The notes beneath the pieces were generated by a model. It searched no databases. It saw nothing but the letters and a program-made list of their open reading frames with translations, and was not told the DNA's origin. Below, in pieces: positions 1 to 64,000 of a DNA stretch of 64,000 bases. How positions within the stretch are numbered: the first letter of the stretch is position 1; the number at the start of each line of letters is the position of its first letter. A program made the translations under genes and the position numbers. Source of the DNA: Pelagibius sp. CAU 1746 (GTDB lineage Bacteria; Pseudomonadota; Alphaproteobacteria; Kiloniellales; Kiloniellaceae); the NCBI RefSeq assembly GCF_039839785.1, contig NZ_JBDOQT010000001.1:1178001-1242000 (forward strand), written 5' to 3'.

Positions 1-1232
1 TGATGCTCGGCAACGGCCTGCAGAACTCGCTGCTCGGCATTCGCGCGGGCGCGGAGGCCTTCACCACCGAGGCGACGGGCCTCATCATGGCCGCCTACTA
101 TGTCGGCTTGCTGGCCGGCGCCATCGTCACGCCCAAGGTGGTGGGCAATGTCGGTCATGTGCGCACCTTCGCCGCGCTGGCCTCGACCGCCTCGACCGCG
201 GCGCTGATCTACGCTGTCTTCGTCGATCCCTGGGCCTGGGGCGCCATGCGCATGGTCACGGGCTTCTGCTATGCGGGCCTCTACGTCGTCGCCGAGTCCT
301 GGCTCAACGACCGCGCCACCAACGAGACCCGCGGCACCCTGCTGTCGGTCTACATGGTGGTGCTGCTGGGCGGCATGGCGGCCAGCCAGTTCCTGCTGAA
401 CCTCGCCGACCCGAACAGCTATGTGCTCTTCGTGCTCGCCTCGGTGCTGGTTTCCATGGCGCTGGTGCCGATCTCGGTTTCGGTGACGCCGGCGCCGGAC
501 TTCACGGCGCCTGAACCGCTGGGGCTGCGCGCCCTCTACCAGACTTCGCCGCTGGGTATGATCGGGGCGCTGGGCACCGGGATGGCCAACGCGGCGATCT
601 ATGCCATGTCCCCGGTCTACGCCGGCGCCCTCGGCCTCAGCGTCGCGCAGATCGCCGTCTTCGTCAGCGCAAGCATCGTCGGCGGCATGGCCTTCCAATG
701 GCCGATCGGGCGCCTCTCCGACAAGCTGGACCGCCGCCAGGTGTTGACCGTGGTCACCTTCGCCGCGGCCCTGGCCGCGCTGGCCGCCGCGTTTGCCGCG
801 CGCGGCGAACCCATCGCCCTCTACGCCACGATGTTCCTGGTCGGCGGCATGAGCCTGCCCATGTACTCGCTCTGCATCGCCCACACCAACGACTACCTGA
901 CCCCCAAGCAGATGGTTTCGGCCAGCGGCACCTTGATGATGGTGGGGGGTGCGGGCGCGATCTTCGGGCCGATCGGCGTGTCGCTGCTGATGGGCGAGAT
1001 GGGCAGCGACGGCTTCTTCGCCTGCATCGGCGCGGTCCACGCCGCCATCGGCGTCTTCGCCCTCTACCGCATGCTGCGCCGGGCGCCGTTGCCGCTGGAT
1101 GAGCAGGGTGCCAGCGTGCCGCTGGCCAGCAGCGTCAGTGCGCCGACCGCAACCCTGCCGGTTGAGGCCATTCGCGATCAAATGGACCGCGATCTGGCGG
1201 CCCTGGCCGGCCCGCGGCTGCGGCGGCGGTAG
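1..1232 (+). CDS. MFS transporter, 5' end outside window
   Basis: Major facilitator superfamily permease, probably a drug or metabolite exporter in the inner membrane; the substrate cannot be told from sequence. The frame is open at the window edge. The first ATG inside (position 3) falls within what should be transmembrane helix 1, so the true start lies upstream. The 409 visible residues show about eleven hydrophobic helices, the loop 2-3 basic segment expected of MFS proteins, and a RLSDKLDRR motif in the central cytoplasmic loop (around residue 235), which is the second-half counterpart of that signature. The C-terminal ~60 residues are hydrophilic. It resembles the YcaD-like branch of MFS. 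No operon partner is visible; the next gene is 232 bases away. Confidence 0.85.
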   Translation, partial: MLGNGLQNSLLGIRAGAEAFTTEATGLIMAAYYVGLLAGAIVTPKVVGNVGHVRTFAALASTASTAALIYAVFVDPWAWGAMRMVTGFCYAGLYVVAESWLNDRATNETRGTLLSVYMVVLLGGMAASQFLLNLADPNSYVLFVLASVLVSMALVPISVSVTPAPDFTAPEPLGLRALYQTSPLGMIGALGTGMANAAIYAMSPVYAGALGLSVAQIAVFVSASIVGGMAFQWPIGRLSDKLDRRQVLTVVTFAAALAALAAAFAARGEPIALYATMFLVGGMSLPMYSLCIAHTNDYLTPKQMVSASGTLMMVGGAGAIFGPIGVSLLMGEMGSDGFFACIGAVHAAIGVFALYRMLRRAPLPLDEQGASVPLASSVSAPTATLPVEAIRDQMDRDLAALAGPRLRRR

Positions 1233-1464
1233 CTCCCCCTCGACCGCTGTGGGCCTTCGGCGCCCCGCAGGGGCCACTGCGCTGCCGCAATAGAGGGCTT
1301 TCGCTAAGTCAAAATTTACCGAAAAGTGCCATGCTTGAAGGTCTTCGCAGCCGCGAAATCGCACTTGCGAAGAGATTGGCTTTCCTCTAATGTTTTTCAG
1401 AATAAAATTACGCGATTAGACGTTTAGTCGTAACATAATTTCGGCGGCAGAGAGAAATGTTCTG

Positions 1465-1956
1465 ATGAAGGAAAAGCACGGTTACTTCATCGAGGATCTG
1501 GAGGTCGGGATGACGGCGGTCTTTGCGAAGACCGTCAGTGAGGCCGACATCACCATGTTTGCCGGCATTTCCGGCGACACCAATCCGGTCCACCTCGACC
1601 AGAGTTTTGCGGAGAAGACCATGTTCGCCGGGCGCATCGCCCACGGCATGCTCTCCGCCAGCTTCATTTCCACGGTCTTCGGCACCCGCCTGCCGGGACC
1701 GGGCTGCATCTACCTGCGCCAGGATTTGCGCTTCAAGGCGCCGGTCAAGGTTGGCGACACTGTGGAGGCGCGGGTCACGGTGAAGGAAATCCAGGCCGAG
1801 AAGAAACGTGTTGTTTTCGACACCGTCTGCTGCGTTGGCGACACCGTGGTGCTGGAAGGCGAGGCGACCTTGATGGTGCACCGCCGCCGCGATGTCCTCG
1901 GCGAGCCCGAGGCTCCGGGCAACGACGTTGCCGCGCCGGTTCAAGCTGCCGAATAG
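1465..1956 (+). CDS. MaoC-family (R)-specific enoyl-CoA hydratase
   Basis: A 163-residue single hot-dog fold MaoC dehydratase of the PhaJ type, which hydrates trans-2-enoyl-CoA to (R)-3-hydroxyacyl-CoA and links beta-oxidation to polyhydroxyalkanoate or other lipid synthesis. The hydratase motif is plain: residues 31-52 contain D-x5-F-A-G-x-S-G-D-x-N-P-x-H (FAGISGDTNPVH), which holds the catalytic Asp/His pair, and GRIAHGML follows. The length is normal for a PhaJ monomer. The ATG at 1465 is preceded by a purine-rich AGAGAGAAAT but no strong Shine-Dalgarno. An AT-rich upstream region (about 1310-1460) probably holds its own promoter. It appears monocistronic. The exact chain-length specificity is not inferable. 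Confidence 0.9.
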   Translation: MKEKHGYFIEDLEVGMTAVFAKTVSEADITMFAGISGDTNPVHLDQSFAEKTMFAGRIAHGMLSASFISTVFGTRLPGPGCIYLRQDLRFKAPVKVGDTVEARVTVKEIQAEKKRVVFDTVCCVGDTVVLEGEATLMVHRRRDVLGEPEAPGNDVAAPVQAAE

Positions 1957-2262
1957 GGCCACAGCCCGGCCGCCGGCCAACCCTTCTCAGCTTCGCTGTC
2001 CCTGAGCGGATCAGGGCCGGAAGGCGCCGCCGCCGGTGGCTCCTCGGCCCCGTGAAGCGGCTCTGGGCTCATGAGTTGGAGCGGACTCACACGGTCAATG
2101 GGCCCCTCGCGCGGTTGCGTCTGGTCGTGATCCGATCTAGGCCCGGCGGCGCTTCCTGCGCTATCTTGCCGGGCTACACGGCCCTCCGGCCGGGCGCCGC
2201 GCGGCGGCGGCGGGCTTCTTTCGTTGACACTCCCGGCCTAAGGCGTCAGACCAGCCGTTCCT
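1957..2262. other. intergenic region with CTAG-ended repeat copy
   Basis: No convincing gene lies between the hydratase and ribF. The left part has GC-rich inverted segments that could end the hydratase transcript. Positions 2079-2140 look like one copy of a dispersed repeat: they begin GAGCGGACTCAC, end GATCCGATCTAG, and match the ends of elements at 10409-10547 and 58019-58082. The last 100 bases before ribF are very GC-rich and probably carry the ribF promoter, which I could not place. Confidence 0.5.
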
Positions 2263-3225
2263 ATGGCGATATTCCGGCACAGCAGCGACCTTCCCGACGA
2301 CGCCCGGGGCGCGGTCGTGGTCATCGGCAATTTCGACGGCGTCCACCGCGGCCACCAGCTGCTGCTGGCCGACGCGCGCCGCCTTGCCGACGAGCTGGGC
2401 GCGCCCATGGCGGTTCTGACTTTCGAGCCGCACCCGCGCTCGGTCTTCCTGCCGGAGCGGCCGCCCTTCCGCCTCACCTCGCTGCGGGCCAAGGCCCACG
2501 CGCTGCAGGAAGCCGGGGTCGACCACCTCTTCGTGCTGCACTTCGACCGCAGCTTCGCGCTGAAGCCGGCGGAGACCTTCGTCGAGGAGATCCTGGTCGG
2601 CGACCTGGCGGCCCGCCACGTGGTGGTTGGCTGGGATTTCTGCTTCGGCCACAAGCGCGGCGGCAACGTGGCGCTGCTGAAGTCGATGGGCGCCAAGCAG
2701 GGCTTCGGCGTCACGGCGGTCGATCCGGTCATGACCGGCAACGGGGAGGTCTATTCCTCCTCCATCATCCGCGACCACCTGCGCGAGGGGCGCCCGGCCA
2801 AGGCCGCCGAACTGCTGGGCCGGCCCTGGGAGATCGAGGGCCGGGTCGAGGAGGGCGATCAGCGCGGGCGCACCATCGGCTTCGCCACCGCCAACATCGG
2901 CCTGGGCGACTATCTCCGCCCGGCGCTGGGGGTCTATGCGGTGCTGGCCGGGCGCGATCCCGGCGTCGAGCACGGCGAGGAAACCCAGTGGCTGGCGGGC
3001 GTGGCCAACCTGGGCCGGCGGCCCACCGTGGGCGGCGAGGACGTGCGCCTGGAGGTTCACCTCTTCGATTTCGCCGGGGACATCTACGGCGAGACCCTGC
3101 GCGTGCGCCTCATGGACTTCATCCGCCCGGAAAAGAAGTTTGACGGCCTCGACGCTTTAAAGGCACAAATCGCCCTCGATTGCGGCCAGGCCCGCGAGAT
3201 CCTGGCCCAAACAAGCTCGAGCTGA
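2263..3225 (+). CDS. ribF: bifunctional riboflavin kinase/FAD synthetase
   Basis: Makes FMN from riboflavin and ATP, then FAD from FMN and ATP, in the cytoplasm. The 320-residue length is normal for RibF. The N-terminal FAD synthetase (nucleotidyltransferase) domain shows GNFDGVHRGH at about residues 22-31 and the FEPHPRSVF segment around 55-63. The second half is the riboflavin kinase beta-barrel, with a GRTIGFATANI segment (normally G-R-x-x-G-x-P-T-A-N) and a GVYAV strand. The threonine position of the usual PTAN motif is kept (ATAN here). The start at 2263 gives MAIFRHSSDLP, typical of alphaproteobacterial homologues. It lies 13 bases before ileS, a conserved ribF-ileS-lspA arrangement. 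Confidence 0.95.
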   Translation: MAIFRHSSDLPDDARGAVVVIGNFDGVHRGHQLLLADARRLADELGAPMAVLTFEPHPRSVFLPERPPFRLTSLRAKAHALQEAGVDHLFVLHFDRSFALKPAETFVEEILVGDLAARHVVVGWDFCFGHKRGGNVALLKSMGAKQGFGVTAVDPVMTGNGEVYSSSIIRDHLREGRPAKAAELLGRPWEIEGRVEEGDQRGRTIGFATANIGLGDYLRPALGVYAVLAGRDPGVEHGEETQWLAGVANLGRRPTVGGEDVRLEVHLFDFAGDIYGETLRVRLMDFIRPEKKFDGLDALKAQIALDCGQAREILAQTSSS

Positions 3226-3238
3226 GAAGAACCACGCG

Positions 3239-6094
3239 ATGAGCGTAGATTACCGACCCACCGTCTTCCTGCCGAAGACCGACTTCCCGATGCGCGGCGG
3301 CCTGGCCCAGCGCGAGCCGGAGACCCTGGCGCGCTGGAACGAGCTCGACCTCTTCGCCCGGCTGCGCGAGGCCTCCGAGGGCCGCGAGAAGTTCATCCTC
3401 CACGACGGCCCGCCCTACGCCAACGGCCACCTGCACATCGGCCACGCGCTGAACAAGATCCTCAAGGACCTGATCAACCGCGCCCATCAGATGCTGGGCA
3501 AGGACGCGCACTACGTGCCGGGCTGGGATTGCCACGGCCTGCCCATCGAGTGGAAGATCGAGGAGCAGTACCGCGCCGCCGGCAAGGACAAGGACGCTGT
3601 GCCGGTGCTGGAGTTCCGCAAGGAATGCCGCGACTTCGCCGAGAAGTGGGTGAAGATCCAGACCGAGGAGTTCAAGCGCCTGGGCGTGGTCGGCAACTGG
3701 GAGCGGCCCTACACCACCATGTCGTTCGACGCCGAGGCGCAGATCGTGCGCGAGATCGGCAAGTTCCTGACCAACGGCGGCATCTACAAGGGCTCGCGCC
3801 CGGTGCTGTGGTCGGTGGTCGAAAAGACCGCCCTGGCCGATGCGGAGGTCGAGTACCACGACCACACCTCGACCACCATCTGGGTGCGCTTTCCGGTGGT
3901 GAAGAGCCCAGCCCCGCTGCTGGAGGGCGCCTCCGTCGTCATCTGGACCACCACGCCCTGGACCATCCCCGGCAACCGCGCCATCGGCTATGGCGAGGAG
4001 ATCGCCTACGGCGTGTTCCAGGTCGAGGCGGTGGCCGAGGGCAGCGCGGCCGAGGTCGGCGAGAAAATGGTGCTGGCCAAGGACCTGGCCGAGCAGGTGA
4101 AGGCCGATGCCAAGATCGAGGCCTGGCGCGAACTGGGCACGGTGAGCGCGCTGGCCGGCACGGTCTGCGGTCACCCCTGGAACGGCTTTGCGCCGGCCCA
4201 GGGCGGCTACGACTTCGACGTGCCGCTGCTGGCCGGCGACTTCGTCACCACCGAGCAGGGCACCGGCTTCGTGCACATCGCCCCGGGCCACGGCGCCGAC
4301 GACTGGGCGCTGGGCCGCCAGCACGGCATCGAGATCCCGCAGACCGTCGATGGCGCCGGCTACTTCTACGACCATGTGCCGCTGGTCGCCGGCGCGGTGG
4401 TCTACGACGAGAACGGCAAGCCGGGCGACGCCAACGGCAAGGTCATCAAGTACCTGGCCGAGGCCGGGCGCCTGGTGACCAAGGGCAAGCTGAAGCACAG
4501 CTATCCGCACTCCTGGCGCTCCAAGGCGCCGCTGATCTTCCGCAACACCTCGCAGTGGTTCATCTCCATGGAGACCAACGATCTGCGGGTGAAGGCCCTG
4601 AAGGCCATCGACGACACGCGCTTCGTGCCCGCCACCGGGCGCAACCGCCTGCGCTCCATGATCGAGCAGCGCCCGGACTGGTGCATCTCGCGCCAGCGCC
4701 TCTGGGGCGTGCCGCTGCCGATCTTCGTCGACAAGAAGACCGGCGAGCCCCTGCGCGATCAAGGCGTCATCGACCGGGTGGCCGAGGCCTTCGAGACGGA
4801 GGGCGGCGACGCCTGGTTCTCCAGCGACCCGCAGCGCTTCCTCGGCAACGACTACAACGCCGACGACTACGAGCAGATCACCGACGTGGTCGAGGTGTGG
4901 TTCGATTCCGGCTCCACCCATGCCTTCGTGCTGGAGGCGCGCCCGGAACTGAAGTGGCCCGCCGATCTCTACCTGGAAGGCTCCGACCAGCACCGCGGCT
5001 GGTTCCACTCCTCGCTGCTGGAGTCCTCGGGCACGCGCGGGCGCGCGCCCTATGACGCCGTGCTGACCCACGGCTTCATCCTGGAGGAGCAGGGCAAGGA
5101 GAAGATGTCCAAGTCGAAGGGCAATGCCCTCTCGCCGCAGGACGTCGTCGACACCCAGGGCGCCGATATCCTGCGCCTCTGGGTGGTCGCCTCGAACTAC
5201 GAGGAGGATCTGCGTTTCGGCCCGGATATCCTGAAGCACCAGGGCGATTCCTACCGCCGGCTGCGCAACACCCTGCGCTACCTGCTGGGCAACCTGGACG
5301 GCTTCACCGAGGCCGAGCGGGTCGCGGCGGAGGAGATGCCGGAGCTGGAGCGCTGGGTGCTGCACCGCCTGGCCGAACTGGACGCGCAGGTGCGCCGCAA
5401 CGTCGGGGACTTCGATTTCCACGCCCTCTATCAGGCGGTCTATAACTTCTGCGCCATCGACCTCTCGGCCTTCTACTTCGACGTCCGCAAGGACGTGCTG
5501 TATTGCGACCGCCCGGACGCGCTGCGCCGCCGCGCCTGCCGCACGGTGCTGGACGAGGTCTTTTCCTGCCTCACTGCCTGGCTGGCGCCGATCCTCTGCT
5601 TCACCGCCGAGGAAGCCTGGTGGGCGCGCGGCAGCGGGCCCGAGGCCTCGGTGCATCTGCGCACCTTCCCGGAGGTGCCGGCCGAGTGGCTCGACAGGGA
5701 CCTGGCCGACAAGTGGGCCAAGGTGCGCGAGGTGCGCCGCGTGGTCACCGGCGCCCTGGAGCTGGAGCGCGCCGCCAAGCGCATCGGATCCAGCCTGCAG
5801 GCGCGGCCGGTGGTGCATGTCGAGCGGCCGGAGCTGATGGCGGCCGTGGCCGCGGTGGAACTGGCGGACGTCGCCATCACCTCCGATGTCGCGCTGACCG
5901 GCGCGCCGGCGCCCGACGATGCCTTCCGCCTTGCCGAGGTGCCGGGGGTGGCTGTGGTCGCTCAGCTCGCCGAGGGCGAGAAGTGCGAGCGCTGCTGGAA
6001 GGTGCTGCCGGAGGTCGGGCGGGTGGCCGAGGCGCCGCAGACCTGCGGGCGCTGCGCCGATGCGGTGCAGCATCTGGGCGCCGCGGCGCAGTAG
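3239..6094 (+). CDS. ileS: isoleucyl-tRNA synthetase
   Basis: Charges tRNA-Ile and edits misactivated valine in its CP1 domain. The protein has 951 residues, the full length for bacterial class I IleRS. Class I signatures are present: HIGH at residues 66-69 and KMSKS at 622-626. The C-terminal zinc finger has four cysteines at about 916, 919, 936 and 939 (CERC...CGRC). The editing domain includes the WTTTPWTIP segment near residue 237. The gene follows ribF by 13 bases and precedes lspA by 17, so the three are probably cotranscribed. The very long open frame on the opposite strand here is a GC-bias shadow. Confidence 0.98.
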   Translation: MSVDYRPTVFLPKTDFPMRGGLAQREPETLARWNELDLFARLREASEGREKFILHDGPPYANGHLHIGHALNKILKDLINRAHQMLGKDAHYVPGWDCHGLPIEWKIEEQYRAAGKDKDAVPVLEFRKECRDFAEKWVKIQTEEFKRLGVVGNWERPYTTMSFDAEAQIVREIGKFLTNGGIYKGSRPVLWSVVEKTALADAEVEYHDHTSTTIWVRFPVVKSPAPLLEGASVVIWTTTPWTIPGNRAIGYGEEIAYGVFQVEAVAEGSAAEVGEKMVLAKDLAEQVKADAKIEAWRELGTVSALAGTVCGHPWNGFAPAQGGYDFDVPLLAGDFVTTEQGTGFVHIAPGHGADDWALGRQHGIEIPQTVDGAGYFYDHVPLVAGAVVYDENGKPGDANGKVIKYLAEAGRLVTKGKLKHSYPHSWRSKAPLIFRNTSQWFISMETNDLRVKALKAIDDTRFVPATGRNRLRSMIEQRPDWCISRQRLWGVPLPIFVDKKTGEPLRDQGVIDRVAEAFETEGGDAWFSSDPQRFLGNDYNADDYEQITDVVEVWFDSGSTHAFVLEARPELKWPADLYLEGSDQHRGWFHSSLLESSGTRGRAPYDAVLTHGFILEEQGKEKMSKSKGNALSPQDVVDTQGADILRLWVVASNYEEDLRFGPDILKHQGDSYRRLRNTLRYLLGNLDGFTEAERVAAEEMPELERWVLHRLAELDAQVRRNVGDFDFHALYQAVYNFCAIDLSAFYFDVRKDVLYCDRPDALRRRACRTVLDEVFSCLTAWLAPILCFTAEEAWWARGSGPEASVHLRTFPEVPAEWLDRDLADKWAKVREVRRVVTGALELERAAKRIGSSLQARPVVHVERPELMAAVAAVELADVAITSDVALTGAPAPDDAFRLAEVPGVAVVAQLAEGEKCERCWKVLPEVGRVAEAPQTCGRCADAVQHLGAAAQ

Positions 6095-6111
6095 GCGGCT
6101 TCCGGAACCCG

Positions 6112-6615
6112 ATGCAGCTTTCCCTCTATATCGGCGCGGCGATCCTGCTGCTCGACCAGCTCACCAAGTGGGTCATCCTGCTGCGCGTGATGGATCCGCC
6201 GCGGGTCATCGAGGTGACGGGCTTCTTCAATCTGGTGCTGACCTACAACACCGGTGTCAGCTTCGGCCTGTTTCAGGGCGACGCGGCCTGGCAGCCCTAT
6301 ATTCTCGTTTTTCTCAACCTGGCGGTCTCCGCCGGCCTGCTGATCTGGCTGCACCGGGAGACCCACAAAGGGGGTAGTGCGGGCCTGCTGCCCTGGGCCG
6401 TCGGCCTGGTCGTCGGCGGGGCGCTGGGCAACGCCGTCGACCGGCTGCATCTGCCGGGGGTCGTTGATTTTCTGGACTTTCACCTCGCCGGCTGGCATTG
6501 GCCGGCCTTCAATGTCGCCGACAGCGCCATCGTTGGCGGCGTGATCCTGCTGATCGCGGATGGCTTGTTCCAGCCCGGCAGGAAGGGTAATAAAGAGGCG
6601 GGGATAGGGAGGTAG
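6112..6615 (+). CDS. lspA: lipoprotein signal peptidase (signal peptidase II)
   Basis: Inner-membrane aspartic protease that cleaves the signal peptide of diacylglyceryl-modified prolipoproteins. The 167 residues have four transmembrane segments. Both catalytic aspartates are in their conserved contexts, GNAVDRL and FNVADSAI, and the DQLTKW motif near the N terminus and the YNTGVSFGLF segment are present. I chose the ATG at 6112 because it puts the first helix directly at the N terminus; the frame stays open upstream inside ileS but is not conserved. The next gene, five bases downstream, encodes a lipoprotein that would be a substrate. Confidence 0.96.
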   Translation: MQLSLYIGAAILLLDQLTKWVILLRVMDPPRVIEVTGFFNLVLTYNTGVSFGLFQGDAAWQPYILVFLNLAVSAGLLIWLHRETHKGGSAGLLPWAVGLVVGGALGNAVDRLHLPGVVDFLDFHLAGWHWPAFNVADSAIVGGVILLIADGLFQPGRKGNKEAGIGR

Positions 6616-6619
6616 TCGA

Positions 6620-7192
6620 ATGGATCGCAGCATGACCTTTAGACTTCTCATGTTTGCCGGGCTGGCCTTGAGCCTTTCCGCCTGCGGCGGATTCCGCGAG
6701 AGCCTGGGCATGAACAAGCAGTCGCCCGACGAATTCCGGGTCGTTTCGCGCGCGCCGCTGACGGTGCCGCCCGACTTCCAGCTTCGCCCGCCCGAGCCCG
6801 GCGCGCCGCGCCCGCAGGTCGGCACGCCGGCGCAGCAGGCCGAACGGGCCGTGTTCCGCAACAGCCAGGGTGCCCAGCAGACCGCCAACGCGGCGCCGCG
6901 GCGCGTCACCGTGGGCGAGCAGGCCCTGCTCAGCGCGACCGGCGCGCAGGCGGCCGATCCGAACATCCGCTTGATCGTCAACCGCGAAACCAAGCAGATC
7001 AACGAAGAGTCGGACTATTTCGTGGATCGCCTGGTCTTCTGGAACGACGTCCCGCCGACCGGCACCGTCGTCGATCCGGTGGCCGAACGCCGCCGCCTGC
7101 AGGAGAACGCGGCCCTCGGCCAGCCGGTCACCACCGGCCCGACGCCGCAGATCGAGCGCCGCCGCCAGGCGCCGCTGGAAGGCATTTTCTAG
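6620..7192 (+). CDS. DUF3035 outer-membrane lipoprotein (BamF-like)
   Basis: A 190-residue predicted lipoprotein: a short basic N terminus, a hydrophobic stretch and a lipobox LSLSAC with the modified cysteine near residue 22. The sequence after it (PDEFRVVSRAPLTVPPDF) is the hallmark of DUF3035. This family is found mainly in Alphaproteobacteria, and it resembles the short motif shared by BamC and the alphaproteobacterial accessory subunit BamF, so a role in the beta-barrel assembly complex is plausible but inferred. The rest is Pro/Arg/Gln-rich and probably disordered. It begins five bases after lspA and is followed by a terminator-like hairpin. Confidence 0.8.
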   Translation: MDRSMTFRLLMFAGLALSLSACGGFRESLGMNKQSPDEFRVVSRAPLTVPPDFQLRPPEPGAPRPQVGTPAQQAERAVFRNSQGAQQTANAAPRRVTVGEQALLSATGAQAADPNIRLIVNRETKQINEESDYFVDRLVFWNDVPPTGTVVDPVAERRRLQENAALGQPVTTGPTPQIERRRQAPLEGIF

Positions 7193-7254
7193 CCGTCTCA
7201 CGCCGCGCGCGCCGGTCTGCTGACCGGACGTTAACGATTGTTCACCATAATGCG

Positions 7255-7284
7255 ACCGGACGTCCGCTTGCGGGCGTCCGGTTT
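7255..7284 (+). terminator. rho-independent terminator after the ribF-ileS-lspA operon
   Basis: An 8-bp perfect stem, ACCGGACG at 7255-7262 with CGTCCGGT at 7275-7282, encloses a 12-nt loop that can pair further, and is followed by TTTCG. A smaller hairpin (CCGGTC/GACCGG, 7212-7227) precedes it. Position and orientation fit the end of the lipoprotein gene at 7192. Confidence 0.65.
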
Positions 7285-7378
7285 CGTGCCATATAGATGC
7301 TCAATAGAATCATTCTGTTTTAGCGGCAGGCCCGTGCGCGTCGCTTGGGCCCTGCACCGCTGGAGGGAGGTCCTGGAA

Positions 7379-8761
7379 ATGGCAGTTCTCCGCCGTCCGG
7401 TCCGTCTGGCCGCCCCGCTTTTCGGGGCCCTGGCCGTTTTCCTGGCAGGCTTTGCCGGGCTTGCGGGCAATGCCGGCGCCAAGGTTTTCGATCCGGTCAG
7501 CTTCACCCTGGACAACGGTCTGCAGGTGGTGGTCGTCGTCAACCGCCGCGCCCCCATCGTCCATCACTCGGTGTGGTACCGGGTCGGCGCCGCGGACGAG
7601 CAGGCGGGGGAATCCGGTCTCGCGCATTTTCTCGAGCACCTCATGTTCAAGGGCACCGAAAGCCTCGCCCCCGGCGAGTTCTCCGACATCATCGCCGCCA
7701 ACGGCGGGCGCGAGAACGCCTTCACCTCCTGGGACTACACCGCCTACTACCAGACGGTCGCGGCCGACCGCCTGGAGATCATGATGAAGAACGAGGCCGA
7801 CCGCATGGCCAACCTGATGCTCACCGACGACGTGGTGCTGCCGGAGCGCGAGGTGGTGCGCGAGGAACGCCGCAGCCGCATCGACAACGAGCCGGGAAGC
7901 CAACTCGGCGAGATCAGCCGCGCGGTGCTGTTCCTCAACCACCCTTACCGCATTCCCATCATCGGCTGGGACCACGAGATCGAACAGCTCTCCACCGGGG
8001 CGGCGGTCGCCTTCTATGACAAGTGGTACGCGCCCAACAATGCCGTCCTCATCGTCGCCGGCGACGTCGATCCCGAAGAGGTGCGCGCCCTGGCGGAGAA
8101 GTATTACGGCGTCATCCCGCGCAAGGACGTGCCGCAGCGCAAGCGCGTGGTCGAGCCGCCGCAGAATGCGCCGCGCGAGGTAACGCTGGAAAGCCCGCGG
8201 GTGCGCCAGCCGCAGGTCCGCGTCACCTATCTCGCTCCCAGTCACCGCCAGGCGGTCGAGCAGGGCTTGCGCAACGATACCTACGCCCTGCAGGTGCTCT
8301 CGGAAATCATCGGCGGCGGCGCCACGGCGCGCCTCTACAGCCGCCTGGTGGTGGAGCAGGGCATCGCCGGCTCCGCCGGGGCCGGGTATAGCCCCAACGA
8401 TTACGACTACTCGACCTTCACCTTCTACGTCGCGCCGCGCCCCGGCGGCGAGGTGGCGCCGGTCGAGGCGGCCCTGCGCGCGCAGATCGCCGAACTGCTG
8501 CAAAGCGGCGTCAGCGAGGAAGAGGTCGCCGCAGCCAAGAAGCGTCTGGTCGCCGCCGCCGTTTTCGCGCGCGACAGCCTGGCGACGGCACCGCGAGTGA
8601 TCGGCGCGGCCTTGACCACCGGCAGCAGCCTGGAGGACGTCGAGGCCTGGCCCGAGCGCGTCGCCGAGGTCACCGTCGAGGACGTGAACCGTGCCATGAA
8701 GGACGTGCTGCGCGACGCGCAGTCGGTCACCAGCTATCTGCTGCCGGAGCCGACGAGTTGA
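7379..8761 (+). CDS. M16 family zinc peptidase, active subunit
   Basis: Secreted or periplasmic zinc metallopeptidase of the pitrilysin family (mitochondrial processing peptidase beta-like). A signal peptide covers about residues 1-33. The inverted zinc motif HFLEH is at residues 83-87, and the third ligand is one of the glutamates in REERRSR near residues 162-163. The C-terminal half carries the GGGATARLYSRLV segment of the partner-type domain. The 460-residue length fits a half-size M16B subunit that must pair with a second subunit. The start at 7379 follows a good Shine-Dalgarno (GGAGGGAGG); the frame extends 47 codons upstream with no such site. The partner gene follows 61 bases later. 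Confidence 0.92.
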   Translation: MAVLRRPVRLAAPLFGALAVFLAGFAGLAGNAGAKVFDPVSFTLDNGLQVVVVVNRRAPIVHHSVWYRVGAADEQAGESGLAHFLEHLMFKGTESLAPGEFSDIIAANGGRENAFTSWDYTAYYQTVAADRLEIMMKNEADRMANLMLTDDVVLPEREVVREERRSRIDNEPGSQLGEISRAVLFLNHPYRIPIIGWDHEIEQLSTGAAVAFYDKWYAPNNAVLIVAGDVDPEEVRALAEKYYGVIPRKDVPQRKRVVEPPQNAPREVTLESPRVRQPQVRVTYLAPSHRQAVEQGLRNDTYALQVLSEIIGGGATARLYSRLVVEQGIAGSAGAGYSPNDYDYSTFTFYVAPRPGGEVAPVEAALRAQIAELLQSGVSEEEVAAAKKRLVAAAVFARDSLATAPRVIGAALTTGSSLEDVEAWPERVAEVTVEDVNRAMKDVLRDAQSVTSYLLPEPTS

Positions 8762-8822
8762 ACGGCGGGCGGGGAAAACGAAGCTGTCTGAGACTCGAGA
8801 AATCAGGGAAAGGATCGTCTTG

Positions 8823-10202
8823 ATGCGAAGCCCGAGCAGCCGGATTCCGGGCAATCCGGCGATGGCGCTGCTGGTTGCGGCGGCGGTCGCCGTCTCGATT
8901 GTCTTTTCCGCCGTCCAGGCGCGCGCCGTGGAGGTGCAGCGCGTGGTCTCGCCGGGCGGCATCGAGGCCTGGCTGGTCGAGGATCACACCAATCCGATCA
9001 TCGCGCTGGAGCTGGCCTTCCTGGGCGGCGCCGCGCTCGACCCCCAGGGCAAGGTGGGGTTGGCCACCATGGTGTCCAGCCTCATCGACGAAGGTGCGGG
9101 GCCGCTCGACTCCCAGGCCTTCCAGGGCGAGCTCGACAACCTCTCCATCTCTCTGCGCTTCGACGCCGGGCTCGACAGTTTCTCCGGTTCGCTGGCGACC
9201 CTGACCGAGAACCGCGAGCGCGCCTTCGAGCTGTTGCGCCTGGCGCTGACCGAGCCGCGCTTCGACGAGGAGCCGGTGGAGCGCATCCGCAGCCAGCTCA
9301 TCGCTCGCCTGTCGCGGGACTCCGAAGACCCCAACACCATCGCCAGCCGCACCCTGCGCCGCCTCATGTTCGGCGAGCACCCCTATGCCCGGCCGGTGAA
9401 CGGCACCGAAACCTCCATCGCCGCCATCTCGGCCGCCGACCTGCGCGGCTTCGTGCAGCGGCGTTTCGGCCGCGACCGCCTCTTCGTCGGCGTCGTCGGC
9501 GACATCACGCCGCAGGATTTGGGCAAGGTGCTGGACGAGACCTTCGGCGCGCTGCCGGAGAAGGCGTCGCCCTTCACGCTGGCCGAGGCCCAAATGGCCA
9601 ATCCCGGTGCCGTGGTGGTGATCGACAAGCCGATCCCGCAGTCGGTGGTGGCCCTCGGCCATCAGGGCATCATGCGCGACGACCCGGACTACTACGCCGC
9701 TTACGTGGTGAACTACATCCTGGGCGGCGGCGGCTTTTCCTCGCGGCTGGTCGAGGAGGTGCGCGAGAAGCGCGGCTTGGCCTATTCCGTCTATGCCTAC
9801 CTGGCGCCGCTGGATCACGGTTCCATCGTCGCCGGCGGCACCGCCACCCAGAACGCCCGCGTCGGCGAATCGCTGGATCTCATCCGCCAGGAGTGGGCGC
9901 GCATGGCCGCCGAGGGGCCGACGGCGGAGGAACTGGACGACGCCAAGCGCTACCTCACCGGCTCTTTCCCGCTGCGTTTCGACAGCTCCGACAACATCGC
10001 CGGCATGCTGGTCGGCATGCAGATGGAAGACCTGGGCATCGACTACCTGGAAAAGCGCAACGGCTACATCGAGGCGGTGACCCTGGACGACGCCAGGCGC
10101 GTCGCCAAGCGGATCTACCGGCCCGACGAACTGAGCGTCGTCGTGGTCGGCGCGCCCGAGGGCATCACCCCGACCCAGGAAGCCCCCAGCGGGGGGAGCT
10201 GA
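8823..10202 (+). CDS. M16 family peptidase, non-catalytic partner subunit
   Basis: Second M16B protein of the tandem pair, 459 residues, with an N-terminal signal peptide to about residue 36. The place of the zinc-binding HxxEH is taken by a segment around LATMVSSLIDEGAG, so it cannot bind zinc itself. It keeps the Arg/Tyr pair motif in the C-terminal half (EKRGLAYSVY) that helps hold substrate in the heterodimer. Known M16B heterodimers work this way: one subunit with HxxEH, the other with R/Y. I use the ATG at 8823; a TTG directly before it is in frame. A purine-rich AGGGAAAGGA precedes it. Confidence 0.9.
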   Translation: MRSPSSRIPGNPAMALLVAAAVAVSIVFSAVQARAVEVQRVVSPGGIEAWLVEDHTNPIIALELAFLGGAALDPQGKVGLATMVSSLIDEGAGPLDSQAFQGELDNLSISLRFDAGLDSFSGSLATLTENRERAFELLRLALTEPRFDEEPVERIRSQLIARLSRDSEDPNTIASRTLRRLMFGEHPYARPVNGTETSIAAISAADLRGFVQRRFGRDRLFVGVVGDITPQDLGKVLDETFGALPEKASPFTLAEAQMANPGAVVVIDKPIPQSVVALGHQGIMRDDPDYYAAYVVNYILGGGGFSSRLVEEVREKRGLAYSVYAYLAPLDHGSIVAGGTATQNARVGESLDLIRQEWARMAAEGPTAEELDDAKRYLTGSFPLRFDSSDNIAGMLVGMQMEDLGIDYLEKRNGYIEAVTLDDARRVAKRIYRPDELSVVVVGAPEGITPTQEAPSGGS

Positions 10203-10218
10203 AGACGGCTGCCTCAGC

Positions 10219-10360
10219 GCCCTGCGTCCTTCGAGATGCCCGTCCGGACGGACGCCCGGCCGGGCTCCTCAGGATGAGGCCGTCGCTGGAGGATGGCCCC
10301 CAAGAAAAGCACCTCATGCTGAGGAGCCCGCGCCAGCGGGCGTCTCGAAGCACGCAGGGC
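10219..10360. repeat. dispersed palindromic repeat, family A, copy 1
   Basis: An imperfect inverted repeat of about 140 bases. The left arm runs from CCTGCGTCCTTCGAGATGC through CTCCTCAGGATGAGG; the right arm from CCTCATGCTGAGGAG to CGTCTCGAAG and GCAGGGC. Related copies lie at 20711-20816 and 43620-43709. It has the form of the REP-like elements common in alphaproteobacterial intergenic DNA and contains no open frame of its own. Confidence 0.7.
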
Positions 10361-10408
10361 AGCGATCCAGCGTTTCTTTCCGCCGCTCCGGGATATCTGC
10401 TGATCTCT

Positions 10409-10470
10409 AGATCGGATCACGATTAGACGGAACCGCAATGCGGTCCCGTCTAATCGTGTGAATCCGATCT
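10409..10470. repeat. long inverted repeat (hairpin element)
   Basis: A nearly perfect palindrome: AGATCGGAT plus ACGATTAGACGG on the left is matched by its reverse complement on the right around a short AAT loop, with one internal mismatch and two extra bases on the right arm. The stem is about 28 bp, far longer than a terminator. Its AGATCGGAT end resembles the ends of the neighbouring 62-base element and of sequence at 34892-34909 and 2131-2140. Confidence 0.7.
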
Positions 10471-10483
10471 ATCTCAAAGGTAT

Positions 10484-10547
10484 AGAGCAGATTCACAGGG
10501 CCGGTGGATCGCCTTGGGCGATTTCAGCCAACCCTGATCTGCTCTAG
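10484..10547. repeat. 62-base CTAG-ended repeat, copy 1
   Basis: Starts AGAGCAGATTCACAGGG and ends CCCTGATCTGCTCTAG, so the ends are inverted copies. An inner hairpin ATCGCC-TTG-GGCGAT sits between them, giving a cruciform-like fold. A second copy with the same ends and inner hairpin is at 58019-58082. The remaining sequence up to the next gene at 10646 shows nothing else recognisable. Confidence 0.7.
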
Positions 10548-10645
10548 CAGGCTGCCGTTGACGGCTCAAAGAACAGCTTTTTTTGCGCACAACCTGAAGA
10601 TGGTTTAGCCTGTCGGCTGTTCGCCATCTTCCGGGATTTGCGCCC

Positions 10646-11158
10646 ATGCCGTCCGCCAGAGACATCGCTTTCATCGGCTGCCGCCTGCTGGCGCTCTATT
10701 TCCTCTACCTCGCGGTGCTGAGCATTCCGCAGGGCCTCTTTTCCCTCTCCAGTGCTTTTGGGGTGGGCCGGCCGCAGGGCTGGCAGCTTATCTACGAGGC
10801 GAGCCTGTGGCTGGTGCTGGCGATGCCGATCTTGAACCTGGCGATGGTCTTGCTGCTGTGGTTCGGTGCAGGTTGGCTTTCGAAAGAGGTCGCCGCAGGG
10901 GCGCCGGAAGCGGTGTCAGACTGGTCGCCGCGCTCCCTGCTGTCGGTTGGGGTCGTCCTGCTGGGGCTGATTCTCATCAGCTTCGCGCTGCCGCAGATCG
11001 TCCTCTATCTGCTCTACATCGCCGACGGCGCACTGGAAGCCCAGACCTTCCAAGTGCACTACCTGGTCTCGGAGATCGTGCAGGCTTGCGTCGGGATCGG
11101 CCTCATCCTCGGCTCGCAGCGTATCACCGACTTCATCGCCCGCGCCCGCCGCTGGTAG
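10646..11158 (+). CDS. hypothetical integral membrane protein
   Basis: A 170-residue protein of unknown function with four predicted transmembrane segments, roughly at residues 7-28, 50-75, 95-117 and 135-157. It has a charged cytoplasmic or periplasmic loop between the second and third ([22 protein letters not shown]). The ATG at 10646 is preceded by GGGA about ten bases upstream. I recognise no catalytic motif and no family. It stands alone between a repeat-rich spacer and a convergent VOC gene only four bases from its stop. Codon usage is like its neighbours, so it is likely a real gene. Confidence 0.6.
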
Positions 11159-11162
11159 CCGC

Positions 11163-11531
11163 TCAGGGATAGCTGGCGACCTCGATGAGGTTGCCGTCCG
11201 GGTCGTTGAAGTAGACGGAGATCATGGGCCCCATGGCGCCGGTTTTCTCCACCGGCCCCTCGACGATCTCGACCCCCTCGGCCTCGAGATGGGCGACCAC
11301 CTTTTCGGGTTCCCAGCCGGTGATGAGGCAGAGATCGCCGGAGCCGATGCCCGCGAAGTTGCGGGTCTCCATCCCCAGAGTCTGCAGATTGATCTTCTGC
11401 CTACCGAACTTCAGCGCCCGGCGCCCGCCGGAGAAGGTCTCCGCCTCCATGGCCAGGACCCGGGTGTAAAAGGCGACCGCCTGCTCGACATCGCGGACGG
11501 TCAGGACGACGTGGTCGATGTGGCTGATCAT
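11163..11531 (-). CDS. VOC family (glyoxalase-like) protein
   Basis: A 122-residue vicinal oxygen chelate protein with two beta-alpha-beta-beta-beta modules. His7 (in IDHVVL) and Glu117 (in NLIEVASYP) are in the positions of VOC metal ligands. The segment [16 protein letters not shown] is typical of the subgroup often labelled virulence-associated VOC protein, whose substrate is unknown. It may act on a small molecule as a lyase, dioxygenase or resistance protein; sequence alone does not decide. It is divergent from mutL, with 99 bases between the two starts, so the promoters probably overlap. Confidence 0.85.
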
Positions 11532-11630
11532 GGGGCCAGTCTAGCGGATTTTCCCACTTTCCTGCGGCTTTTCGCGACTCCGCCGCGTCTGCTAGTCTCT
11601 GCCGGTAAATCAACAGGAGTCGCCCGTTTC

Positions 11631-13469
11631 ATGCCGATTCGCCGCCTTCCCGAGACCCTGGTGAACCAGATCGCCGCCGGCGAGGTGGTGGAGCGCCCGG
11701 CCGCTGCCGTGAAGGAGCTGGTCGAGAATGCCCTGGACGCCGGGGCACGCCACATCGACGTGGTGCTGCGCGACGGCGGGCGGGCGCTGATCGCCGTCAC
11801 CGACGACGGCTGCGGCATGACCCCGGAGGAGCTGACCCTGGCGGTGGAGCGCCACGCCACCTCCAAGCTGCCCGACGACGACCTGGTGCACATTTCCTCC
11901 CTGGGCTTCCGCGGCGAGGCGCTGCCCTCCATCGGCGCCGTGGCGCGGCTGACCGTCACCAGCCGCCCGGCCGATGCCGAGGAGGCCTGGGCGCTGAGCG
12001 TCGAGGGCGGCAAGCTCGGCAAGCCGCAGCCCGCCGCCCATCCCAAGGGGACCCGCGTGGAGGTGCGCGACCTCTTCTTCGCCACCCCGGCGCGGCTCAA
12101 GTTCCTGAAGACCGCGCGCACCGAGGTTTCCCACGCCCAGGATACGGTGAACCGCCTGGCCATGGCCCATCCGCAGGTCGGCTTCACGCTGTCCGACGGG
12201 GAGAGGAAGCTGATCGGCCTCGCCCCCGCCGAGGGTGCGCTCTTCGAGGGGCGCCTGAAGCGGCTCTCGGCGCTCATGGGCCGCGACTTCGCCGACAACG
12301 CGCTGGCCATCGACGCGGAGCGCGAGGGGATTCGTCTGACGGGCTACGTCGGCCTGCCGACGCTGAACCGCGGCAACGCCCAGCATCAATACCTCTTCGT
12401 CAACGGCCGCCCGGTGCGCGACAAGCTGCTGTACGGGGCCCTCCGTGGCGCCTACCAGGACTTCCTGGCCCGCGACCGCCATCCGCTGGTGGCCTTGTTC
12501 GTCGAGCTGCCGCCCGAGCAGGTCGACGTGAACGTGCATCCCGCCAAGGCCGAGGTGCGCTTCCGCGATCCGGGGCTGGTGCGCGGCCTCATCGTCTCGG
12601 CCTGCAAGCACGCCCTGGCCCAGGCCGGACACCGCGCCTCGACCACGGTCTCCGAGACGGCACTGGGTGCCTTCCGGCCGCAGTCGGGGCCGGCGAGCTA
12701 TCAAGGAAACTGGGGCGGCCAGCGCACGACTCTGCCGCGCGGCCTGGCCGAGGCGACGGCGGCCTACGCCGCGCCGCTGTACGCGCCCCAGCCGGGCGGC
12801 AGCCTGCCGGGCCTGGATGCGGCACCGGCAGCGGCGGCAGCCGCGGCGCAGACCCTGGCACGTGGAGCGGCCGAGCCCGAGGCCGAGCGCTTCCCTTTGG
12901 GCGCCGCCCGCGCCCAGTTGCACGGCACCTACGTGGTGGCGCAGACGGCAGACGGCATCGTCATCGTCGACCAGCACGCCGCCCATGAGCGCCTGGTCTA
13001 CGAGCGCATGAAGCAGCAGTTGGGGGAGAGCGGCGTGAAGCGCCAGATGCTGCTGCTGCCCGAGGTGGTGGAGCTGGAAGAGAGCGCCGCCGCGCGCATC
13101 GCCGAACGTACCGCCGAGCTGGAGGAGCTGGGCCTGGTGGTGGAGGCCTTCGGTCCCGGCGCCGTGGTGGTGCGCGAGGTCCCGGCGCTGCTGGGCGAGG
13201 TCGACGTGGCCGGGCTGATCCGCGACCTGGCCGACGAGCTGGCCGAGCTGGGCGAGGCCCTGGCCTTGCGGGAGCGCCTGGAGCACGTCTGCGGAACCCT
13301 GGCCTGCCACGGCTCGGTGCGCGCCGGCCGCCGCCTCAATGCCGAGGAGATGAACGCCCTGCTGCGCCAGATGGAGGCGACGCCCCACAGCGGCCAGTGC
13401 AACCACGGCCGCCCCACCTACGTCGAGCTGAAGCTGGCCGATATCGAAAAGCTCTTCGGGCGGCGGTAA
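11631..13469 (+). CDS. mutL: DNA mismatch repair protein MutL
   Basis: Mismatch repair ATPase that couples MutS recognition to strand incision. The GHKL ATPase motifs are at the N terminus: ENALDAGA near residues 34-41, DDGCGM near 60-65 and GFRGEALPS near 93-101. The C-terminal domain contains DQHA-x2-E-x4-E at residues 447-458, the metal-binding endonuclease motif of MutL proteins from organisms without MutH. The protein should therefore nick DNA itself. Its 612-residue length is normal. The start is the ATG at 11631, preceded by AACAGGAGT; the longer open frame upstream overlaps the divergent VOC gene and is not MutL-like. A linker rich in Ala/Pro spans about residues 345-425. Confidence 0.97.
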
Positions 13470-13502
13470 GGCCTCTCGAAACGATATCCGCTCAAGGGCC
13501 GG

Positions 13503-13527
13503 CCCCGACGCGGGAGCCGCGCCGGGG
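13503..13527. terminator. candidate bidirectional terminator hairpin
   Basis: CCCCGACGCGG pairs with CCGCGCCGGGG with one mismatch around a three-base loop. It lies between the convergent mutL (ends 13469) and the small secreted-protein gene (ends 13563). There is no T run on either side, so intrinsic termination is uncertain. Confidence 0.4.
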
Positions 13528-13562
13528 TCGGTTCAAATCCATCTGGTGCGGAGAGAGTTCTC

Positions 13563-13856
13563 TTAGTCAGGGACAGGCACGCCGGTGCCCTGTCCGTTGG
13601 AGTTGCCGGCACCGCCGTCGCCGCTCCGCCCATGATCGCCACCCTGAGAATCGCTGTTGGCGCCGCCACTGGCGTGTCCGCCGACGGAGTCCCCGTTGGC
13701 CGCGTCGGAAGCCGGGCCTTCCGTGGCCGCACCGCTGACCGCGCCGCCGAAGTCCCTGCCGCTGAGACCGTGGTCGCTCGGCGCGCCCTGCGCCCAGGCG
13801 CTGCCCGCCCAGGTGAGACCCAAAGCGGCGACCAAACCCATCAAGACCTTACTCAT
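13563..13856 (-). CDS. small secreted Gly/Ser-rich protein, unknown function
   Basis: 97 residues. A clear Sec signal peptide (MSKVLMGLVAALGLTWAGSAWA, cleavage after about residue 22) is followed by a low-complexity Gly/Ser/Asp/Asn-rich mature part with no cysteine and no recognisable domain. The start is well supported: AAGGGGAGAA lies seven bases before the ATG. The mature region is probably disordered and acidic. It could be a periplasmic or surface-exposed small protein; I cannot name a family. It stands alone, convergent with mutL and divergent from the phosphate permease. Confidence 0.6.
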   Translation of the reverse strand: MSKVLMGLVAALGLTWAGSAWAQGAPSDHGLSGRDFGGAVSGAATEGPASDAANGDSVGGHASGGANSDSQGGDHGRSGDGGAGNSNGQGTGVPVPD

Positions 13857-14294
13857 CGGATGATTCTCCCCTTGGTTATGAACCCTGGTTCGTCATCCCG
13901 GCAACGATCTGCGGGAGCGCTCTTCTTGTGGGCGCTTATGCCCAATGCTTGCCTTGGGTTTTCCTGTAAGCAACTGTCAAATATGGTTAAGTTCGGAAGC
14001 GGGCCGTATTCGCGCGGAGGTGCTGCGCTCAAGATTGCGATATCGTTCGAAAGGCAATTTATAGCGGTATGCCTGCCGTGACGGCCGGACGATTGCCCAA
14101 GCGGCGGCCTTGGCAGAGCAGCGGGCTTGCCCAGCGAGCGAGACAGGGGGCATCCCACCCGGCTGGTGCTGAGGCTGGCCAAGACCGGGAAGCCGTTCGG
14201 GCACCCCGAGAAGGGGCTTGCGATTTGCGCGGCAACCTGCGACCCATGTGCCCTCCGCTCCACCGCTAAGTCTCCAAGAGCACGGTCCGGTCGC
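13857..14294 (+). other. intergenic region upstream of the phosphate permease
   Basis: No convincing gene; the open frames here look like shadows. A sigma70-like promoter for the permease may be TTGCGA (14035-14040), a 17-base spacer and TTTATA (14058-14063). The segment is less GC-rich than its surroundings between about 13960 and 14070. The permease frame is already open from an ATG at 14127, but the residues encoded there do not look like protein. Confidence 0.4.
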
Positions 14295-15788
14295 TTGGCA
14301 TATTCCGAAAAGAAACGCGAGAACCGCTACGTCAACGATCTTCGGCGTTACGGTTATGTGCAGTCGGTCTTCTTCGGCCTGCGCGGGGTCATCGTGCCCC
14401 TCGGCCTCTCGGTCATCTTCCTGGCGATCGTCGGCAGCGCCGTCGCCGGATACCAGAGCTCCATCAGCGAAGACTGGCTGATCGTCGCCGTCGCCGCGGT
14501 GGTCGGCGGCTACATGGCGCTCAACATCGGCGCCAACGACGTCGCCAACAACATGGGGCCCGCCGTCGGCGGCAAGGTCCTGACCATCATCGCGGCCGTG
14601 CTCATCGCCGCGGTCTGCGAGGCCGCCGGCGCGCTGCTGGCGGGCGGCGACGTGGTCAAGACCGTCTCCAAAGGCATCATCTCGCCGGGCCCCGAGGTCA
14701 GCGTCATGGCCTTCCGCGACCTGATGCTCAGCGCGCTCTTCGCCGCGGCCCTGTGGATCAACCTCGCGACCATCCTCAACGCCCCGGTCTCGACGACCCA
14801 TTCCATCGTCGGCGGCGTTCTGGGGGCGGGGATCGCGGTGGCCGGTTTCGGGCTGGTCAACTGGGGCACCATGACGGCGATCGCTGCCAGTTGGGTGATC
14901 TCTCCCATCATTGGCGCCGGCCTGGCCGCCCTGATTCTCTATTTCATCAAGATGAAAATCCTCTACGTCGAGGATAGGCTCACCGCCGCCAGGAAATGGG
15001 TGCCCCTGCTCATCGCTCTGATGGCCGGCGCCTTCACGGCCTATATGCTGTTGAAGGGCCTGAAGAAGATCTGGCATCCGGGCCCGCTGGAGATCGTCTT
15101 CTTCTCCGGCCTGGCGTTTGCCGTCGCCTACGCCGCCTCGCGCCCCTACATCGCCGCGCGCGTGCGCGAGATGGCCAACCGGCGCAGCGACATCAACCGG
15201 CTGTTCAACCTGCCGCTGATCGCCGGCGCGGCCTTGCTGTCCTTCGCCCACGGCGCCAACGATGTCGCCAACGCCGTCGGGCCGCTGGCTGCCATCGTTT
15301 CCACGGTGCAGCAGCAGTCGGGGATCGCCAGGGAAGTCGCGATTCCACTCTGGGTCATGGCCGTCGGTGCGCTCGGCATTGCGCTGGGGCTCGGGCTCTT
15401 CGGGCCGAAGCTGATCGCGGTGGTCGGGGAGAAGATCACCCGCCTCAACTCGGCCAGGGCCTACTGCGTCGCCCTCTCGGCGGCGGTGACGGTGCTGATC
15501 GCGACGACACTGGGGCTGCCGGTCAGCTCCACGCACATCGCCGTGGGCGCCGTCTTCGGCGTCGGTTTCCTGCGCGAGTTCTTGGAGAACCCGAACAAGC
15601 GCAAGCTCCGCCCCGGGCACAAGCTGAACGCGACCGCGGACGATGCCTTCAACAGCCGCGGCTTCCGCTCGGTGAGATTGCTGGTGCGGCGGCGCTTCGT
15701 GCTTTCCATCGCCTCCGCCTGGGTGATCACGGTGCCGGCGTCAGCGCTTCTTGCCGCTCTGGTCTACAGCGGTCTGCAGCTTCTGTGA
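14295..15788 (+). CDS. inorganic phosphate transporter, PiT family
   Basis: Inner-membrane low-affinity phosphate (metal-phosphate):cation symporter. Both signature repeats are present: GANDVANNMGPAVGGK in the N-terminal half and GANDVANAVGPLAAI in the C-terminal half, each followed by a PVSTTHS or PVSSTHI segment. About ten to twelve helices surround a central hydrophilic loop. The start is uncertain: the TTG at 14295 gives 497 residues starting (M)AYSEKKREN, while an ATG at 14127 would add 56 residues that look non-coding. The 3' end overlaps the convergent Nudix gene by 62 bases. No phoU-like (DUF47) partner is visible. Confidence 0.88.
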   Translation: MAYSEKKRENRYVNDLRRYGYVQSVFFGLRGVIVPLGLSVIFLAIVGSAVAGYQSSISEDWLIVAVAAVVGGYMALNIGANDVANNMGPAVGGKVLTIIAAVLIAAVCEAAGALLAGGDVVKTVSKGIISPGPEVSVMAFRDLMLSALFAAALWINLATILNAPVSTTHSIVGGVLGAGIAVAGFGLVNWGTMTAIAASWVISPIIGAGLAALILYFIKMKILYVEDRLTAARKWVPLLIALMAGAFTAYMLLKGLKKIWHPGPLEIVFFSGLAFAVAYAASRPYIAARVREMANRRSDINRLFNLPLIAGAALLSFAHGANDVANAVGPLAAIVSTVQQQSGIAREVAIPLWVMAVGALGIALGLGLFGPKLIAVVGEKITRLNSARAYCVALSAAVTVLIATTLGLPVSSTHIAVGAVFGVGFLREFLENPNKRKLRPGHKLNATADDAFNSRGFRSVRLLVRRRFVLSIASAWVITVPASALLAALVYSGLQLL

Positions 15789-16194
15789 TCCAGGTCCTCA
15801 GGTCGTCGAACTGCTTGATCAGCGGCAGCAGGTCCTCGCGGTAGGCGACGCGGGGCGCATCCTCGATCAGCGCCCAATGGCGCTGGCGCCTGTCCTTCTC
15901 GGGCCAGTCGTCGACCTGCTCGGTGACGAGGAAAGGGTAGTAGGTGACGGGGACCTCGCGCTTGCCTTTCTCGGTCTGCTTGGTCACCACCACCGTCATC
16001 GGAAAATCTTCCAGGACCACGCCCTTCACGCCGGCTTCCTCGAAACCCTCGCGATGGCAGGCCTGGATATGGGTTTCTTCCGGCTTGATCTTGCCCTTGG
16101 GCAGGATCCAGCGCCCGCGAGTCTGCGAGGTGACGAAGAGCAGCGCCACGTCGCTGTCTCTCGTGTCGAAGGGGATGATACCCACGCGATGCAT
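15727..16194 (-). CDS. Nudix hydrolase
   Basis: 155-residue Nudix-fold pyrophosphohydrolase for nucleoside diphosphates linked to another moiety. The Nudix box is complete, G-x5-E-x7-R-E-G-F-E-E-A-G, beginning GKIKPEETHIQACHREG at about residues 34-50. The N terminus (MHRVGIIPF) and the WILPKGKI strand resemble diadenosine-polyphosphate or DIPP-like hydrolases, but the substrate is not certain. The last 62 bases overlap the 3' end of the convergent phosphate permease gene. The C-terminal 15 residues (from RPERQE) are encoded in that overlap and are likely a dispensable tail. Confidence 0.88.
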   Translation of the reverse strand: MHRVGIIPFDTRDSDVALLFVTSQTRGRWILPKGKIKPEETHIQACHREGFEEAGVKGVVLEDFPMTVVVTKQTEKGKREVPVTYYPFLVTEQVDDWPEKDRRQRHWALIEDAPRVAYREDLLPLIKQFDDLRTWITEAADRCRPERQEALTPAP

Positions 16195-16447
16195 AGAGGT
16201 TGCTTCCGTTTCCGGCGTCTGAGCGGTTTCGGCGTGACGCGGGCCGTTTGGGCCGCCGGGATAAGATAGTCAGCCATGGAGATTTCCGGATCAAGCCTTG
16301 AGTTCGCGGGGGCGGGGCAGGCGCCAGGGAGTCCGCCACCGGCTAGGCGCGAGCCGCAAGAAAGGCTATCGTGAAGCCAGGCCGCAAGCCGCCCGCGGGC
16401 GCGCCGCAGGCTGGCGTTTTCAGGTCACTGAACGGGATGGTCGAAGG

Positions 16448-16654
16448 GTGCGCATTTTCCTGGTCGTGTTGGGAGTCCTCATTTCCGCCGGAGCCCTGCT
16501 CGTCTGGCTCTACCTGAATGCGCTGGCGGCCGGCTGGAACACGAGCAACGCCAAGCCGTCGATCAACTGGCTGAACAAGGAGGCGCTGCTGTGGTTCTGG
16601 CTGCCCTTCGCGCTCGGCCTCGCCGTCGCTTTCTTCGGCTGGAAGCGCCAGTGA
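16448..16654 (+). CDS. small two-helix membrane protein, unknown
   Basis: 68 residues from a GTG start. Two hydrophobic helices (about residues 2-27 and 45-64) are separated by a polar loop (NTSNAKPSINWLNKE), and the protein ends in WKRQ. The frame is open for 50 codons upstream but those residues are Arg/Pro/Gly-rich and look non-coding. A GAAGG lies directly before the GTG, which is a poor ribosome site. No family is recognised. It sits between the divergent Nudix gene and the convergent rsmD gene, so it is probably transcribed alone. Confidence 0.45.
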   Translation: MRIFLVVLGVLISAGALLVWLYLNALAAGWNTSNAKPSINWLNKEALLWFWLPFALGLAVAFFGWKRQ

Positions 16655-16688
16655 AGCCGGCGCGGCGCCTCCTGCGGCCGCTTCCGAC

Positions 16689-17255
16689 CTAGCCCCCGTA
16701 TTTCAGGAAAACCAGCTTGGCCTTGCCGTAGCTGCGGGCGTCCAGTTCGCTGAAGCCTTCGGGAATCTCGAAGGCTTCGTTCTTCATCAGCTCGACGGAG
16801 ACCAGGGCGCCCTCGGCGATCCAGCCGGCCTTCAACAAACTGGCCACGGCCTTCTCGGCGAAGCCCTGGTTGTAGGGCGGGTCGAGGAAGACCAGGTCGC
16901 AAGGGGCGGGGGCCGGGCGCGGGTGCAGCACGTCGCAGGCGATGAGGTCGCTGCGCTCTTCCTCGCCCAGGTTCTTGATGTTGGCGCGGCAGATCTCGAT
17001 GGCTGGGGCGTAGTTCTCCATGAAGATCGCCTCGGCGGCGCCGCGCGACAGGGCCTCCAGGCCCAGCGCCCCGGTGCCGGCGAAGGCGTCCAGCACCCTG
17101 GCGCCGGGCAGGCGCTGCTGGCCTTCCGCGGCCAGCTTGCCGCGGGTCAGGATGTTGAACAGGGCCTCGCGCGTGCGGTCCGCGGTGGGACGCACGGCCA
17201 AGTCCTCGGGAGTCCTGAGGCTGCGGCCCCTATGACGGCCGGCGACGATGCGCAT
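16689..17255 (-). CDS. rsmD: 16S rRNA (guanine966-N2)-methyltransferase
   Basis: Class I SAM-dependent enzyme that methylates G966 of 16S rRNA in the 30S subunit. In 188 residues it shows the usual RsmD start MRIVAGRHRGR, the RPTADRTREALFN motif (residues 22-34), SAM-binding motif I VLDAFAGTGALG (54-65), and the catalytic DPPY (125-128) in LVFLDPPYNQ. The gene overlaps the 3' end of the upstream pseudouridine synthase gene by 26 bases. The two rRNA-modifying enzymes are therefore translationally linked, an order conserved in Alphaproteobacteria. Confidence 0.95.
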   Translation of the reverse strand: MRIVAGRHRGRSLRTPEDLAVRPTADRTREALFNILTRGKLAAEGQQRLPGARVLDAFAGTGALGLEALSRGAAEAIFMENYAPAIEICRANIKNLGEEERSDLIACDVLHPRPAPAPCDLVFLDPPYNQGFAEKAVASLLKAGWIAEGALVSVELMKNEAFEIPEGFSELDARSYGKAKLVFLKYGG

Positions 17256-18399
17256 GCTTCTTTGGGCCGCCGGCCTTTCGCGAGACGGCGCGCTTCGGCG
17301 CGCCGCGCTTTGCGGGCGCCTTCGTCACGCCGAGCTTCTTGGAGAACGGCTTTTTGGCAAAAGCCTTCTTCGTTCCGGTCTTCTTCGCCGCGGGCTTCTT
17401 AAGTCCGGACGTCTTAGGGGCGGCTTTCTTCGCCCCCGCCTTCTTCACCGCCACCTTCTTGACGGCGGTTTTCTTGACTGCGGTCTTCTTGGCGGCGGCC
17501 TGCTTCTTGGCGGCCTCCTGCTTGGGGCTGCGGCGTTGGCGCTTTTCCTTCTGCTCCGCCTCGCGCTGGTGCTTGAAGCCGCGCTTGGAGCCGGGGCGGT
17601 TGGGTTTCGCTTTGGCCTTGGCGAAGCCTTTGCCCTTCTTCTTCTTCTCCGGGTCTTCCTCGCCCAGGGCCTGGCGGAGCTGCTTGGGCGGCACTTCCTC
17701 CAGCGCCCGCTTGGGTAGCTTGCCCAGCTTGAAGGGGCCGTAGGCGATGCGGATCAGGCGGTTCACGCGCAGGCCGAGGTGGGCGCAGATCTTGCGCACC
17801 TCGCGGTTTTTGCCTTCGCGCAGGCCGAAGGTCAGCCAGGCATTGGCCCCCGACTGGCGGTCGAGCGCCGCCTCCACCGGGCCGTAGTCGACGCCGTCGA
17901 CGGTGATGCCCTTGGCCAGGGCCGCCAGGCGGTCCGGGTGGACGTGGCCCTGGGCGCGCACGCGGTAGCGGCGCAGCCAGCCGCTGCTTGGCAGTTCCAG
18001 CTGGCGTTTCAGGCCGCCGTCGGTGGTCAGCAGCAGCAGCCCTTCGGAGTTGATGTCCAGACGCCCCACCGCCTGCAGGCGCGGCAAGCCGCCGGGCAGC
18101 TGGTCGAAGACCGTGGGGCGGCCCTGGGGGTCGCGCGCGGTTGTAATCTCGCCGCGCGGCTTGTGGTAGCAGAAGAGGCGCGGCGGCGCGGCGGCGGGCA
18201 GCGGCTCGCCGTCCACCGCGATGCGGCTGGCGCCGGTCACTACGGCGGCGGGACTGGTCAGCACTTGGCCGTCGACGCTCACCCGTCCGGCGCGGATCCA
18301 GGTCTCGGCGTCGCGGCGCGAGCACAGCCCGGCGCGGGCGATGACCTTGGCGATGCGTTCGCCTGCCTGTGGTTGGGCGCCTGCTTCGATTTCGGCCAT
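17230..18399 (-). CDS. rluB: RsuA/RluB-family rRNA pseudouridine synthase with Lys/Ala-rich tail
   Basis: Isomerises uridine to pseudouridine, probably in 23S rRNA (RluB-type). An N-terminal S4 RNA-binding domain covers about residues 14-70. The catalytic domain contains GRLDINSEGLLLLT with the catalytic aspartate at residue 115. The catalytic part ends near residue 245; the remaining ~145 residues are a low-complexity, very basic extension built from Lys-Lys-x-Ala repeats resembling a histone H1 or AlgP tail. Such tails are known on alphaproteobacterial members and may help bind rRNA. The total is 389 residues against about 250-290 for RluB from E. coli-like bacteria. It is the first gene of a pair with rsmD. 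Confidence 0.88.
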   Translation of the reverse strand: MAEIEAGAQPQAGERIAKVIARAGLCSRRDAETWIRAGRVSVDGQVLTSPAAVVTGASRIAVDGEPLPAAAPPRLFCYHKPRGEITTARDPQGRPTVFDQLPGGLPRLQAVGRLDINSEGLLLLTTDGGLKRQLELPSSGWLRRYRVRAQGHVHPDRLAALAKGITVDGVDYGPVEAALDRQSGANAWLTFGLREGKNREVRKICAHLGLRVNRLIRIAYGPFKLGKLPKRALEEVPPKQLRQALGEEDPEKKKKGKGFAKAKAKPNRPGSKRGFKHQREAEQKEKRQRRSPKQEAAKKQAAAKKTAVKKTAVKKVAVKKAGAKKAAPKTSGLKKPAAKKTGTKKAFAKKPFSKKLGVTKAPAKRGAPKRAVSRKAGGPKKHAHRRRPS

Positions 18400-18412
18400 G
18401 ATTGTGCGGTTC

Positions 18413-19138
18413 CTAGCTGGCGCTGGCGACGAAGGCGCGGAAGATGGCCCCGTCGCTCGGGCCGATCAAGTATTCCGGGTGCCACTGCACCCCCAGGCAG
18501 AAACGGTAGTCGCTGGCCTCGATGCCCTCGATGACGCCGTCCGGCGCCACCGCGTTCACCGTGACGCCGGGGCCGACGTCCTTCACCGCCTGGTGATGGG
18601 CCGAGTTCACGGCCATCTCGGCGCTGGAGCAGATGTCCCCCAGCAGGCTGCCGCCGGTCACGGCGACGGCGTGGCCCGGTTCGTGGCGCGGGTTGGGCTG
18701 CTCGTGGGCCAGGGCGTTGTCCACCTCGTCGGGGATGTGCTGGATGAGGGTGCCGCCCAGCACCACGTTGAGGAGCTGCTGGCCGCCGCAGATGCCCAAC
18801 AGCGGCAGGTCGCGCGCCAGGGCGCCGCGGGCCACGGCGGCTTCGAATTCGGTGCGGCGGTCCTTGGTGCGCACGCTCTCGTGGCGGGTATTGGCGCCGA
18901 AGAGGGCCGGGTCCAGGTCGAAGGCGCCGCCGGTGATCAGCAGGGCATCGATGCGTTCCAGGTAGGCTTCGGCCTCGTCCGGCTGGTGCGGCAGCAGCAG
19001 CGGCAGGCCGCCGGCCGCCAGGACCGCGTCGCAGTAATTCTGCCGGACGGCGTACCAGGGATAGTTGGACCAGCCGCCCGGAGTCTCGGAATCCAGGGTG
19101 ATGCCGACCAGAGGAAGGGCCTTGCGTCGTGTTGCCAT
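18413..19138 (-). CDS. gamma-glutamyl-gamma-aminobutyrate hydrolase family protein (class I glutamine amidotransferase-like)
   Basis: 241 residues, class I glutamine amidotransferase fold of the peptidase C26/PuuD family. The nucleophile elbow LLGICGGQQ places Cys117. The catalytic His220 and Glu222 lie in GVQWHPE. LLITGGAFDLDP is the typical N-terminal loop of the PuuD group. It probably hydrolyses a gamma-glutamyl amide such as gamma-glutamyl-GABA in putrescine breakdown. No puu genes adjoin it, so the substrate is inferred. It lies 13 bases upstream of the pseudouridine synthase gene and may share its transcript. Confidence 0.85.
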   Translation of the reverse strand: MATRRKALPLVGITLDSETPGGWSNYPWYAVRQNYCDAVLAAGGLPLLLPHQPDEAEAYLERIDALLITGGAFDLDPALFGANTRHESVRTKDRRTEFEAAVARGALARDLPLLGICGGQQLLNVVLGGTLIQHIPDEVDNALAHEQPNPRHEPGHAVAVTGGSLLGDICSSAEMAVNSAHHQAVKDVGPGVTVNAVAPDGVIEGIEASDYRFCLGVQWHPEYLIGPSDGAIFRAFVASAS

Positions 19139-19213
19139 GGGCGCAATCTAGGCATCCCCGGGGCCCCCGACAACTGCGGAATGGGCAGGCCAAGGGCCGC
19201 CGCGGGAGGGCGC

Positions 19214-19657
19214 CTAGATCGCGCTCTCGTAGTCCTCGCAGGAATAGCCGAGCGCCACGAAGCCTTCTTCCAACAGGTCGCCGAGCAGTGGCATGCCCAG
19301 CAGGTAGTCCGCCGTCGGCCCGGTCTTGCGCTCCACGGCCGCCTCGACCGCATCCCTCCATTCCTCGGCGGAGAAGTCGCCGCGCCCGACCCAGGTCAGG
19401 GCCACCAGTTCGACCTGCTCGTCGTCGTTCAGATCCGCGATGGTCTCCGTGATTTCGGCGGCCACGGGGTCGTCGCCGTGGTCCTCCAGGGCATCGTGAT
19501 CCTCGTCCTCGCCGGGCTGCGAGACGGTGTCCCGGTCGGCGGGCGCGACCTTGGCGTCGAAGGCGCGGGCCTTGGTGATCAGATAGGCGACCGTGGCCGG
19601 CTCGACCTCCAGGGGGATGACCACGGGTTCCGCATCAACCGTCTTCGGTCCTGCCAT
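19214..19657 (-). CDS. DUF3775 domain protein
   Basis: 147 residues, cytoplasmic, very acidic in the middle (PGEDEDHDALEDHGDD). The C-terminal part reads LNDDEQVELVALTWVGRGDF followed by YLLGMPLLGDLLEEGF, characteristic of DUF3775, a family of unknown function common in Alphaproteobacteria. I use the ATG at 19657: AAGGAG lies nine bases before it, whereas the alternative start eight codons upstream has no such site. It is an isolated gene, divergent from tadA. No catalytic residues are evident. Confidence 0.8.
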   Translation of the reverse strand: MAGPKTVDAEPVVIPLEVEPATVAYLITKARAFDAKVAPADRDTVSQPGEDEDHDALEDHGDDPVAAEITETIADLNDDEQVELVALTWVGRGDFSAEEWRDAVEAAVERKTGPTADYLLGMPLLGDLLEEGFVALGYSCEDYESAI

Positions 19658-19826
19658 GGGGTTCACTCCTTGAAACGTCACTCCACTTGGGTGGAAGCTT
19701 AGGCGCTCGGGCGAAGCTTGAACATTGACCTAAAGCAATTCACCGGCAAGCCGGACTCGCGGGGTTTTTGGGGCGCTTGCCCCCCATGCTTGACCGCGCG
19801 TCCAGCGCCGGGCAGGCTCTCGCGCC

Positions 19827-20297
19827 ATGACCAAATCCCTAAACGCTGCGCGGCAGGACTACATGGCCGCGGCCCTGGCGGAAGCCCGCCTGGCGGCGGC
19901 GGGCGGCGAGGTGCCGGTGGGCGCCGTCCTGGTGGATGCGGCCAGCGGCGAGGTTCTGGCCCGCGCCCACAACCGGGTGGAGCGCGACGCCGATCCCACC
20001 GCCCACGCGGAAATGCTGGCCATCCGCGCCGCCGCCGCCGATCTCGGAGCCAAGCGCCTGACCGGGGCCGACCTCTACGTGACGCTGGAGCCCTGTCCCA
20101 TGTGCGCGACGGCGATCTCCTTCGCCCGCCTGCGCCGCGTGGTCTTCGGGGCCTACGACCCCAAGGGCGGCGGCGTCGACCACGGCCCGCGTATCTTTGA
20201 GCAGCCGACCTGCCACCACCGCCCGGAGGTGGTCGGCGGCGTGCAGGAGCAGGCTTGCGGCGCCCTGCTGCAGGACTTCTTCCGTGAGCGCCGCTGA
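19827..20297 (+). CDS. tadA: tRNA-specific adenosine deaminase
   Basis: Deaminates wobble A34 of tRNA-Arg(ACG) to inosine; normally essential. It has 156 residues of the cytidine-deaminase fold. The zinc site is intact: His60 and catalytic Glu62 in the HAE motif, and Cys90/Cys93 in PCPMC. The GEVPVGAVLV strand and the C-terminal ACGALLQDFFRERR helix are also typical. The gene is divergent from the DUF3775 gene. It is followed by an independent small gene 59 bases later. Confidence 0.95.
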   Translation: MTKSLNAARQDYMAAALAEARLAAAGGEVPVGAVLVDAASGEVLARAHNRVERDADPTAHAEMLAIRAAAADLGAKRLTGADLYVTLEPCPMCATAISFARLRRVVFGAYDPKGGGVDHGPRIFEQPTCHHRPEVVGGVQEQACGALLQDFFRERR

Positions 20298-20356
20298 GAT
20301 CTATATGTGAATGAGGACGGCAGGCAGAGAACGGCATTAAAAGGATTGGGGGCGTC

Positions 20357-20701
20357 ATGACGGCGAAAGACACCAGCTCCATCACAGGCTACCACGCCCA
20401 CGTCTACTACGACGCCGCCAGCAAGCCGGCCGCCGAGGTGCTGCGCGCGGCCATCGAGGAACGCTTCGAGGTGCGCCTGGGGCGCTGGCACGACCGTCCG
20501 GTGGGCCCGCATCCGCAGTGGAGCTACCAGATCGCTTTCACGCCGGCGCTCTTCGCCGAGTTGGTGCCCTGGCTGGCGCTCAATCGCGGCGGCCTGACGG
20601 TCTTCGTCCATCCTGAGACCGGCGAGGCCCTGCCCGACCACCGCGACCACGCGATCTGGCTCGGCGAGAAGGCCGAGCTCGACTTCGACGCCCTGAAATA
20701 G
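20357..20701 (+). CDS. DOPA 4,5-dioxygenase family protein
   Basis: 114-residue protein of the aromatic-ring-opening dioxygenase family related to DOPA 4,5-dioxygenase. It has the repeated His motif expected: GYHAHVYY near the N terminus, PVGPHPQWSYQ in the middle, and FVHPETG with DHRDHAIWLG near the C terminus. These histidines bind iron in homologues. The bacterial substrate is unknown. The start at 20357 (MTAKDTSSITGYHAH) is preceded by AAAGGATTGGGGG. It stands alone and is followed by a dispersed repeat. Confidence 0.85.
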   Translation: MTAKDTSSITGYHAHVYYDAASKPAAEVLRAAIEERFEVRLGRWHDRPVGPHPQWSYQIAFTPALFAELVPWLALNRGGLTVFVHPETGEALPDHRDHAIWLGEKAELDFDALK

Positions 20702-20710
20702 CGGGGCCTC

Positions 20711-20816
20711 GCCTCGTCCTTCGAGACGCCGCCTGACGGCGGCTCCTCAGGATGAGGCAGGCAAAACCTCACCTCACGCTGAGGAGGCTGCGCAGCAGCC
20801 GTCTCGAAGCATGTGG
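20711..20816. repeat. dispersed palindromic repeat, family A, copy 2
   Basis: The left arm reads GCCTCGTCCTTCGAGACGCC through CTCCTCAGGATGAGG; the right arm CCTCACGCTGAGGAGG through GTCTCGAAGCATG. The two arms are inverted copies and match the elements at 10219-10360 and 43620-43709. It fills the space between the convergent dioxygenase-like and UPF0016 genes. Confidence 0.7.
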
Positions 20817-20829
20817 CAGCCCCACACAG

Positions 20830-21117
20830 CTATGCCGCCGGGGCGGCCTGGAAATGATCCCACACCGTCCACAGGCCGATGGCGACGAAGCCGAGGCCGG
20901 CCAGCAGCTTCAGCGGCAGCATGGTCAGCCAGCGCTCCGCGGCGACGCCCAGCGCGACCGCCAGGGCCGTCGAGCAGACCAGCGCGGCGGCGGCGGCCAG
21001 GAAGACCAGCAGCGGCGAGGACTCCCGCTCGGCGGCGAAGAGAATGGTCGCGAGCTGGGTCTTGTCGCCCAGTTCGGCCAGAAAGACGGTGGTGAAGATG
21101 ACGAGGATTTCGCTCAT
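20830..21117 (-). CDS. UPF0016/TMEM165-GDT1 family protein, half-size (manganese exporter)
   Basis: 95 residues and three hydrophobic helices, with the family signature ELGDKTQLA in the first helix (residues 15-23), which forms the cation path in TMEM165/GDT1 proteins. Full-length members carry two such repeats; this has one, so it must work as a dimer or with a partner. The start is the ATG at 21117 (MSEILVIFTTVFLAELGDK); the frame extends 48 codons upstream through the riboswitch. The role as a Mn2+ (possibly Ca2+) exporter is supported by the yybP-ykoY riboswitch in its leader. No second half is adjacent. Confidence 0.88.
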   Translation of the reverse strand: MSEILVIFTTVFLAELGDKTQLATILFAAERESSPLLVFLAAAAALVCSTALAVALGVAAERWLTMLPLKLLAGLGFVAIGLWTVWDHFQAAPAA

Positions 21118-21187
21118 TGTTTTTCGATCTCTCCGGAGCCGGCATCCCACTATGACGCGCCGTGCGGGCCGGCTCCTGCTGCCCCAC

Positions 21188-21312
21188 GGAACGTCATAGG
21201 TCTCGCCAAATCCAAAGGATCCGCCCGCACCATGGCCCTTGGGACAGCGTCCCGGCGCCAAGTCTGTTGATACGGGCCCCCGTTTGAGCCGGGGCGGCTA
21301 CTCCCCTACGAA
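21188..21312 (-). promoter_or_regulatory. yybP-ykoY manganese riboswitch
   Basis: On the minus strand the leader shows the conserved elements in order: GGGGAGTAGCC (complement of 21296-21306), an ATCAACA segment (around 21267-21273), and GGCGAGACCTATGACG (complement of 21192-21207). The first and last conserved blocks are flanked by CGTTCGTAG and CTATGACG, which pair to form P1. These are the hallmarks of the Mn2+-sensing yybP-ykoY class, which usually switches on exporters. The UPF0016 start codon lies about 70 bases downstream, so control could be of translation or termination. Confidence 0.88.
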
Positions 21313-21440
21313 CGGGCCGGTAATAGGCGATCCGAGCGGCGGTGGCAAGAGGCCGCGTCAGGGTTAACGGGCGCGCGGTCCGGCGGCTCAAATCCGCCGC
21401 TCTTGATTATCCGGCGGGCATCCCAACTTTTCCCTTGCAT

Positions 21441-21482
21441 TGAGGCGCTAAAAAACCGACAACGCGCGCCTCAGTTTTTAGC
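21441..21482 (+). promoter_or_regulatory. structured speD leader with competing stems
   Basis: TGAGGCGC (21441-21448) is the exact complement of GCGCCTCA (21466-21473), and GCTAAAAA (21447-21454) is the exact complement of TTTTTAGC (21475-21482). The two 8-bp pairings share two bases and interleave. They are either mutually exclusive or form a strained pseudoknot. A further hairpin (CGGCGG/CCGCCG, 21381-21399) lies upstream. The speD start is 33 bases downstream. A regulatory role is an inference from position. Confidence 0.45.
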
Positions 21483-21514
21483 TGGGTCAATCTACTGGTT
21501 GCGTTGGAGGACCG

Positions 21515-22003
21515 ATGGCACAGGCACGCGCCCTCTTCCAACTGGGGATCGACTTGGACGAGAACCCAAGCGCCTCCAAAACGGAAGAACAGAACGACAT
21601 CACTCCCGCCTTCGTAGAAGGTGAGGAGCGTAAGGACTTTTTCATCGAGCGCGATGGCGAGCGCTTTGCCGGCACACATCTGATCGTCGATCTGTGGGGC
21701 GCCGAAGGGATCAACGACCTCGCCTACGTCGAAGAGACGCTGCGCGAGTGCGTGGACGCCGCCGAGGCCACGCTGTTGCACATCCACCTGCATCACTTCA
21801 CGCCGAACGACGGAATTTCGGGCGTGGCGGTGCTGGCGGAATCGCACATCTCCATCCACTCCTGGCCGGAAACCGGCTACGCGGCGCTCGATATCTTCAT
21901 GTGCGGCGCGGCCAAGCCGGAGCAGGCGGTGGAGGTGCTGCGCAGACGCTTCAAGCCCTCGCGCGTCGTGGTCGAGGAGCATCGGCGGGGCCGCGGCCTG
22001 TGA
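21515..22003 (+). CDS. speD: S-adenosylmethionine decarboxylase proenzyme
   Basis: Pyruvoyl enzyme that decarboxylates SAM to supply aminopropyl groups for spermidine. The proenzyme (162 residues) should cleave itself between Glu109 and Ser110 in LAESHISIHSWPE, turning Ser110 into the pyruvoyl group. LDIFMCG follows with the conserved cysteine. It carries about 45 extra N-terminal residues compared with the short bacterial class (~120 residues). A good TTGGAGGA precedes the ATG. Its TGA overlaps the GTG start of speE (GTGA), so the two are translationally coupled. Confidence 0.95.
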   Translation: MAQARALFQLGIDLDENPSASKTEEQNDITPAFVEGEERKDFFIERDGERFAGTHLIVDLWGAEGINDLAYVEETLRECVDAAEATLLHIHLHHFTPNDGISGVAVLAESHISIHSWPETGYAALDIFMCGAAKPEQAVEVLRRRFKPSRVVVEEHRRGRGL

Positions 22004-22848
22004 GCCGCTGGCGCGTCGAACAGCTTCACGCCGACTTCCAGCTTGGCCTCAAGGCCGACAAGGTTCTCTACGACAGCGAGACGGACCATCAGCGTCTCGT
22101 TGTCTTCGAGAACAGGACCTTCGGCCGCGTACTGACCCTGGACAGCGTGGTGCAGACGACCGAGAAGGACGAGTTCATCTATCACGAGATGCTCGCCCAT
22201 CTGCCGATCCTCGCCCACGGTGCGGCGAAGAAGGTGCTGATCGTCGGCGGCGGCGACGGCGGCATGCTGGAAGAGGTGCTGAAGCACGCGGGCGTCGAGA
22301 AAGTGACCCAGGTCGAGATCGACGCCGGGGTCATCGACTTTTCCAAGCAGTACCTGCCGTCGATCTGCAAGCAGGCCTACGACGACCCGCGCCTCGACCT
22401 GGTGATCGCCGACGGCGCCGACTTCGTCGCTAACTGCACGGAGCGCTACGACGTGGCCATCGTCGATTCCACCGATCCGCTGGGGCCGGGCGAGGTACTC
22501 TTCACCGATACCTTCTACGGCAAGGCGAAGACCTGCCTGGCGCCGGGCGGTATCCTGGTCACGCAGAACGGTGTGCCCTTCCTGCAGGGCGGCGAGCTGA
22601 CGAACACGATGCGGGCTTTCAAGGCGCTCTTCGCCGATGCCGCCTGCTATCTGGCGACGGTGCCGACCTATGCCGGCGGGCCCATGGCCTTCGGCTGGGG
22701 CTGCGACGACCCGGCCAGGCGGCAGGTCGACCAGGAGACGCTGGAGCGGCGCTATGAGGCGGCGGGGATCGAAACCCGCTACTACAACCCGGCGGTCCAC
22801 CGCGGCGCCTTCGCCCTGCCGAACTACATCAAAGAGCTGATTCCCTAA
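22000..22848 (+). CDS. speE: spermidine synthase (polyamine aminopropyltransferase)
   Basis: Transfers the aminopropyl group of decarboxylated SAM to putrescine. It has 282 residues from a GTG that overlaps the speD stop by four bases. The N-terminal beta domain begins SRWRVEQLHADFQ. The Rossmann-like domain has VLIVGGGDGGMLEE (SAM-type motif I) and the catalytic IVDSTDPLGPGE segment with the aspartates expected of spermidine synthases. The frame stays open far upstream inside speD, but only the part from 22000 matches the family. It forms an operon with speD. Confidence 0.95.
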   Translation: MSRWRVEQLHADFQLGLKADKVLYDSETDHQRLVVFENRTFGRVLTLDSVVQTTEKDEFIYHEMLAHLPILAHGAAKKVLIVGGGDGGMLEEVLKHAGVEKVTQVEIDAGVIDFSKQYLPSICKQAYDDPRLDLVIADGADFVANCTERYDVAIVDSTDPLGPGEVLFTDTFYGKAKTCLAPGGILVTQNGVPFLQGGELTNTMRAFKALFADAACYLATVPTYAGGPMAFGWGCDDPARRQVDQETLERRYEAAGIETRYYNPAVHRGAFALPNYIKELIP

Positions 22849-22880
22849 AGCGACGTTCCCTTATCTCAGTCTGTCATGCG

Positions 22881-22925
22881 CGGGCTTGACCCGAGCATCC
22901 ATGATGGACCCTCGGGTCAAGCCCG
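22881..22925. repeat. palindromic repeat, family B, 15-bp perfect stem
   Basis: CGGGCTTGACCCGAG (22881-22895) and its exact reverse complement CTCGGGTCAAGCCCG (22911-22925) flank a 15-base spacer, preceded by CTGTCATGCG. A related half (CGGGTCAAGCCCGAGGG) is at 54676-54692. It lies just after speE (ends 22848) and before a convergent gene, and may also serve as a terminator. Confidence 0.65.
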
Positions 22926-22977
22926 AGGGTGACATTCTAGAAAGCGGGCAGTTGGGTGCGCGTTGGCCGTTGGGGGC

Positions 22978-23514
22978 TTACGTTCTCACCCGCTCCAGCA
23001 GGATGACGGGGTCGCCCATGAACTCGGTCTCGGCGAATTTCCTGAAGCCGCACTTCTCGGCGACGCGCAGGGAGCCGGCGTGGGCCTTGTCGATCATGCA
23101 GACGAAGCGGGTCATGCCCAGTTCACGCTCGCCCCAGGCGAGGGCGGCTTCGGCTGCTTCGGTGGCGTAACCCTTGCCGTGCGACCAGGAGGCCAGCACC
23201 CAGCCGGCCTCCGGCGTGCCGTCGAAGTCCGCTCCGATGCCGCGCTTGAAGTCGGCAAAGCCGACCTCGCCGACGAAGCGGCCGCTGCCGCGTTCCTCCA
23301 CCATCCAGAAACCGAAGCTTTGCAGGGACCAGTGGCCGGCGCTGTGCAGCAGCCGCGACCAGCTCTCCGCCGGGCTGCGGGTCTTGCCGCCGATGTAGCG
23401 GGCGACTTCCGGGTCGGCGCGCAGGGCGGCATAGTCCGGGAAGTCGTCGAGCCTGTGGCCGCGCAGGATCAGGCGGTCGGTGGTCAGGACGGGAATGTCG
23501 TGATGCGCTGTCAT
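22978..23514 (-). CDS. GNAT family N-acetyltransferase (RimJ/RimL-like)
   Basis: 178-residue acetyltransferase of the Acetyltransf_3 type. It starts with the classic LTTDRLILRGHRLDDFPDYAAL. The acetyl-CoA-binding loop is in the region SHGKGYATEAAEAAL (Q/R-x-x-G-x-G/A variant HGKGYA), and RFVCMIDKAHAGSLRVAEKCGF is the conserved C-terminal substrate/CoA motif. The substrate may be a protein N terminus, aminoglycoside or metabolite and is unknown. It is followed eight bases later by a methyltransferase on the same strand, transcribed ahead of it. Confidence 0.88.
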   Translation of the reverse strand: MTAHHDIPVLTTDRLILRGHRLDDFPDYAALRADPEVARYIGGKTRSPAESWSRLLHSAGHWSLQSFGFWMVEERGSGRFVGEVGFADFKRGIGADFDGTPEAGWVLASWSHGKGYATEAAEAALAWGERELGMTRFVCMIDKAHAGSLRVAEKCGFRKFAETEFMGDPVILLERVRT

Positions 23515-23521
23515 GGCGGCG

Positions 23522-24157
23522 CTACGCGGGCTTCCGCGCCACGATGAACACCGCCTTGCCCTTGCCCGGCCGCCACTGATGGTCGATGGCGAAGCCGGCG
23601 GCGGCCAGGGCGTCCAGCAGGCCTCGTTCGGTGAAGATATTGACCGGCGGGAAAAAGCCGAGGAAGTGCCCGGCCGCCAGGAACGGCCGCAGCAGGAAGG
23701 ACATGTCTGCGATGCAGACGGTGCTGGAGACGAAAACGCCGCCGGGCTTCAGCATCCGATGGACCTTCGCGGCGGCCGCATCCTTGTCGTGCAGCAGATG
23801 CAGGATGCTGTGTCCCAGGACCACGTCGAAGCTCTCGTCCGGCGTCTCGAAATCGTCGATGGCCGCCTGTTCGAAGCTCACGTTGCCGATCCCGGCGGCG
23901 GCGGCCTTGCCGCGGGCGATCTCCAGCATCTTCGCCGAGATGTCGGTGGCCAGAATGCGCCTGACATGAGGGGCAAGGGTCAGTGCCGTCGATCCGGTGC
24001 CGCAGCCGAACTCCAGTACCTCCATCTCGGGGCGCAGATACTCCCGCGTCTTGGCCAGCTTGGTCCGGTAAGCGGCCTCGTCGGCGACCGGCCGGCGCGC
24101 GTAGCGCTCGGCGGTCCGGTCCCAGAAGCGGCGGGAGGACTCGCTGGTCGCCTCCAT
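23522..24157 (-). CDS. class I SAM-dependent methyltransferase
   Basis: 211 residues from the ATG at 24157; a longer open frame upstream overlaps purD and looks spurious. Motif I VLEFGCGTGSTALTLAP (around residue 45-60) and LATDISAKMLEIARGKA define the SAM site. The segment FDVVLGHSILHLLHDKDAAAAKVHRMLKPGGVF matches UbiE/COQ5-type small-molecule methyltransferases. A hydrophobic FLLRPFLAAGHFLGFFPP stretch suggests a lipid-like substrate. It lies ten bases downstream of purD and eight upstream of the GNAT gene, so the three are probably one transcript. Confidence 0.85.
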   Translation of the reverse strand: MEATSESSRRFWDRTAERYARRPVADEAAYRTKLAKTREYLRPEMEVLEFGCGTGSTALTLAPHVRRILATDISAKMLEIARGKAAAAGIGNVSFEQAAIDDFETPDESFDVVLGHSILHLLHDKDAAAAKVHRMLKPGGVFVSSTVCIADMSFLLRPFLAAGHFLGFFPPVNIFTERGLLDALAAAGFAIDHQWRPGKGKAVFIVARKPA

Positions 24158-24167
24158 GGGGGGCCGC

Positions 24168-25448
24168 CTAGCCGCGCCGCACGGCGCGCCAGCCGATGTC
24201 GCGGCGGCAGAAGCCTTCCGGCCAGTCGATCTTGTCGACGGCGGCATAGGCGCGTTCCTGGGCTTCCTTGATGCTGGGCGCCATGGCGGTGACGTTAAGG
24301 ACGCGCCCGCCGTTGGCCAGGATCTCGCCCTCGGGGCCCGGTTTGGTGCCGGCATGGAAGACCTTCACGTCGTCGGAGTTGCCGCCGGCGGTCTCCAGGC
24401 CGCGGATCACCGAACCCTTCTCGTAGGCGCCGGGATAGCCCTTGGCGGCCATGACCACGGTCAGCGCCGCGTCCTCGTACCAGCGCAGATCGAAGCTGGA
24501 CAGTTGGCCGTCCGAGCTGGCGATGAGGGCCGGCAGCAGGTCCGACATCAGGCGCATCAGCACCACCTGGCATTCCGGGTCGCCGAAGCGCACGTTGTAT
24601 TCGATCAGTTCCGGCCCCTTGCCGGTGATCATCAGGCCGGCGTAGAGCACGCCCTTGTAGGGCATGCCCTCGGCCTTCATCGCCGCCACGGTCGGCAGGA
24701 TGATGCGCTCCATGGTCTGGTCGATCAGGTCCCGGGTCATCACCGGGGCGGGGGAGTAGGCGCCCATGCCGCCGGTGTTGGGGCCTTCGTCGCCGTCGAA
24801 GGCGCGCTTGTGGTCCTGGGCGGTGACCAGCGGCAGGGCGGTCTCGCCGTCGACCAGGGCGAAGAAGCTGGCTTCCTCGCCTTCCAGGAAAGCCTCGATG
24901 ACCAGTTCCGCGCCGGCCTCGCCGAAGGCGCCGCCGGCCATGGCCTCGTCGATGGCGGCCAGGGCTTCGTCCTCGGTCATGGCGACGGTGACGCCCTTGC
25001 CGGCGGCGAGACCGTCGGCCTTCACCACGATGGGGGCGCCTTGCTCGCGCACGTAGGCCTTGGCCGCGGCGGCCTCGGTGAAGCGCCCATAGGCGGCCGT
25101 GGGGATGCCGTACTTGGCGCAGATGTCCTTGGTGAAGCCCTTGGAGCCCTCCAATTGGGCCGCGGCGGCCGAGGGGCCGAAGGCCTTGACCCCGATCTCA
25201 TCCAGGCGGTCCACCAGGCCCAGGACCAGCGGCGCCTCCGGGCCGACCACCACGTAGTCGACGGCCTCCTTCTGCACGAAGGCGACCAGGGCCTCGACGT
25301 CCTCGGCGGCGATGGGCACGCACTCGGCTTCCTCGGCGATGCCGGCGTTGCCCGGCGCGCAGAAGAGCTTGTGGCAGAGGGGAGAGGCCGCGATGGTCCA
25401 GCACAGCGCGTGCTCGCGCCCGCCGCCGCCCACAACCAGTACCTTCAT
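24168..25448 (-). CDS. purD: phosphoribosylamine-glycine ligase (GAR synthetase)
   Basis: Second step of de novo purine synthesis: joins 5-phosphoribosylamine and glycine using ATP. It has 426 residues, normal for the family. The N-terminal [17 protein letters not shown], the ATP-grasp core ([14 protein letters not shown]), and [12 protein letters not shown] and [12 protein letters not shown] are all canonical. I use the ATG at 25448 because it matches the invariant N terminus; 28 upstream in-frame residues do not. It is divergent from xseA with 82 bases between the two starts. Confidence 0.97.
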
Positions 25449-25530
25449 GCTGCCCCCGTTATCCTCAGAAATTAGCTGTCTGCGCCATGGCCTGCACGGC
25501 GGGGCTCTTGTAGCATAGCGGCCAGGGACC

Positions 25531-27057
25531 ATGAGCGATTTTTATCCAGAATCAGGCCCCGCAGGCGGCGGCTTCGCGGGGAACGCACCAGGGAATGTCC
25601 CGGAATTCTCGGTTTCGGAGATTTCCCAGGCGGTGAAGCGCACCCTCGAAGGCACCTTCGAGCGGGTGCGCGTGCGCGGCGAGATTTCGGGGTTCAAGCG
25701 CGCGGCCTCGGGCCATCTCTACATGGCGCTGAAGGACGAGAACGCGGTGCTGGACGCCGTCTGCTGGCGCGGCACCGCCGGCAGGCTCTCCATCAAGCCG
25801 GAAGACGGCATGGAGGTCATCGCCAGCGGGCGCATCACCAGCTACCCGGGCCGCTCCAAGTACCAGATCGTCATCGATTCGCTGGAACTGGCGGGCGAGG
25901 GCGCGCTGCTGAAACTGCTGGAGGACCGGCGCCGCAAATTGGCCGAAGAGGGCCTCTTCGCCGAGGAGCGCAAGCAGGGACTGCCCTTCCTGCCGCAGGT
26001 CATCGGCGTGGTCACCTCGCCGACCGGCGCGGTCATCCGCGACATCCTGCACCGCCTGGCCGACCGCTTTCCGCGCCGGGTGCTGGTCTGGCCGGTGCTG
26101 GTGCAGGGCGAGGGTGCGGCCGAGCAGGTCGCCGCCGCGATCCGCGGCTTCAACGCTTTCCCGGCCGCGGGCGGCCCCTTGCCGCGGCCGGACCTTCTGA
26201 TCGTCGCGCGCGGCGGCGGCTCCCTGGAGGATCTCTGGGCCTTCAACGAGGAGGTCGTGGTGCGCGCCGCCGCCGAGTCGCGGATTCCGCTGATCTCCGC
26301 CGTCGGCCACGAGACCGACACCACCCTCATCGACTTCGCCGCCGACCGCCGCGCGCCGACGCCCACCGCCGCGGCCGAGATGGCGGTGCCGGTGCGCCGC
26401 GACCTGCTGATCCAGGCCGGCGATCTTGAGCGCCGTCTGCTGGCCGCCACGACGCGGCTGGTGGCGGAGCGCCGGGAGCGGCTGGAGGGGCTGGGCCGCG
26501 GCCTCGTCGACCCCAAGCGCCTGGTGGAGGAAATGAGCCAGCGCCTGGACGAGCGCGCCGAGCGCCTGAAGGCTGCGTGGAATGGGCTGCTGCGCGACTG
26601 GCAGGCGCGCCTCGACCGCCTGCAGGCCAGCCTGCCGCATCCGCGCCAGCTCTTGGCGGTGAAGGCCGAGCAGCTTGCCGGCCCGGCGGGCCGTCTCGAC
26701 TATATCCGCCCGCGCCTGCTGGCCGAGCGGCGGCGCGAAGTCGACGGTCTTAACCGGGTGTTGGAGAGTATCTCCTATACCAATGTCTTGAAACGCGGCT
26801 ACGCGGTGGTGATGGGCCCGGAAGGTGTCGTGACCAAGCCCGAGGAGGTCACGCCGGGCCTGGCCCTGGAGCTGCGGTTCGCCTCCGGCAGCGCGGCGGC
26901 CACCGGCGGGGCCGGCCAGCCGGCTTCCCAATCGGCAGAGGCCCCGGCATCCGCCGAGAAGCCGGCGGCCAATAAGCCGGCGGCCAATAAGCCGGCGGCC
27001 CGCAAGGGTGAAAAGAAGACGCCGTCCTCCGACGATCCACAGGGGTCCCTGTTGTGA
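25531..27057 (+). CDS. xseA: exodeoxyribonuclease VII large subunit
   Basis: Large subunit of ExoVII, which degrades single-stranded DNA in both directions with XseB. An N-terminal OB-fold (residues ~25-120) is followed by the catalytic domain with [29 protein letters not shown] and [28 protein letters not shown], all conserved. The 508 residues include about 55 extra C-terminal residues rich in Ala/Pro/Lys, encoded partly by a 15-base tandem repeat (26959-27000) giving repeated NKPAA. The next gene starts at a GTG overlapping the stop (GTGA). xseB is not in the window. Confidence 0.95.
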
Positions 27058-27875
27058 CCAGAGCTTTGTTGAGCGCCATCGTCCTGTTGCTTGCGGTCTC
27101 CTCCGCCCGGGCGGAGGAGCTGACCCTGGACGGCCAGTTCACCCAGGGCGGCCTCGTCTTCGGCAAGACACTTCCCGGCGCCACGGCCAGCCTGGACGGC
27201 GAGGCGCTGCGCGTGACCCCGGACGGGCGCTTCATCTTCGGCTTCGGGCGCGACCACGCGCCCAGGGCGACGCTAACGGTGACCGTGCCCGGCGGCGCCG
27301 TGATCACCCGCGAGTTGGAGGTGGCGCAGCGCGCGTACGACATCCAGCGCATCGACGGCATCAAGAAGGACTACGTGAGCCCGCCCGAGGAGGTGCTGGC
27401 GCGCATCCGCGCCGACGCGGCGGCGGCGGCCGAGGCGCGCACCGCCGACCGTCCGGAGAGCGATTTCGACTCGGGCTTCATCTGGCCCGCCACCGGGCCG
27501 ATTTCCGGCGTCTACGGCTCGCAGCGCATCCTGAACGGCGAGCCGCGCCAGCCGCACTACGGCGTCGACGTGGCGGGCCCCGTGGGGACGCCGGTCATGG
27601 CGCCGGCCAACGGCGTGGTGACGCTGGCCCACCCCGATATGTACTTCTCCGGCGCTACGCTGATCATCGACCACGGTCACCGTCTCAGTTCCTCCTTCCT
27701 GCACCTGGAGGAAATCCTGGTGCAAGTGGGCCAGCGGGTGAAGCAAGGTGAGGTGGTGGCCCTGATGGGCAAGTCGGGCCGCGTCACCGGCCCGCACCTG
27801 GATTGGCGCATGAACTGGCGCGGCGAACGCATCGACCCGGCCCTGCTGGTCCCGCCGATGCCGAAGAGCGAGTAG
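27054..27875 (+). CDS. M23 family metallopeptidase (LytM domain), periplasmic
   Basis: 273 residues from a GTG overlapping the xseA stop. The signal peptide ends near residue 20 (SSARA-EE). The C-terminal LytM/peptidase M23 domain (about 165-265) keeps His168 and Asp172 (HYGVD) and His217, but the usual H-x-H reads H248-L-D250, so one zinc ligand is Asp instead of His. This GPHLDWRMNW form recurs in alphaproteobacterial M23 proteins. It is probably a peptidoglycan endopeptidase or a regulator of one; activity is not proven because of the substitution. An N-terminal all-beta domain precedes a short helical linker. Confidence 0.85.
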   Translation: MTRALLSAIVLLLAVSSARAEELTLDGQFTQGGLVFGKTLPGATASLDGEALRVTPDGRFIFGFGRDHAPRATLTVTVPGGAVITRELEVAQRAYDIQRIDGIKKDYVSPPEEVLARIRADAAAAAEARTADRPESDFDSGFIWPATGPISGVYGSQRILNGEPRQPHYGVDVAGPVGTPVMAPANGVVTLAHPDMYFSGATLIIDHGHRLSSSFLHLEEILVQVGQRVKQGEVVALMGKSGRVTGPHLDWRMNWRGERIDPALLVPPMPKSE

Positions 27876-27886
27876 GCGGGCACATA

Positions 27887-27985
27887 CCCCCCACCCTAAC
27901 CCTCCCCCATAAGGGGGGAGGGGATTGTGGCGGAGCGCTTCTTCTCCCCCTCCCCCTTGATGGGGGAGGGATGGGGTGGGGGTGG
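27887..27985. repeat. GGGGAGG-type palindromic repeat
   Basis: Nested inverted repeats of C-rich and G-rich arms: CCACCCTAACCCTCCCCCAT on the left against ATGGGGGAGGGATGGGGTGG on the right, with inner partial copies (CCCCCATAAGGGGGG). Such elements are frequent intergenic repeats in proteobacteria. It lies between convergent genes and could stop transcription from both sides. Confidence 0.65.
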
Positions 27986-28002
27986 CTCTCGGTCTAGGTC
28001 GT

Positions 28003-28923
28003 CTAAGGCCGGTCCCAGCGGCGGTGCAGCCACAGCCAGTCCTCGGGGCGCCGGCGGATCCAGCGTTCCAGAATCCGGTTCACCTCGGTCATCATGGCCT
28101 TGGCGGCTTCCTGTCTGTCCTCCAGGGCGGGGCGGGCCAGCGGCTCTTCCACCGTCAGGCGGAAGCGGGCGCCGCCCAGGCGCTCCAGGTGCGCCGGGAA
28201 AACCTCCACGTCGTGGTCCAGGGCCAAGCGTGCGATGCCCAGATTGGTACGCGCCGGCCTGCCGAAGAGCGGCAGGGGCACGCCCTGGCTGACCCGCTGG
28301 TCGACCAGCACCCCCAGGTTCTGGCCCTGCTGCAGCAGCTTCACCGCCTGGCGGGCGCCGCTGACGCCCTTGGGGATCTTGCCCCAGTCGCCGGTCGGGC
28401 GCTGGCGGAAGAACAGCAGAATGCGCTGGATGATGGGGTTGTTCACCGGGCGGGACACCACCGTCATGTTGTGGCCATGCTTGTAGGCCGCAATCGGCAT
28501 CAGCTCGAAGTTCGCCATATGAGCGGAGATGACGATGAAGGCCTTGCCCCGGTTGCGGACCGCCGCCAGGCGCTCGGCGCCGGCTACCTCGATGCGCCCC
28601 GAGGCGGGGTCGGCGATGGCGCCCAGGTGCGGGTATTCGGCGATCATACGCCCCAGGTTTTCCCACATGCCGGCGACGATGCGGCGGCGTTCGGCCTCCG
28701 GCATCTCCGGAAAGGCGATGGCCAGGTGCTCCATGGCGCGGCGGCTGACCGCCAGGCGGCTGCCGATCTGCCGCGTCAGCCAGCCGCCCAGGTTGGAGGC
28801 CCAGTCGACCGGCAGCAGCCAGAAGATGCCGAGCAGCAGGAACTGCGCCAGCCCTTCGACGGCATGGCGGAGGGAGCGCAGGGCCTTGCGCCAGGGGCGG
28901 TGCTTGTGGGCCCAGCCGGTCAT
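28003..28923 (-). CDS. lipid A biosynthesis acyltransferase (LpxL/HtrB-like)
   Basis: 306-residue member of the LpxL/LpxM lysophospholipid acyltransferase family, anchored by an N-terminal hydrophobic segment (about residues 25-45). It transfers a secondary acyl chain to a lipid A precursor. The catalytic H-x4-D/E motif is His135...Glu140 in ISAHMANFE. The downstream VDQRVSQGVPLPLFGRPA region is the conserved acceptor-site segment. It is the last gene of the msbA-DUF374-lpxK-lpxL cluster and overlaps lpxK by four bases. It could instead be an ornithine-lipid or lauroyl transferase, but the neighbours argue for lipid A. Confidence 0.88.
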   Translation of the reverse strand: MTGWAHKHRPWRKALRSLRHAVEGLAQFLLLGIFWLLPVDWASNLGGWLTRQIGSRLAVSRRAMEHLAIAFPEMPEAERRRIVAGMWENLGRMIAEYPHLGAIADPASGRIEVAGAERLAAVRNRGKAFIVISAHMANFELMPIAAYKHGHNMTVVSRPVNNPIIQRILLFFRQRPTGDWGKIPKGVSGARQAVKLLQQGQNLGVLVDQRVSQGVPLPLFGRPARTNLGIARLALDHDVEVFPAHLERLGGARFRLTVEEPLARPALEDRQEAAKAMMTEVNRILERWIRRRPEDWLWLHRRWDRP

Positions 28924-29921
28924 GGAGGGGAGGTCCTTGCGCGCAGTTCGGGCAGGCGCTCCAGAAGCCGGAGCAGGGCCTCCTTGTCGTCCCAGGCCAG
29001 GTCCACGTCAAGCACGGCAATGTCCGGCGCGCCGGCCCCCGGGCGCGCCGCACCCATGCGGGCCGCGTCCTTGGCGGTGGTGACCAGTTGCGCCCCGGCG
29101 GCCCGGGCGGCGCTGCGCAGGCGCGCCAGGGTCGCCGCCGTGTAGGGCTGGTGGTCGGGGAAGGACTCCGTTCCCGCCAGTTCTGCACCTTGGCCGCGCA
29201 GGGTCTCGAAGAACTTCTCCGGGCGGCCGATGCCGGCGAAGGCGAAGACGCGCTGCCCCCGCAGCGCGTCGTCCTTGGGCTGCAGGCGCGCGCGCAGAAC
29301 CGCCAGGTCTTTCGCCAGGTTCTTTTCGGTTTCGCCGATATAGCCCTCTCCCACGATGACCAGCGCGTCGGCGCGGGCAAGGCCGCTGGCCGCCGTTTCG
29401 CGCAGCGGGCCCGCCGGCATGACCCGGCCGTTGCCCAGGCCGTAGCCCGCGTCGACCACCAGCAGCGAAAGGTCTTTCTTCAGGCTCGGGTTCTGGAAAC
29501 CGTCGTCCATGACGATGATGTCCGCGCCGGCCTCCGCCGCGGCCCTGGCCCCGGCGACCCGGTCGCGCGAGACCCAGGTGGGCGCGGCCGCGGCCAGCAG
29601 CAGAGCCTCGTCGCCGACGTCCGCCGCGTCGTGCTCGCCCGGCACCACGCGCAGCGGCCCCGCCGCCGCGCCGCCGTAGCCGCGGGTCAGGGCGGCGGGC
29701 CTCAGGCCACGGTCTTTCAGGATTTCGAGCAGGGAGAGCGCCACCGGCGTCTTGCCGGCGCCGCCAGCCACCAGGTTGCCGACGCAGATCACCGGAACGG
29801 CCGCCTGCCAGGGCCTGGCGGCGGCGCGGCGGGCCACGCCGGCCAGGTGATAGATGCCGCCCAGCGGGTTCAGCAACCGCGCCAACAGGCCGTCGCGGTG
29901 CCAGAAGTCAGGCGCTTGCAT
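28920..29921 (-). CDS. lpxK: tetraacyldisaccharide 4'-kinase
   Basis: Phosphorylates the 4' position of the lipid A disaccharide at the inner membrane. It has 333 residues. The P-loop is VGNLVAGGAGKTPVAL at about residues 46-61, the LpxK form of Walker A. TRGYGG, VGDEALLLA and IIVMDDGFQNPSLKKDLSL are also diagnostic. The gene overlaps the preceding acyltransferase gene by 14 bases and the following one by four, so the unit is tightly coupled. Confidence 0.96.
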   Translation of the reverse strand: MQAPDFWHRDGLLARLLNPLGGIYHLAGVARRAAARPWQAAVPVICVGNLVAGGAGKTPVALSLLEILKDRGLRPAALTRGYGGAAAGPLRVVPGEHDAADVGDEALLLAAAAPTWVSRDRVAGARAAAEAGADIIVMDDGFQNPSLKKDLSLLVVDAGYGLGNGRVMPAGPLRETAASGLARADALVIVGEGYIGETEKNLAKDLAVLRARLQPKDDALRGQRVFAFAGIGRPEKFFETLRGQGAELAGTESFPDHQPYTAATLARLRSAARAAGAQLVTTAKDAARMGAARPGAGAPDIAVLDVDLAWDDKEALLRLLERLPELRARTSPP

Positions 29922-30651
29922 GGCGGTCTTCCGCTTTGCCCGCCGCGACTTCCGGGGCGGCGGCCTCGATCTCTTCCTGGCCCAGGGCGCGCTCGGCTTC
30001 GTTGGTCAGGCTGTTGAGGCAATCCTCAGCCGTCCGGCGGCAGCGCTCCAGGGTCTCGGCGTCGGCCTCGCGCGGCACCGTGATCGGCGGGCCGAAATGT
30101 ATCACCGCGCGGGCGAAAGGCAGCGGCAGGCAGAAGCGGTCCCAGGTCCGGAAAAGCTTGCGCGGCCGGGCGCTGCCGGTCAGCGCCACCAGCGGCGCGC
30201 CGGTCATCTGGGCCGCCTTCACGGCGCCGGACTTGAAGCGCATGCGCGGGCCCTTGGGGCCGTCGGGGGTGATCACCACGGTGGTGCCCTGTTTCAGCAG
30301 GCGGCTCATGCCGCGCAGGGCCGTGGCGCCGCCGCGCCGGCTTGAGCCGGCGATCGTCTCGTAGCCGAAGGCCCGGGCGCCGCGTGCGATGAGCTGCCCG
30401 TCACGGTGGCCGGAGGCGACCACGCCCATAAGCTTGGGCGGCTTCGGCCAGCCGCCGGAGAGAAAGAACATGCGGCCGTGCCACATGCAGAGGATCATCG
30501 GCTTGCCGGCGTCGAGCAGGGCCCGGGTCTCCGGATCGATGCGCCGTTCCCAGCGCACCGTCAGGTGGAACAGCCACATGAGGCCGGCGATCCCGTAGCC
30601 GAAGAGCTTCTGCGCCGGTTCCGACTTGATCCATGTGGAGAGGATTTTCAC
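29908..30651 (-). CDS. DUF374 lysophospholipid acyltransferase-like protein
   Basis: 247 residues. DUF374 proteins belong to the LPLAT acyltransferase superfamily and accompany LPS genes in Alphaproteobacteria. N-terminal hydrophobic segment (residues ~15-32), then LCMWHGRMFF, VVASGHRDGQLIARGARAFGYETIAGSS and VVITPDGPKGPRMRFKSG, the conserved blocks of the family. The histidine of SGHRDGQ is the likely acyltransferase-type residue. The precise acyl donor and acceptor are unknown. It lies 37 bases downstream of msbA. In many relatives waaA follows this gene; here lpxK follows directly. Confidence 0.85.
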   Translation of the reverse strand: MKILSTWIKSEPAQKLFGYGIAGLMWLFHLTVRWERRIDPETRALLDAGKPMILCMWHGRMFFLSGGWPKPPKLMGVVASGHRDGQLIARGARAFGYETIAGSSRRGGATALRGMSRLLKQGTTVVITPDGPKGPRMRFKSGAVKAAQMTGAPLVALTGSARPRKLFRTWDRFCLPLPFARAVIHFGPPITVPREADAETLERCRRTAEDCLNSLTNEAERALGQEEIEAAAPEVAAGKAEDRHASA

Positions 30652-30688
30652 GGCGGGAGGGCGCTCCGCGGCTCTCGGGGGCTGCAGG

Positions 30689-32554
<1,866 letters not shown>

Positions 32555-32673
32555 CAGCCGTTAATGAGGGCGGAAGTTTACCATGCCGCCCGGTGCTGCG
32601 TCACGCGGCCAAAAGCCGCTGCCGCCGGGGCTTTGCGGCTGCCATAGGCGTGGATTTCGCAGGCCGAGGCGCT

Positions 32674-33672
32674 ATGATCCGCCAAATCATGGTCGATACG
32701 CCGGAAAACGGCGGCGCCCCGCGGCGTCTGCTGGTCATCTACAACCCCACCGCCGGGGGGCGCCGCCGTCAGCGATTTGAAGCCGTGCTGGCGGAGTTGG
32801 CCGGATTCGGCTGTTCACTGGACGTGCGCCCGACCGGCGGGCCCGGTGACGCCGCCGCCCTGGCGCGGGCGGCCGACCCTGCGGGCTGCGACCTGGTGGT
32901 CGCCGCCGGCGGCGACGGCACCATCAACGAGGTGATCAACGGCCTGGTCGCTGGCCAGGTCGGCGGCCAGGTTGGCGGCCAGGTCGGCGGCCAGGTCGGC
33001 GCGGACGCCGCCGGCCGGGGGCCTCTGCCGCTTGCGGTGCTGCCGCTGGGCACGGCCAACGTGCTGGCCGCCGAGCTGGGCCTCGACCTGGTGCCGGCGA
33101 ACATCGCCCGGGTCATCGCCGGCGGGCCGCTGCGCAGCGTCTGCCTGGGCCAGGCCAGCGTGCCCGGCGCGCCGCTGCGGCACTTCTCCCTCATGGCCGG
33201 CGCCGGCTTCGACGCGCGCGTCGTCGATGGCGTCGACCTCTGCATGAAGCGCCTGCTCGGCAAGGGCGCCTACCTGTTGGAGGGCTTCCGCCAGATGTCC
33301 CTGAAGAAGCCGCCGCCGATGCGGGTCACGGTCGACGGCGAAGTCCACGAGGCGGCGTCGGTCGTCGTCAGCAAGGTGCGCTTCTACGGCGGACGCTACC
33401 TGCTGGCGCCCGAGGCGCGCCTGGCGGACCCGCTGCTGCACGTCTGCCTGTTCCGCCACGGCGATGCGTTGAGCATCCTGCGCTACGCCGCGGCGCTGCA
33501 GCGCGGCCGGTTGCCCGGTATGGCGGGCTTCCGGATCGTCACCGGCCGGGACATCCGCATCGAAGGCGGCCCCGGCGCGCCGCTGCAGGCCGACGGCGAC
33601 ATCATCGGCCGGCTGCCCGCGCGGATCGGCGTGCTGCCCCATGGCCTGCGCATGGCGGCGGCGGAGGTTTAG
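32674..33672 (+). CDS. diacylglycerol kinase family lipid kinase
   Basis: About 332 residues of the DAGK catalytic family (YegS/DgkB-like), which phosphorylates diacylglycerol or a related lipid. The nucleotide site VVAAGGDGTINEVINGL and the LPLGTANVLAAELGL motif are intact; the C-terminal beta domain ends QADGDIIGRLP. Between these motifs lies an insertion of four tandem VGGQ-type units encoded by a 12-base repeat (32953-33000). I chose the ATG at 32674 (MIRQIMVDTPENGG); another ATG is at 32689, and 27 residues upstream look non-coding. It is divergent from msbA. Confidence 0.88.
   Translation: MIRQIMVDTPENGGAPRRLLVIYNPTAGGRRRQRFEAVLAELAGFGCSLDVRPTGGPGDAAALARAADPAGCDLVVAAGGDGTINEVINGLVAGQVGGQVGGQVGGQVGADAAGRGPLPLAVLPLGTANVLAAELGLDLVPANIARVIAGGPLRSVCLGQASVPGAPLRHFSLMAGAGFDARVVDGVDLCMKRLLGKGAYLLEGFRQMSLKKPPPMRVTVDGEVHEAASVVVSKVRFYGGRYLLAPEARLADPLLHVCLFRHGDALSILRYAAALQRGRLPGMAGFRIVTGRDIRIEGGPGAPLQADGDIIGRLPARIGVLPHGLRMAAAEV
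32953..33000 (+). repeat. 12-base in-frame tandem repeat (x4)
   Basis: Four consecutive units of GGCCAGGTCGGC (one with T for C) inside the lipid kinase gene. They encode GQVG repeated and keep the reading frame at any copy number. The repeat sits in a loop between the GGDGT and LPLGTAN motifs. Confidence 0.85.
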
Positions 33673-33752
33673 CGCCCTGCGGCGCTGCCGCGCCGGCGGA
33701 GTGGATAAGACTCGCCAACCGGGAGGACGGCCGCATCGCGCCGGTCATCCAG

Positions 33753-34868
33753 TTGCTCGGAAAGGAGGACATCCGCGTACGCCCCGATGACAACAAGGAA
33801 CTGATGGCGACGCCCAACTTCATCTTCCTGCCGGTCGCCGACGCGGGGCACGGGAACGTCATCCGCTTCGCCGCGGACGCCACGAAAGACAGGGCCGAGG
33901 CCGAAGCGCGCGCGGAACGCAAACGGCTCTTCAAGCTGGCGCTGGCGCGCAGCATCCCGGAGCTGCGGCGGGACTTCACTTCCAACCGGACCAACGAGGC
34001 CTTTCTGGACCGCGCCGACAGCGATCGCGCCAAGACCAAGCATGTGGTCTTCGTCGTTCACGGCATACGCGACTGGGGCGGCTGGATGGGCGAGTTCAAG
34101 CAGGAGCTCGAGGCGCAGGATCCCACGGTCAGGGTCGTCACCTCGAAGTACGGGTACTTCCCGATGTTCCGCTTTCTGCTCTTCGACGACCGCGAGGAGA
34201 ACGTTCGCTGGTTCGTCGATCAATATATCGAAACCCTGGCGCTCTATCCCAATGCGGAGCGACGAAGCTTCATCGGGCACAGCAATGGCACCTATCTGCT
34301 GGCGAGCGCGTTGCAGAACTATCAAGCCATCTATTTCGACCGGGTTTATTTCGCAGGGAGCGTGGTGCCGTCGGATTTCGGCTGGAACGAGCTTCTGAGG
34401 GCGCGGCGTATCGGCGTTCTGCGCAACGATATCGCCCAGGGCGACTGGGTGGTTGCGCTGGGGCCGAAATTCTACCAGCAGGTGAAGAACCTCTTCGGCC
34501 TCGAGAATACCGTGTTCTTCAACCTCGGCAGCGGCGGCTTCAACGGATTCATCGAAACCGCCGGGCACCAGTACGTCGGCATGCTGGCCGGCGGGCATAG
34601 CGCCGCGCTGGAGTCGCCGCAGAACAGGAAGTCGATCCGGTCTTTCATTCTCACCGGCGCGACCTCCGGTCTGCCGCGAAGCGACGGCGCGGGGATGCTG
34701 GGGGTCCTGTCGAATGTCGCCTGGGCGGTCTGGCTTCTGGCCGCCGCTGCCGTCACGGCGTTGGGCTGGGCGATCTGGCGGTGTCTGGCGGTGGTGCGCC
34801 GGGCCGGCGTCATCGTCTTCGTCGCGGTCTACGCGGCGCTGGTTTTCGTGGTGCTGAACACCGTGTAG
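33753..34868 (+). CDS. alpha/beta-hydrolase-like protein with C-terminal membrane helices
   Basis: About 371 residues. The central part has a hydrolase fold: FVVHGIRDWGGW (oxyanion region, around residue 99), and the nucleophile elbow FIGHSNGTYLL (around 175). His262-region GHQYVGML or GGHSAAL may hold the catalytic histidine. Two hydrophobic helices at about 325-345 and 350-370 anchor the C terminus. The substrate is unknown; a lipase or esterase is plausible. The start is unclear: 33753 is a TTG; the first ATG is at 33804. The frame is also open upstream, with residues (WIRLANREDGRIAP) that look protein-like but no start codon. Confidence 0.6.
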   Translation: MLGKEDIRVRPDDNKELMATPNFIFLPVADAGHGNVIRFAADATKDRAEAEARAERKRLFKLALARSIPELRRDFTSNRTNEAFLDRADSDRAKTKHVVFVVHGIRDWGGWMGEFKQELEAQDPTVRVVTSKYGYFPMFRFLLFDDREENVRWFVDQYIETLALYPNAERRSFIGHSNGTYLLASALQNYQAIYFDRVYFAGSVVPSDFGWNELLRARRIGVLRNDIAQGDWVVALGPKFYQQVKNLFGLENTVFFNLGSGGFNGFIETAGHQYVGMLAGGHSAALESPQNRKSIRSFILTGATSGLPRSDGAGMLGVLSNVAWAVWLLAAAAVTALGWAIWRCLAVVRRAGVIVFVAVYAALVFVVLNTV

Positions 34869-34905
34869 GGAGCCGCTGCCGTTTGCCCTCCAATCGTGAT
34901 CGGAT

Positions 34906-35421
34906 CTAGTGCTCCTGCCAGATGTAGCCGATGGCGAAGCGGTTCCCCTGGTGGTCCTGCATCGGCAGGGTCAGGTCGCGGAGCACGCAGTGGGGCCGGT
35001 CGAGGTATTCCATGTTGTAGGCCAGAATGGCGGTGCGGTTCTCGAAGTAGACGATCCGGTCCGATTGCTTCCATAGCGCGTTGACGTCGCCGCGCACAAA
35101 GTCGTCCGTGCGAAGGCCGATGACGTCCTCGTTCCACACGGCCTTCAGGTCCTCGCCCATCAGGCGCATCCGGCTTTGCCGCTCTTCCGGGTCCCATTCC
35201 TCGATGTAGATGTTGGAGAGCAGCGCCGGTACCTCCAGCGGATCGAACTGCTGCTTCATCGCGAGACCGTGCTCCCGCAGCAACCGCGACCAGTAGTTGA
35301 AAAGTTGGAGCGCACTGTCGTTGCCGACCAGGCGACGAAATTCGGTCGTGTCCGCACCTGCCAGGATGTCCTCGACGGAGGGGCCGGGAATCAGCCCCGG
35401 CGCAAGTAAGTCAGAATTCAT
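34906..35421 (-). CDS. PAS_5 family protein (copy 1)
   Basis: 171 residues of the PAS_5 (PF07310-type) family, a PAS-fold sensor without an output domain, common in several copies in Alphaproteobacteria. Typical features are LFNYWSRLLREHGLAM (family W at the first helix), LLSNIYIEEWDPEERQSRMRLMGEDL, and VYFENRTAILAYNMEYLDRP with the C-terminal IGYIWQEH. It begins at the ATG at 35421. Its TAG stop lies within a GATCTAG repeat end (34892-34909). The ligand is unknown; two further PAS_5 genes occur at 45959 and 57200. Confidence 0.75.
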   Translation of the reverse strand: MNSDLLAPGLIPGPSVEDILAGADTTEFRRLVGNDSALQLFNYWSRLLREHGLAMKQQFDPLEVPALLSNIYIEEWDPEERQSRMRLMGEDLKAVWNEDVIGLRTDDFVRGDVNALWKQSDRIVYFENRTAILAYNMEYLDRPHCVLRDLTLPMQDHQGNRFAIGYIWQEH

Positions 35422-35468
35422 TGCGTTGGTTCGCTTTGGGTGCAATGGGCGTCCATGCCCGGCCGGCG

Positions 35469-35507
35469 ACGGGCCGCCGCAGTCACGGGCCGCCGCAGTC
35501 ACGGGCC
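35469..35507. repeat. 16-base tandem repeat (x2.4)
   Basis: ACGGGCCGCCGCAGTC occurs at 35469-35484 and 35485-35500, followed by ACGGGCC. It lies just upstream of the PAS_5 gene start (35421, minus strand), in the region where its promoter should be. Confidence 0.7.
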
Positions 35508-35605
35508 GGACTTTACAGCACCCCTGCACCGGCGAACAACCGATGTGACCCACGGCCGACTCGCTTCCAGGCGTCGCTGCGGGGCGACGTGGCAAACGCC
35601 GCTTC

Positions 35606-36199
35606 TCACTTGGCGGCCGGATTGCCTGATTGGGGGAAGGCCCCGGCGGTCATCTTGGTGCAGTGATCGCGGACGTCGCGGGGCCAGTCCGCGATCACTG
35701 CGCCGAACCGATCCCGCTTTCCGCTGAAGAGCGCCCGCGAGGCCTCCTCGAAGCCCGGCAGGTCGCCGGCCAGGGCGGACATGAAACGATAGGCCGCATC
35801 GCGTGCCGCGGTGTGATCTCCCTTTCCGTTGCGCCGGGCCGCCTCGACCAGCCGGCGCAGCGTCGCGGAGGCGCCGCCGGGCTGGCGGTTGAGCCAGTCC
35901 CAGTGCCGCGGCAGCAGCGTGACTTCGCGCGCCACGACGCCCAGCTTCGGGCGCCCGCGGCCGCGCGGCGCAACCTCCGCGCCGCTGGTCGGCGCCGAAA
36001 GCCGATGGTCCAGGATGTCTTCGGCGCTGGCGCGGGTGTCCACGTCGACCACCCGCCCGGTGGTGTCGTCGAACACCAGGAGGGGGGCTTCGACCCCTTG
36101 CTCCTCCGCCGCCTTGACCGCAAGGGTCGCCTCGGCGAGGTCGCCTTGGGCGAGCCGCTGGTAGCCCTCGAAAACGGTGAATTGGGTAGGGTTGGTCAC
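35606..36199 (-). CDS. DUF2239 family protein
   Basis: 197 residues, cytoplasmic. The features match DUF2239: an N-terminal FTVFEGYQRLAQGDLAEATLAVK, then LLVFDDTTGRVVDVD, a central REVTLLPRHWDWLNRQPGGASATLRRLVEAARR, and a C-terminal RFMSALAGDLPGFEEASRALF. The central block resembles a DNA-binding or nucleic-acid-associated helix pair, but the function is unknown. It begins at a GTG (36199) with GAGGAGAAG about seven bases upstream. Its promoter overlaps a strong palindrome at 36235-36276, so it is likely controlled by a repressor encoded elsewhere. Confidence 0.8.
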   Translation of the reverse strand: MTNPTQFTVFEGYQRLAQGDLAEATLAVKAAEEQGVEAPLLVFDDTTGRVVDVDTRASAEDILDHRLSAPTSGAEVAPRGRGRPKLGVVAREVTLLPRHWDWLNRQPGGASATLRRLVEAARRNGKGDHTAARDAAYRFMSALAGDLPGFEEASRALFSGKRDRFGAVIADWPRDVRDHCTKMTAGAFPQSGNPAAK

Positions 36200-36232
36200 G
36201 GCTTCTTCTCCTCGGCCCTGGTGGTGCCGAGG

Positions 36233-36276
36233 TATTTACCCGGATAAAATTGGCCTGTCAATTATATCCGGGTAAA
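36233..36276 (-). promoter_or_regulatory. promoter overlapped by an 18-bp operator palindrome
   Basis: On the minus strand: perfect -35 TTGACA (complement of 36256-36261), a 17-base spacer, and -10 TAAATA (complement of 36233-36238). The same DNA forms an inverted repeat with arms at 36235-36252 and 36259-36276 (TTTACCCGGATA-A/T-AATTG, one mismatch) around six bases. The palindrome covers both promoter boxes, as expected for a repressor operator. The target gene is the DUF2239 gene starting at 36199. Confidence 0.75.
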
Positions 36277-36328
36277 AAAATTAAGAGGGCAGGCCCCGAG
36301 ACCCGCCGCTGCCCGTGATCCCTGGCCG

Positions 36329-37792
36329 TCAGGTCCCGCCCGTGCGGCCCTCGATGCGGCGGATGAAGTCCTGGATGATCGTCGTGTAGAGGCCGTCCTT
36401 CAGCACCGCGTCCTCGATCCCGGCGTCGAGGCTCGGATTGTCGTTGATCTCGATGACGAAAACTCCGCGCTCGTTCTGCTTCAGGTCGACGCCGTAGAGT
36501 CCGTCGCCGATCAGATTGGCGGCGGCCAAGGCCGTCTCCACCACCGCCGGCGGGGCGTCGGCGACGGCCAGGGTCTTGGAGTCGCCTTCGACGACCCTCC
36601 CCGCCGGACCGTGCTGCACGATCTGCCAATGCTTGCGCGCCATCATGTACTGCGAGACGTAGAGCGGCTTGCGGTTCAGGATGCCGACCCGCCAGTCGTA
36701 CTCGGTGTACATGAACTCCTGGGCCAGGATGACGTCGGAGCGTTTCAGCAGGTCCTTGGCGGTGGCCTCCAACTCCTCGCGGTTTTCCGCCTTGTGGACG
36801 CCGCGGGAAAACGACCCGTCGGGGATCTTCAGCACGATGGGATAGGGCATGGCCCGATCGAGCTGGCCCAGGGTGTTGCTGTCGACCAGCATGGTCTTGG
36901 GCGCCGGGATCTTGTGGGCCTGCAGCAGCTCGGCCAGGTAAACCTTGTTGGTGCAGCGCAGGATGGAGCCGGGGTCGTCGATCACCGGCATGCCCTCGGC
37001 CGCCGCCTTCTTGGCGAAGCGGTAGGTGTGGTTGTCGATGCGCGTGGTCTCGCGGATGAAGAGCGCGTCGAATTCCGCCAGCTTGCCCAGGTCCCGGCGG
37101 GTCACCAGGGTGACCGCGATGCCCAGCGACCGCCCGGCCTCGGCGAACTTCTCCAGGGCCTTGGGGTCGGAGGGCGCCATGGCCTCTTCGGGGTCGTAGA
37201 GGATCGCGAGATCGTATTTGCTGGGCGCCTTCTGGCGCGGCGAGCGCCAGGCCGCCTTGGTGTAGCGGATCAGGGCGTCGGCAAAGGCGTCACCCAGTTC
37301 CGCCGGGACATCGCGCAGCGACTCGGTGCCCAGCGAGCGGATCCGCCAGTCGCGTTTGTAGCGCAATTCCACCGCGAGGATCGGCGAGCGGAAGAGGTCG
37401 AACAGCCGCCGGCCGATCTCCGCCAGCCGCTCGTCGGGATTGCGCCCGAAGAAGAAGAAGATCGTGCGGTCGTCCAGGTCGCTCTCATCCTGCAGGGCCT
37501 TGGCGAACTCGGCTTCCAGCTCCGGCAGGTGGGTGCGGTAGAGCCGCTTCCAGTTCAGCTCCAGCAGCACTTCGACGGCGGGGATGACCTTCTGGCGGCG
37601 CGCCTCGGCCAGCAGCGAGCAGTAGTAGCCCAGGCTGAGGTAGCTGGTGTCGCGGCAGAGATTGATGACCCGGACCTTGCCGCCGGAGAGCGAGGGGCGG
37701 GTGATGAAATCGCGCGGCGTCATCACCTCGATGGCCGGGTCGGGCCATTTGAAGTCCTTGGGCTGGTCGATGACGACGATGTGCTTGGCCAT
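36329..37792 (-). CDS. RimK-family ATP-grasp protein with RLAN N-terminal domain
   Basis: 487 residues. The N-terminal RLAN domain (about 1-200) is of unknown role; the C-terminal ATP-grasp domain is RimK-like and forms amide bonds between a carboxylate and an amine, as in glutamate or peptide ligation. Visible ATP-grasp elements are YPIVLKIPDGSFSRGVHKA (lysine and glycine-rich loop), ILAQEFMYTEYDWRVGIL and the metal site VFVIEINDNPSLDAGIED. The target protein or peptide is unknown. The GNAT gene 28 bases upstream on the same strand is its likely partner; acetyltransferase plus RimK-like pairs recur in proteobacteria. Confidence 0.88.
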   Translation of the reverse strand: MAKHIVVIDQPKDFKWPDPAIEVMTPRDFITRPSLSGGKVRVINLCRDTSYLSLGYYCSLLAEARRQKVIPAVEVLLELNWKRLYRTHLPELEAEFAKALQDESDLDDRTIFFFFGRNPDERLAEIGRRLFDLFRSPILAVELRYKRDWRIRSLGTESLRDVPAELGDAFADALIRYTKAAWRSPRQKAPSKYDLAILYDPEEAMAPSDPKALEKFAEAGRSLGIAVTLVTRRDLGKLAEFDALFIRETTRIDNHTYRFAKKAAAEGMPVIDDPGSILRCTNKVYLAELLQAHKIPAPKTMLVDSNTLGQLDRAMPYPIVLKIPDGSFSRGVHKAENREELEATAKDLLKRSDVILAQEFMYTEYDWRVGILNRKPLYVSQYMMARKHWQIVQHGPAGRVVEGDSKTLAVADAPPAVVETALAAANLIGDGLYGVDLKQNERGVFVIEINDNPSLDAGIEDAVLKDGLYTTIIQDFIRRIEGRTGGT

Positions 37793-37820
37793 GCGGGACC
37801 CGCGGTGTTTGCCTGGGGGC

Positions 37821-38288
37821 TCAGGACCTGCGCCGGTATGACCGGCGCGGCGCTAGCGGTTTTTCCATGCGGACGGCGTCGGCGCCGTTCTCGTAGTACT
37901 TGTCGTAGCGGCCGAAGACGCTGTAGCCGGCCTGCTTGTAGAGCCGGCGTGCCCTGGCGTTGCGGGGGTGCACCTCCAGGCGCAGGGCGCGGCAGTCGCG
38001 CTCCCGGCAGGCCGCCTCGGCGGCCGCCAGCAGCTTGCGGCCCAGGCCGCGGCCGCGGCAGCGCCGGGCCACCGCCAGCGAATAGATCCGCCCCAGCCGG
38101 GTGCCGCTGCGGAACAGCACGGTCACGTAGCCGCAAAGGCCCTGGCGGTCCGACGCGACAAAGGTGGCGGCATTGGCGCCGTTCAGGATGTGGCGGAAGT
38201 TCCGGCGCGAGATCCGGTCATGGGAAAAGGCCGTCTCTTCGAGTTCGAAGAGCGCGGAGAGGTCTTCAGGCGTCGCGGAGCGGATCAT
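37821..38288 (-). CDS. GNAT family N-acetyltransferase (RimI-like)
   Basis: 155 residues from the ATG at 38288; the frame continues upstream antisense to pmbA but that part is spurious. The acetyl-CoA site is CRGRGLGRKLLAAAE (R/Q-x-x-G-x-G/A), preceded by LGRIYSLAVARR and followed by RLEVHPRNARARRLYKQAGY, which is the RimI-like motif B. It likely acetylates a protein N terminus or the product or substrate of the neighbouring ATP-grasp enzyme. It ends 28 bases before the RimK-family gene, so the two are probably one transcript. Confidence 0.85.
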   Translation of the reverse strand: MIRSATPEDLSALFELEETAFSHDRISRRNFRHILNGANAATFVASDRQGLCGYVTVLFRSGTRLGRIYSLAVARRCRGRGLGRKLLAAAEAACRERDCRALRLEVHPRNARARRLYKQAGYSVFGRYDKYYENGADAVRMEKPLAPRRSYRRRS

Positions 38289-38428
38289 GTCTTCGGCCAG
38301 AGCGCAGCCGGTGATCCCGGCCAACGGTTGAGGCCGAAGATATAGCCACGAAGCCGCGCCGGCGGCAATGCGAATAGCGCGCCCGGGAGCGCCCCGGGGA
38401 GCGCCCCGGGAAACCCGCTCGACGCGGC

Positions 38429-39772
38429 CTAGTTGCCGGCCAGCATCATGCCGTCGATGCGCAGGGTCGGGGCATTGACCGCGTACTTGAAGACCAGGTC
38501 GTTGGCCGGCGTGAGGTTCAGGAACATGTCCTTCAGATTGCCGGCCACCGTGGCCTCGCTGACCGGCGTGGTCAGCTCGCCCTTTTCGATGCGGAAACCG
38601 TGGGCGCCGCGCGAGTAGTCGCCGGTGACGCCGTTGATGCCCATGCCCATCAGTCCGGTGACGTAGAAACCGTCCTCGATGTCGGCCATCAGTTCGGCGG
38701 GGGTGGCACTGCCCGGCTCCATGTAGAGGTTTGACGTGCTGGGCGAGGGCGGGCTGGAGGTGCCGCGCGCCGCGTGGCCGGTGGACTTCAGGCCCAGTTG
38801 CCGCGCCGAGCTCAGGTCCATGATCCAGGTCGTCAGGCGTCCGCCGTCGATGAGGCTGAGGCGCCGGTTGGCCAGGCCCTCGCCGTCGAAGGGCTTGGAG
38901 GCGAGGCCGTGCGGGCGGTGCGGATCGTCGACGATGGTGATGCCCTCGGCGAAGACCTGGGCCTCCAGCTTGTCCTTCAGGAAGGAGGTGCCGCGCGCGA
39001 TGGCGGGGCCGGAAACGGCGCCGGCCAGATGGCGCAGCATGGTGTTGGAGATCCGCGGGTCGAAGACGATGGGCAGGCGCCGGGTCGCCGGCTTCTCGGC
39101 GCCCAGGCGCCGGACCGCGCGCTCGCCGGCACGCCGGCCGACGGCGCCGGCGTCTTCCAGTTCCTTGCCGTAGACGGCGGTGGCGAAGTCGTAGTCGCTT
39201 TCCATGCCCAGGCCTTCGCCGGCGATGACCGAGACGCCGACCGAATGGCTGGAGCGTGCATAACCGCGGGCGAAGCCGTTGGAGGTGACCAGGGCGATGT
39301 CGATGCGGCTCCAGCTCGCCTCGGCGCCTTCGGAGTTGGTGATGCCGGCGACGGCGCGGGCGGCCTCCTCGCAGGCGCGGGCGCGTTCGATCAGCACCTC
39401 GGGCGCCGGCTCCTCGGCGTCCAGGATGTCCAGGTCGGGCACCGTCGCGGCCAGTTCCCCGGCCTCGGCCAGCCCGCAGTAGGGGTCTTCCGGCACCACT
39501 TTCGCCATGGCCAGCGCCCGCTCGACCAGCTCGTCCAGGCTGTCCGGGGCCTGATCTGTGGAGGAGACGATGGCCTGGCGCTTGCCCAGCAGCACCCGCA
39601 GGCCGACGTCCTGGCTCTCCTCGCGCTCCAGGCGCTCCGGCGCGCCCAGGCGCTGGGCGTGGGACAGGCCGGTGGAGCGGAAGTGCACGGCGTCGGCGGC
39701 GTCGGCCCCGGCCTTCCTGGCCTTGGCGACCAGGCCGGAGAGCAGGGAGAGGGAGTCGTCGGTGGCGGTCAT
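38429..39772 (-). CDS. pmbA: TldD/PmbA family protease subunit TldE
   Basis: 447 residues. TldE (PmbA) forms a heterodimer with TldD that trims unfolded peptides, matures ribosomal peptides such as microcin B17, and degrades the CcdA antitoxin. TldE lacks the HExxxH zinc motif, as here. Diagnostic segments are VVLGKRQAIVSSTD-like LRVLLGKRQAIVSST, RLPIVFDPRISNTMLRHLAGAVSG and the C-terminal GTSSPPSPSTSNLYMEPG and GVTGDYSRGAHGFRIEKGE. The start is the ATG at 39772. The catalytic partner tldD is at 59109-60542 in the same window. Confidence 0.93.
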   Translation of the reverse strand: MTATDDSLSLLSGLVAKARKAGADAADAVHFRSTGLSHAQRLGAPERLEREESQDVGLRVLLGKRQAIVSSTDQAPDSLDELVERALAMAKVVPEDPYCGLAEAGELAATVPDLDILDAEEPAPEVLIERARACEEAARAVAGITNSEGAEASWSRIDIALVTSNGFARGYARSSHSVGVSVIAGEGLGMESDYDFATAVYGKELEDAGAVGRRAGERAVRRLGAEKPATRRLPIVFDPRISNTMLRHLAGAVSGPAIARGTSFLKDKLEAQVFAEGITIVDDPHRPHGLASKPFDGEGLANRRLSLIDGGRLTTWIMDLSSARQLGLKSTGHAARGTSSPPSPSTSNLYMEPGSATPAELMADIEDGFYVTGLMGMGINGVTGDYSRGAHGFRIEKGELTTPVSEATVAGNLKDMFLNLTPANDLVFKYAVNAPTLRIDGMMLAGN

Positions 39773-39938
39773 CGGGCCTCGCTTCAAGGAGAACGGCTTC
39801 AAGGAGAACGAAGGTGCGTCGGTCTCGATCTTGGGGAGGAATATAGGGTCTCAGGGCCCGCCTTGCACCCGCTGTCAGGTCGCACCCACGGACCGCTATA
39901 GGACTCAGCGACGCCAAGCCGCTTGAAACAGGCCTGCC

Positions 39939-40072
39939 TACGTAAATCTCCCTTGGCCCCACAACCAAGGCGAGAAATTATCAAGTTGTAGTATTATGTG
40001 ACCTTGGAGAGACTTGATAGAATAAACAGTCTAATTGGAGTCGTCTTTATTCCCTGCTGGGAGATTTACGTA
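39939..40072 (+). promoter_or_regulatory. upstream region of the Argonaute operon bounded by a 14-bp inverted repeat
   Basis: TACGTAAATCTCCC (39939-39952) and its exact reverse complement GGGAGATTTACGTA (40059-40072) flank an AT-rich stretch of 106 bases. The right arm contains the GGGAG ribosome site and ends one base before the GTG at 40074. A CCTTGG/CCAAGG hairpin follows the left arm. Candidate promoter boxes exist, for example TTGGCC and AATTAT 17 bases apart, but are not convincing. The arms could be operators or form an RNA stem hiding the ribosome site. Confidence 0.55.
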
Positions 40073-40073
40073 A

Positions 40074-41402
40074 GTGCCGAAGCGTATCGGAAAATCGGAC
40101 ATAATTGGCGAGCAAGGGATAGCGCATATTCGCAAGGTTGTGCTCGACATGGGGCATCTCTTTTATGAGACCGGGGGGGTCGAAGCGGGAATTGATGGTT
40201 TTATCGAACTTAGAAACGACGAAACCGGAGAGGTGACAAATCTTCTTCTTCAGGTGCAAGGCAAAGCTACAGCAAAGGAACAGCTTCCCGCTGAAACGAT
40301 GGAGAGCTTTGAATGGCCTTGTAAAGAAGAAGATATTGCCTACTGGCGACAGGGAACGGCACCTGTTCTTTTGATCATCGTGCAGACGAAATTCAATCGT
40401 GCATACTGGAAATCGATTAAGGATTATTTCGACGACCCCAAAGCAATAGAGAGTCGTCGGGTAGTTTTTAACAAGAAGGTAGACAGTTTTGATCTCGCTG
40501 CGAAGCCGGCTATATCAACGATAGCAGCTAGCGTTCGGCCAGGGGCAATTGCTCCTCCGGCTAGGATATCTGAGCAACTAGTTTCCAATTTACTGCCCGT
40601 CACATTTGTGAGTAAGCGCTTGTTTCTTGCTGAGACAGACTACCGAACGAATAAGGAGTTTGGTGCTGCGCTTAGAGATTTGGTGGATGATGGCCATGGA
40701 GAATGGATAGTAAAGGGTGGTCGGATTCTGTCGTTTCATGATCTCGATGAACACCCCTGGAACAGACTCTGCGATGTTGGCACGATTGAATCATTTCCAA
40801 TTGAAGAATGGGCAAGTTCGACAGATGAAGATCAGCAGCGAGATTTCGTTCAGCTACTGAACCGTTCTCTGAGTGGTATGACAGGTGAGGCGCTAAGATT
40901 CGATAGAGAAGATAAAACGCATTATTTCAAATGCATTCCAGAGAAGACGCGGCGCATATACTATTATCGAGGGTTTGAGAAGCGCACCTCGCGTGATGTT
41001 GTCAGGCGCTATTCGAAGAAGCAATCACCTACCGAAACCGCATATTTTAGACATTCAGCATTTCGTGCTCGTTTTCATAGGTTCGGCGACGTTTGGTATT
41101 TGGAAGTTACGCCCACATACCATTTCACCCGTGACGGCTTCCGCGAAGACCGTTTCGCTGCGGAGCATCTAAAAAAGATAAAGGAGTTTGAAAACAACGC
41201 TGCTGTGGTGGGGCAGTTCGCCATGTGGCGACATTACCTAACTAGGTGTCACCGCGGCGACATGTTCTCTCCCGAGTACCCATTTCTGCGATTCGACGTT
41301 TTGGAAGATTTCCCAATCGAACAAGGGGTTCCTGACGAACTCTGGCGGTCAAGAGAATCTCGGCAGCGTGCCGGACTCTTTGGCGATGATCTGATTGTCT
41401 GA
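40074..41402 (+). CDS. DUF4365 (DREN) nuclease-APAZ effector of a short Argonaute system
   Basis: 442 residues from a GTG preceded by GGGAG. The first ~150 residues are a DUF4365/DREN domain of the PD-(D/E)xK nuclease superfamily: Glu13 in GEQGIAHI, Asp41 in GIDGFIEL, and Gln62-x-Lys64 in LLLQVQGKA form the expected active site. From about 165 to the end the sequence fits an APAZ region (the N/L1/L2-like partner of short Argonautes), ending FLRFDVLEDFP...GVPDELW. The pair with the following Argonaute matches SPARDA, in which guide-directed target DNA recognition unleashes collateral DNase/RNase activity. The base composition is AT-richer than flanking genes. The stop overlaps the next start (TGATG). 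Confidence 0.85.
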   Translation: MPKRIGKSDIIGEQGIAHIRKVVLDMGHLFYETGGVEAGIDGFIELRNDETGEVTNLLLQVQGKATAKEQLPAETMESFEWPCKEEDIAYWRQGTAPVLLIIVQTKFNRAYWKSIKDYFDDPKAIESRRVVFNKKVDSFDLAAKPAISTIAASVRPGAIAPPARISEQLVSNLLPVTFVSKRLFLAETDYRTNKEFGAALRDLVDDGHGEWIVKGGRILSFHDLDEHPWNRLCDVGTIESFPIEEWASSTDEDQQRDFVQLLNRSLSGMTGEALRFDREDKTHYFKCIPEKTRRIYYYRGFEKRTSRDVVRRYSKKQSPTETAYFRHSAFRARFHRFGDVWYLEVTPTYHFTRDGFREDRFAAEHLKKIKEFENNAAVVGQFAMWRHYLTRCHRGDMFSPEYPFLRFDVLEDFPIEQGVPDELWRSRESRQRAGLFGDDLIV

Positions 41403-42868
41403 TGTTTGAAGTCTCTCACTTGGCCGAGCCTGAGCTCGAGTTTGGGGGTGGTAGTCGACATCAGGATATTCGATTTGGGTTAATGGACTACGGTCCATTC
41501 GACGCTACTCACAGTGAATCGCTACGGCGAGTGCGAATTGGCATTGTTGGTAGCGCTCAAACTGTCGAAGGGACGGCACGCTGGATTGAAAGGTGCCAAT
41601 GCGGATTAGAAGCAAAGGAAAGTCGCCAACCAAACCTCTTTCCACCTTTTCCCGGTTGGGGGGAAGATGTGACTTTCCGCTGTGATTTTGTTGCCGCTAG
41701 CGAAATGACGAGAGTAGTTCCGTCTCGCGAGCTTTTGCGGATCTCCGCCATAGACGACAGCAATCAAGCTACCCGTGAGGCAGTATCATTGTTCCTCGAC
41801 GAGATAAGAGCGTTAGCTGAGCAAAACACTCCTCCAGACGTGATCCTTTGCGCTTTGCCTCTCGAGGTCATCCAAGCAACGGTGAATGCTGGAGTTGCTG
41901 ACGATGATCTCGATGATCAATCTGAGGGAGAGAGCTCGACTGGAGAATCAGCGTTGAATCTAAGGGGCATGCTCAAGGCGGCGTGTATGGAACTTCGGTT
42001 GCCAATACAAATATTGTGGCCGACTACTTACGATTCGTCGATACGCATCCCACGAAAGCTAAAGGTGGTAAGTGATAGAAGGGTACAGGATGATGCGACG
42101 CGCGCTTGGAACTTTTTCACTGCGCTTTATTACAAAGCTAATGGTTTGCCGTGGCGCATGGTGCGTGATCCGAAGCAGCTAAAGGCGTCCTACATTGGGA
42201 TCAGCTTCTATCGCACTGCTGACAATGAGCTGGTTCATTCAAGTTCCGCGCAGATGTTCGATGAGCGAGGAGAGGGTTTGATATTGCGAGGAGCGCGGGC
42301 GCACGAGTCAAAAGATGACCGCCGGCCACATCTGCTTGAGGAGGATGCATATGGTCTTCTCTCAAATTCTTTATCAGTTTTCCGACAACAACATGGTCAT
42401 TTTCCAGCTCGCGTTGTTCTGCATAAGACGTCGAACTTCAACACCGATGAGCTCGCCGGATTTGCGAGCGCGCTTCAGGAGCGGAGCATCGACTATGCAG
42501 ATATGATTGTAATTTCGAAGTCGTTTACGCGCCTTTATCGGAAAGGCGGTTATCCCCCTCTTCGTGGCACGCTGATGCGACTCGACGACGAGCGGGCAAT
42601 ACTCTACGCGAAAGGGAGTATAGAGTTCTTTCGTACTTATCCGGGAATGTACGTTCCTCGACCTCTCCTCTTTAGGTGTGCGAGAAGAGACCAAGCATTG
42701 AAGTTCCTCGCTGAGGAGCTCCTTTCCCTCACCAAAATGAACTGGAACAACACCCAGTTTGATGGGGGCGAGCCAATTACTGTTCGGGCCGCACGCTATG
42801 TAGGTGACATCCTCAAGTATGTTCCAGAGGGGCGCTCTATTGCACCTCGATACAGCTTCTACATGTGA
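41402..42868 (+). CDS. short prokaryotic Argonaute (MID-PIWI), catalytically inactive
   Basis: 488 residues with no N or PAZ domain. A MID-like domain (about 145-255) has candidate 5'-phosphate-binding residues Lys192 (RGMLKAA), Gln203 (PIQILW) and Lys245 (YKANGLPW). The PIWI domain follows: first strand YIGISFY (264-270) with Ser268 where active PIWI has the first catalytic Asp, then MFDERGEGLILRG, VVLHKTSNFNTDE, and the conserved C-terminal KMNWNNTQFDGGEPIT (445-460). Missing tetrad residues mean it should bind guide and target but not cut. It should act as the guide-directed sensor for the DREN-APAZ protein encoded immediately upstream. Its ATG overlaps that gene's TGA by one base. Composition suggests horizontal gain. 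Confidence 0.88.
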   Translation: MFEVSHLAEPELEFGGGSRHQDIRFGLMDYGPFDATHSESLRRVRIGIVGSAQTVEGTARWIERCQCGLEAKESRQPNLFPPFPGWGEDVTFRCDFVAASEMTRVVPSRELLRISAIDDSNQATREAVSLFLDEIRALAEQNTPPDVILCALPLEVIQATVNAGVADDDLDDQSEGESSTGESALNLRGMLKAACMELRLPIQILWPTTYDSSIRIPRKLKVVSDRRVQDDATRAWNFFTALYYKANGLPWRMVRDPKQLKASYIGISFYRTADNELVHSSSAQMFDERGEGLILRGARAHESKDDRRPHLLEEDAYGLLSNSLSVFRQQHGHFPARVVLHKTSNFNTDELAGFASALQERSIDYADMIVISKSFTRLYRKGGYPPLRGTLMRLDDERAILYAKGSIEFFRTYPGMYVPRPLLFRCARRDQALKFLAEELLSLTKMNWNNTQFDGGEPITVRAARYVGDILKYVPEGRSIAPRYSFYM

Positions 42869-42917
42869 TAGCCATAGCGGACAGGCGCGACATCCTGGTC
42901 TCGGGTGACGGAGAGAA

Positions 42918-43427
42918 TTAAAGATCGTAGTGCAGCACGGGCAGGCAGCGCTCGCTGCCGTCGGGCGCGCGCACGGGGGAGCGCACCTTGCCCGAGAGTG
43001 TCGCCCCGACGGCGCGGTAGAAGCCCAGCGCGAAGGGGTCGCTCAAGACCTTCAGGCGCTTCAGGCCCCGGGCGCGGGCCGTGGCCACGGCGTGGTCCCA
43101 CAGCGTCCGGCCGAGGCCGCGGCCGATGGCGGCGGGCTCGACGAAGAGCAGGCTGACCTCCGCCTCGTCGCGGCGTTCGCCGGGGTCCAGGGCGTAGAAG
43201 CCCAGCGGGGTGTCCTCCTCGACCAGCACCACGACCCGCCCGGCGGCGATATTCGCCGGGGAGACCGCCAGTTCGTCGCGGCAGGCCTGGATGAAGTGCG
43301 GGTCATAGCCCCAGTAGGCCTTGGAGCGCAGGGCCAGGGCGGAGAGGGTGCCGCATTCCTCGGGCCTTGCCGGCCGCAGCAGCCGGCCGCCGTTGTCTTG
43401 CTCGGAAATCCGGGCGCCGGTCTTCAT
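42918..43427 (-). CDS. GNAT family N-acetyltransferase
   Basis: 169 residues from the ATG at 43427 (24 upstream in-frame residues look non-coding). The N terminus reads LLRPARPEECGTLSALALRSKAYWGYD, typical of GNAT proteins with an SKAxWGY motif. The acetyl-CoA loop is AIGRGLGRTLWDHAV, and RLKVLSDPFALGFYRAVGAT is motif B. The substrate is unknown. It returns to the GC-rich composition of the chromosome, marking the right side of the Argonaute insert; 49 bases separate it from the Argonaute stop, and the two are convergent. Confidence 0.85.
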   Translation of the reverse strand: MKTGARISEQDNGGRLLRPARPEECGTLSALALRSKAYWGYDPHFIQACRDELAVSPANIAAGRVVVLVEEDTPLGFYALDPGERRDEAEVSLLFVEPAAIGRGLGRTLWDHAVATARARGLKRLKVLSDPFALGFYRAVGATLSGKVRSPVRAPDGSERCLPVLHYDL

Positions 43428-43551
43428 GGCGCGCGCCTCGCGATCATGGCTCCATCCCCGCTTCAGGTGTAGCTCCGCGCGCCCGGTGTGCGAAGTCACA
43501 AAATGCTGCCGAATGTTTCAGCCGCCGGTCGAAGCGGTGCCGCCGCACAAG

Positions 43552-43583
43552 AAAAAGGGCCGGGACGCTTGCCTCCCGGCCCT
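43552..43583 (-). terminator. rho-independent terminator of leuA
   Basis: On the minus strand a perfect 10-bp stem AGGGCCGGGA / TCCCGGCCCT (complement of 43574-43583 and 43556-43565) with an 8-base loop is followed by TTTTTCTTG. It lies 188 bases past the leuA stop, beyond a dispersed repeat, and before the GNAT gene on the same strand. Confidence 0.85.
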
Positions 43584-43619
43584 CTCTGAGTATTCGGCGA
43601 AATGGGGTCAGGCGGCCCG

Positions 43620-43709
43620 TGCTTCGAGACGCCCCTCACGGGGCTCCGCAGCATGAGGACTGAGCTGGGCCTCACCCTGAGGAGCGCGCCGAAGGCGCGC
43701 GTCTCGACC
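43620..43709. repeat. dispersed palindromic repeat, family A, copy 3
   Basis: Left arm TGCTTCGAGACGCC...GGCTCCGCAGCATGAGG, right arm CCTCACCCTGAGGAGCGC...GCGTCTCGA, inverted with respect to each other. The outer arms match the copies at 10219-10360 and 20711-20816; the middle has diverged. It lies between leuA and its terminator. Confidence 0.65.
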
Positions 43710-43770
43710 TGCCTGCGGGTCGCCGAAGCGGTCACGCGTCGGCGGAGGCAGGAGGGTGGAACCCGGAGGC

Positions 43771-45639
<1,869 letters not shown>

Positions 45640-45811
45640 CTAAGTCGCAGGCCGAAACCCGGCGCGAGGGTACGGTTCAGGCAGGCGTGGAACTGCTGAG
45701 AATGGCAGGATACTTGGCTGAATTCAGGGGTTTTTCGCGAACTGTCGCTCATCGGAGCGAACCTCTTTCAGGGACTGGATTGTCGGACGACGGCTTTACC
45801 CGGCGCGCACT

Positions 45812-45865
45812 TCAGGCGGCCGGGGCGATAAGTCGTAGCGACAGGAGTCCGTGAAAGGTCGTCAT
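45812..45865 (-). CDS. putative leucine-rich leader peptide of leuA
   Basis: A 17-codon ORF, MTTFHGLLSLRLIAPAA, in the 5' leader of leuA, 322 bases before its start. Four of the 17 residues are leucine, clustered at 7, 8, 10 and 12 and followed by isoleucine, and they use CTC, CTG, CTA and CTT. CTA and CTT are rare in this GC-rich genome. Leucine-rich leader peptides controlling leuA by ribosome-mediated attenuation are known in proteobacteria. The ribosome site is weak, and I could not find a clear T-tailed terminator downstream, so the mechanism is open. Confidence 0.55.
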   Translation of the reverse strand: MTTFHGLLSLRLIAPAA

Positions 45866-45958
45866 AACCCGGGAAACCTAGGCACCCGGCCCCCGGCGGT
45901 CAAGGCTTTTGGGTGGCCCGCGGAGGCGGCCCGAGGGCAGGGCGGACAGGCCAAGCCC

Positions 45959-46435
45959 CTAGACGAACCCCACCGTGACGAAGAGCATGTCGACGGTCTC
46001 GCCGTCGCCGGAAAGCGGCATGATGAGGTCCTCGGTGGTGAGGAACTCCTTGTTGCGGCCGACGTAGGGGGTGTCGCCGGCGAGCGGCGCGCCCTCCAGT
46101 GCCACTTGGCGGCAGTTGGCCCAGATCCGGCTGGGCGCGGCCTGGTGGGGAATCTCGCTCATCCACATGCCCGTGTAGCGGCCGTTCATGTGCTCGTCCA
46201 TCTTGGTGCCGATCAGCCGGTAGCGGAAGTCCAGCGGGCTCTGCCGCACGTCCAGCAGGAACACGTGCGGCAGGATCTTCACGATCTCGGCGGGGACGAT
46301 CTCGTCCCGCGTCGGCATACGCCGCTGCCCGCACTTGCGCTTCCAGTAGTCGTAGGCGAACTGGTTGATGGGCGAGCGCAGCGCCAGAAGGGGCGCGGAG
46401 GCGTTTTGGGGAAGGGGACCGCTCACAAAGTTCAT
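45959..46435 (-). CDS. PAS_5 family protein (copy 2)
   Basis: 158 residues. It has the PAS_5 layout: ALRSPINQFAYDYWKRKCGQRRMPTRDEIVPAEI, then LPHVFLLDVRQSPLDFRYRLIGTKMDEHMNGRYTGMWMSEI, and a C-terminal LIMPLSGDGETVDMLFVTVGF, the typical end of this family. The first tryptophan-containing helix and the DF-R-L-G strand are well conserved. The start is the ATG at 46435; 19 upstream in-frame residues look non-coding. It stands alone between the leuA leader and the ubiD operon. A sensory or signalling role is only inferred. Confidence 0.78.
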   Translation of the reverse strand: MNFVSGPLPQNASAPLLALRSPINQFAYDYWKRKCGQRRMPTRDEIVPAEIVKILPHVFLLDVRQSPLDFRYRLIGTKMDEHMNGRYTGMWMSEIPHQAAPSRIWANCRQVALEGAPLAGDTPYVGRNKEFLTTEDLIMPLSGDGETVDMLFVTVGFV

Positions 46436-46592
46436 GCCGCTCAGTCTTCGTATAACCCAGCCTCCGCCGCCCGCGGACAGCCGGCGGTGCAAAAAGCGGC
46501 GACGTGATGACTTTCAGGGGAAGCAGTCTAGCGGATCGGCGGGCAGTTTCCAGCCGCCGCCGCGTATTAATTGTTTCAGGACGGCGACTCGC

Positions 46593-46657
46593 GCCCCGGC
46601 ACCCAGGGCCGGCACCCATGACCGGCGCCCATGGCCTGCGCCCGTGGCCGGCGCCCG
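46593..46657. repeat. 13-base tandem repeat (x5)
   Basis: Five consecutive 13-base units of consensus TGGCCGGCGCCCA: 46593-46605, 46606-46618, 46619-46631, 46632-46644 and 46645-46657. Each differs from the consensus at one to three positions. The array ends 13 bases from the ubiD stop codon (46671-46673, minus strand) and lies in its 3' untranslated region. Confidence 0.8.
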
Positions 46658-46670
46658 GGGAAGCGGGCTT

Positions 46671-48185
46671 CTACTTCCAGATGCTCTTGCCGCTGCCGGG
46701 CAGGCCCAGCTCCGGCCAGAGCCGGTCGATGCGGTCGATGACGGCCTGGTCCATGCGGATTTCGCGGCCCCACTCGCGCTTGGTCTCCGGCGGCCACTTG
46801 TCGGTGGCGTCCAGGCCGATCTTGGAGCCCAGGCCGTCCTCCGGCGAGGCGAAGTCCAGGTAGTCGATGGGGGTGTTCTCCACCAGGGTAATGTCGCGCG
46901 CCGGGTCCATCTTGGTGGAGATGGCCCACATGACGTCCTTCCAGTCGCGCGCGTTCACCGTGTCGTCCACCACGATGACCCACTTGGTGTACATGAACTG
47001 GCGCAGATAGGACCAGACGCCGAGCATCACCCGCTTGGCGTGGCCGGGGTAGGCCTTCTTCATGGAGACCACGGCAATGCGGTAGCTGCAGCCCTCCGGC
47101 GGCAGCCAGAAGTCGGTGATCTCCGGGAACTGCTGCTGGATCAGGGGCACGAAGACCTCGTTCAGGCCCTCGCCCAGCACCGAGGGCTCGTCCGGCGGAC
47201 GCCCGGTGAAGGTGGAGAGATAGATCGGGTCGCGCCGCATCGTGATCGCCGTCACCTTGAAGACCGGGAAGCGCTCGACGGCGTTGTAGTAGCCGGTGTG
47301 GTCGCCGTAGGGGCCTTCCTCGGCGGTCTCCTCCAGGGAGACCTCGCCCTCGATGACGATCTCGGCCTCGGCCGGCACCTTCAGCGGCTGGGTCTTGCAG
47401 TCGACCAGCTCCACCTTGCTGCCGCGCAGCAGGCCGGCGAAGTGGTACTCGGAGAGGGTGTCGGGCACCGGCGTCACCGCGGCCAGGATGGTGCCGGGGT
47501 CGGCGCCGATGACGGCGGCGGCGGGCAGCGGCGCCGTCTTCTCCTGCTTCCAGCGCCGGTGGTGCTGGGCGCCGCCGCGGTGCTTCAGCCAGCGCATGAT
47601 GGTGGTGTCGCGCCCGGTCACCTGCATGCGGTAGATGCCCAGGTTGAAGTCGTCGGTCTTGTCGCCGCCGGGATTGGGCCCCTGGGTTACCACCAGCGGC
47701 CAGGTGATCAGCGGCGCCGGCTCGCCGGGCCAGCAGGTCTGCACCGGCAGGCGGCCGAGGTCGATGTCGCCGCCGGTCAGCACCACCTCCTGGCAGGGCC
47801 CGCTGCCCACGGTCTTGGGCTTCATGGCCATGACGGTCTTCAGCAGCGGCAGGTGCTCCCAGGCTTCGCGCAGGCTGCCCGGCGGCTCCGGCTGGCGCAG
47901 GAAGGCCAGGGTCTCGCCGATCTCGCGGAGCTGGCCGGGCTCGCGGTCCATGCCCCAGGCGACCCGCTCCACGGTGCCGAAGAGGTTCACCAGCACCGGC
48001 ATCTCCGCCTTGCGCCCGTCGGCGGTGACCACGTTCTCGAAGAGCACCGCCGGCCCGCCCTCGGCCAGCAGGCGGGTCTGGATCTCGGTCATCTCCAGCT
48101 CCGGCGAGACCGGGGCCGAGACGCGCTTCAGCCGCCCGGCGCGCTCCAGGCGCTCGACGAAGTCGCGCAGGGAGGAAAAAGGCAT
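46671..48185 (-). CDS. ubiD: UbiD family decarboxylase
   Basis: 504 residues. UbiD uses prenylated FMN to decarboxylate 3-octaprenyl-4-hydroxybenzoate in ubiquinone synthesis. The N-terminal [18 protein letters not shown], the [21 protein letters not shown] block, [29 protein letters not shown], and [34 protein letters not shown] are all characteristic. The C-terminal part has [16 protein letters not shown] begin at the ATG at 48185, which overlaps the nfeD stop by one base; the longer open frame upstream is a shadow. ubiA is in the window at 53501-54499; the prFMN synthase ubiX is not seen. Confidence 0.95.
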
Positions 48186-48627
48186 CAGGCGCGTTCGACC
48201 TTCAGCACGGTGCCGTCGATGGCGGTGACCTTTACCTTCGTTCCCGCGGGCAGGTCCTCGCCCTCCACCTTCCAGCGCGAGTCGTCGACGTGCAGCAGGC
48301 CGGTGCCGTCGACGATGGGCTCCTTCAGGGTGAAGGTGCGGCCCACGTAGCTGGCGCCGCGGCGGTTCAGCAAGCGCTTGGGGACCGGCGCGGGAAAGCG
48401 GTCGCGCAGAAAGTAGCGCCAGACCAGGATGGAAACCAGGGAGAGCACGGCGAAGATCAGCAACTGGATCTGCCAGGTCATCTCCGGGAACAGCATGAGC
48501 ACGAAGCCGACGATGCCGGCGGAGATGCCCATCCACAGGAAGACGGCGCCGGGGGCGAAGATCTCGATGCCGATCAGGAAGACGGCGACGACCCACCAGT
48601 TCCAGAATTCGATCTGTTCGAAGCTGA

Positions 48628-48631
<4 letters not shown>
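48185..48631 (-). CDS. NfeD family membrane protein
   Basis: 148 residues: three transmembrane helices (about 14-32, 34-51 and 56-73) followed by a C-terminal OB-fold NfeD domain (about 90-148), ending [13 protein letters not shown]. This short NfeD form usually partners with a SPFH/band 7 protein encoded next to it, and the two form a membrane microdomain complex. That is exactly the layout here: the start overlaps the end of the band 7 gene by four bases, and its stop shares one base with the ubiD start. Confidence 0.9.
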
Positions 48632-49683
<1,052 letters not shown>

Positions 49684-50047
49684 CTTCTGCGGGTCTCCCT
49701 TCAGGTCAGGCCCCTGTCTGCGGCCCCTTGTCTGCGGCCCCTCTCCCCTGCGCCGCGCCGGGATGCTCCCGGACTGGTACAAGGCGGTGGCGGTTAATCT
49801 ATCCTGTGTTGATGCACCGGGGAAAGCTCCCGCTTCGCCGCCCCGGATCGCCGCTATGGGACAAGAAGATGACGCAGCGGGCACAGTCCGGCAGCCTGCG
49901 ATTAACCAACTTGAAATGCCAGTTTGGCACTATACATTCAGTTCGATTTTTCCCTATCTTTGTAGGGAGCTTCGCTGGCGAGATGAAGATTCGCGTTCAA
50001 CGGCGGAGTGGACGACAGGCGCTTTCAAGTTGAGAGGCGTGGATTTA
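49684..50047. other. intergenic region between divergent genes
   Basis: No gene is evident. A perfect 14-base tandem duplication (TGTCTGCGGCCCCT at 49715-49728 and 49729-49742) lies just upstream of the band 7 gene. The right half (49900-50040) is AT-richer and probably holds the promoter of the DUF4170 gene; boxes such as TTGGCA at 49923 are visible but without a convincing -10 partner. Confidence 0.45.
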
Positions 50048-50260
50048 ATGATTCAGTACTACGTAGTCGGCGGCGAGTACAAAGATACGCATTTTAGCGA
50101 AGCCGTCGGTGGCGACGAGGAGTGGTTTGGCCCTTTTGCCGATTACGAAGCGGCGAAGCAGGAGTGGGCCAAGCATGCCTGGCACACTGTCGATGAGTGC
50201 ACGACCCGCTACCGGATCGAGCGCATCGACAACGAGGCCCCGCCCCCCTGCACCGACTGA
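50048..50260 (+). CDS. DUF4170 domain protein
   Basis: 70 residues, small cytoplasmic protein. MIQYYVVGGEYKDTHF, then WFGPFADYEAAKQEWAKHAWHTVDECTTRYRIERID, is the full DUF4170 pattern (YxVVGG.Y...GPF..Y..A...W...W.TVD.C..RYRI). The family is alphaproteobacterial and of unknown function. The ATG at 50048 matches the conserved N terminus; the frame is open far upstream without similarity. There is no strong ribosome site (GAGAGGCG is ten or more bases upstream). Next gene 37 bases downstream. Confidence 0.82.
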   Translation: MIQYYVVGGEYKDTHFSEAVGGDEEWFGPFADYEAAKQEWAKHAWHTVDECTTRYRIERIDNEAPPPCTD

Positions 50261-50297
50261 AGCGGTGCAGTTTATGACCGGTTGACGGCCGTTTGCC

Positions 50298-51059
50298 GTG
50301 CCCTGGGCCCTTCCCGATTCGGATGACGCCCTGCTGCGCCTGGCCAAGGGCTATCCCTATGCCGCGCCGGACGGCTCCTACCTCTACCGCGAGGGCGAGA
50401 GCGCCGGGCTGCACGGGCCGCTCGACCCGGCCCTGACCGCCGGGCGGGTGCCGGTCATCGCCCACGGCTCCAACCGCGCGCCCGAGCAGATCCACCGCAA
50501 GTTCGGCCACCTGACCGGCGCGGCCTCCGAGATCCCGGTGACCCGCGCCTGGCTCGCCGGCCACGACGTGGTCTATTCGGCCCACATGACGCGCTACGGC
50601 TCCATCTCCGCCACCTTGCACGAGGCTCCGGGCACCCGGGTCCAGGTCTACGTCACCTGGCTCACCGAGGCGCAGCTTCCGCGCATGCACGAGACCGAGA
50701 TCGGCGCCGGCAACTACGCCTACGGGCGCCTGGGCGGGGTCGACCTGGCCGTCGAGGGCGGGCCGCGGCTCAGCGAGGCCTTCGCCTACCTCTCGGTGCA
50801 CGGCTGCCTGGCGGACCCGGAACAGCCCGCGGCCCCGCTGGCCCTGGCCGCCGTACCGGCCGAGCGGCGGGTCCACCGCCACCTGGACCAGGAGGCGGCG
50901 CTGGCCGTGCTGCACGCCGCCCACCACCCGGAAGACGATCTCGACGCCATGATCCTGGCCAACATCAAGAACGTGGCCCAGCGCCGCCGCCTGGTGGAGG
51001 CCCTGCAGCATTCGGCCGTGCCCTGGTCGGTCCCGGGGTTCGAGCAGGTTCTGCGCTGA
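50298..51059 (+). CDS. conserved hypothetical, gamma-glutamylcyclotransferase-like
   Basis: 253 residues, soluble. The segment VIAHGSNRAPEQIHRKFG (about residues 52-69) resembles the Y-G-S-N loop of gamma-glutamylcyclotransferases, with YAYGRLGGVDL and VYVTWLTEAQLPRMHETE further on. A catalytic glutamate could be one of those in HETEIGAGNY. The C-terminal third is helical and ends in NIKNVAQRRRLVEALQHSAVPWSVPGF. The family assignment is tentative and the substrate is unknown. The ATG at 50298 fits; the gene may be cotranscribed with the DUF4170 gene. Confidence 0.6.
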   Translation: MPWALPDSDDALLRLAKGYPYAAPDGSYLYREGESAGLHGPLDPALTAGRVPVIAHGSNRAPEQIHRKFGHLTGAASEIPVTRAWLAGHDVVYSAHMTRYGSISATLHEAPGTRVQVYVTWLTEAQLPRMHETEIGAGNYAYGRLGGVDLAVEGGPRLSEAFAYLSVHGCLADPEQPAAPLALAAVPAERRVHRHLDQEAALAVLHAAHHPEDDLDAMILANIKNVAQRRRLVEALQHSAVPWSVPGFEQVLR

Positions 51060-51099
51060 CGGCGGTTCCTTCCGCCCCAGCCTCCGCTATAGTGCGCGC

Positions 51100-51831
51100 A
51101 TGACTCCCTACGCTTTTCGCGGCGGCTTGGCCGCGCTTTCTCTCGCTCTCCTCGCTGCCTGCACGGCGCAGCCGGAACTGACCCGCGAGGGCAGCTTCGA
51201 CCGCCAGGACCTGCTCTACGACCCGGCGCTGGCCATCGAGCAGGGCTGGCTGGCCATGTCGCTGTCGCCCAACGGGCGGCTCACCGACTTCCGCCTCGAC
51301 AGCTATCAGGACCATCTCTCGATCCGCGCCGAGGGGCAGCGCAGCGAGTCCGGCCTGGTGCTGCCGGTCAACATCGACGTCGAGGCCTGCCCCTTTCTGG
51401 AGTGGGAGTGGCGGATCGAAAAGCTGCAGGAGAGCGCCAGCCTCTACGAGGCCGGCCTGGAGGACGTCGCCGCCTCGATCTGGGTCATGTTCGGCGATCC
51501 CGAGCCGGGGCCCTGGGGCGCCATCACCGCGCCCAAGCCGGTGCCGACGCTGCGCTACGTCTGGACCACCGACAAGATCCAGGACGAGACCATCATCGAC
51601 TCGCCGGCGCAGCCGGGGGTGATCCGCTCCATCGTGGTGCAGGGCGGCGTCGTCAGTCCCTTGGCCTGGGAAAGCGAGCAGCGCGACCTGGCCGCCGACT
51701 ACCAGGCGGCCTTCGGCGGGCGGCCGACGGGCAACGTGCTCGCCATCGCCCTGGTCACCGGCAACTACCACACGCAGGAAGCCGTGGTCGCCCACTACGG
51801 CGCCGCGCGGCTGCGCTGCGCCGGCGGCTGA
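51100..51831 (+). CDS. DUF3047 lipoprotein
   Basis: 243 residues. N-terminal signal with lipobox ALLAAC (cysteine near residue 21), so probably an outer- or inner-membrane-anchored periplasmic protein. The body matches DUF3047: PFLEWEWRIEKLQ, an AASIWVMFGDP strand (usually R-V-Y/F-V-x-F), TLRYVWTTDK, and the C-terminal GNVLAIALVTGNYHTQEAVVAHYG, in place of the common IMTDTDNT. The fold is probably a beta-sandwich. The function is unknown. It stands 40 bases after the cyclotransferase-like gene and 90 before the cytochrome gene. Confidence 0.8.
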   Translation: MTPYAFRGGLAALSLALLAACTAQPELTREGSFDRQDLLYDPALAIEQGWLAMSLSPNGRLTDFRLDSYQDHLSIRAEGQRSESGLVLPVNIDVEACPFLEWEWRIEKLQESASLYEAGLEDVAASIWVMFGDPEPGPWGAITAPKPVPTLRYVWTTDKIQDETIIDSPAQPGVIRSIVVQGGVVSPLAWESEQRDLAADYQAAFGGRPTGNVLAIALVTGNYHTQEAVVAHYGAARLRCAGG

Positions 51832-51921
51832 GCGCCGCTCGTCCCTTTGAGCTGGCGCAAGGCTGCCGTCAGGAAGACCCGCTAACCTGAGTGCCGGCTC
51901 CAACCTTCGCGAGGGCATGGA

Positions 51922-52788
51922 ATGCGGTGCTTTTCGGCTTTCATCCTGGGGTGCCTGCTGCTGGCCGCCGGGTCTGCCGCGGCGCAGGACCTGACCGCCG
52001 AGCGGGACTCGGCGCACGGCGCCATTCAGCAGCTGCGCCAGGCGATGATGCAGGCGCTGCAAACTTCAATGCGGGAGGCCGGCCCGGCCGAGGCTACCGC
52101 CGTCTGCCGCCACCTGGCGCCCGAAATGGCGGCGGAGATCTCCGCCGAGACCGGCTGGCAGATTCGCCGTCCCGCGCTGAAGGCGCGCAACCCGGCGAAC
52201 CGTCCGACGGAGGAAGAGCGTGGCGTGCTGCTCGGCTACCTGACGCGCAGCCTTGCCGGCCAGTCCTTCGAGGACATGGAGACGCTCCGCCTGGTGGAGC
52301 AGGACGGCAAGACCTACGTCCACTACATGCGCGCCATTCCCATGCTGGACGCCTGCCTCACCTGCCACGGCAGCAACCTGGCGCCCGACGTGGCGGCCAA
52401 GATCGCGGAAGTCTACCCGGAGGACGAGGCGGTGGGCTTCCGGGCCGGGGAGCTGCGCGGCGCCTTCTCGCTGCTGCGGCCCTACGATCCCGAGGCCGCG
52501 CCGGCGGTGCGGGCCCCGCGCCTGCCCGAAGTGCCCGCCGCGGGGCCGATCGCGTTCGAGGCCTCCGGCCTGCGCGGCGATCCCGTCGCCGGGCGCGGCC
52601 TCTTCGGCGCGCATTGCCTGTCGTGTCACGGCGCGACGGATCTGGCCACGCACCTCTATCCCGGCGGCGGCGAAGGGACCCACGGCGATGTCTGTGAATT
52701 TCTCCAGACCCACGGCCTGACCGACCGGCAGAACGACTGCGACATCATCGCCTATCTGAAAGTGCTGGCCCGGCAGGTCCCCGAGTAG
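51922..52788 (+). CDS. DUF3365/Tll0287-like domain fused to a cytochrome c domain
   Basis: 288 residues, signal peptide to about residue 22 (AAGSAAAQ). The N-terminal domain (about 30-190) is DUF3365-like, a PAS-related heme-binding module, with AVCRHLAPEMAAEIS, RPALKARNPANRPTEEE and a heme motif CLTCH (in LDACLTCHG). A second CxxCH (CLSCHG) begins a short monoheme cytochrome c domain in the C-terminal ~85 residues, whose axial Met is not obvious. It should be a periplasmic diheme protein in electron transfer or redox sensing. The start is the ATG at 51922. Confidence 0.85.
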   Translation: MRCFSAFILGCLLLAAGSAAAQDLTAERDSAHGAIQQLRQAMMQALQTSMREAGPAEATAVCRHLAPEMAAEISAETGWQIRRPALKARNPANRPTEEERGVLLGYLTRSLAGQSFEDMETLRLVEQDGKTYVHYMRAIPMLDACLTCHGSNLAPDVAAKIAEVYPEDEAVGFRAGELRGAFSLLRPYDPEAAPAVRAPRLPEVPAAGPIAFEASGLRGDPVAGRGLFGAHCLSCHGATDLATHLYPGGGEGTHGDVCEFLQTHGLTDRQNDCDIIAYLKVLARQVPE

Positions 52789-52811
52789 GGTGGCCGCCGG
52801 GTAAAGGCGGC

Positions 52812-53504
52812 TCAACCCGCCGCTTCTTCGGGCTCCACCTTCCAGACCACCGCGTTGCGCAGGTCGCTGTCCTCCAGTTCGCGGCTGGTCTTCACGCCGT
52901 AGGCGATGATCCGCTCCAGGCCCCGGCGCGGCAGGTAGGTGCGCCCGGGGTCGCCCAGCAGGACCAGGCAGCCGCCTCCCGCCAGGCCGCGCAGCCAGGC
53001 GACGATGCGCTCGGCTGCCGGGCGCTCGTAGCAGACGTCGCCGGCCAGGACCACGTCCCAATGGGCTTTGGGCGCTTCCGGATTGGGGCTGCCGACGATG
53101 TCCTCTTCGCGCACCGCGATCTCGACCTCGTTGGCGGCGGCGTTGAGGCGGCAGGCGGCGGCGGCGAAGCCGTCGATCTCGACAGCCTCGACGCTGCGCG
53201 CCCCGGCCAGCTTGGCGGCGATGCCCTGCAGGCCGGAGCCGGCGGCGAAGTCCAGCACGCGCTTGCCGCGCACCGCCTCGGGGTGGTCCAGCAGGTAGCG
53301 CGCCAAGGCCTGGCCGCCGGCCCAGGCGAAGGCCCAGAAGGGCGGCGGCAGGCCCTTGGCGGCCAGTTCCTCCTCCGTCGCCTCCCACAGCGGCACCACC
53401 TCGCTGGCGAGATGAAGCCGCACCTCCGGCACCAGGGGCGGGGCTTCCAGGCGGGTGTTGGCGCGGATGAAGGCTTCGGGATTTTGGCCCAGGACGGCGG
53501 TCAT
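52812..53504 (-). CDS. class I methyltransferase, METTL20/ETFB-lysine methyltransferase-like
   Basis: 230 residues. Characteristic of the nicotinamide-N-methylase/METTL group: PLWEATEEELAAKGLPPPFWAFAWAGGQALARYLLDHP, motif I RVLDFAAGSGLQGIAAKLAGA, then VEAVEIDGFAAAACRLNA and DVVLAGDVCYERP (D-V-C-Y/W-E post-motif). Bacterial members related to METTL20 methylate lysines of electron-transfer flavoprotein beta, which is the most likely role. The ATG at 53504 overlaps the ubiA stop by four bases, so the two are cotranscribed. Confidence 0.82.
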   Translation of the reverse strand: MTAVLGQNPEAFIRANTRLEAPPLVPEVRLHLASEVVPLWEATEEELAAKGLPPPFWAFAWAGGQALARYLLDHPEAVRGKRVLDFAAGSGLQGIAAKLAGARSVEAVEIDGFAAAACRLNAAANEVEIAVREEDIVGSPNPEAPKAHWDVVLAGDVCYERPAAERIVAWLRGLAGGGCLVLLGDPGRTYLPRRGLERIIAYGVKTSRELEDSDLRNAVVWKVEPEEAAG

Positions 53505-54499
53505 CCGGCGAGGCCCCGAATCCAATCGTGGACCCAGGGGCTGCCGCCCAGGATGCCGGCCAGCAGCAGCCAGCCGACGAAGCGGTTGGACTTGAACTTG
53601 GCGCGGCAGTTCGCCGGGTCGTCGAGGTCGACGTCGCGGACCTGCCAGGCGAACTGGGCGGCGACGGCGGCGAGGCCGATCCAGAACGGCCACAGCAGGC
53701 CCGTCGCCCAGCCGGCCGCTCCGAACAGCGCCACCGTCACGCTGTAGATCAGTGCGAACCATGGCTTGCCGAAGGCGTCGAGGCGCAGGGCCAGGGATTT
53801 CACGCCGACGAGGAGGTCGTCCTCCTTGTCCTGGTGGCCGTAGATGGTGTCGTAGCCCAGGGTCCAGGCGATGCCCGCGAGATAGAGCAGCAGCGGCGGC
53901 CAAGCGAGCGTCCCGGTCGCCGCCGTCCAGCCGATCAGCGCCCCCCAGTTGAAGGTCAGGCCCAGCCAGGCCTGCGGCCAGTAGGTGATGCGCTTCATCA
54001 GCGGGTAGGGGAAGACCAGCAGCAAGGAGGCGCAGCCCATCGCCACGGTCAGGGTGTTCATCTGCACGAGGATGGCGAAGGAGGCCAGCAGCAGAACCAG
54101 CAGGAAGAGTCCGGCCTGGGTCAAGCTGACCTCGCCAGCGGGGATCGGCCGGGCGGCGGTGCGCGCCACCTTGCCGTCGATGTCGCGGTCCAGGATGTCG
54201 TTGACGACGCAGCCTGCCGAACGCATCAGCACCGCGCCGAGGCCGAAGTAGAGGTAGAGCCACCATGACGGCCCGCCGTTCGCCGCAGCGTCACCCCCAT
54301 AAGCGTCCCCCAGGGCGATGGCCCACCAGCCGGGAAACAGCAGCAGCCAGGTGCCGATCGGCCGGTCCAGCCGGGCCAGCCGCAGGTAGGGGCGCGCGCC
54401 GGCCGGGGCGAGGCGCAGCACCCAGGCGTCGGCGCGGATGTCGCTGGCCGAGGCGCCCTGGCTGGACGGGGCCCGCGAACTGGAAGAGGGATGGTTCAT
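53501..54499 (-). CDS. ubiA: 4-hydroxybenzoate polyprenyltransferase
   Basis: Attaches the polyprenyl tail to 4-hydroxybenzoate in ubiquinone synthesis. It has 332 residues and about eight to nine transmembrane helices. Both Asp-rich motifs that bind Mg-prenyl diphosphate are present: NDILDRDID in the first half and DKEDD (YDTIYGHQDKEDD) in the second. The RPIPAGEVS segment is typical. The N-terminal ~35 residues are soluble and Ser/Ala-rich, longer than in many homologues; an internal start is possible. It is the first gene of the ubiA-methyltransferase pair. Confidence 0.95.
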   Translation of the reverse strand: MNHPSSSSRAPSSQGASASDIRADAWVLRLAPAGARPYLRLARLDRPIGTWLLLFPGWWAIALGDAYGGDAAANGGPSWWLYLYFGLGAVLMRSAGCVVNDILDRDIDGKVARTAARPIPAGEVSLTQAGLFLLVLLLASFAILVQMNTLTVAMGCASLLLVFPYPLMKRITYWPQAWLGLTFNWGALIGWTAATGTLAWPPLLLYLAGIAWTLGYDTIYGHQDKEDDLLVGVKSLALRLDAFGKPWFALIYSVTVALFGAAGWATGLLWPFWIGLAAVAAQFAWQVRDVDLDDPANCRAKFKSNRFVGWLLLAGILGGSPWVHDWIRGLAG

Positions 54500-54597
54500 A
54501 CCCTAATCTTTACCGGCGAATCGGCGCGGGAAAAAGCCGTGTGTCGCGCCGCATCCCAACCTGGCCGATTCGCGCGCCTTTGCCGTTCGCTCAGGCC

Positions 54598-54699
54598 GTC
54601 ATCCCGGCCAAGTGAGCGGCAGCGAGCGCGAGCCGGGATCCAGGGGCGGGCGACCAAGCGCTTGCCCTGGACTCTCGGGTCAAGCCCGAGGGCGACAAT
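54598..54699. repeat. composite palindromic repeat, family B-related
   Basis: GTCATCCCGGC (54598-54608) is inverted against GCCGGGATCC in the middle, followed by CTCGGGTCAAGCCCGAGGG, which matches the right arm of the repeat at 22881-22925. It lies upstream of rsmE and does not code. Confidence 0.6.
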
Positions 54700-54778
54700 A
54701 GGAGTTGGCGGCGCCGTTGAGGCGTTCGGCGCAGACGATTTGCGCAGAGGTGAGGGTTCAGACGGGGTCTCGGAGGGG

Positions 54779-55597
54779 ATGACGACAGCAGCCAAGATAG
54801 CCACCCGGCTCTATGTGGACGACGCCCTGGCGGCGGAGCGCAGCCTGGGACTCGACCACGGCCAGGCGCATTTCCTGCGCTCGGTGCTGCGCCTGACGCC
54901 CGGCGCCACGCTGGCGGTCTTCAATGGCCGCGACGGCGAATGGCTGGCCGAGATCGAGGGGCTGGGCAAGGGCTGGTGCTCGCTCACCCTGCTGGAGCAG
55001 CGCCGCGCGCCGGCGCCGGAGCCCGACCTCTGGCTGTGCTTCGCTCCGATCAAGCGGGCGCGCATCGATTTCATGGCGGAGAAGGCGACGGAGCTGGGCT
55101 GTTCCGTGCTGCAGCCGGTGATGACCCGCTTCACCGCGGTCAGCAGGGTGAACGAGGAGCGCCTGGCCGCCAACGCCCGCGAGGCGGCCGAGCAGTGCGA
55201 GCGCTTGACGGTGCCCGAGGTGCGCGAAACCGTAAGTTTCGGCCGGCTGCTCGATGCCTGGCCGGAAGGCCGTCGCCTCCTGGTCTGCGCCGAATGGGGT
55301 GAGGCCAGGCCGATCGTCGAGGCCCTGCAAACGATTCGCGCCGAGACCGGCGGCGCCGCGCAGCCCCGGCCCCAACCCTGGGCGATCATGACCGGACCGG
55401 AGGGCGGCTTTGCCGAGAGCGAACTTGACGCCCTTCGCAAACTGCCCTTTGTTACCCCCGTCGGCCTCGGGCCGCGGATTCTGCGTGCCGATACCGCGGC
55501 TTTGGCGGCGATTGCCTGCTGGCAGGCGGTGCTCGGCGACGGGGACCGGCGGCCGCCGGCGGCGCTGGCGGGTTTTCCCCTGCCCGAGGGTGACTAG
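54779..55597 (+). CDS. rsmE: 16S rRNA (uracil1498-N3)-methyltransferase
   Basis: SPOUT-class methyltransferase for m3U1498 of 16S rRNA. It has 272 residues: an N-terminal PUA-like RNA-binding domain (RLYVDD...HFLRSVLRLTPGATLAVFNGRDGEW) and a C-terminal trefoil-knot domain with KATELGCSVLQPVMTRFTA, the SAM loop IMTGPEGGFAESE, and LGPRILRADTAALAA. All are diagnostic for RsmE. The start is the ATG at 54779 with GGAGGGG directly before; the longer frame upstream passes through the repeat and is not coding. It is followed by gshA 224 bases later. Confidence 0.95.
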   Translation: MTTAAKIATRLYVDDALAAERSLGLDHGQAHFLRSVLRLTPGATLAVFNGRDGEWLAEIEGLGKGWCSLTLLEQRRAPAPEPDLWLCFAPIKRARIDFMAEKATELGCSVLQPVMTRFTAVSRVNEERLAANAREAAEQCERLTVPEVRETVSFGRLLDAWPEGRRLLVCAEWGEARPIVEALQTIRAETGGAAQPRPQPWAIMTGPEGGFAESELDALRKLPFVTPVGLGPRILRADTAALAAIACWQAVLGDGDRRPPAALAGFPLPEGD

Positions 55598-55821
55598 GCC
55601 TCCTGGCCAAATAGACTTGAAGGGCGTCTTCGGACTCCCCTTTTAAAGCAGCAGGCCCCGGCAAGAGGGCCGCCGCTCCAGACCGCTAACTAGGACTACG
55701 AAACACCAGGCGCCCGGGGGGCGGACGCCGACTTCAATCCATAAGAAGACGTCCGATGGGGCGGTTCGTGTCGGAACCGCGGCGCATCGGATCGGGATTC
55801 CGGGACCAAGGGGATCAAGGC

Positions 55822-57186
55822 ATGTCCGCTCCTCCGCAAAGCCAGGGTGAAACCCTGACCGACAAGGCACAGCTCATTGCCTACCTGGAGGCAGGCTGCA
55901 AGCCGGCCGAAGATTGGCGTATCGGCACCGAGCACGAGAAGTTCTGCTACTCCCTCGACGATCTCCGGCCGCTGCCCTACGGCGGCGAACGCGGCATCGG
56001 CGCCCTGCTCGACGGCCTGCAGCGGTTCGGCTGGGAGCCGGTGCTGGAAGGCGAGAACGTCATCGCGCTGAGCAAGGACGGCGCCAGCGTGTCCCTGGAG
56101 CCGGGCGGCCAGGTGGAACTCTCGGGCGCGCCCTTGAAGACCATCCACGAAACCTGCAGCGAGGTGCACACCCACCTGGATCAGGTCCGCCAGGTCATGG
56201 GGCCGATGAAGGCCGCCGCCATGGGCCTGGGCTTCAATCCCAAGTGGGCGCGGGCCGACATCCCCTGGATGCCCAAGGGGCGCTACAAGATCATGGGCGA
56301 ATACATGCCCAAGAAGGGCAAGCTGGGCCTCGACATGATGCTGCGGACCTGCACGGTGCAGGTGAACCTGGACTTCGCCTCGGAAGCCGACATGGTGAAG
56401 AAGTTCCGCGTCGGCCTCGCCCTGCAGCCGGTGGCCACCGCGCTCTTCGCCAACTCGCCCTTCACCGAGGGACGGCCGAACGGTTTTCTCAGCTTCCGCA
56501 GCCACATCTGGACCGACACCGACCCCGACCGCTGCGGCGTGCTGCCCTTCGTCTTCGAGGACGGCATGGGCTTCGAGCGCTACGTCGATCACGTGCTCGA
56601 CGTGCCCATGTACTTCGTCTACCGCGACGGCAGGTACATCGACGCCTCGGGCCAGTCGTTCCGCGATTTTCTGGACGGCAGGCTGCCGGCCCTGCCCGGC
56701 GAGAAGCCGAAGATGGGCGACTGGGCAGATCACCTCTCGACCCTCTTTCCCGAGGTGCGCCTCAAGAAATTCCTGGAGATGCGCGGCGCCGACGGCGGTC
56801 CCTGGAAGTCGCTCTGCGCCCTGCCGGCGCTTTGGGTCGGCCTGCTCTACGATCAGGGCGCGCTGGACGCGGCCTGGGACCTGGTGAAGGACTGGACCCT
56901 GGAAGAGCACCAGTACCTGCGCGACGAGGTGCCGCGTCAGGCCCTGCATACGCCGTTCCGCGGCAAGCCGCTGAACGCCGTCGCCCGGCAAGCGGTGGAG
57001 ATCGCCGCGCAGGGCCTGAAGGCGCGCCGCCTGCTGGACGGGCAGGGTGACGACGAAACCCACTTCCTCTCTCTGCTGCGCAGCCGCGTCGAGCGCGAGA
57101 AGTCGCCCGCCGAATACCTGCTCGACGACTTCCACGGCCGCTGGCGGGAATCCATCGATCCGGTCTTCACCGAGTGCGCCTACTAG
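55822..57186 (+). CDS. gshA: glutamate-cysteine ligase, plant/alphaproteobacterial type
   Basis: First step of glutathione synthesis. The 454 residues belong to the GCS2-type class found in plants and Alphaproteobacteria, different from E. coli GshA. Motifs: WRIGTEHEKFCY (active-site glutamates), EPGGQVELSGAPLKTIHETC, MMLRTCTVQVNLDF and ALFANSPFTEGRPNGFLSFRSHIWTDTDPDRCG. The cysteine in CTVQVN is expected. I use the ATG at 55822, preceded by AAGGGGATCAAGG; 22 upstream in-frame residues look non-coding. A palindrome-rich gap separates it from rsmE. Confidence 0.95.
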   Translation: MSAPPQSQGETLTDKAQLIAYLEAGCKPAEDWRIGTEHEKFCYSLDDLRPLPYGGERGIGALLDGLQRFGWEPVLEGENVIALSKDGASVSLEPGGQVELSGAPLKTIHETCSEVHTHLDQVRQVMGPMKAAAMGLGFNPKWARADIPWMPKGRYKIMGEYMPKKGKLGLDMMLRTCTVQVNLDFASEADMVKKFRVGLALQPVATALFANSPFTEGRPNGFLSFRSHIWTDTDPDRCGVLPFVFEDGMGFERYVDHVLDVPMYFVYRDGRYIDASGQSFRDFLDGRLPALPGEKPKMGDWADHLSTLFPEVRLKKFLEMRGADGGPWKSLCALPALWVGLLYDQGALDAAWDLVKDWTLEEHQYLRDEVPRQALHTPFRGKPLNAVARQAVEIAAQGLKARRLLDGQGDDETHFLSLLRSRVEREKSPAEYLLDDFHGRWRESIDPVFTECAY

Positions 57187-57199
57187 GCCTCGGGGGACC

Positions 57200-57781
57200 T
57201 CAAACGTCGATCTTGAAGACGGTCTTCGGCAGCAGCGCGCCGAAGTCGATGTCCTTGCGGAAGTGGGTTTCGATCTCTTTGCTGAAAAGCTGATAGCACA
57301 GCAGCCGCGTCACGCGGCCGCCTTCGCCGTAGGGCAGGGCGATGCGCCAGGCCTTGCGGCTGTGGAAAGCCTCGGCAAAGGTTTCGTCGCGCAGCTGGAA
57401 GTCGTGGCGCGAGTAGAGCGGCACGCCGCTGTTCGCGCACTCGCGCAGCTGTCCCTCCACCATGTGGACGTAAGGAGTGTCGCCGAAGGCCTCGACGAGG
57501 GTGCGGCCCTTCAGGCTGCCGCCCGTCGCGGTCACGACATTCTCCCCCACCACCCGGAAGACGATGGCGCCGCCGGTCACCTCGTAGAGGATGAGGTTGG
57601 GCACCAGGACCGGCACCAGGAAGGGGTCGATCTTTCCGACCGGCGGGAAGGCCGCGCCGCCGCGCTGGGCGCGCCAGGCGTGCAGGATTTGCCGAAAGGC
57701 CTCGGGCTCGATGCCGTCGATGGCGATGTGCCCGAAACTCGGCTCTGCGCTGGTTGGGGAATTGCCGGTGGGGTCGTACAC
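57200..57781 (-). CDS. PAS_5 family protein (copy 3)
   Basis: 193 residues from a GTG start, with weak support for the start codon. PAS_5 features: FRQILHAWRAQRGGAAFPPVGKIDPFLVPVLVPNLILYEVTGGAIVFRVVGENVV, then GRTLVEAFGD and GVPLYSRHDFQLRDE, and a C-terminal RLLCYQLFSKEIE segment. The overall order (first helix with W, short DP linker, strand with D/E, G-x3-G loop) is as in copies 1 and 2. It is convergent with gshA (13 bases between stops). No output domain is present. Confidence 0.72.
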   Translation of the reverse strand: MYDPTGNSPTSAEPSFGHIAIDGIEPEAFRQILHAWRAQRGGAAFPPVGKIDPFLVPVLVPNLILYEVTGGAIVFRVVGENVVTATGGSLKGRTLVEAFGDTPYVHMVEGQLRECANSGVPLYSRHDFQLRDETFAEAFHSRKAWRIALPYGEGGRVTRLLCYQLFSKEIETHFRKDIDFGALLPKTVFKIDV

Positions 57782-58018
57782 GGAGGGGGCGTGCGTCCAG
57801 GCGCTCTGTTCTCGTCATAGGCAGTCCGCCCGCGATGCACCCCAGCAGCGCCCCGTGCGATCTTGCCGTTTCAACTAATCTTTCTTGATAGGGGCTGCTG
57901 AACAAGGGCTTATGTTTGCCTAAGGCGCATTTCGCCGCCGTCGGTTGAGAGCGCTCCCGAGAAACGCCCCCGCGCTGTGGTCGCGGGCTTTGCGGCGCCG
58001 ATCTATTTCATAACGTTT

Positions 58019-58082
58019 AGAGCGGATTCGCAGGGCCGGTGGATCGCCGTCGGCGATTCCAGCCGACCCTGATCTGCTCTAG
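58019..58082. repeat. 62-base CTAG-ended repeat, copy 2
   Basis: AGAGCGGATTCGCAGGG at the left and CCCTGATCTGCTCTAG at the right, with the inner hairpin ATCGCC-GTC-GGCGAT, matching the copy at 10484-10547 almost throughout. Its last bases (CTA at 58079-58081) are the reverse complement of the TAG stop of the next gene. The rest of the 57782-58018 spacer shows no gene; it must hold the promoter of the PAS_5 gene. Confidence 0.75.
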
Positions 58083-58630
58083 TTGCCTTCGGCGGCCTTC
58101 TCGCGGGCCTCCTGGGCCAGCCGCAGCGCGCGCACCAGGGCCGGGGGCATGTCGGTCCCGGCCGCTTTCTGCGCCGGGGTCAGGTTCAGCCTGTCGATCT
58201 GCTCCTGCCGGTACTGGGCCTCGATGGCCAGGATCTCGGCGCGCAGCGCGGCGATGCGGGCCTCGTAAAGGTCGCCGCCCAGGGGCTTGGCGGTGCCGAC
58301 GCCGGTGAAGGTGCGCGGGCCCGCCAGGCCGCGCGATTCGGCGCCGCGCAGCACCTGGGCGCGCGGCGGCGTGCTGGTCACGGTGCTGCTGCCGATGCGG
58401 TGTCCGGCGGGGCCGTTGTTGAAGATCACGGTGTTGCCGACCGTGTTGTGGGAGCCGCGCGCGCCGCAGAAGGTGGACGATCCGATGGTGGTGCAGGATT
58501 GAGCGGCGGCGGGGGCGGCGGCCACTGTGGCGCCCAGCGTGGCGGCCATGGCGGCGATCAGGGCGCAGGCCGGCAGCAGCGGCCCCTTCGGGCCGGGCCG
58601 GCGGCGGGTCAGGCGGGCTGCGGGCTGCAT
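58079..58630 (-). CDS. hypothetical secreted protein
   Basis: 183 residues. A basic N terminus and a hydrophobic stretch (about 17-42) form a signal peptide ending AAAPAAAQ. The mature part starts SCTTIGSSTFCGARG, two cysteines that may pair, then a Ser/Gly/Thr region with HNTVGNTVIFNN. The C-terminal third is a charged helix (ARIAALRAEILAIEAQYRQEQIDRL) and ends KAAEGN. No known family. The start at 58630 has GGGAG about six bases upstream. The stop codon lies in the end of a dispersed repeat, suggesting the original C terminus was altered by its insertion. Confidence 0.6.
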   Translation of the reverse strand: MQPAARLTRRRPGPKGPLLPACALIAAMAATLGATVAAAPAAAQSCTTIGSSTFCGARGSHNTVGNTVIFNNGPAGHRIGSSTVTSTPPRAQVLRGAESRGLAGPRTFTGVGTAKPLGGDLYEARIAALRAEILAIEAQYRQEQIDRLNLTPAQKAAGTDMPPALVRALRLAQEAREKAAEGN

Positions 58631-58848
58631 CGGGAACTCCCGTCGTTCCTCAGCGGGTTGGGGGCAGAGAGATCTACGTGGTCCGCCCCCTATATGGGTT
58701 CACGGCGGCGCGAATCCCACTGCCCGGCGGCCTCGGGCGAGGCGGCTTCGCGGTCGAGGCGGCGGCGCGGTTCAATTCGCCGGCAAAGGGCTCTAAACTG
58801 CCGCTCCCCAGTGAATCGCTGGGGAATCCGCAGGAAAGTGGTCGCCTT

Positions 58849-59064
58849 ATGCCCCTGGAACCCGAGGATCGCCGCTGGCTCATGGACTGGGCTCGCAAAG
58901 TCGGCATCACCGCCTATCTGCTCTTCCTGCTGGCTTTCATGGCCGGGCACCCGGCGCCGGGCAGCCTGTCCAGCCTCAGTTATGCGGCGACGATGGCGAT
59001 CGTCCCGGCGGCGATCGGCACCGCCGCCGTGCTGGGCGTCATGGTCTATCTGAGGAAGCGCTAG
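58849..59064 (+). CDS. small membrane protein, unknown
   Basis: 71 residues: MPLEPEDRRWLMDWARKV, then two hydrophobic helices (about residues 19-35 and 43-66) and a basic end YLRKR. The upstream in-frame part from 58678 looks non-coding. AGGAAAG lies about eight bases before the ATG at 58849. No family recognised; it could be an accessory of the membrane proteins nearby, but nothing links it. It is convergent with tldD (44 bases between stops). Confidence 0.5.
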   Translation: MPLEPEDRRWLMDWARKVGITAYLLFLLAFMAGHPAPGSLSSLSYAATMAIVPAAIGTAAVLGVMVYLRKR

Positions 59065-59108
59065 GATCCGGGAGGGCGGTCTCAGGCCAATGCCCGTTCC
59101 TTGGCGGC

Positions 59109-60542
59109 CTAAGCCGCCGTGCCGCCCACGGTGATGGCGTCGATCAGCATGGTCGGCTGGCCGACGCCGACGGGCACGCCCTGGCCCTCCTTGCCGCAGG
59201 TGCCGATGCCGTCGTCCAGCTTCATGTCGTTGCCGATCATCTTCACCTTGGTCATCACGTCCGGGCCGTTGCCGATCAGGGTCGCGCCCTTGACCGGGGC
59301 GCCGACCTTGCCGTCCTCGATGAGGTAGGCCTCGGTGCAGGAGAAGACGAACTTGCCGGAGGTGATGTCGACCTGGCCGCCGCCGAAGTTGACGGCATAG
59401 AGGCCCTTTTTCACCGAGGCGATGATTTCCGCCGGGTCCTTGTCGCCGGCCTGCATCACCGTGTTGGTCATGCGCGGCATGGGGATGTGGGCGTAGCTCT
59501 GGCGCCGGCCGTTGCCGGTGGGCTGCATGCCCATGAGGCGCGCGTTCTGGCGGTCCTGCATGTAGCCGCGCAGGATGCCGTCCTCGATCAGCACCGTGGC
59601 CTGGCTGGGCGTGCCCTCGTCGTCGATGGTCAGAGAGCCGCGGCGGTTCCGCATGGTGCCGTCGTCCAGCACCGTGACGCCCGGGGAGGCGACGCGCTGA
59701 CCCAGCAGGTCGGAGAAGGCCGAGGTCTTCTTGCGGTTGAAGTCGCCCTCCAGGCCGTGGCCGACGGCCTCGTGCAGCAGGATGCCGGGCCAGCCGGCGC
59801 CCAGGACCACCGGCATCTCGCCGGCCGGGGTGTCGACGGAGTCCAGGTTCACCAGGGCTTGGCGCAGGGCCTCGTCGACCCCGGCCTGCCAGTGCGCCGG
59901 GTCCAGCAGGGCCTCGTAGGCGATGCGCCCGCCGCCACCGTGGCCGCCGGCCTCCATGCGCTCGCCTTCGCCGACGACGACGGAGACGTTGAGGCGCACC
60001 AGGGGGCGGATGTCGGCGGCGCGCTCGCCGCCGGCGCGCAGGATCTGGACCGCCTGCCATTCGCCGGCCAGCGAGGCGCTGACCTGCTTCACGCGCGGGT
60101 CCTTGGCGCGGGCGTAGGCGTCGATCTCGGCCAGCAGCTTCACCTTGGCCTCGAAGGGCACCGCGCCGATGGGGTTTTCGTCGCCGTAGAGGATGCGGTT
60201 GGTGCGCCCCGGCCCCTCGGCCATGACGCCGGAATGGCCGGCCTGCACCGCCTTCACGGTCTCCGCGGCGCGGGCGATGGCGGCCTCGGAAAGCTCGCTG
60301 GCATGGGCGTAGCCGGCGGCCTCGCCGGCGATGGCGCGCAGGCCGAAGCCCTGCATGGTGTCGAAGGAGGCGGACTTCAGGCGCCCGTCGTCGAAGGCCA
60401 GGGCCTCCGACTGGCGGTACTCCAGGAACAGCTCGCCGTCGTCGGCCCCGGTCATGGCGTCGTTCACCAGGGTTTCCAGGCGGTTGCGGTCCAGGCCGGC
60501 TCTTGCGTAGAAAAGCTCGTCGGTATCGGCGAGGTGGGTCAT
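59109..60542 (-). CDS. tldD: metalloprotease TldD
   Basis: Catalytic subunit of the TldD/TldE protease. It has 477 residues. The zinc motif is present as HEAVGH (LLHEAVGHGLEGDFNRKKTSAFS). Other conserved parts are YRQSEALAFDDGRLKSAS, TVLDDGTMRNRRGSLTIDDEG and FVFSCTEAYLIEDGKVG. The non-catalytic partner pmbA/tldE lies at 38429-39772. I use the ATG at 60542; the very long frame upstream is a shadow of the DUF3422 gene. It is divergent from the DUF3422 gene, and next to cox genes as in other Alphaproteobacteria. Confidence 0.96.
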   Translation of the reverse strand: MTHLADTDELFYARAGLDRNRLETLVNDAMTGADDGELFLEYRQSEALAFDDGRLKSASFDTMQGFGLRAIAGEAAGYAHASELSEAAIARAAETVKAVQAGHSGVMAEGPGRTNRILYGDENPIGAVPFEAKVKLLAEIDAYARAKDPRVKQVSASLAGEWQAVQILRAGGERAADIRPLVRLNVSVVVGEGERMEAGGHGGGGRIAYEALLDPAHWQAGVDEALRQALVNLDSVDTPAGEMPVVLGAGWPGILLHEAVGHGLEGDFNRKKTSAFSDLLGQRVASPGVTVLDDGTMRNRRGSLTIDDEGTPSQATVLIEDGILRGYMQDRQNARLMGMQPTGNGRRQSYAHIPMPRMTNTVMQAGDKDPAEIIASVKKGLYAVNFGGGQVDITSGKFVFSCTEAYLIEDGKVGAPVKGATLIGNGPDVMTKVKMIGNDMKLDDGIGTCGKEGQGVPVGVGQPTMLIDAITVGGTAA

Positions 60543-60755
60543 GAAGGGCCTCCAAGGCCGCGTCCCGCCTGCGGCGGTCGCGGATACTCTGTTAGGGTGT
60601 CGGTCGCGCGGCTCGCTTGCCGTAGTATGAGCCTGAATATAGGTCGTTGGGGCCAGACTAACATGCTTGCCGGGGGTGCGCAGGGGGCCAAGGGGCGGAT
60701 TTTTCGACGCCTCGGGCCGCTTATGGGGCCAGAGGCCGGAGGGGAAGGTGTGGTG

Positions 60756-62057
60756 ATGATCGAGGGGCTGCGGAACCATCCCCTGCGCGGGGCGCTGCTT
60801 GCGGAGGTGCATTCGCGCCCCTTCGCCACCTTGCAGGCGCCCGAGCGCGTCAGCCACCTGGCGCTGCTCTCGGGCGAGGGCGCGGCCAAGGCCGAGCGGC
60901 AGCATGTCATCGACCTGTGCCGCAGCCGCGGAGTCGCCGGGCCGCCGGAGAACACCAACCACTTCATGGCCGATCTCGGCGCGTTCCGCCTGAAGTGGGA
61001 GCGCCATACCGAGTTCTCGACCTACACCTTCTTCCTCAACGGTCCCTTCGGCGACGCGCCCTTCGCCGGCCGCGCCCTCGACCTGGTGCCCCGGGACTGG
61101 ATCGCCGGGCTGCCCGGGGAGCTGCTGGTCGGGGTGCACCTGGACCTGCTGGCCAAGGACGCGCCGGAGCCGGACCCGGCCGCGCTGCAGGCGCTGTTCG
61201 GCCATGACAGCATCATCGGCAGCCAGGTTTCCGGCGGCGCGGCCACGCTGTGGATGGACTTCCGCGTCCAGGACGACGGCTTCGGACGCATCCTGCTGCG
61301 CGACAGCGCCCTGAAGCCGCGCCAGGCCGGGCGCCTGGTGCAGCGGCTGCTGGAGATCGAGACCTACCGCATGACCGCGCTGCTGGCCTTTCCCGCCGCC
61401 AAGCGCCACAGCGCCGGGCTGGCCGCCGTCGGCGAGCGGCTGACCGGCATCACCGGCCGGCTGACCGAGATCGAGGGCATGGGGGCCGAGCGCAAGCTGC
61501 TGGGCGAGCTGATGGTTCTGTCCTCGGAGATCGAGGACGTGGCCGCGGCCACCAACTACCGTTTCAGCGCCGCCAGGGCCTACTACGCCCTGGTGCTGCG
61601 CCGCGTCGAAGAACTGCGCGAGCAGCGCATCGAGGGGCTGCAGACCATCGGCGAGTTCATCGACCGCCGCCTGGCCCCGGCCGTGCGCACCTGCGAGGCG
61701 GTGGGCGAGCGCCTGGAGACCCTGTCGCGGCGGGTGGCGCGCGCCAGCCAGTTGCTGCGCACCCGCGTCGACATCCAGTTGGAGGCGCAGAACCGCGACC
61801 TGCTGGAATCCATGAACCGGCGCGCGCGCCTGCAGCTTCGCCTGCAGCAGACCGTCGAGGGTCTGTCGATCGCCGCCATTACCTACTATGTCGCCAGCCT
61901 GGTCGGCTATCTGGCCAAGGGCGCCAAGGCCGCCGGCTTGCCGGTCCGCCCCGAGCTGGCCACCGGCGCGGCGATTCCGGTTCTCGCACTGCTGATCTGG
62001 CTCGGCCTGCGCCGGCTGCGCCGTCACGTGGAGCGGGAAGACCGCGCCAAGGATTGA
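60756..62057 (+). CDS. DUF3422 family membrane protein
   Basis: About 433 residues. DUF3422 proteins start with HPLRGALLAEVHSRPF, seen here at residues ~6-21, and contain FRLKWERHTEFSTYTFF, all conserved. A long helical region (230-370) with many Glu/Arg residues follows and the C terminus carries two membrane helices (about 375-395 and 405-425) in an arrangement like a CorA-type end. The function is unknown. The start is uncertain between ATG 60756 and ATG 60723; an AAGG six to seven bases before 60756 favours it. Divergent from tldD. Confidence 0.85.
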   Translation: MIEGLRNHPLRGALLAEVHSRPFATLQAPERVSHLALLSGEGAAKAERQHVIDLCRSRGVAGPPENTNHFMADLGAFRLKWERHTEFSTYTFFLNGPFGDAPFAGRALDLVPRDWIAGLPGELLVGVHLDLLAKDAPEPDPAALQALFGHDSIIGSQVSGGAATLWMDFRVQDDGFGRILLRDSALKPRQAGRLVQRLLEIETYRMTALLAFPAAKRHSAGLAAVGERLTGITGRLTEIEGMGAERKLLGELMVLSSEIEDVAAATNYRFSAARAYYALVLRRVEELREQRIEGLQTIGEFIDRRLAPAVRTCEAVGERLETLSRRVARASQLLRTRVDIQLEAQNRDLLESMNRRARLQLRLQQTVEGLSIAAITYYVASLVGYLAKGAKAAGLPVRPELATGAAIPVLALLIWLGLRRLRRHVEREDRAKD

Positions 62058-62357
62058 AGCCCCCGGTTTCGCCGCGTTTTTCCCCGGGGGGCGCGCCGGG
62101 CCCTATTTCAAGGCGGGCCCAGTTGCGTCATTCGGTCGCACCCGCGGTCTCGCCGCCCCAAAGGCCGGCGGCCTTGAGCTATCATGGCCGCGCCCGGGAG
62201 CAGCGAAACCCTTGGCCAGCCGCCGCTTTGCGCGGCCTTGTGAAGGCAAGGGGCTTGGTATAGTTTTCGCTCGCCTTGGTGCCGACTCGCCTCCGTGGGG
62301 ACTGATTTCGCGGCTACGCGTAACGAGGGGCGGCGGCCGACAGGATTTGCAGGAAAG
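62058..62357 (+). promoter_or_regulatory. coxB upstream region with candidate promoter
   Basis: No gene is apparent. A sigma70-like promoter is visible at 62237-62264: CTTGTG, a 16-base spacer and TATAGT, about 95 bases before the coxB start. The left part is GC-rich with a CCCCGG/CCGGGG-type hairpin that may end the DUF3422 transcript. Confidence 0.5.

Positions 62358-64000
<1,643 letters not shown>

Follow-up and report, generated by a model that had tools for sequence, protein, structure and literature searches.

SPARDA systems (Short Prokaryotic Argonaute plus DNase/RNase-APAZ) were reportedly first described in an earlier study. Among the literature matches listed, the primary papers on DUF4365-type systems are PMC12205087, on NbaSPARDA of Novosphingopyxis baekryungensis (structures 9jsb, 9jsp, 9jsz, and 9jt2), and PMC10810196, on TmuRE-Ago of Thermocrispum municipale. 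In the excerpted text of the former, a target-induced filament and a DREN tetramer are shown for NbaSPARDA, a flexible link between DREN and APAZ is described, D41, Q60, and K62 are named as the catalytic residues, and the guide used was 5'-phosphorylated. Unlike this, TmuRE-Ago is described in the excerpts of PMC10810196 as preferring a 5'-OH guide with a 5' uridine. It consists of DUF4365-APAZ plus a short Argonaute, as does the locus reported here, and its predicted active site, Q62/K64, is numbered as in our effector, a likeness that we draw from its description. XauSPARDA of Xanthobacter autotrophicus (9qbq, 9qbl, 9qcc; deposited as a filament, by its PDB title) and the SPARDA of Enhydrobacter aerosaccus (9qbp) have the same architecture; no paper on either was among the literature matches listed.

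The window, by which we mean the whole 64,000-nucleotide stretch of DNA that was analyzed, contains a locus that, judged from sequence and modeled structure, is very probably a complete SPARDA system (probability about 0.93). This assignment had been proposed in a first-pass annotation and is one on which profiles, PDB sequences, predicted folds, the mapping of Nba residues and the Argonaute tree agree. The locus adds an apparently intact member, whose site is empty in 7/7 congeners examined, to a family with an only recently described mechanism. Its features are as follows.

39875..42918, no strand: low-GC insert holding the operon, 3,044 bp (BLASTN against locus L107 of genome G007, and GC)
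39939..39952, + strand: left arm of a perfect 14-bp inverted repeat (TACGTAAATCTCCC), in the leader
40059..40072, + strand: right arm of the 14-bp inverted repeat, just 5' of the GTG start
40074..41402, + strand: DREN-APAZ gene, 442 aa, GTG start; nuclease effector plus APAZ (ORFs, profiles, PDB, fold)
40110..40517, + strand: DREN/DUF4365 PD-(D/E)xK nuclease domain, residues 13-148 (Pfam PF14280, E 2e-20)
40530..41369, + strand: APAZ region, residues about 153-432 (9qbl sequence match and Foldseek)
41402..42868, + strand: short Argonaute gene, 488 aa, ATG start; MID-PIWI only (ORFs, profiles, PDB, fold)

The two genes and the folds of their products

The DREN-APAZ and Argonaute genes are adjacent on the same strand, an operon-like order, and the ORF list and the sequence agree that the two ORFs have one base in common, within TGATG, as had been annotated. 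An overlap of effector and Argonaute genes, with start codons picked by script, was found in 35/39 of the loci measured; in the other four, the genes are separated by a short gap (two loci) or the effector is interrupted (two loci). The codons for the effector residues Asp41 (GAT, 40194-40196), Gln62 (CAA, 40257-40259), and Lys64 (AAA, 40263-40265) and for Ser268 of the Argonaute (AGC, 42203-42205) could be placed exactly.

The N-terminal part of the first protein had been annotated as a DUF4365-like PD-(D/E)xK domain and its remainder as APAZ-like, and both descriptions held. Pfam PF14280 matched residues 13-148; Rad4, below its cut-off, was the only other Pfam family listed, no APAZ family was found in the Pfam search, and the NCBIfam search returned no family for this protein. 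The PADLOC model for the short-pAgo-associated REase (REase-PNTD1-PNTD2), in which we take PNTD to be the APAZ region, extends over residues 1-432 (E 2.4e-154). By sequence, the protein also matched the SPARDA entries 9qbq, 9qbp, and 9jsb of the PDB (E 2.3e-69 to 4.8e-61), and 9qbl, a Xanthobacter SPARDA mutant without DREN, matched residues 153-432. DUF4365 was present in 38/38 aligned effectors.

AlphaFold models of both proteins were built from alignments of relatives (40 rows for the Argonaute and 38 for the effector). The DREN-APAZ model (mean pLDDT 87.9, pTM 0.61) had SPARDA effectors as all of its 23 best Foldseek matches. Its whole-chain TMq was only 0.45-0.57, with an rmsd of 13-22 A, for the 16 best matches, modest values that we attribute to flexibility of the link between DREN and APAZ. 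The APAZ part alone fits the 9qbl chains and 9qbp_A at 2.4-2.9 A, with a TMt of 0.87 and 0.89 for 9qbl chains A and C, respectively.

For the second protein, the PADLOC pAgo_I model covers residues 2-488 (E 3.6e-176), while the Pfam search gave nothing above cut-off and the NCBIfam argonaute match was weak (E 0.0008, far below cut-off). By sequence, it again matched SPARDA entries of the PDB (9qbp, 9qbl, and 9jsb, E 6e-122 to 2.6e-116). For both proteins, the profile and PDB matches are much stronger than chance would give. The top structure for its model (mean pLDDT 83.7, pTM 0.86) was the gRNA-bound SPARDA 9vx1, with a TMq of 0.91, and the 22 best PDB matches were all SPARDA Argonautes, followed by those of SPARHA and SPARTA. 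The predicted fold aligns over its full length with SPARDA Argonautes and has MID and PIWI without a PAZ or N domain, which bears out the annotation of a MID-PIWI-only Argonaute. Thus a DUF4365/APAZ match for the first protein and a MID-PIWI fold for the second, the two points on which the first-pass annotation had staked the assignment, were both found.

The Xanthobacter and Enhydrobacter systems gave the best PDB sequence matches to both proteins, their Argonautes being 37-41% identical to ours over the Foldseek alignments. NbaSPARDA, with the same domain order and catalytic D/Q/K, is 29% identical in the effector and 41% in the Argonaute.

Relatives and catalytic residues

Of 211 relatives confirmed by scanning genomes, the 80 best were retained. 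Five of the loci, uncharacterized orthologs in Sphingomonas (L007), Novosphingobium (L008), Erythrobacter (L014), Bosea (L011), and Bradyrhizobium (L010), have Argonautes 60.6-63.0% identical to that of the window. All except L008 also have effectors 51.4-52.5% identical to ours and overlapping genes, as in the window; the effector frame of L008 is interrupted, unlike that of the window, and the 14-bp leader repeat was not found in any of the five. A quick tree was made of 84 Argonautes (the window, Nba, and 82 loci), in which the label "other effector" means that a full N-terminal DREN match was lacking and that the effector type is unassigned. On this tree the DREN label, carried by 42 Argonautes, needs two changes, whereas shuffled labels need 28.2 on average. 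The departures are L047, which has a DREN partner but is placed apart from the main DREN set, and L040, which lacks DREN but is nested within that set. The Argonaute of the window belongs to two all-DREN sets, one of 12 rows (SH-aLRT 97) and one of 18 (SH-aLRT 100). Its five nearest rows come from Bosea, Erythrobacter, Novosphingobium, and, twice, Sphingomonas. Nba, L048, L047, L004, and L005 are on long branches and their placement is unsure.

The effector alignment has 39 rows (the window, Nba, and 37 loci). Left out of it were L008 and L034, whose frames are interrupted (259 and 252 aa) and which are counted among the 39 loci with a forward effector match reaching the N-terminus. L009, in which the effector runs past the contig end, was also left out, and the alignments and the tree were made without L002, whose match is on the opposite strand, and L044, in which the Argonaute is cut.

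All 56 of the residue names from PMC12205087 that we checked agree with the Nba sequences used, and we therefore trust the Nba numbering. Effector residues D41, Q62, and K64 align with D41, Q60, and K62 of NbaSPARDA, in keeping with the earlier proposal of Asp41 and Gln62-x-Lys64 as the nuclease site. The catalytic Asp and Gln are found in 39/39 rows and the Lys in 38/39. Since Gln-x-Lys is near-invariant among aligned relatives, it is, by this alignment, the normal active site of the DREN nuclease, and not the unusual version for which it had been taken. At every position on which at least 90% of the other DREN-APAZ rows agree, the window effector has the common residue. The listing of Glu13 with the nuclease-motif residues in the first-pass annotation did not survive: in the excerpts of PMC12205087, Glu13 is a tetramer contact (E13-R20) and is absent from the named catalytic residues, and the corresponding position is Gln in 24, Glu in 13, and Asp in 2 of the 39 effector rows.

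The residues of the PIWI domain had likewise been thought atypical, a view that we do not share. Ser268, which we take to occupy the first position of the PIWI catalytic tetrad, corresponds to Ser in 39/41 Argonautes, Nba included. With the tetrad placed by sequence motifs, Asp is lacking at the two presumed tetrad positions examined, Ser268 and HKTS (341-344), and from Ser268 the PIWI domain is expected to be inactive. In the excerpted text of a survey, the catalytic tetrad is missing from all short pAgos (PMC6299218). In the Argonaute, four residues differ from such 90% agreement among the other rows (S280, A298, A403, and S442), and three lie in a loop absent from most rows.

Guide pocket, assembly contacts and putative mechanism

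By analogy with the characterized members, from which we infer the guide type, the pairing of an RNA guide with a DNA target, the collateral cleavage, and the role in defence, the system should work by the mechanism already described. The DREN-APAZ protein and the Argonaute would pair as a heterodimer and take up a small RNA guide, with the guide's 5' end held in the MID domain, and the guide-loaded complex would find complementary invader DNA. A long enough target would cause the complexes to assemble, as a filament in the manner of NbaSPARDA, and this assembly would bring the DREN nuclease domains together and switch on non-specific cleavage of nucleic acids, by which the infected cell would be halted or killed.

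Much of the guide pocket is common to the window and NbaSPARDA. Thirteen Nba guide contacts were mapped onto the 41-row Argonaute alignment, with W159 left out. K192, Q229, N237, and K245 are invariant in 41/41 Argonautes, and at N186, R188, W206, R226, and R462 the Nba residue is kept in the window. Four contacts are changed: Nba F182, L233, S447, and N451 are L187, F238, N450, and D454 in our Argonaute, of which N450 and D454 are the majority residues (40/41 each), making Nba the exception. At position 186, the window and Nba are the only rows with Asn (2/41), the majority residue being Asp. In Nba, Asn186 contacts the first guide base, an adenine (excerpts of PMC12205087). Because this residue is common to both, a first-base preference like that of Nba is possible for the Argonaute of the window.

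The contacts reported for the Nba assembly are kept in part. Nba R285 (R289 in the window) is invariant in 41/41 Argonautes, and Nba K324/E360 is R328/D364, with the charges kept; this pair is oppositely charged in 28/41 rows, a weak signal given a shuffle mean of 25.1 and 75/2000 shuffles as high. The DREN pair E13-R20 is also E/R in the window, and opposite charges there are found in 10/39 rows (shuffle mean 3.8; 0/2000 as high, with relatedness uncontrolled). The salt bridge R287-E253 of the Nba Argonaute is replaced by E291/P257, and the position of R287 holds Glu or Asp in 39/41 rows. Similarly, DREN residues Q29/D31/R33 of Nba are L29/Y31/T33 in the window (T at position 33 in 34/39 effector rows), the MID-PIWI pair R142-D480 is P144/R483, and E268/R301 of the Ago dimer is T272/D305. 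Because several contacts are changed, the assembly geometry and guide details may differ from those of Nba, and we consider target-induced assembly with different detailed contacts likely by analogy. The residue tables separate the kept from the changed Nba contacts and make this point testable with the system of the window.

Genomic insertion, leader repeat and competing readings

The operon lies in a segment that is missing from G007, a near congener. BLASTN homology with that genome breaks off at 39874 and is picked up again at 42919, G007 having 16 bp in place of the insert, whose ends are given to BLAST resolution. The GC of the insert is 0.499; across 549 other segments of this size it averages 0.686 and never falls below 0.649. 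It is flanked by pmbA and a GNAT gene, and because its right end meets the GNAT stop codon (42918-42920) both flanking genes are intact. These two genes are present in 8/8 genus members, and the distance between them is 85 to 239 bases in 7/7 other congeners against 3,148 here. Of 58 genomes, the window's own (G000) among them, 5 have an Argonaute match with E no higher than 0.001. G000 is the sole carrier among the eight genus members, with none in the seven congeners; of the four other positive genomes, only G041 (L002) has a nearly full-length effector match (residues 1-424, 30.5% identity). Since the GC of the insert is low and the sites of seven congeners are empty, we infer that the operon was gained rather than lost from the congeners, and the acquisition seems to have been fairly recent and apart from the congeners examined.

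The neighboring genes resemble housekeeping genes (DUF2239, RimK-like ATP-grasp, two GNATs, PmbA/TldD, LeuA, and PAS_5). No integrase or transposase gene was seen in the ORF list of the insert, which otherwise holds only short other-frame ORFs. Terminal inverted repeats were sought and rejected (the best match between the 110 bases at the left and the 50 at the right scores 17, equalled by 20% of 2000 shuffles), as was a target duplication, the best direct match at the junctions being 5 bases. Among plasmid records, 101/72,556 carry an Argonaute relative with any effector, 84 of which cover at least 80% of the query, and 52/101 of the records are predicted conjugative; phage records gave 0/50,697 at E 1e-5.

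The leader carries the 14-bp inverted repeat, whose right arm includes GGGAG, a Shine-Dalgarno-like motif. The length of the repeat exceeds that in 30 shuffles of the leader (maximum 9). Exact copies of its 13-bp core are present at just two places in the available genome sequence, both in the leader, with two further sites at one mismatch; a reversed-pattern control also gave two sites at up to one mismatch. The RNA fold of the leader is weakly unusual (z -1.66, 10/200 shuffles folding equally well). As a feature of the family the repeat was rejected, with 0/38 measured loci reaching 14 bp. This survey took in 38/40 loci with an N-terminal effector match, with starts picked by script, and left out L029 (too little upstream DNA) and L002 (orientation). 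The repeats of L022 and L031 reach 11 bp, where shuffles of the respective locus reach at most 9; those of L023 and L034 reach 9 bp, where shuffles reach at most 8.

The replacement of R287-E253 by Glu/Pro and of the DREN beta-interface residues could point to a SPARDA branch with an active assembly unlike the Nba filament, and the ability of the leader repeat to pair over the effector's ribosome binding site could point to expression gated by it; we think this combination rather unlikely. Also improbable is a SPARDA relic, its genes intact through recent arrival and silent or non-functional in this host. The low GC of the segment would suit a relic, as would the lack of any sigma-70-like promoter found within 39800-43000 and, weakly, a leader repeat that might fold over the ribosome binding site; among the relatives, the effector of L008 is split across two frames, that of L034 is short, and L040 retains its Argonaute with no detectable DREN-APAZ gene. 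Against this, both ORFs of the window are full length, and at the highly conserved positions no effector residue and four Argonaute residues are changed, so that by its sequence the operon is apparently intact.

A guided nuclease that cuts its target only, rather than a collateral killer, has as its precedent a SMEK-APAZ/short-Argonaute pair with RNA-guided target cleavage (earlier study cited in the excerpts of PMC10810196). We regard it as very improbable here, since TmuRE-Ago and NbaSPARDA, both DUF4365-APAZ systems, are non-specific once activated, according to the excerpts of PMC10810196 and PMC12205087. That the pair belongs to another short-Argonaute class (SPARHA with HNH, SMEK-APAZ, SPARTA, or SPARSA) is almost certainly wrong, for although APAZ and MID-PIWI folds are common to these systems and a SPARHA Argonaute matches by sequence (E 2.8e-66), the Pfam listing has no HNH, TIR, or SIR2 match, the SPARHA structure 9om4_A (residues 157-391) and two PADLOC SIR2 models (from residues 162 and 166 onward) match only the APAZ part, the effector domain is DUF4365, and structures of the HNH, TIR, and SIR2 types score lower than those of SPARDA.

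Argonaute residue at a guide-base contact

Asn186 of the short Argonaute (codon 41957-41959), which lies at a guide-base contact, is common only to the window protein and that of NbaSPARDA, the characterised system of Novosphingopyxis baekryungensis, among the 41 aligned Argonaute rows, most of which have Asp at this position. This residue may have a bearing on the first guide base that the window Argonaute prefers.

Repeats in the effector leader and near pmbA

Two repeats were identified upstream of the effector gene and of pmbA, respectively:

39939-39952 and 40059-40072, arms of a perfect 14-bp inverted repeat in the leader of the effector gene
39781-39810, exact tandem 15-bp duplication immediately upstream of pmbA

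The effector gene's Shine-Dalgarno-like stretch falls within the right arm of the inverted repeat, and a leader inverted repeat of this 14-bp length was found in none of the 38 relatives measured. The tandem duplication is absent from G007, a near congener with 16 bp in place of the SPARDA insert. The pmbA-GNAT spacer, the site of this insert in the window, contains a long GC-rich hairpin in two congeners (L110 and L112), with arms of about 25 bases as judged by eye.

Effector genes at related loci

In Calothrix sp. C42_A2020_038 (L040, 4541-7404), the Argonaute belongs to the SPARDA clade and a DREN-APAZ gene was not detected. Since ORFs upstream of it resemble, by eye, pieces of a transposase, this Argonaute may be an orphan remaining after an insertion. 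The effector of Novosphingobium sp. ST904 (L008, 4671-6007) is split between two overlapping reading frames, owing either to disruption of the gene or to an error in sequencing, and that of a further relative (L034) is likewise short, at 252 aa.
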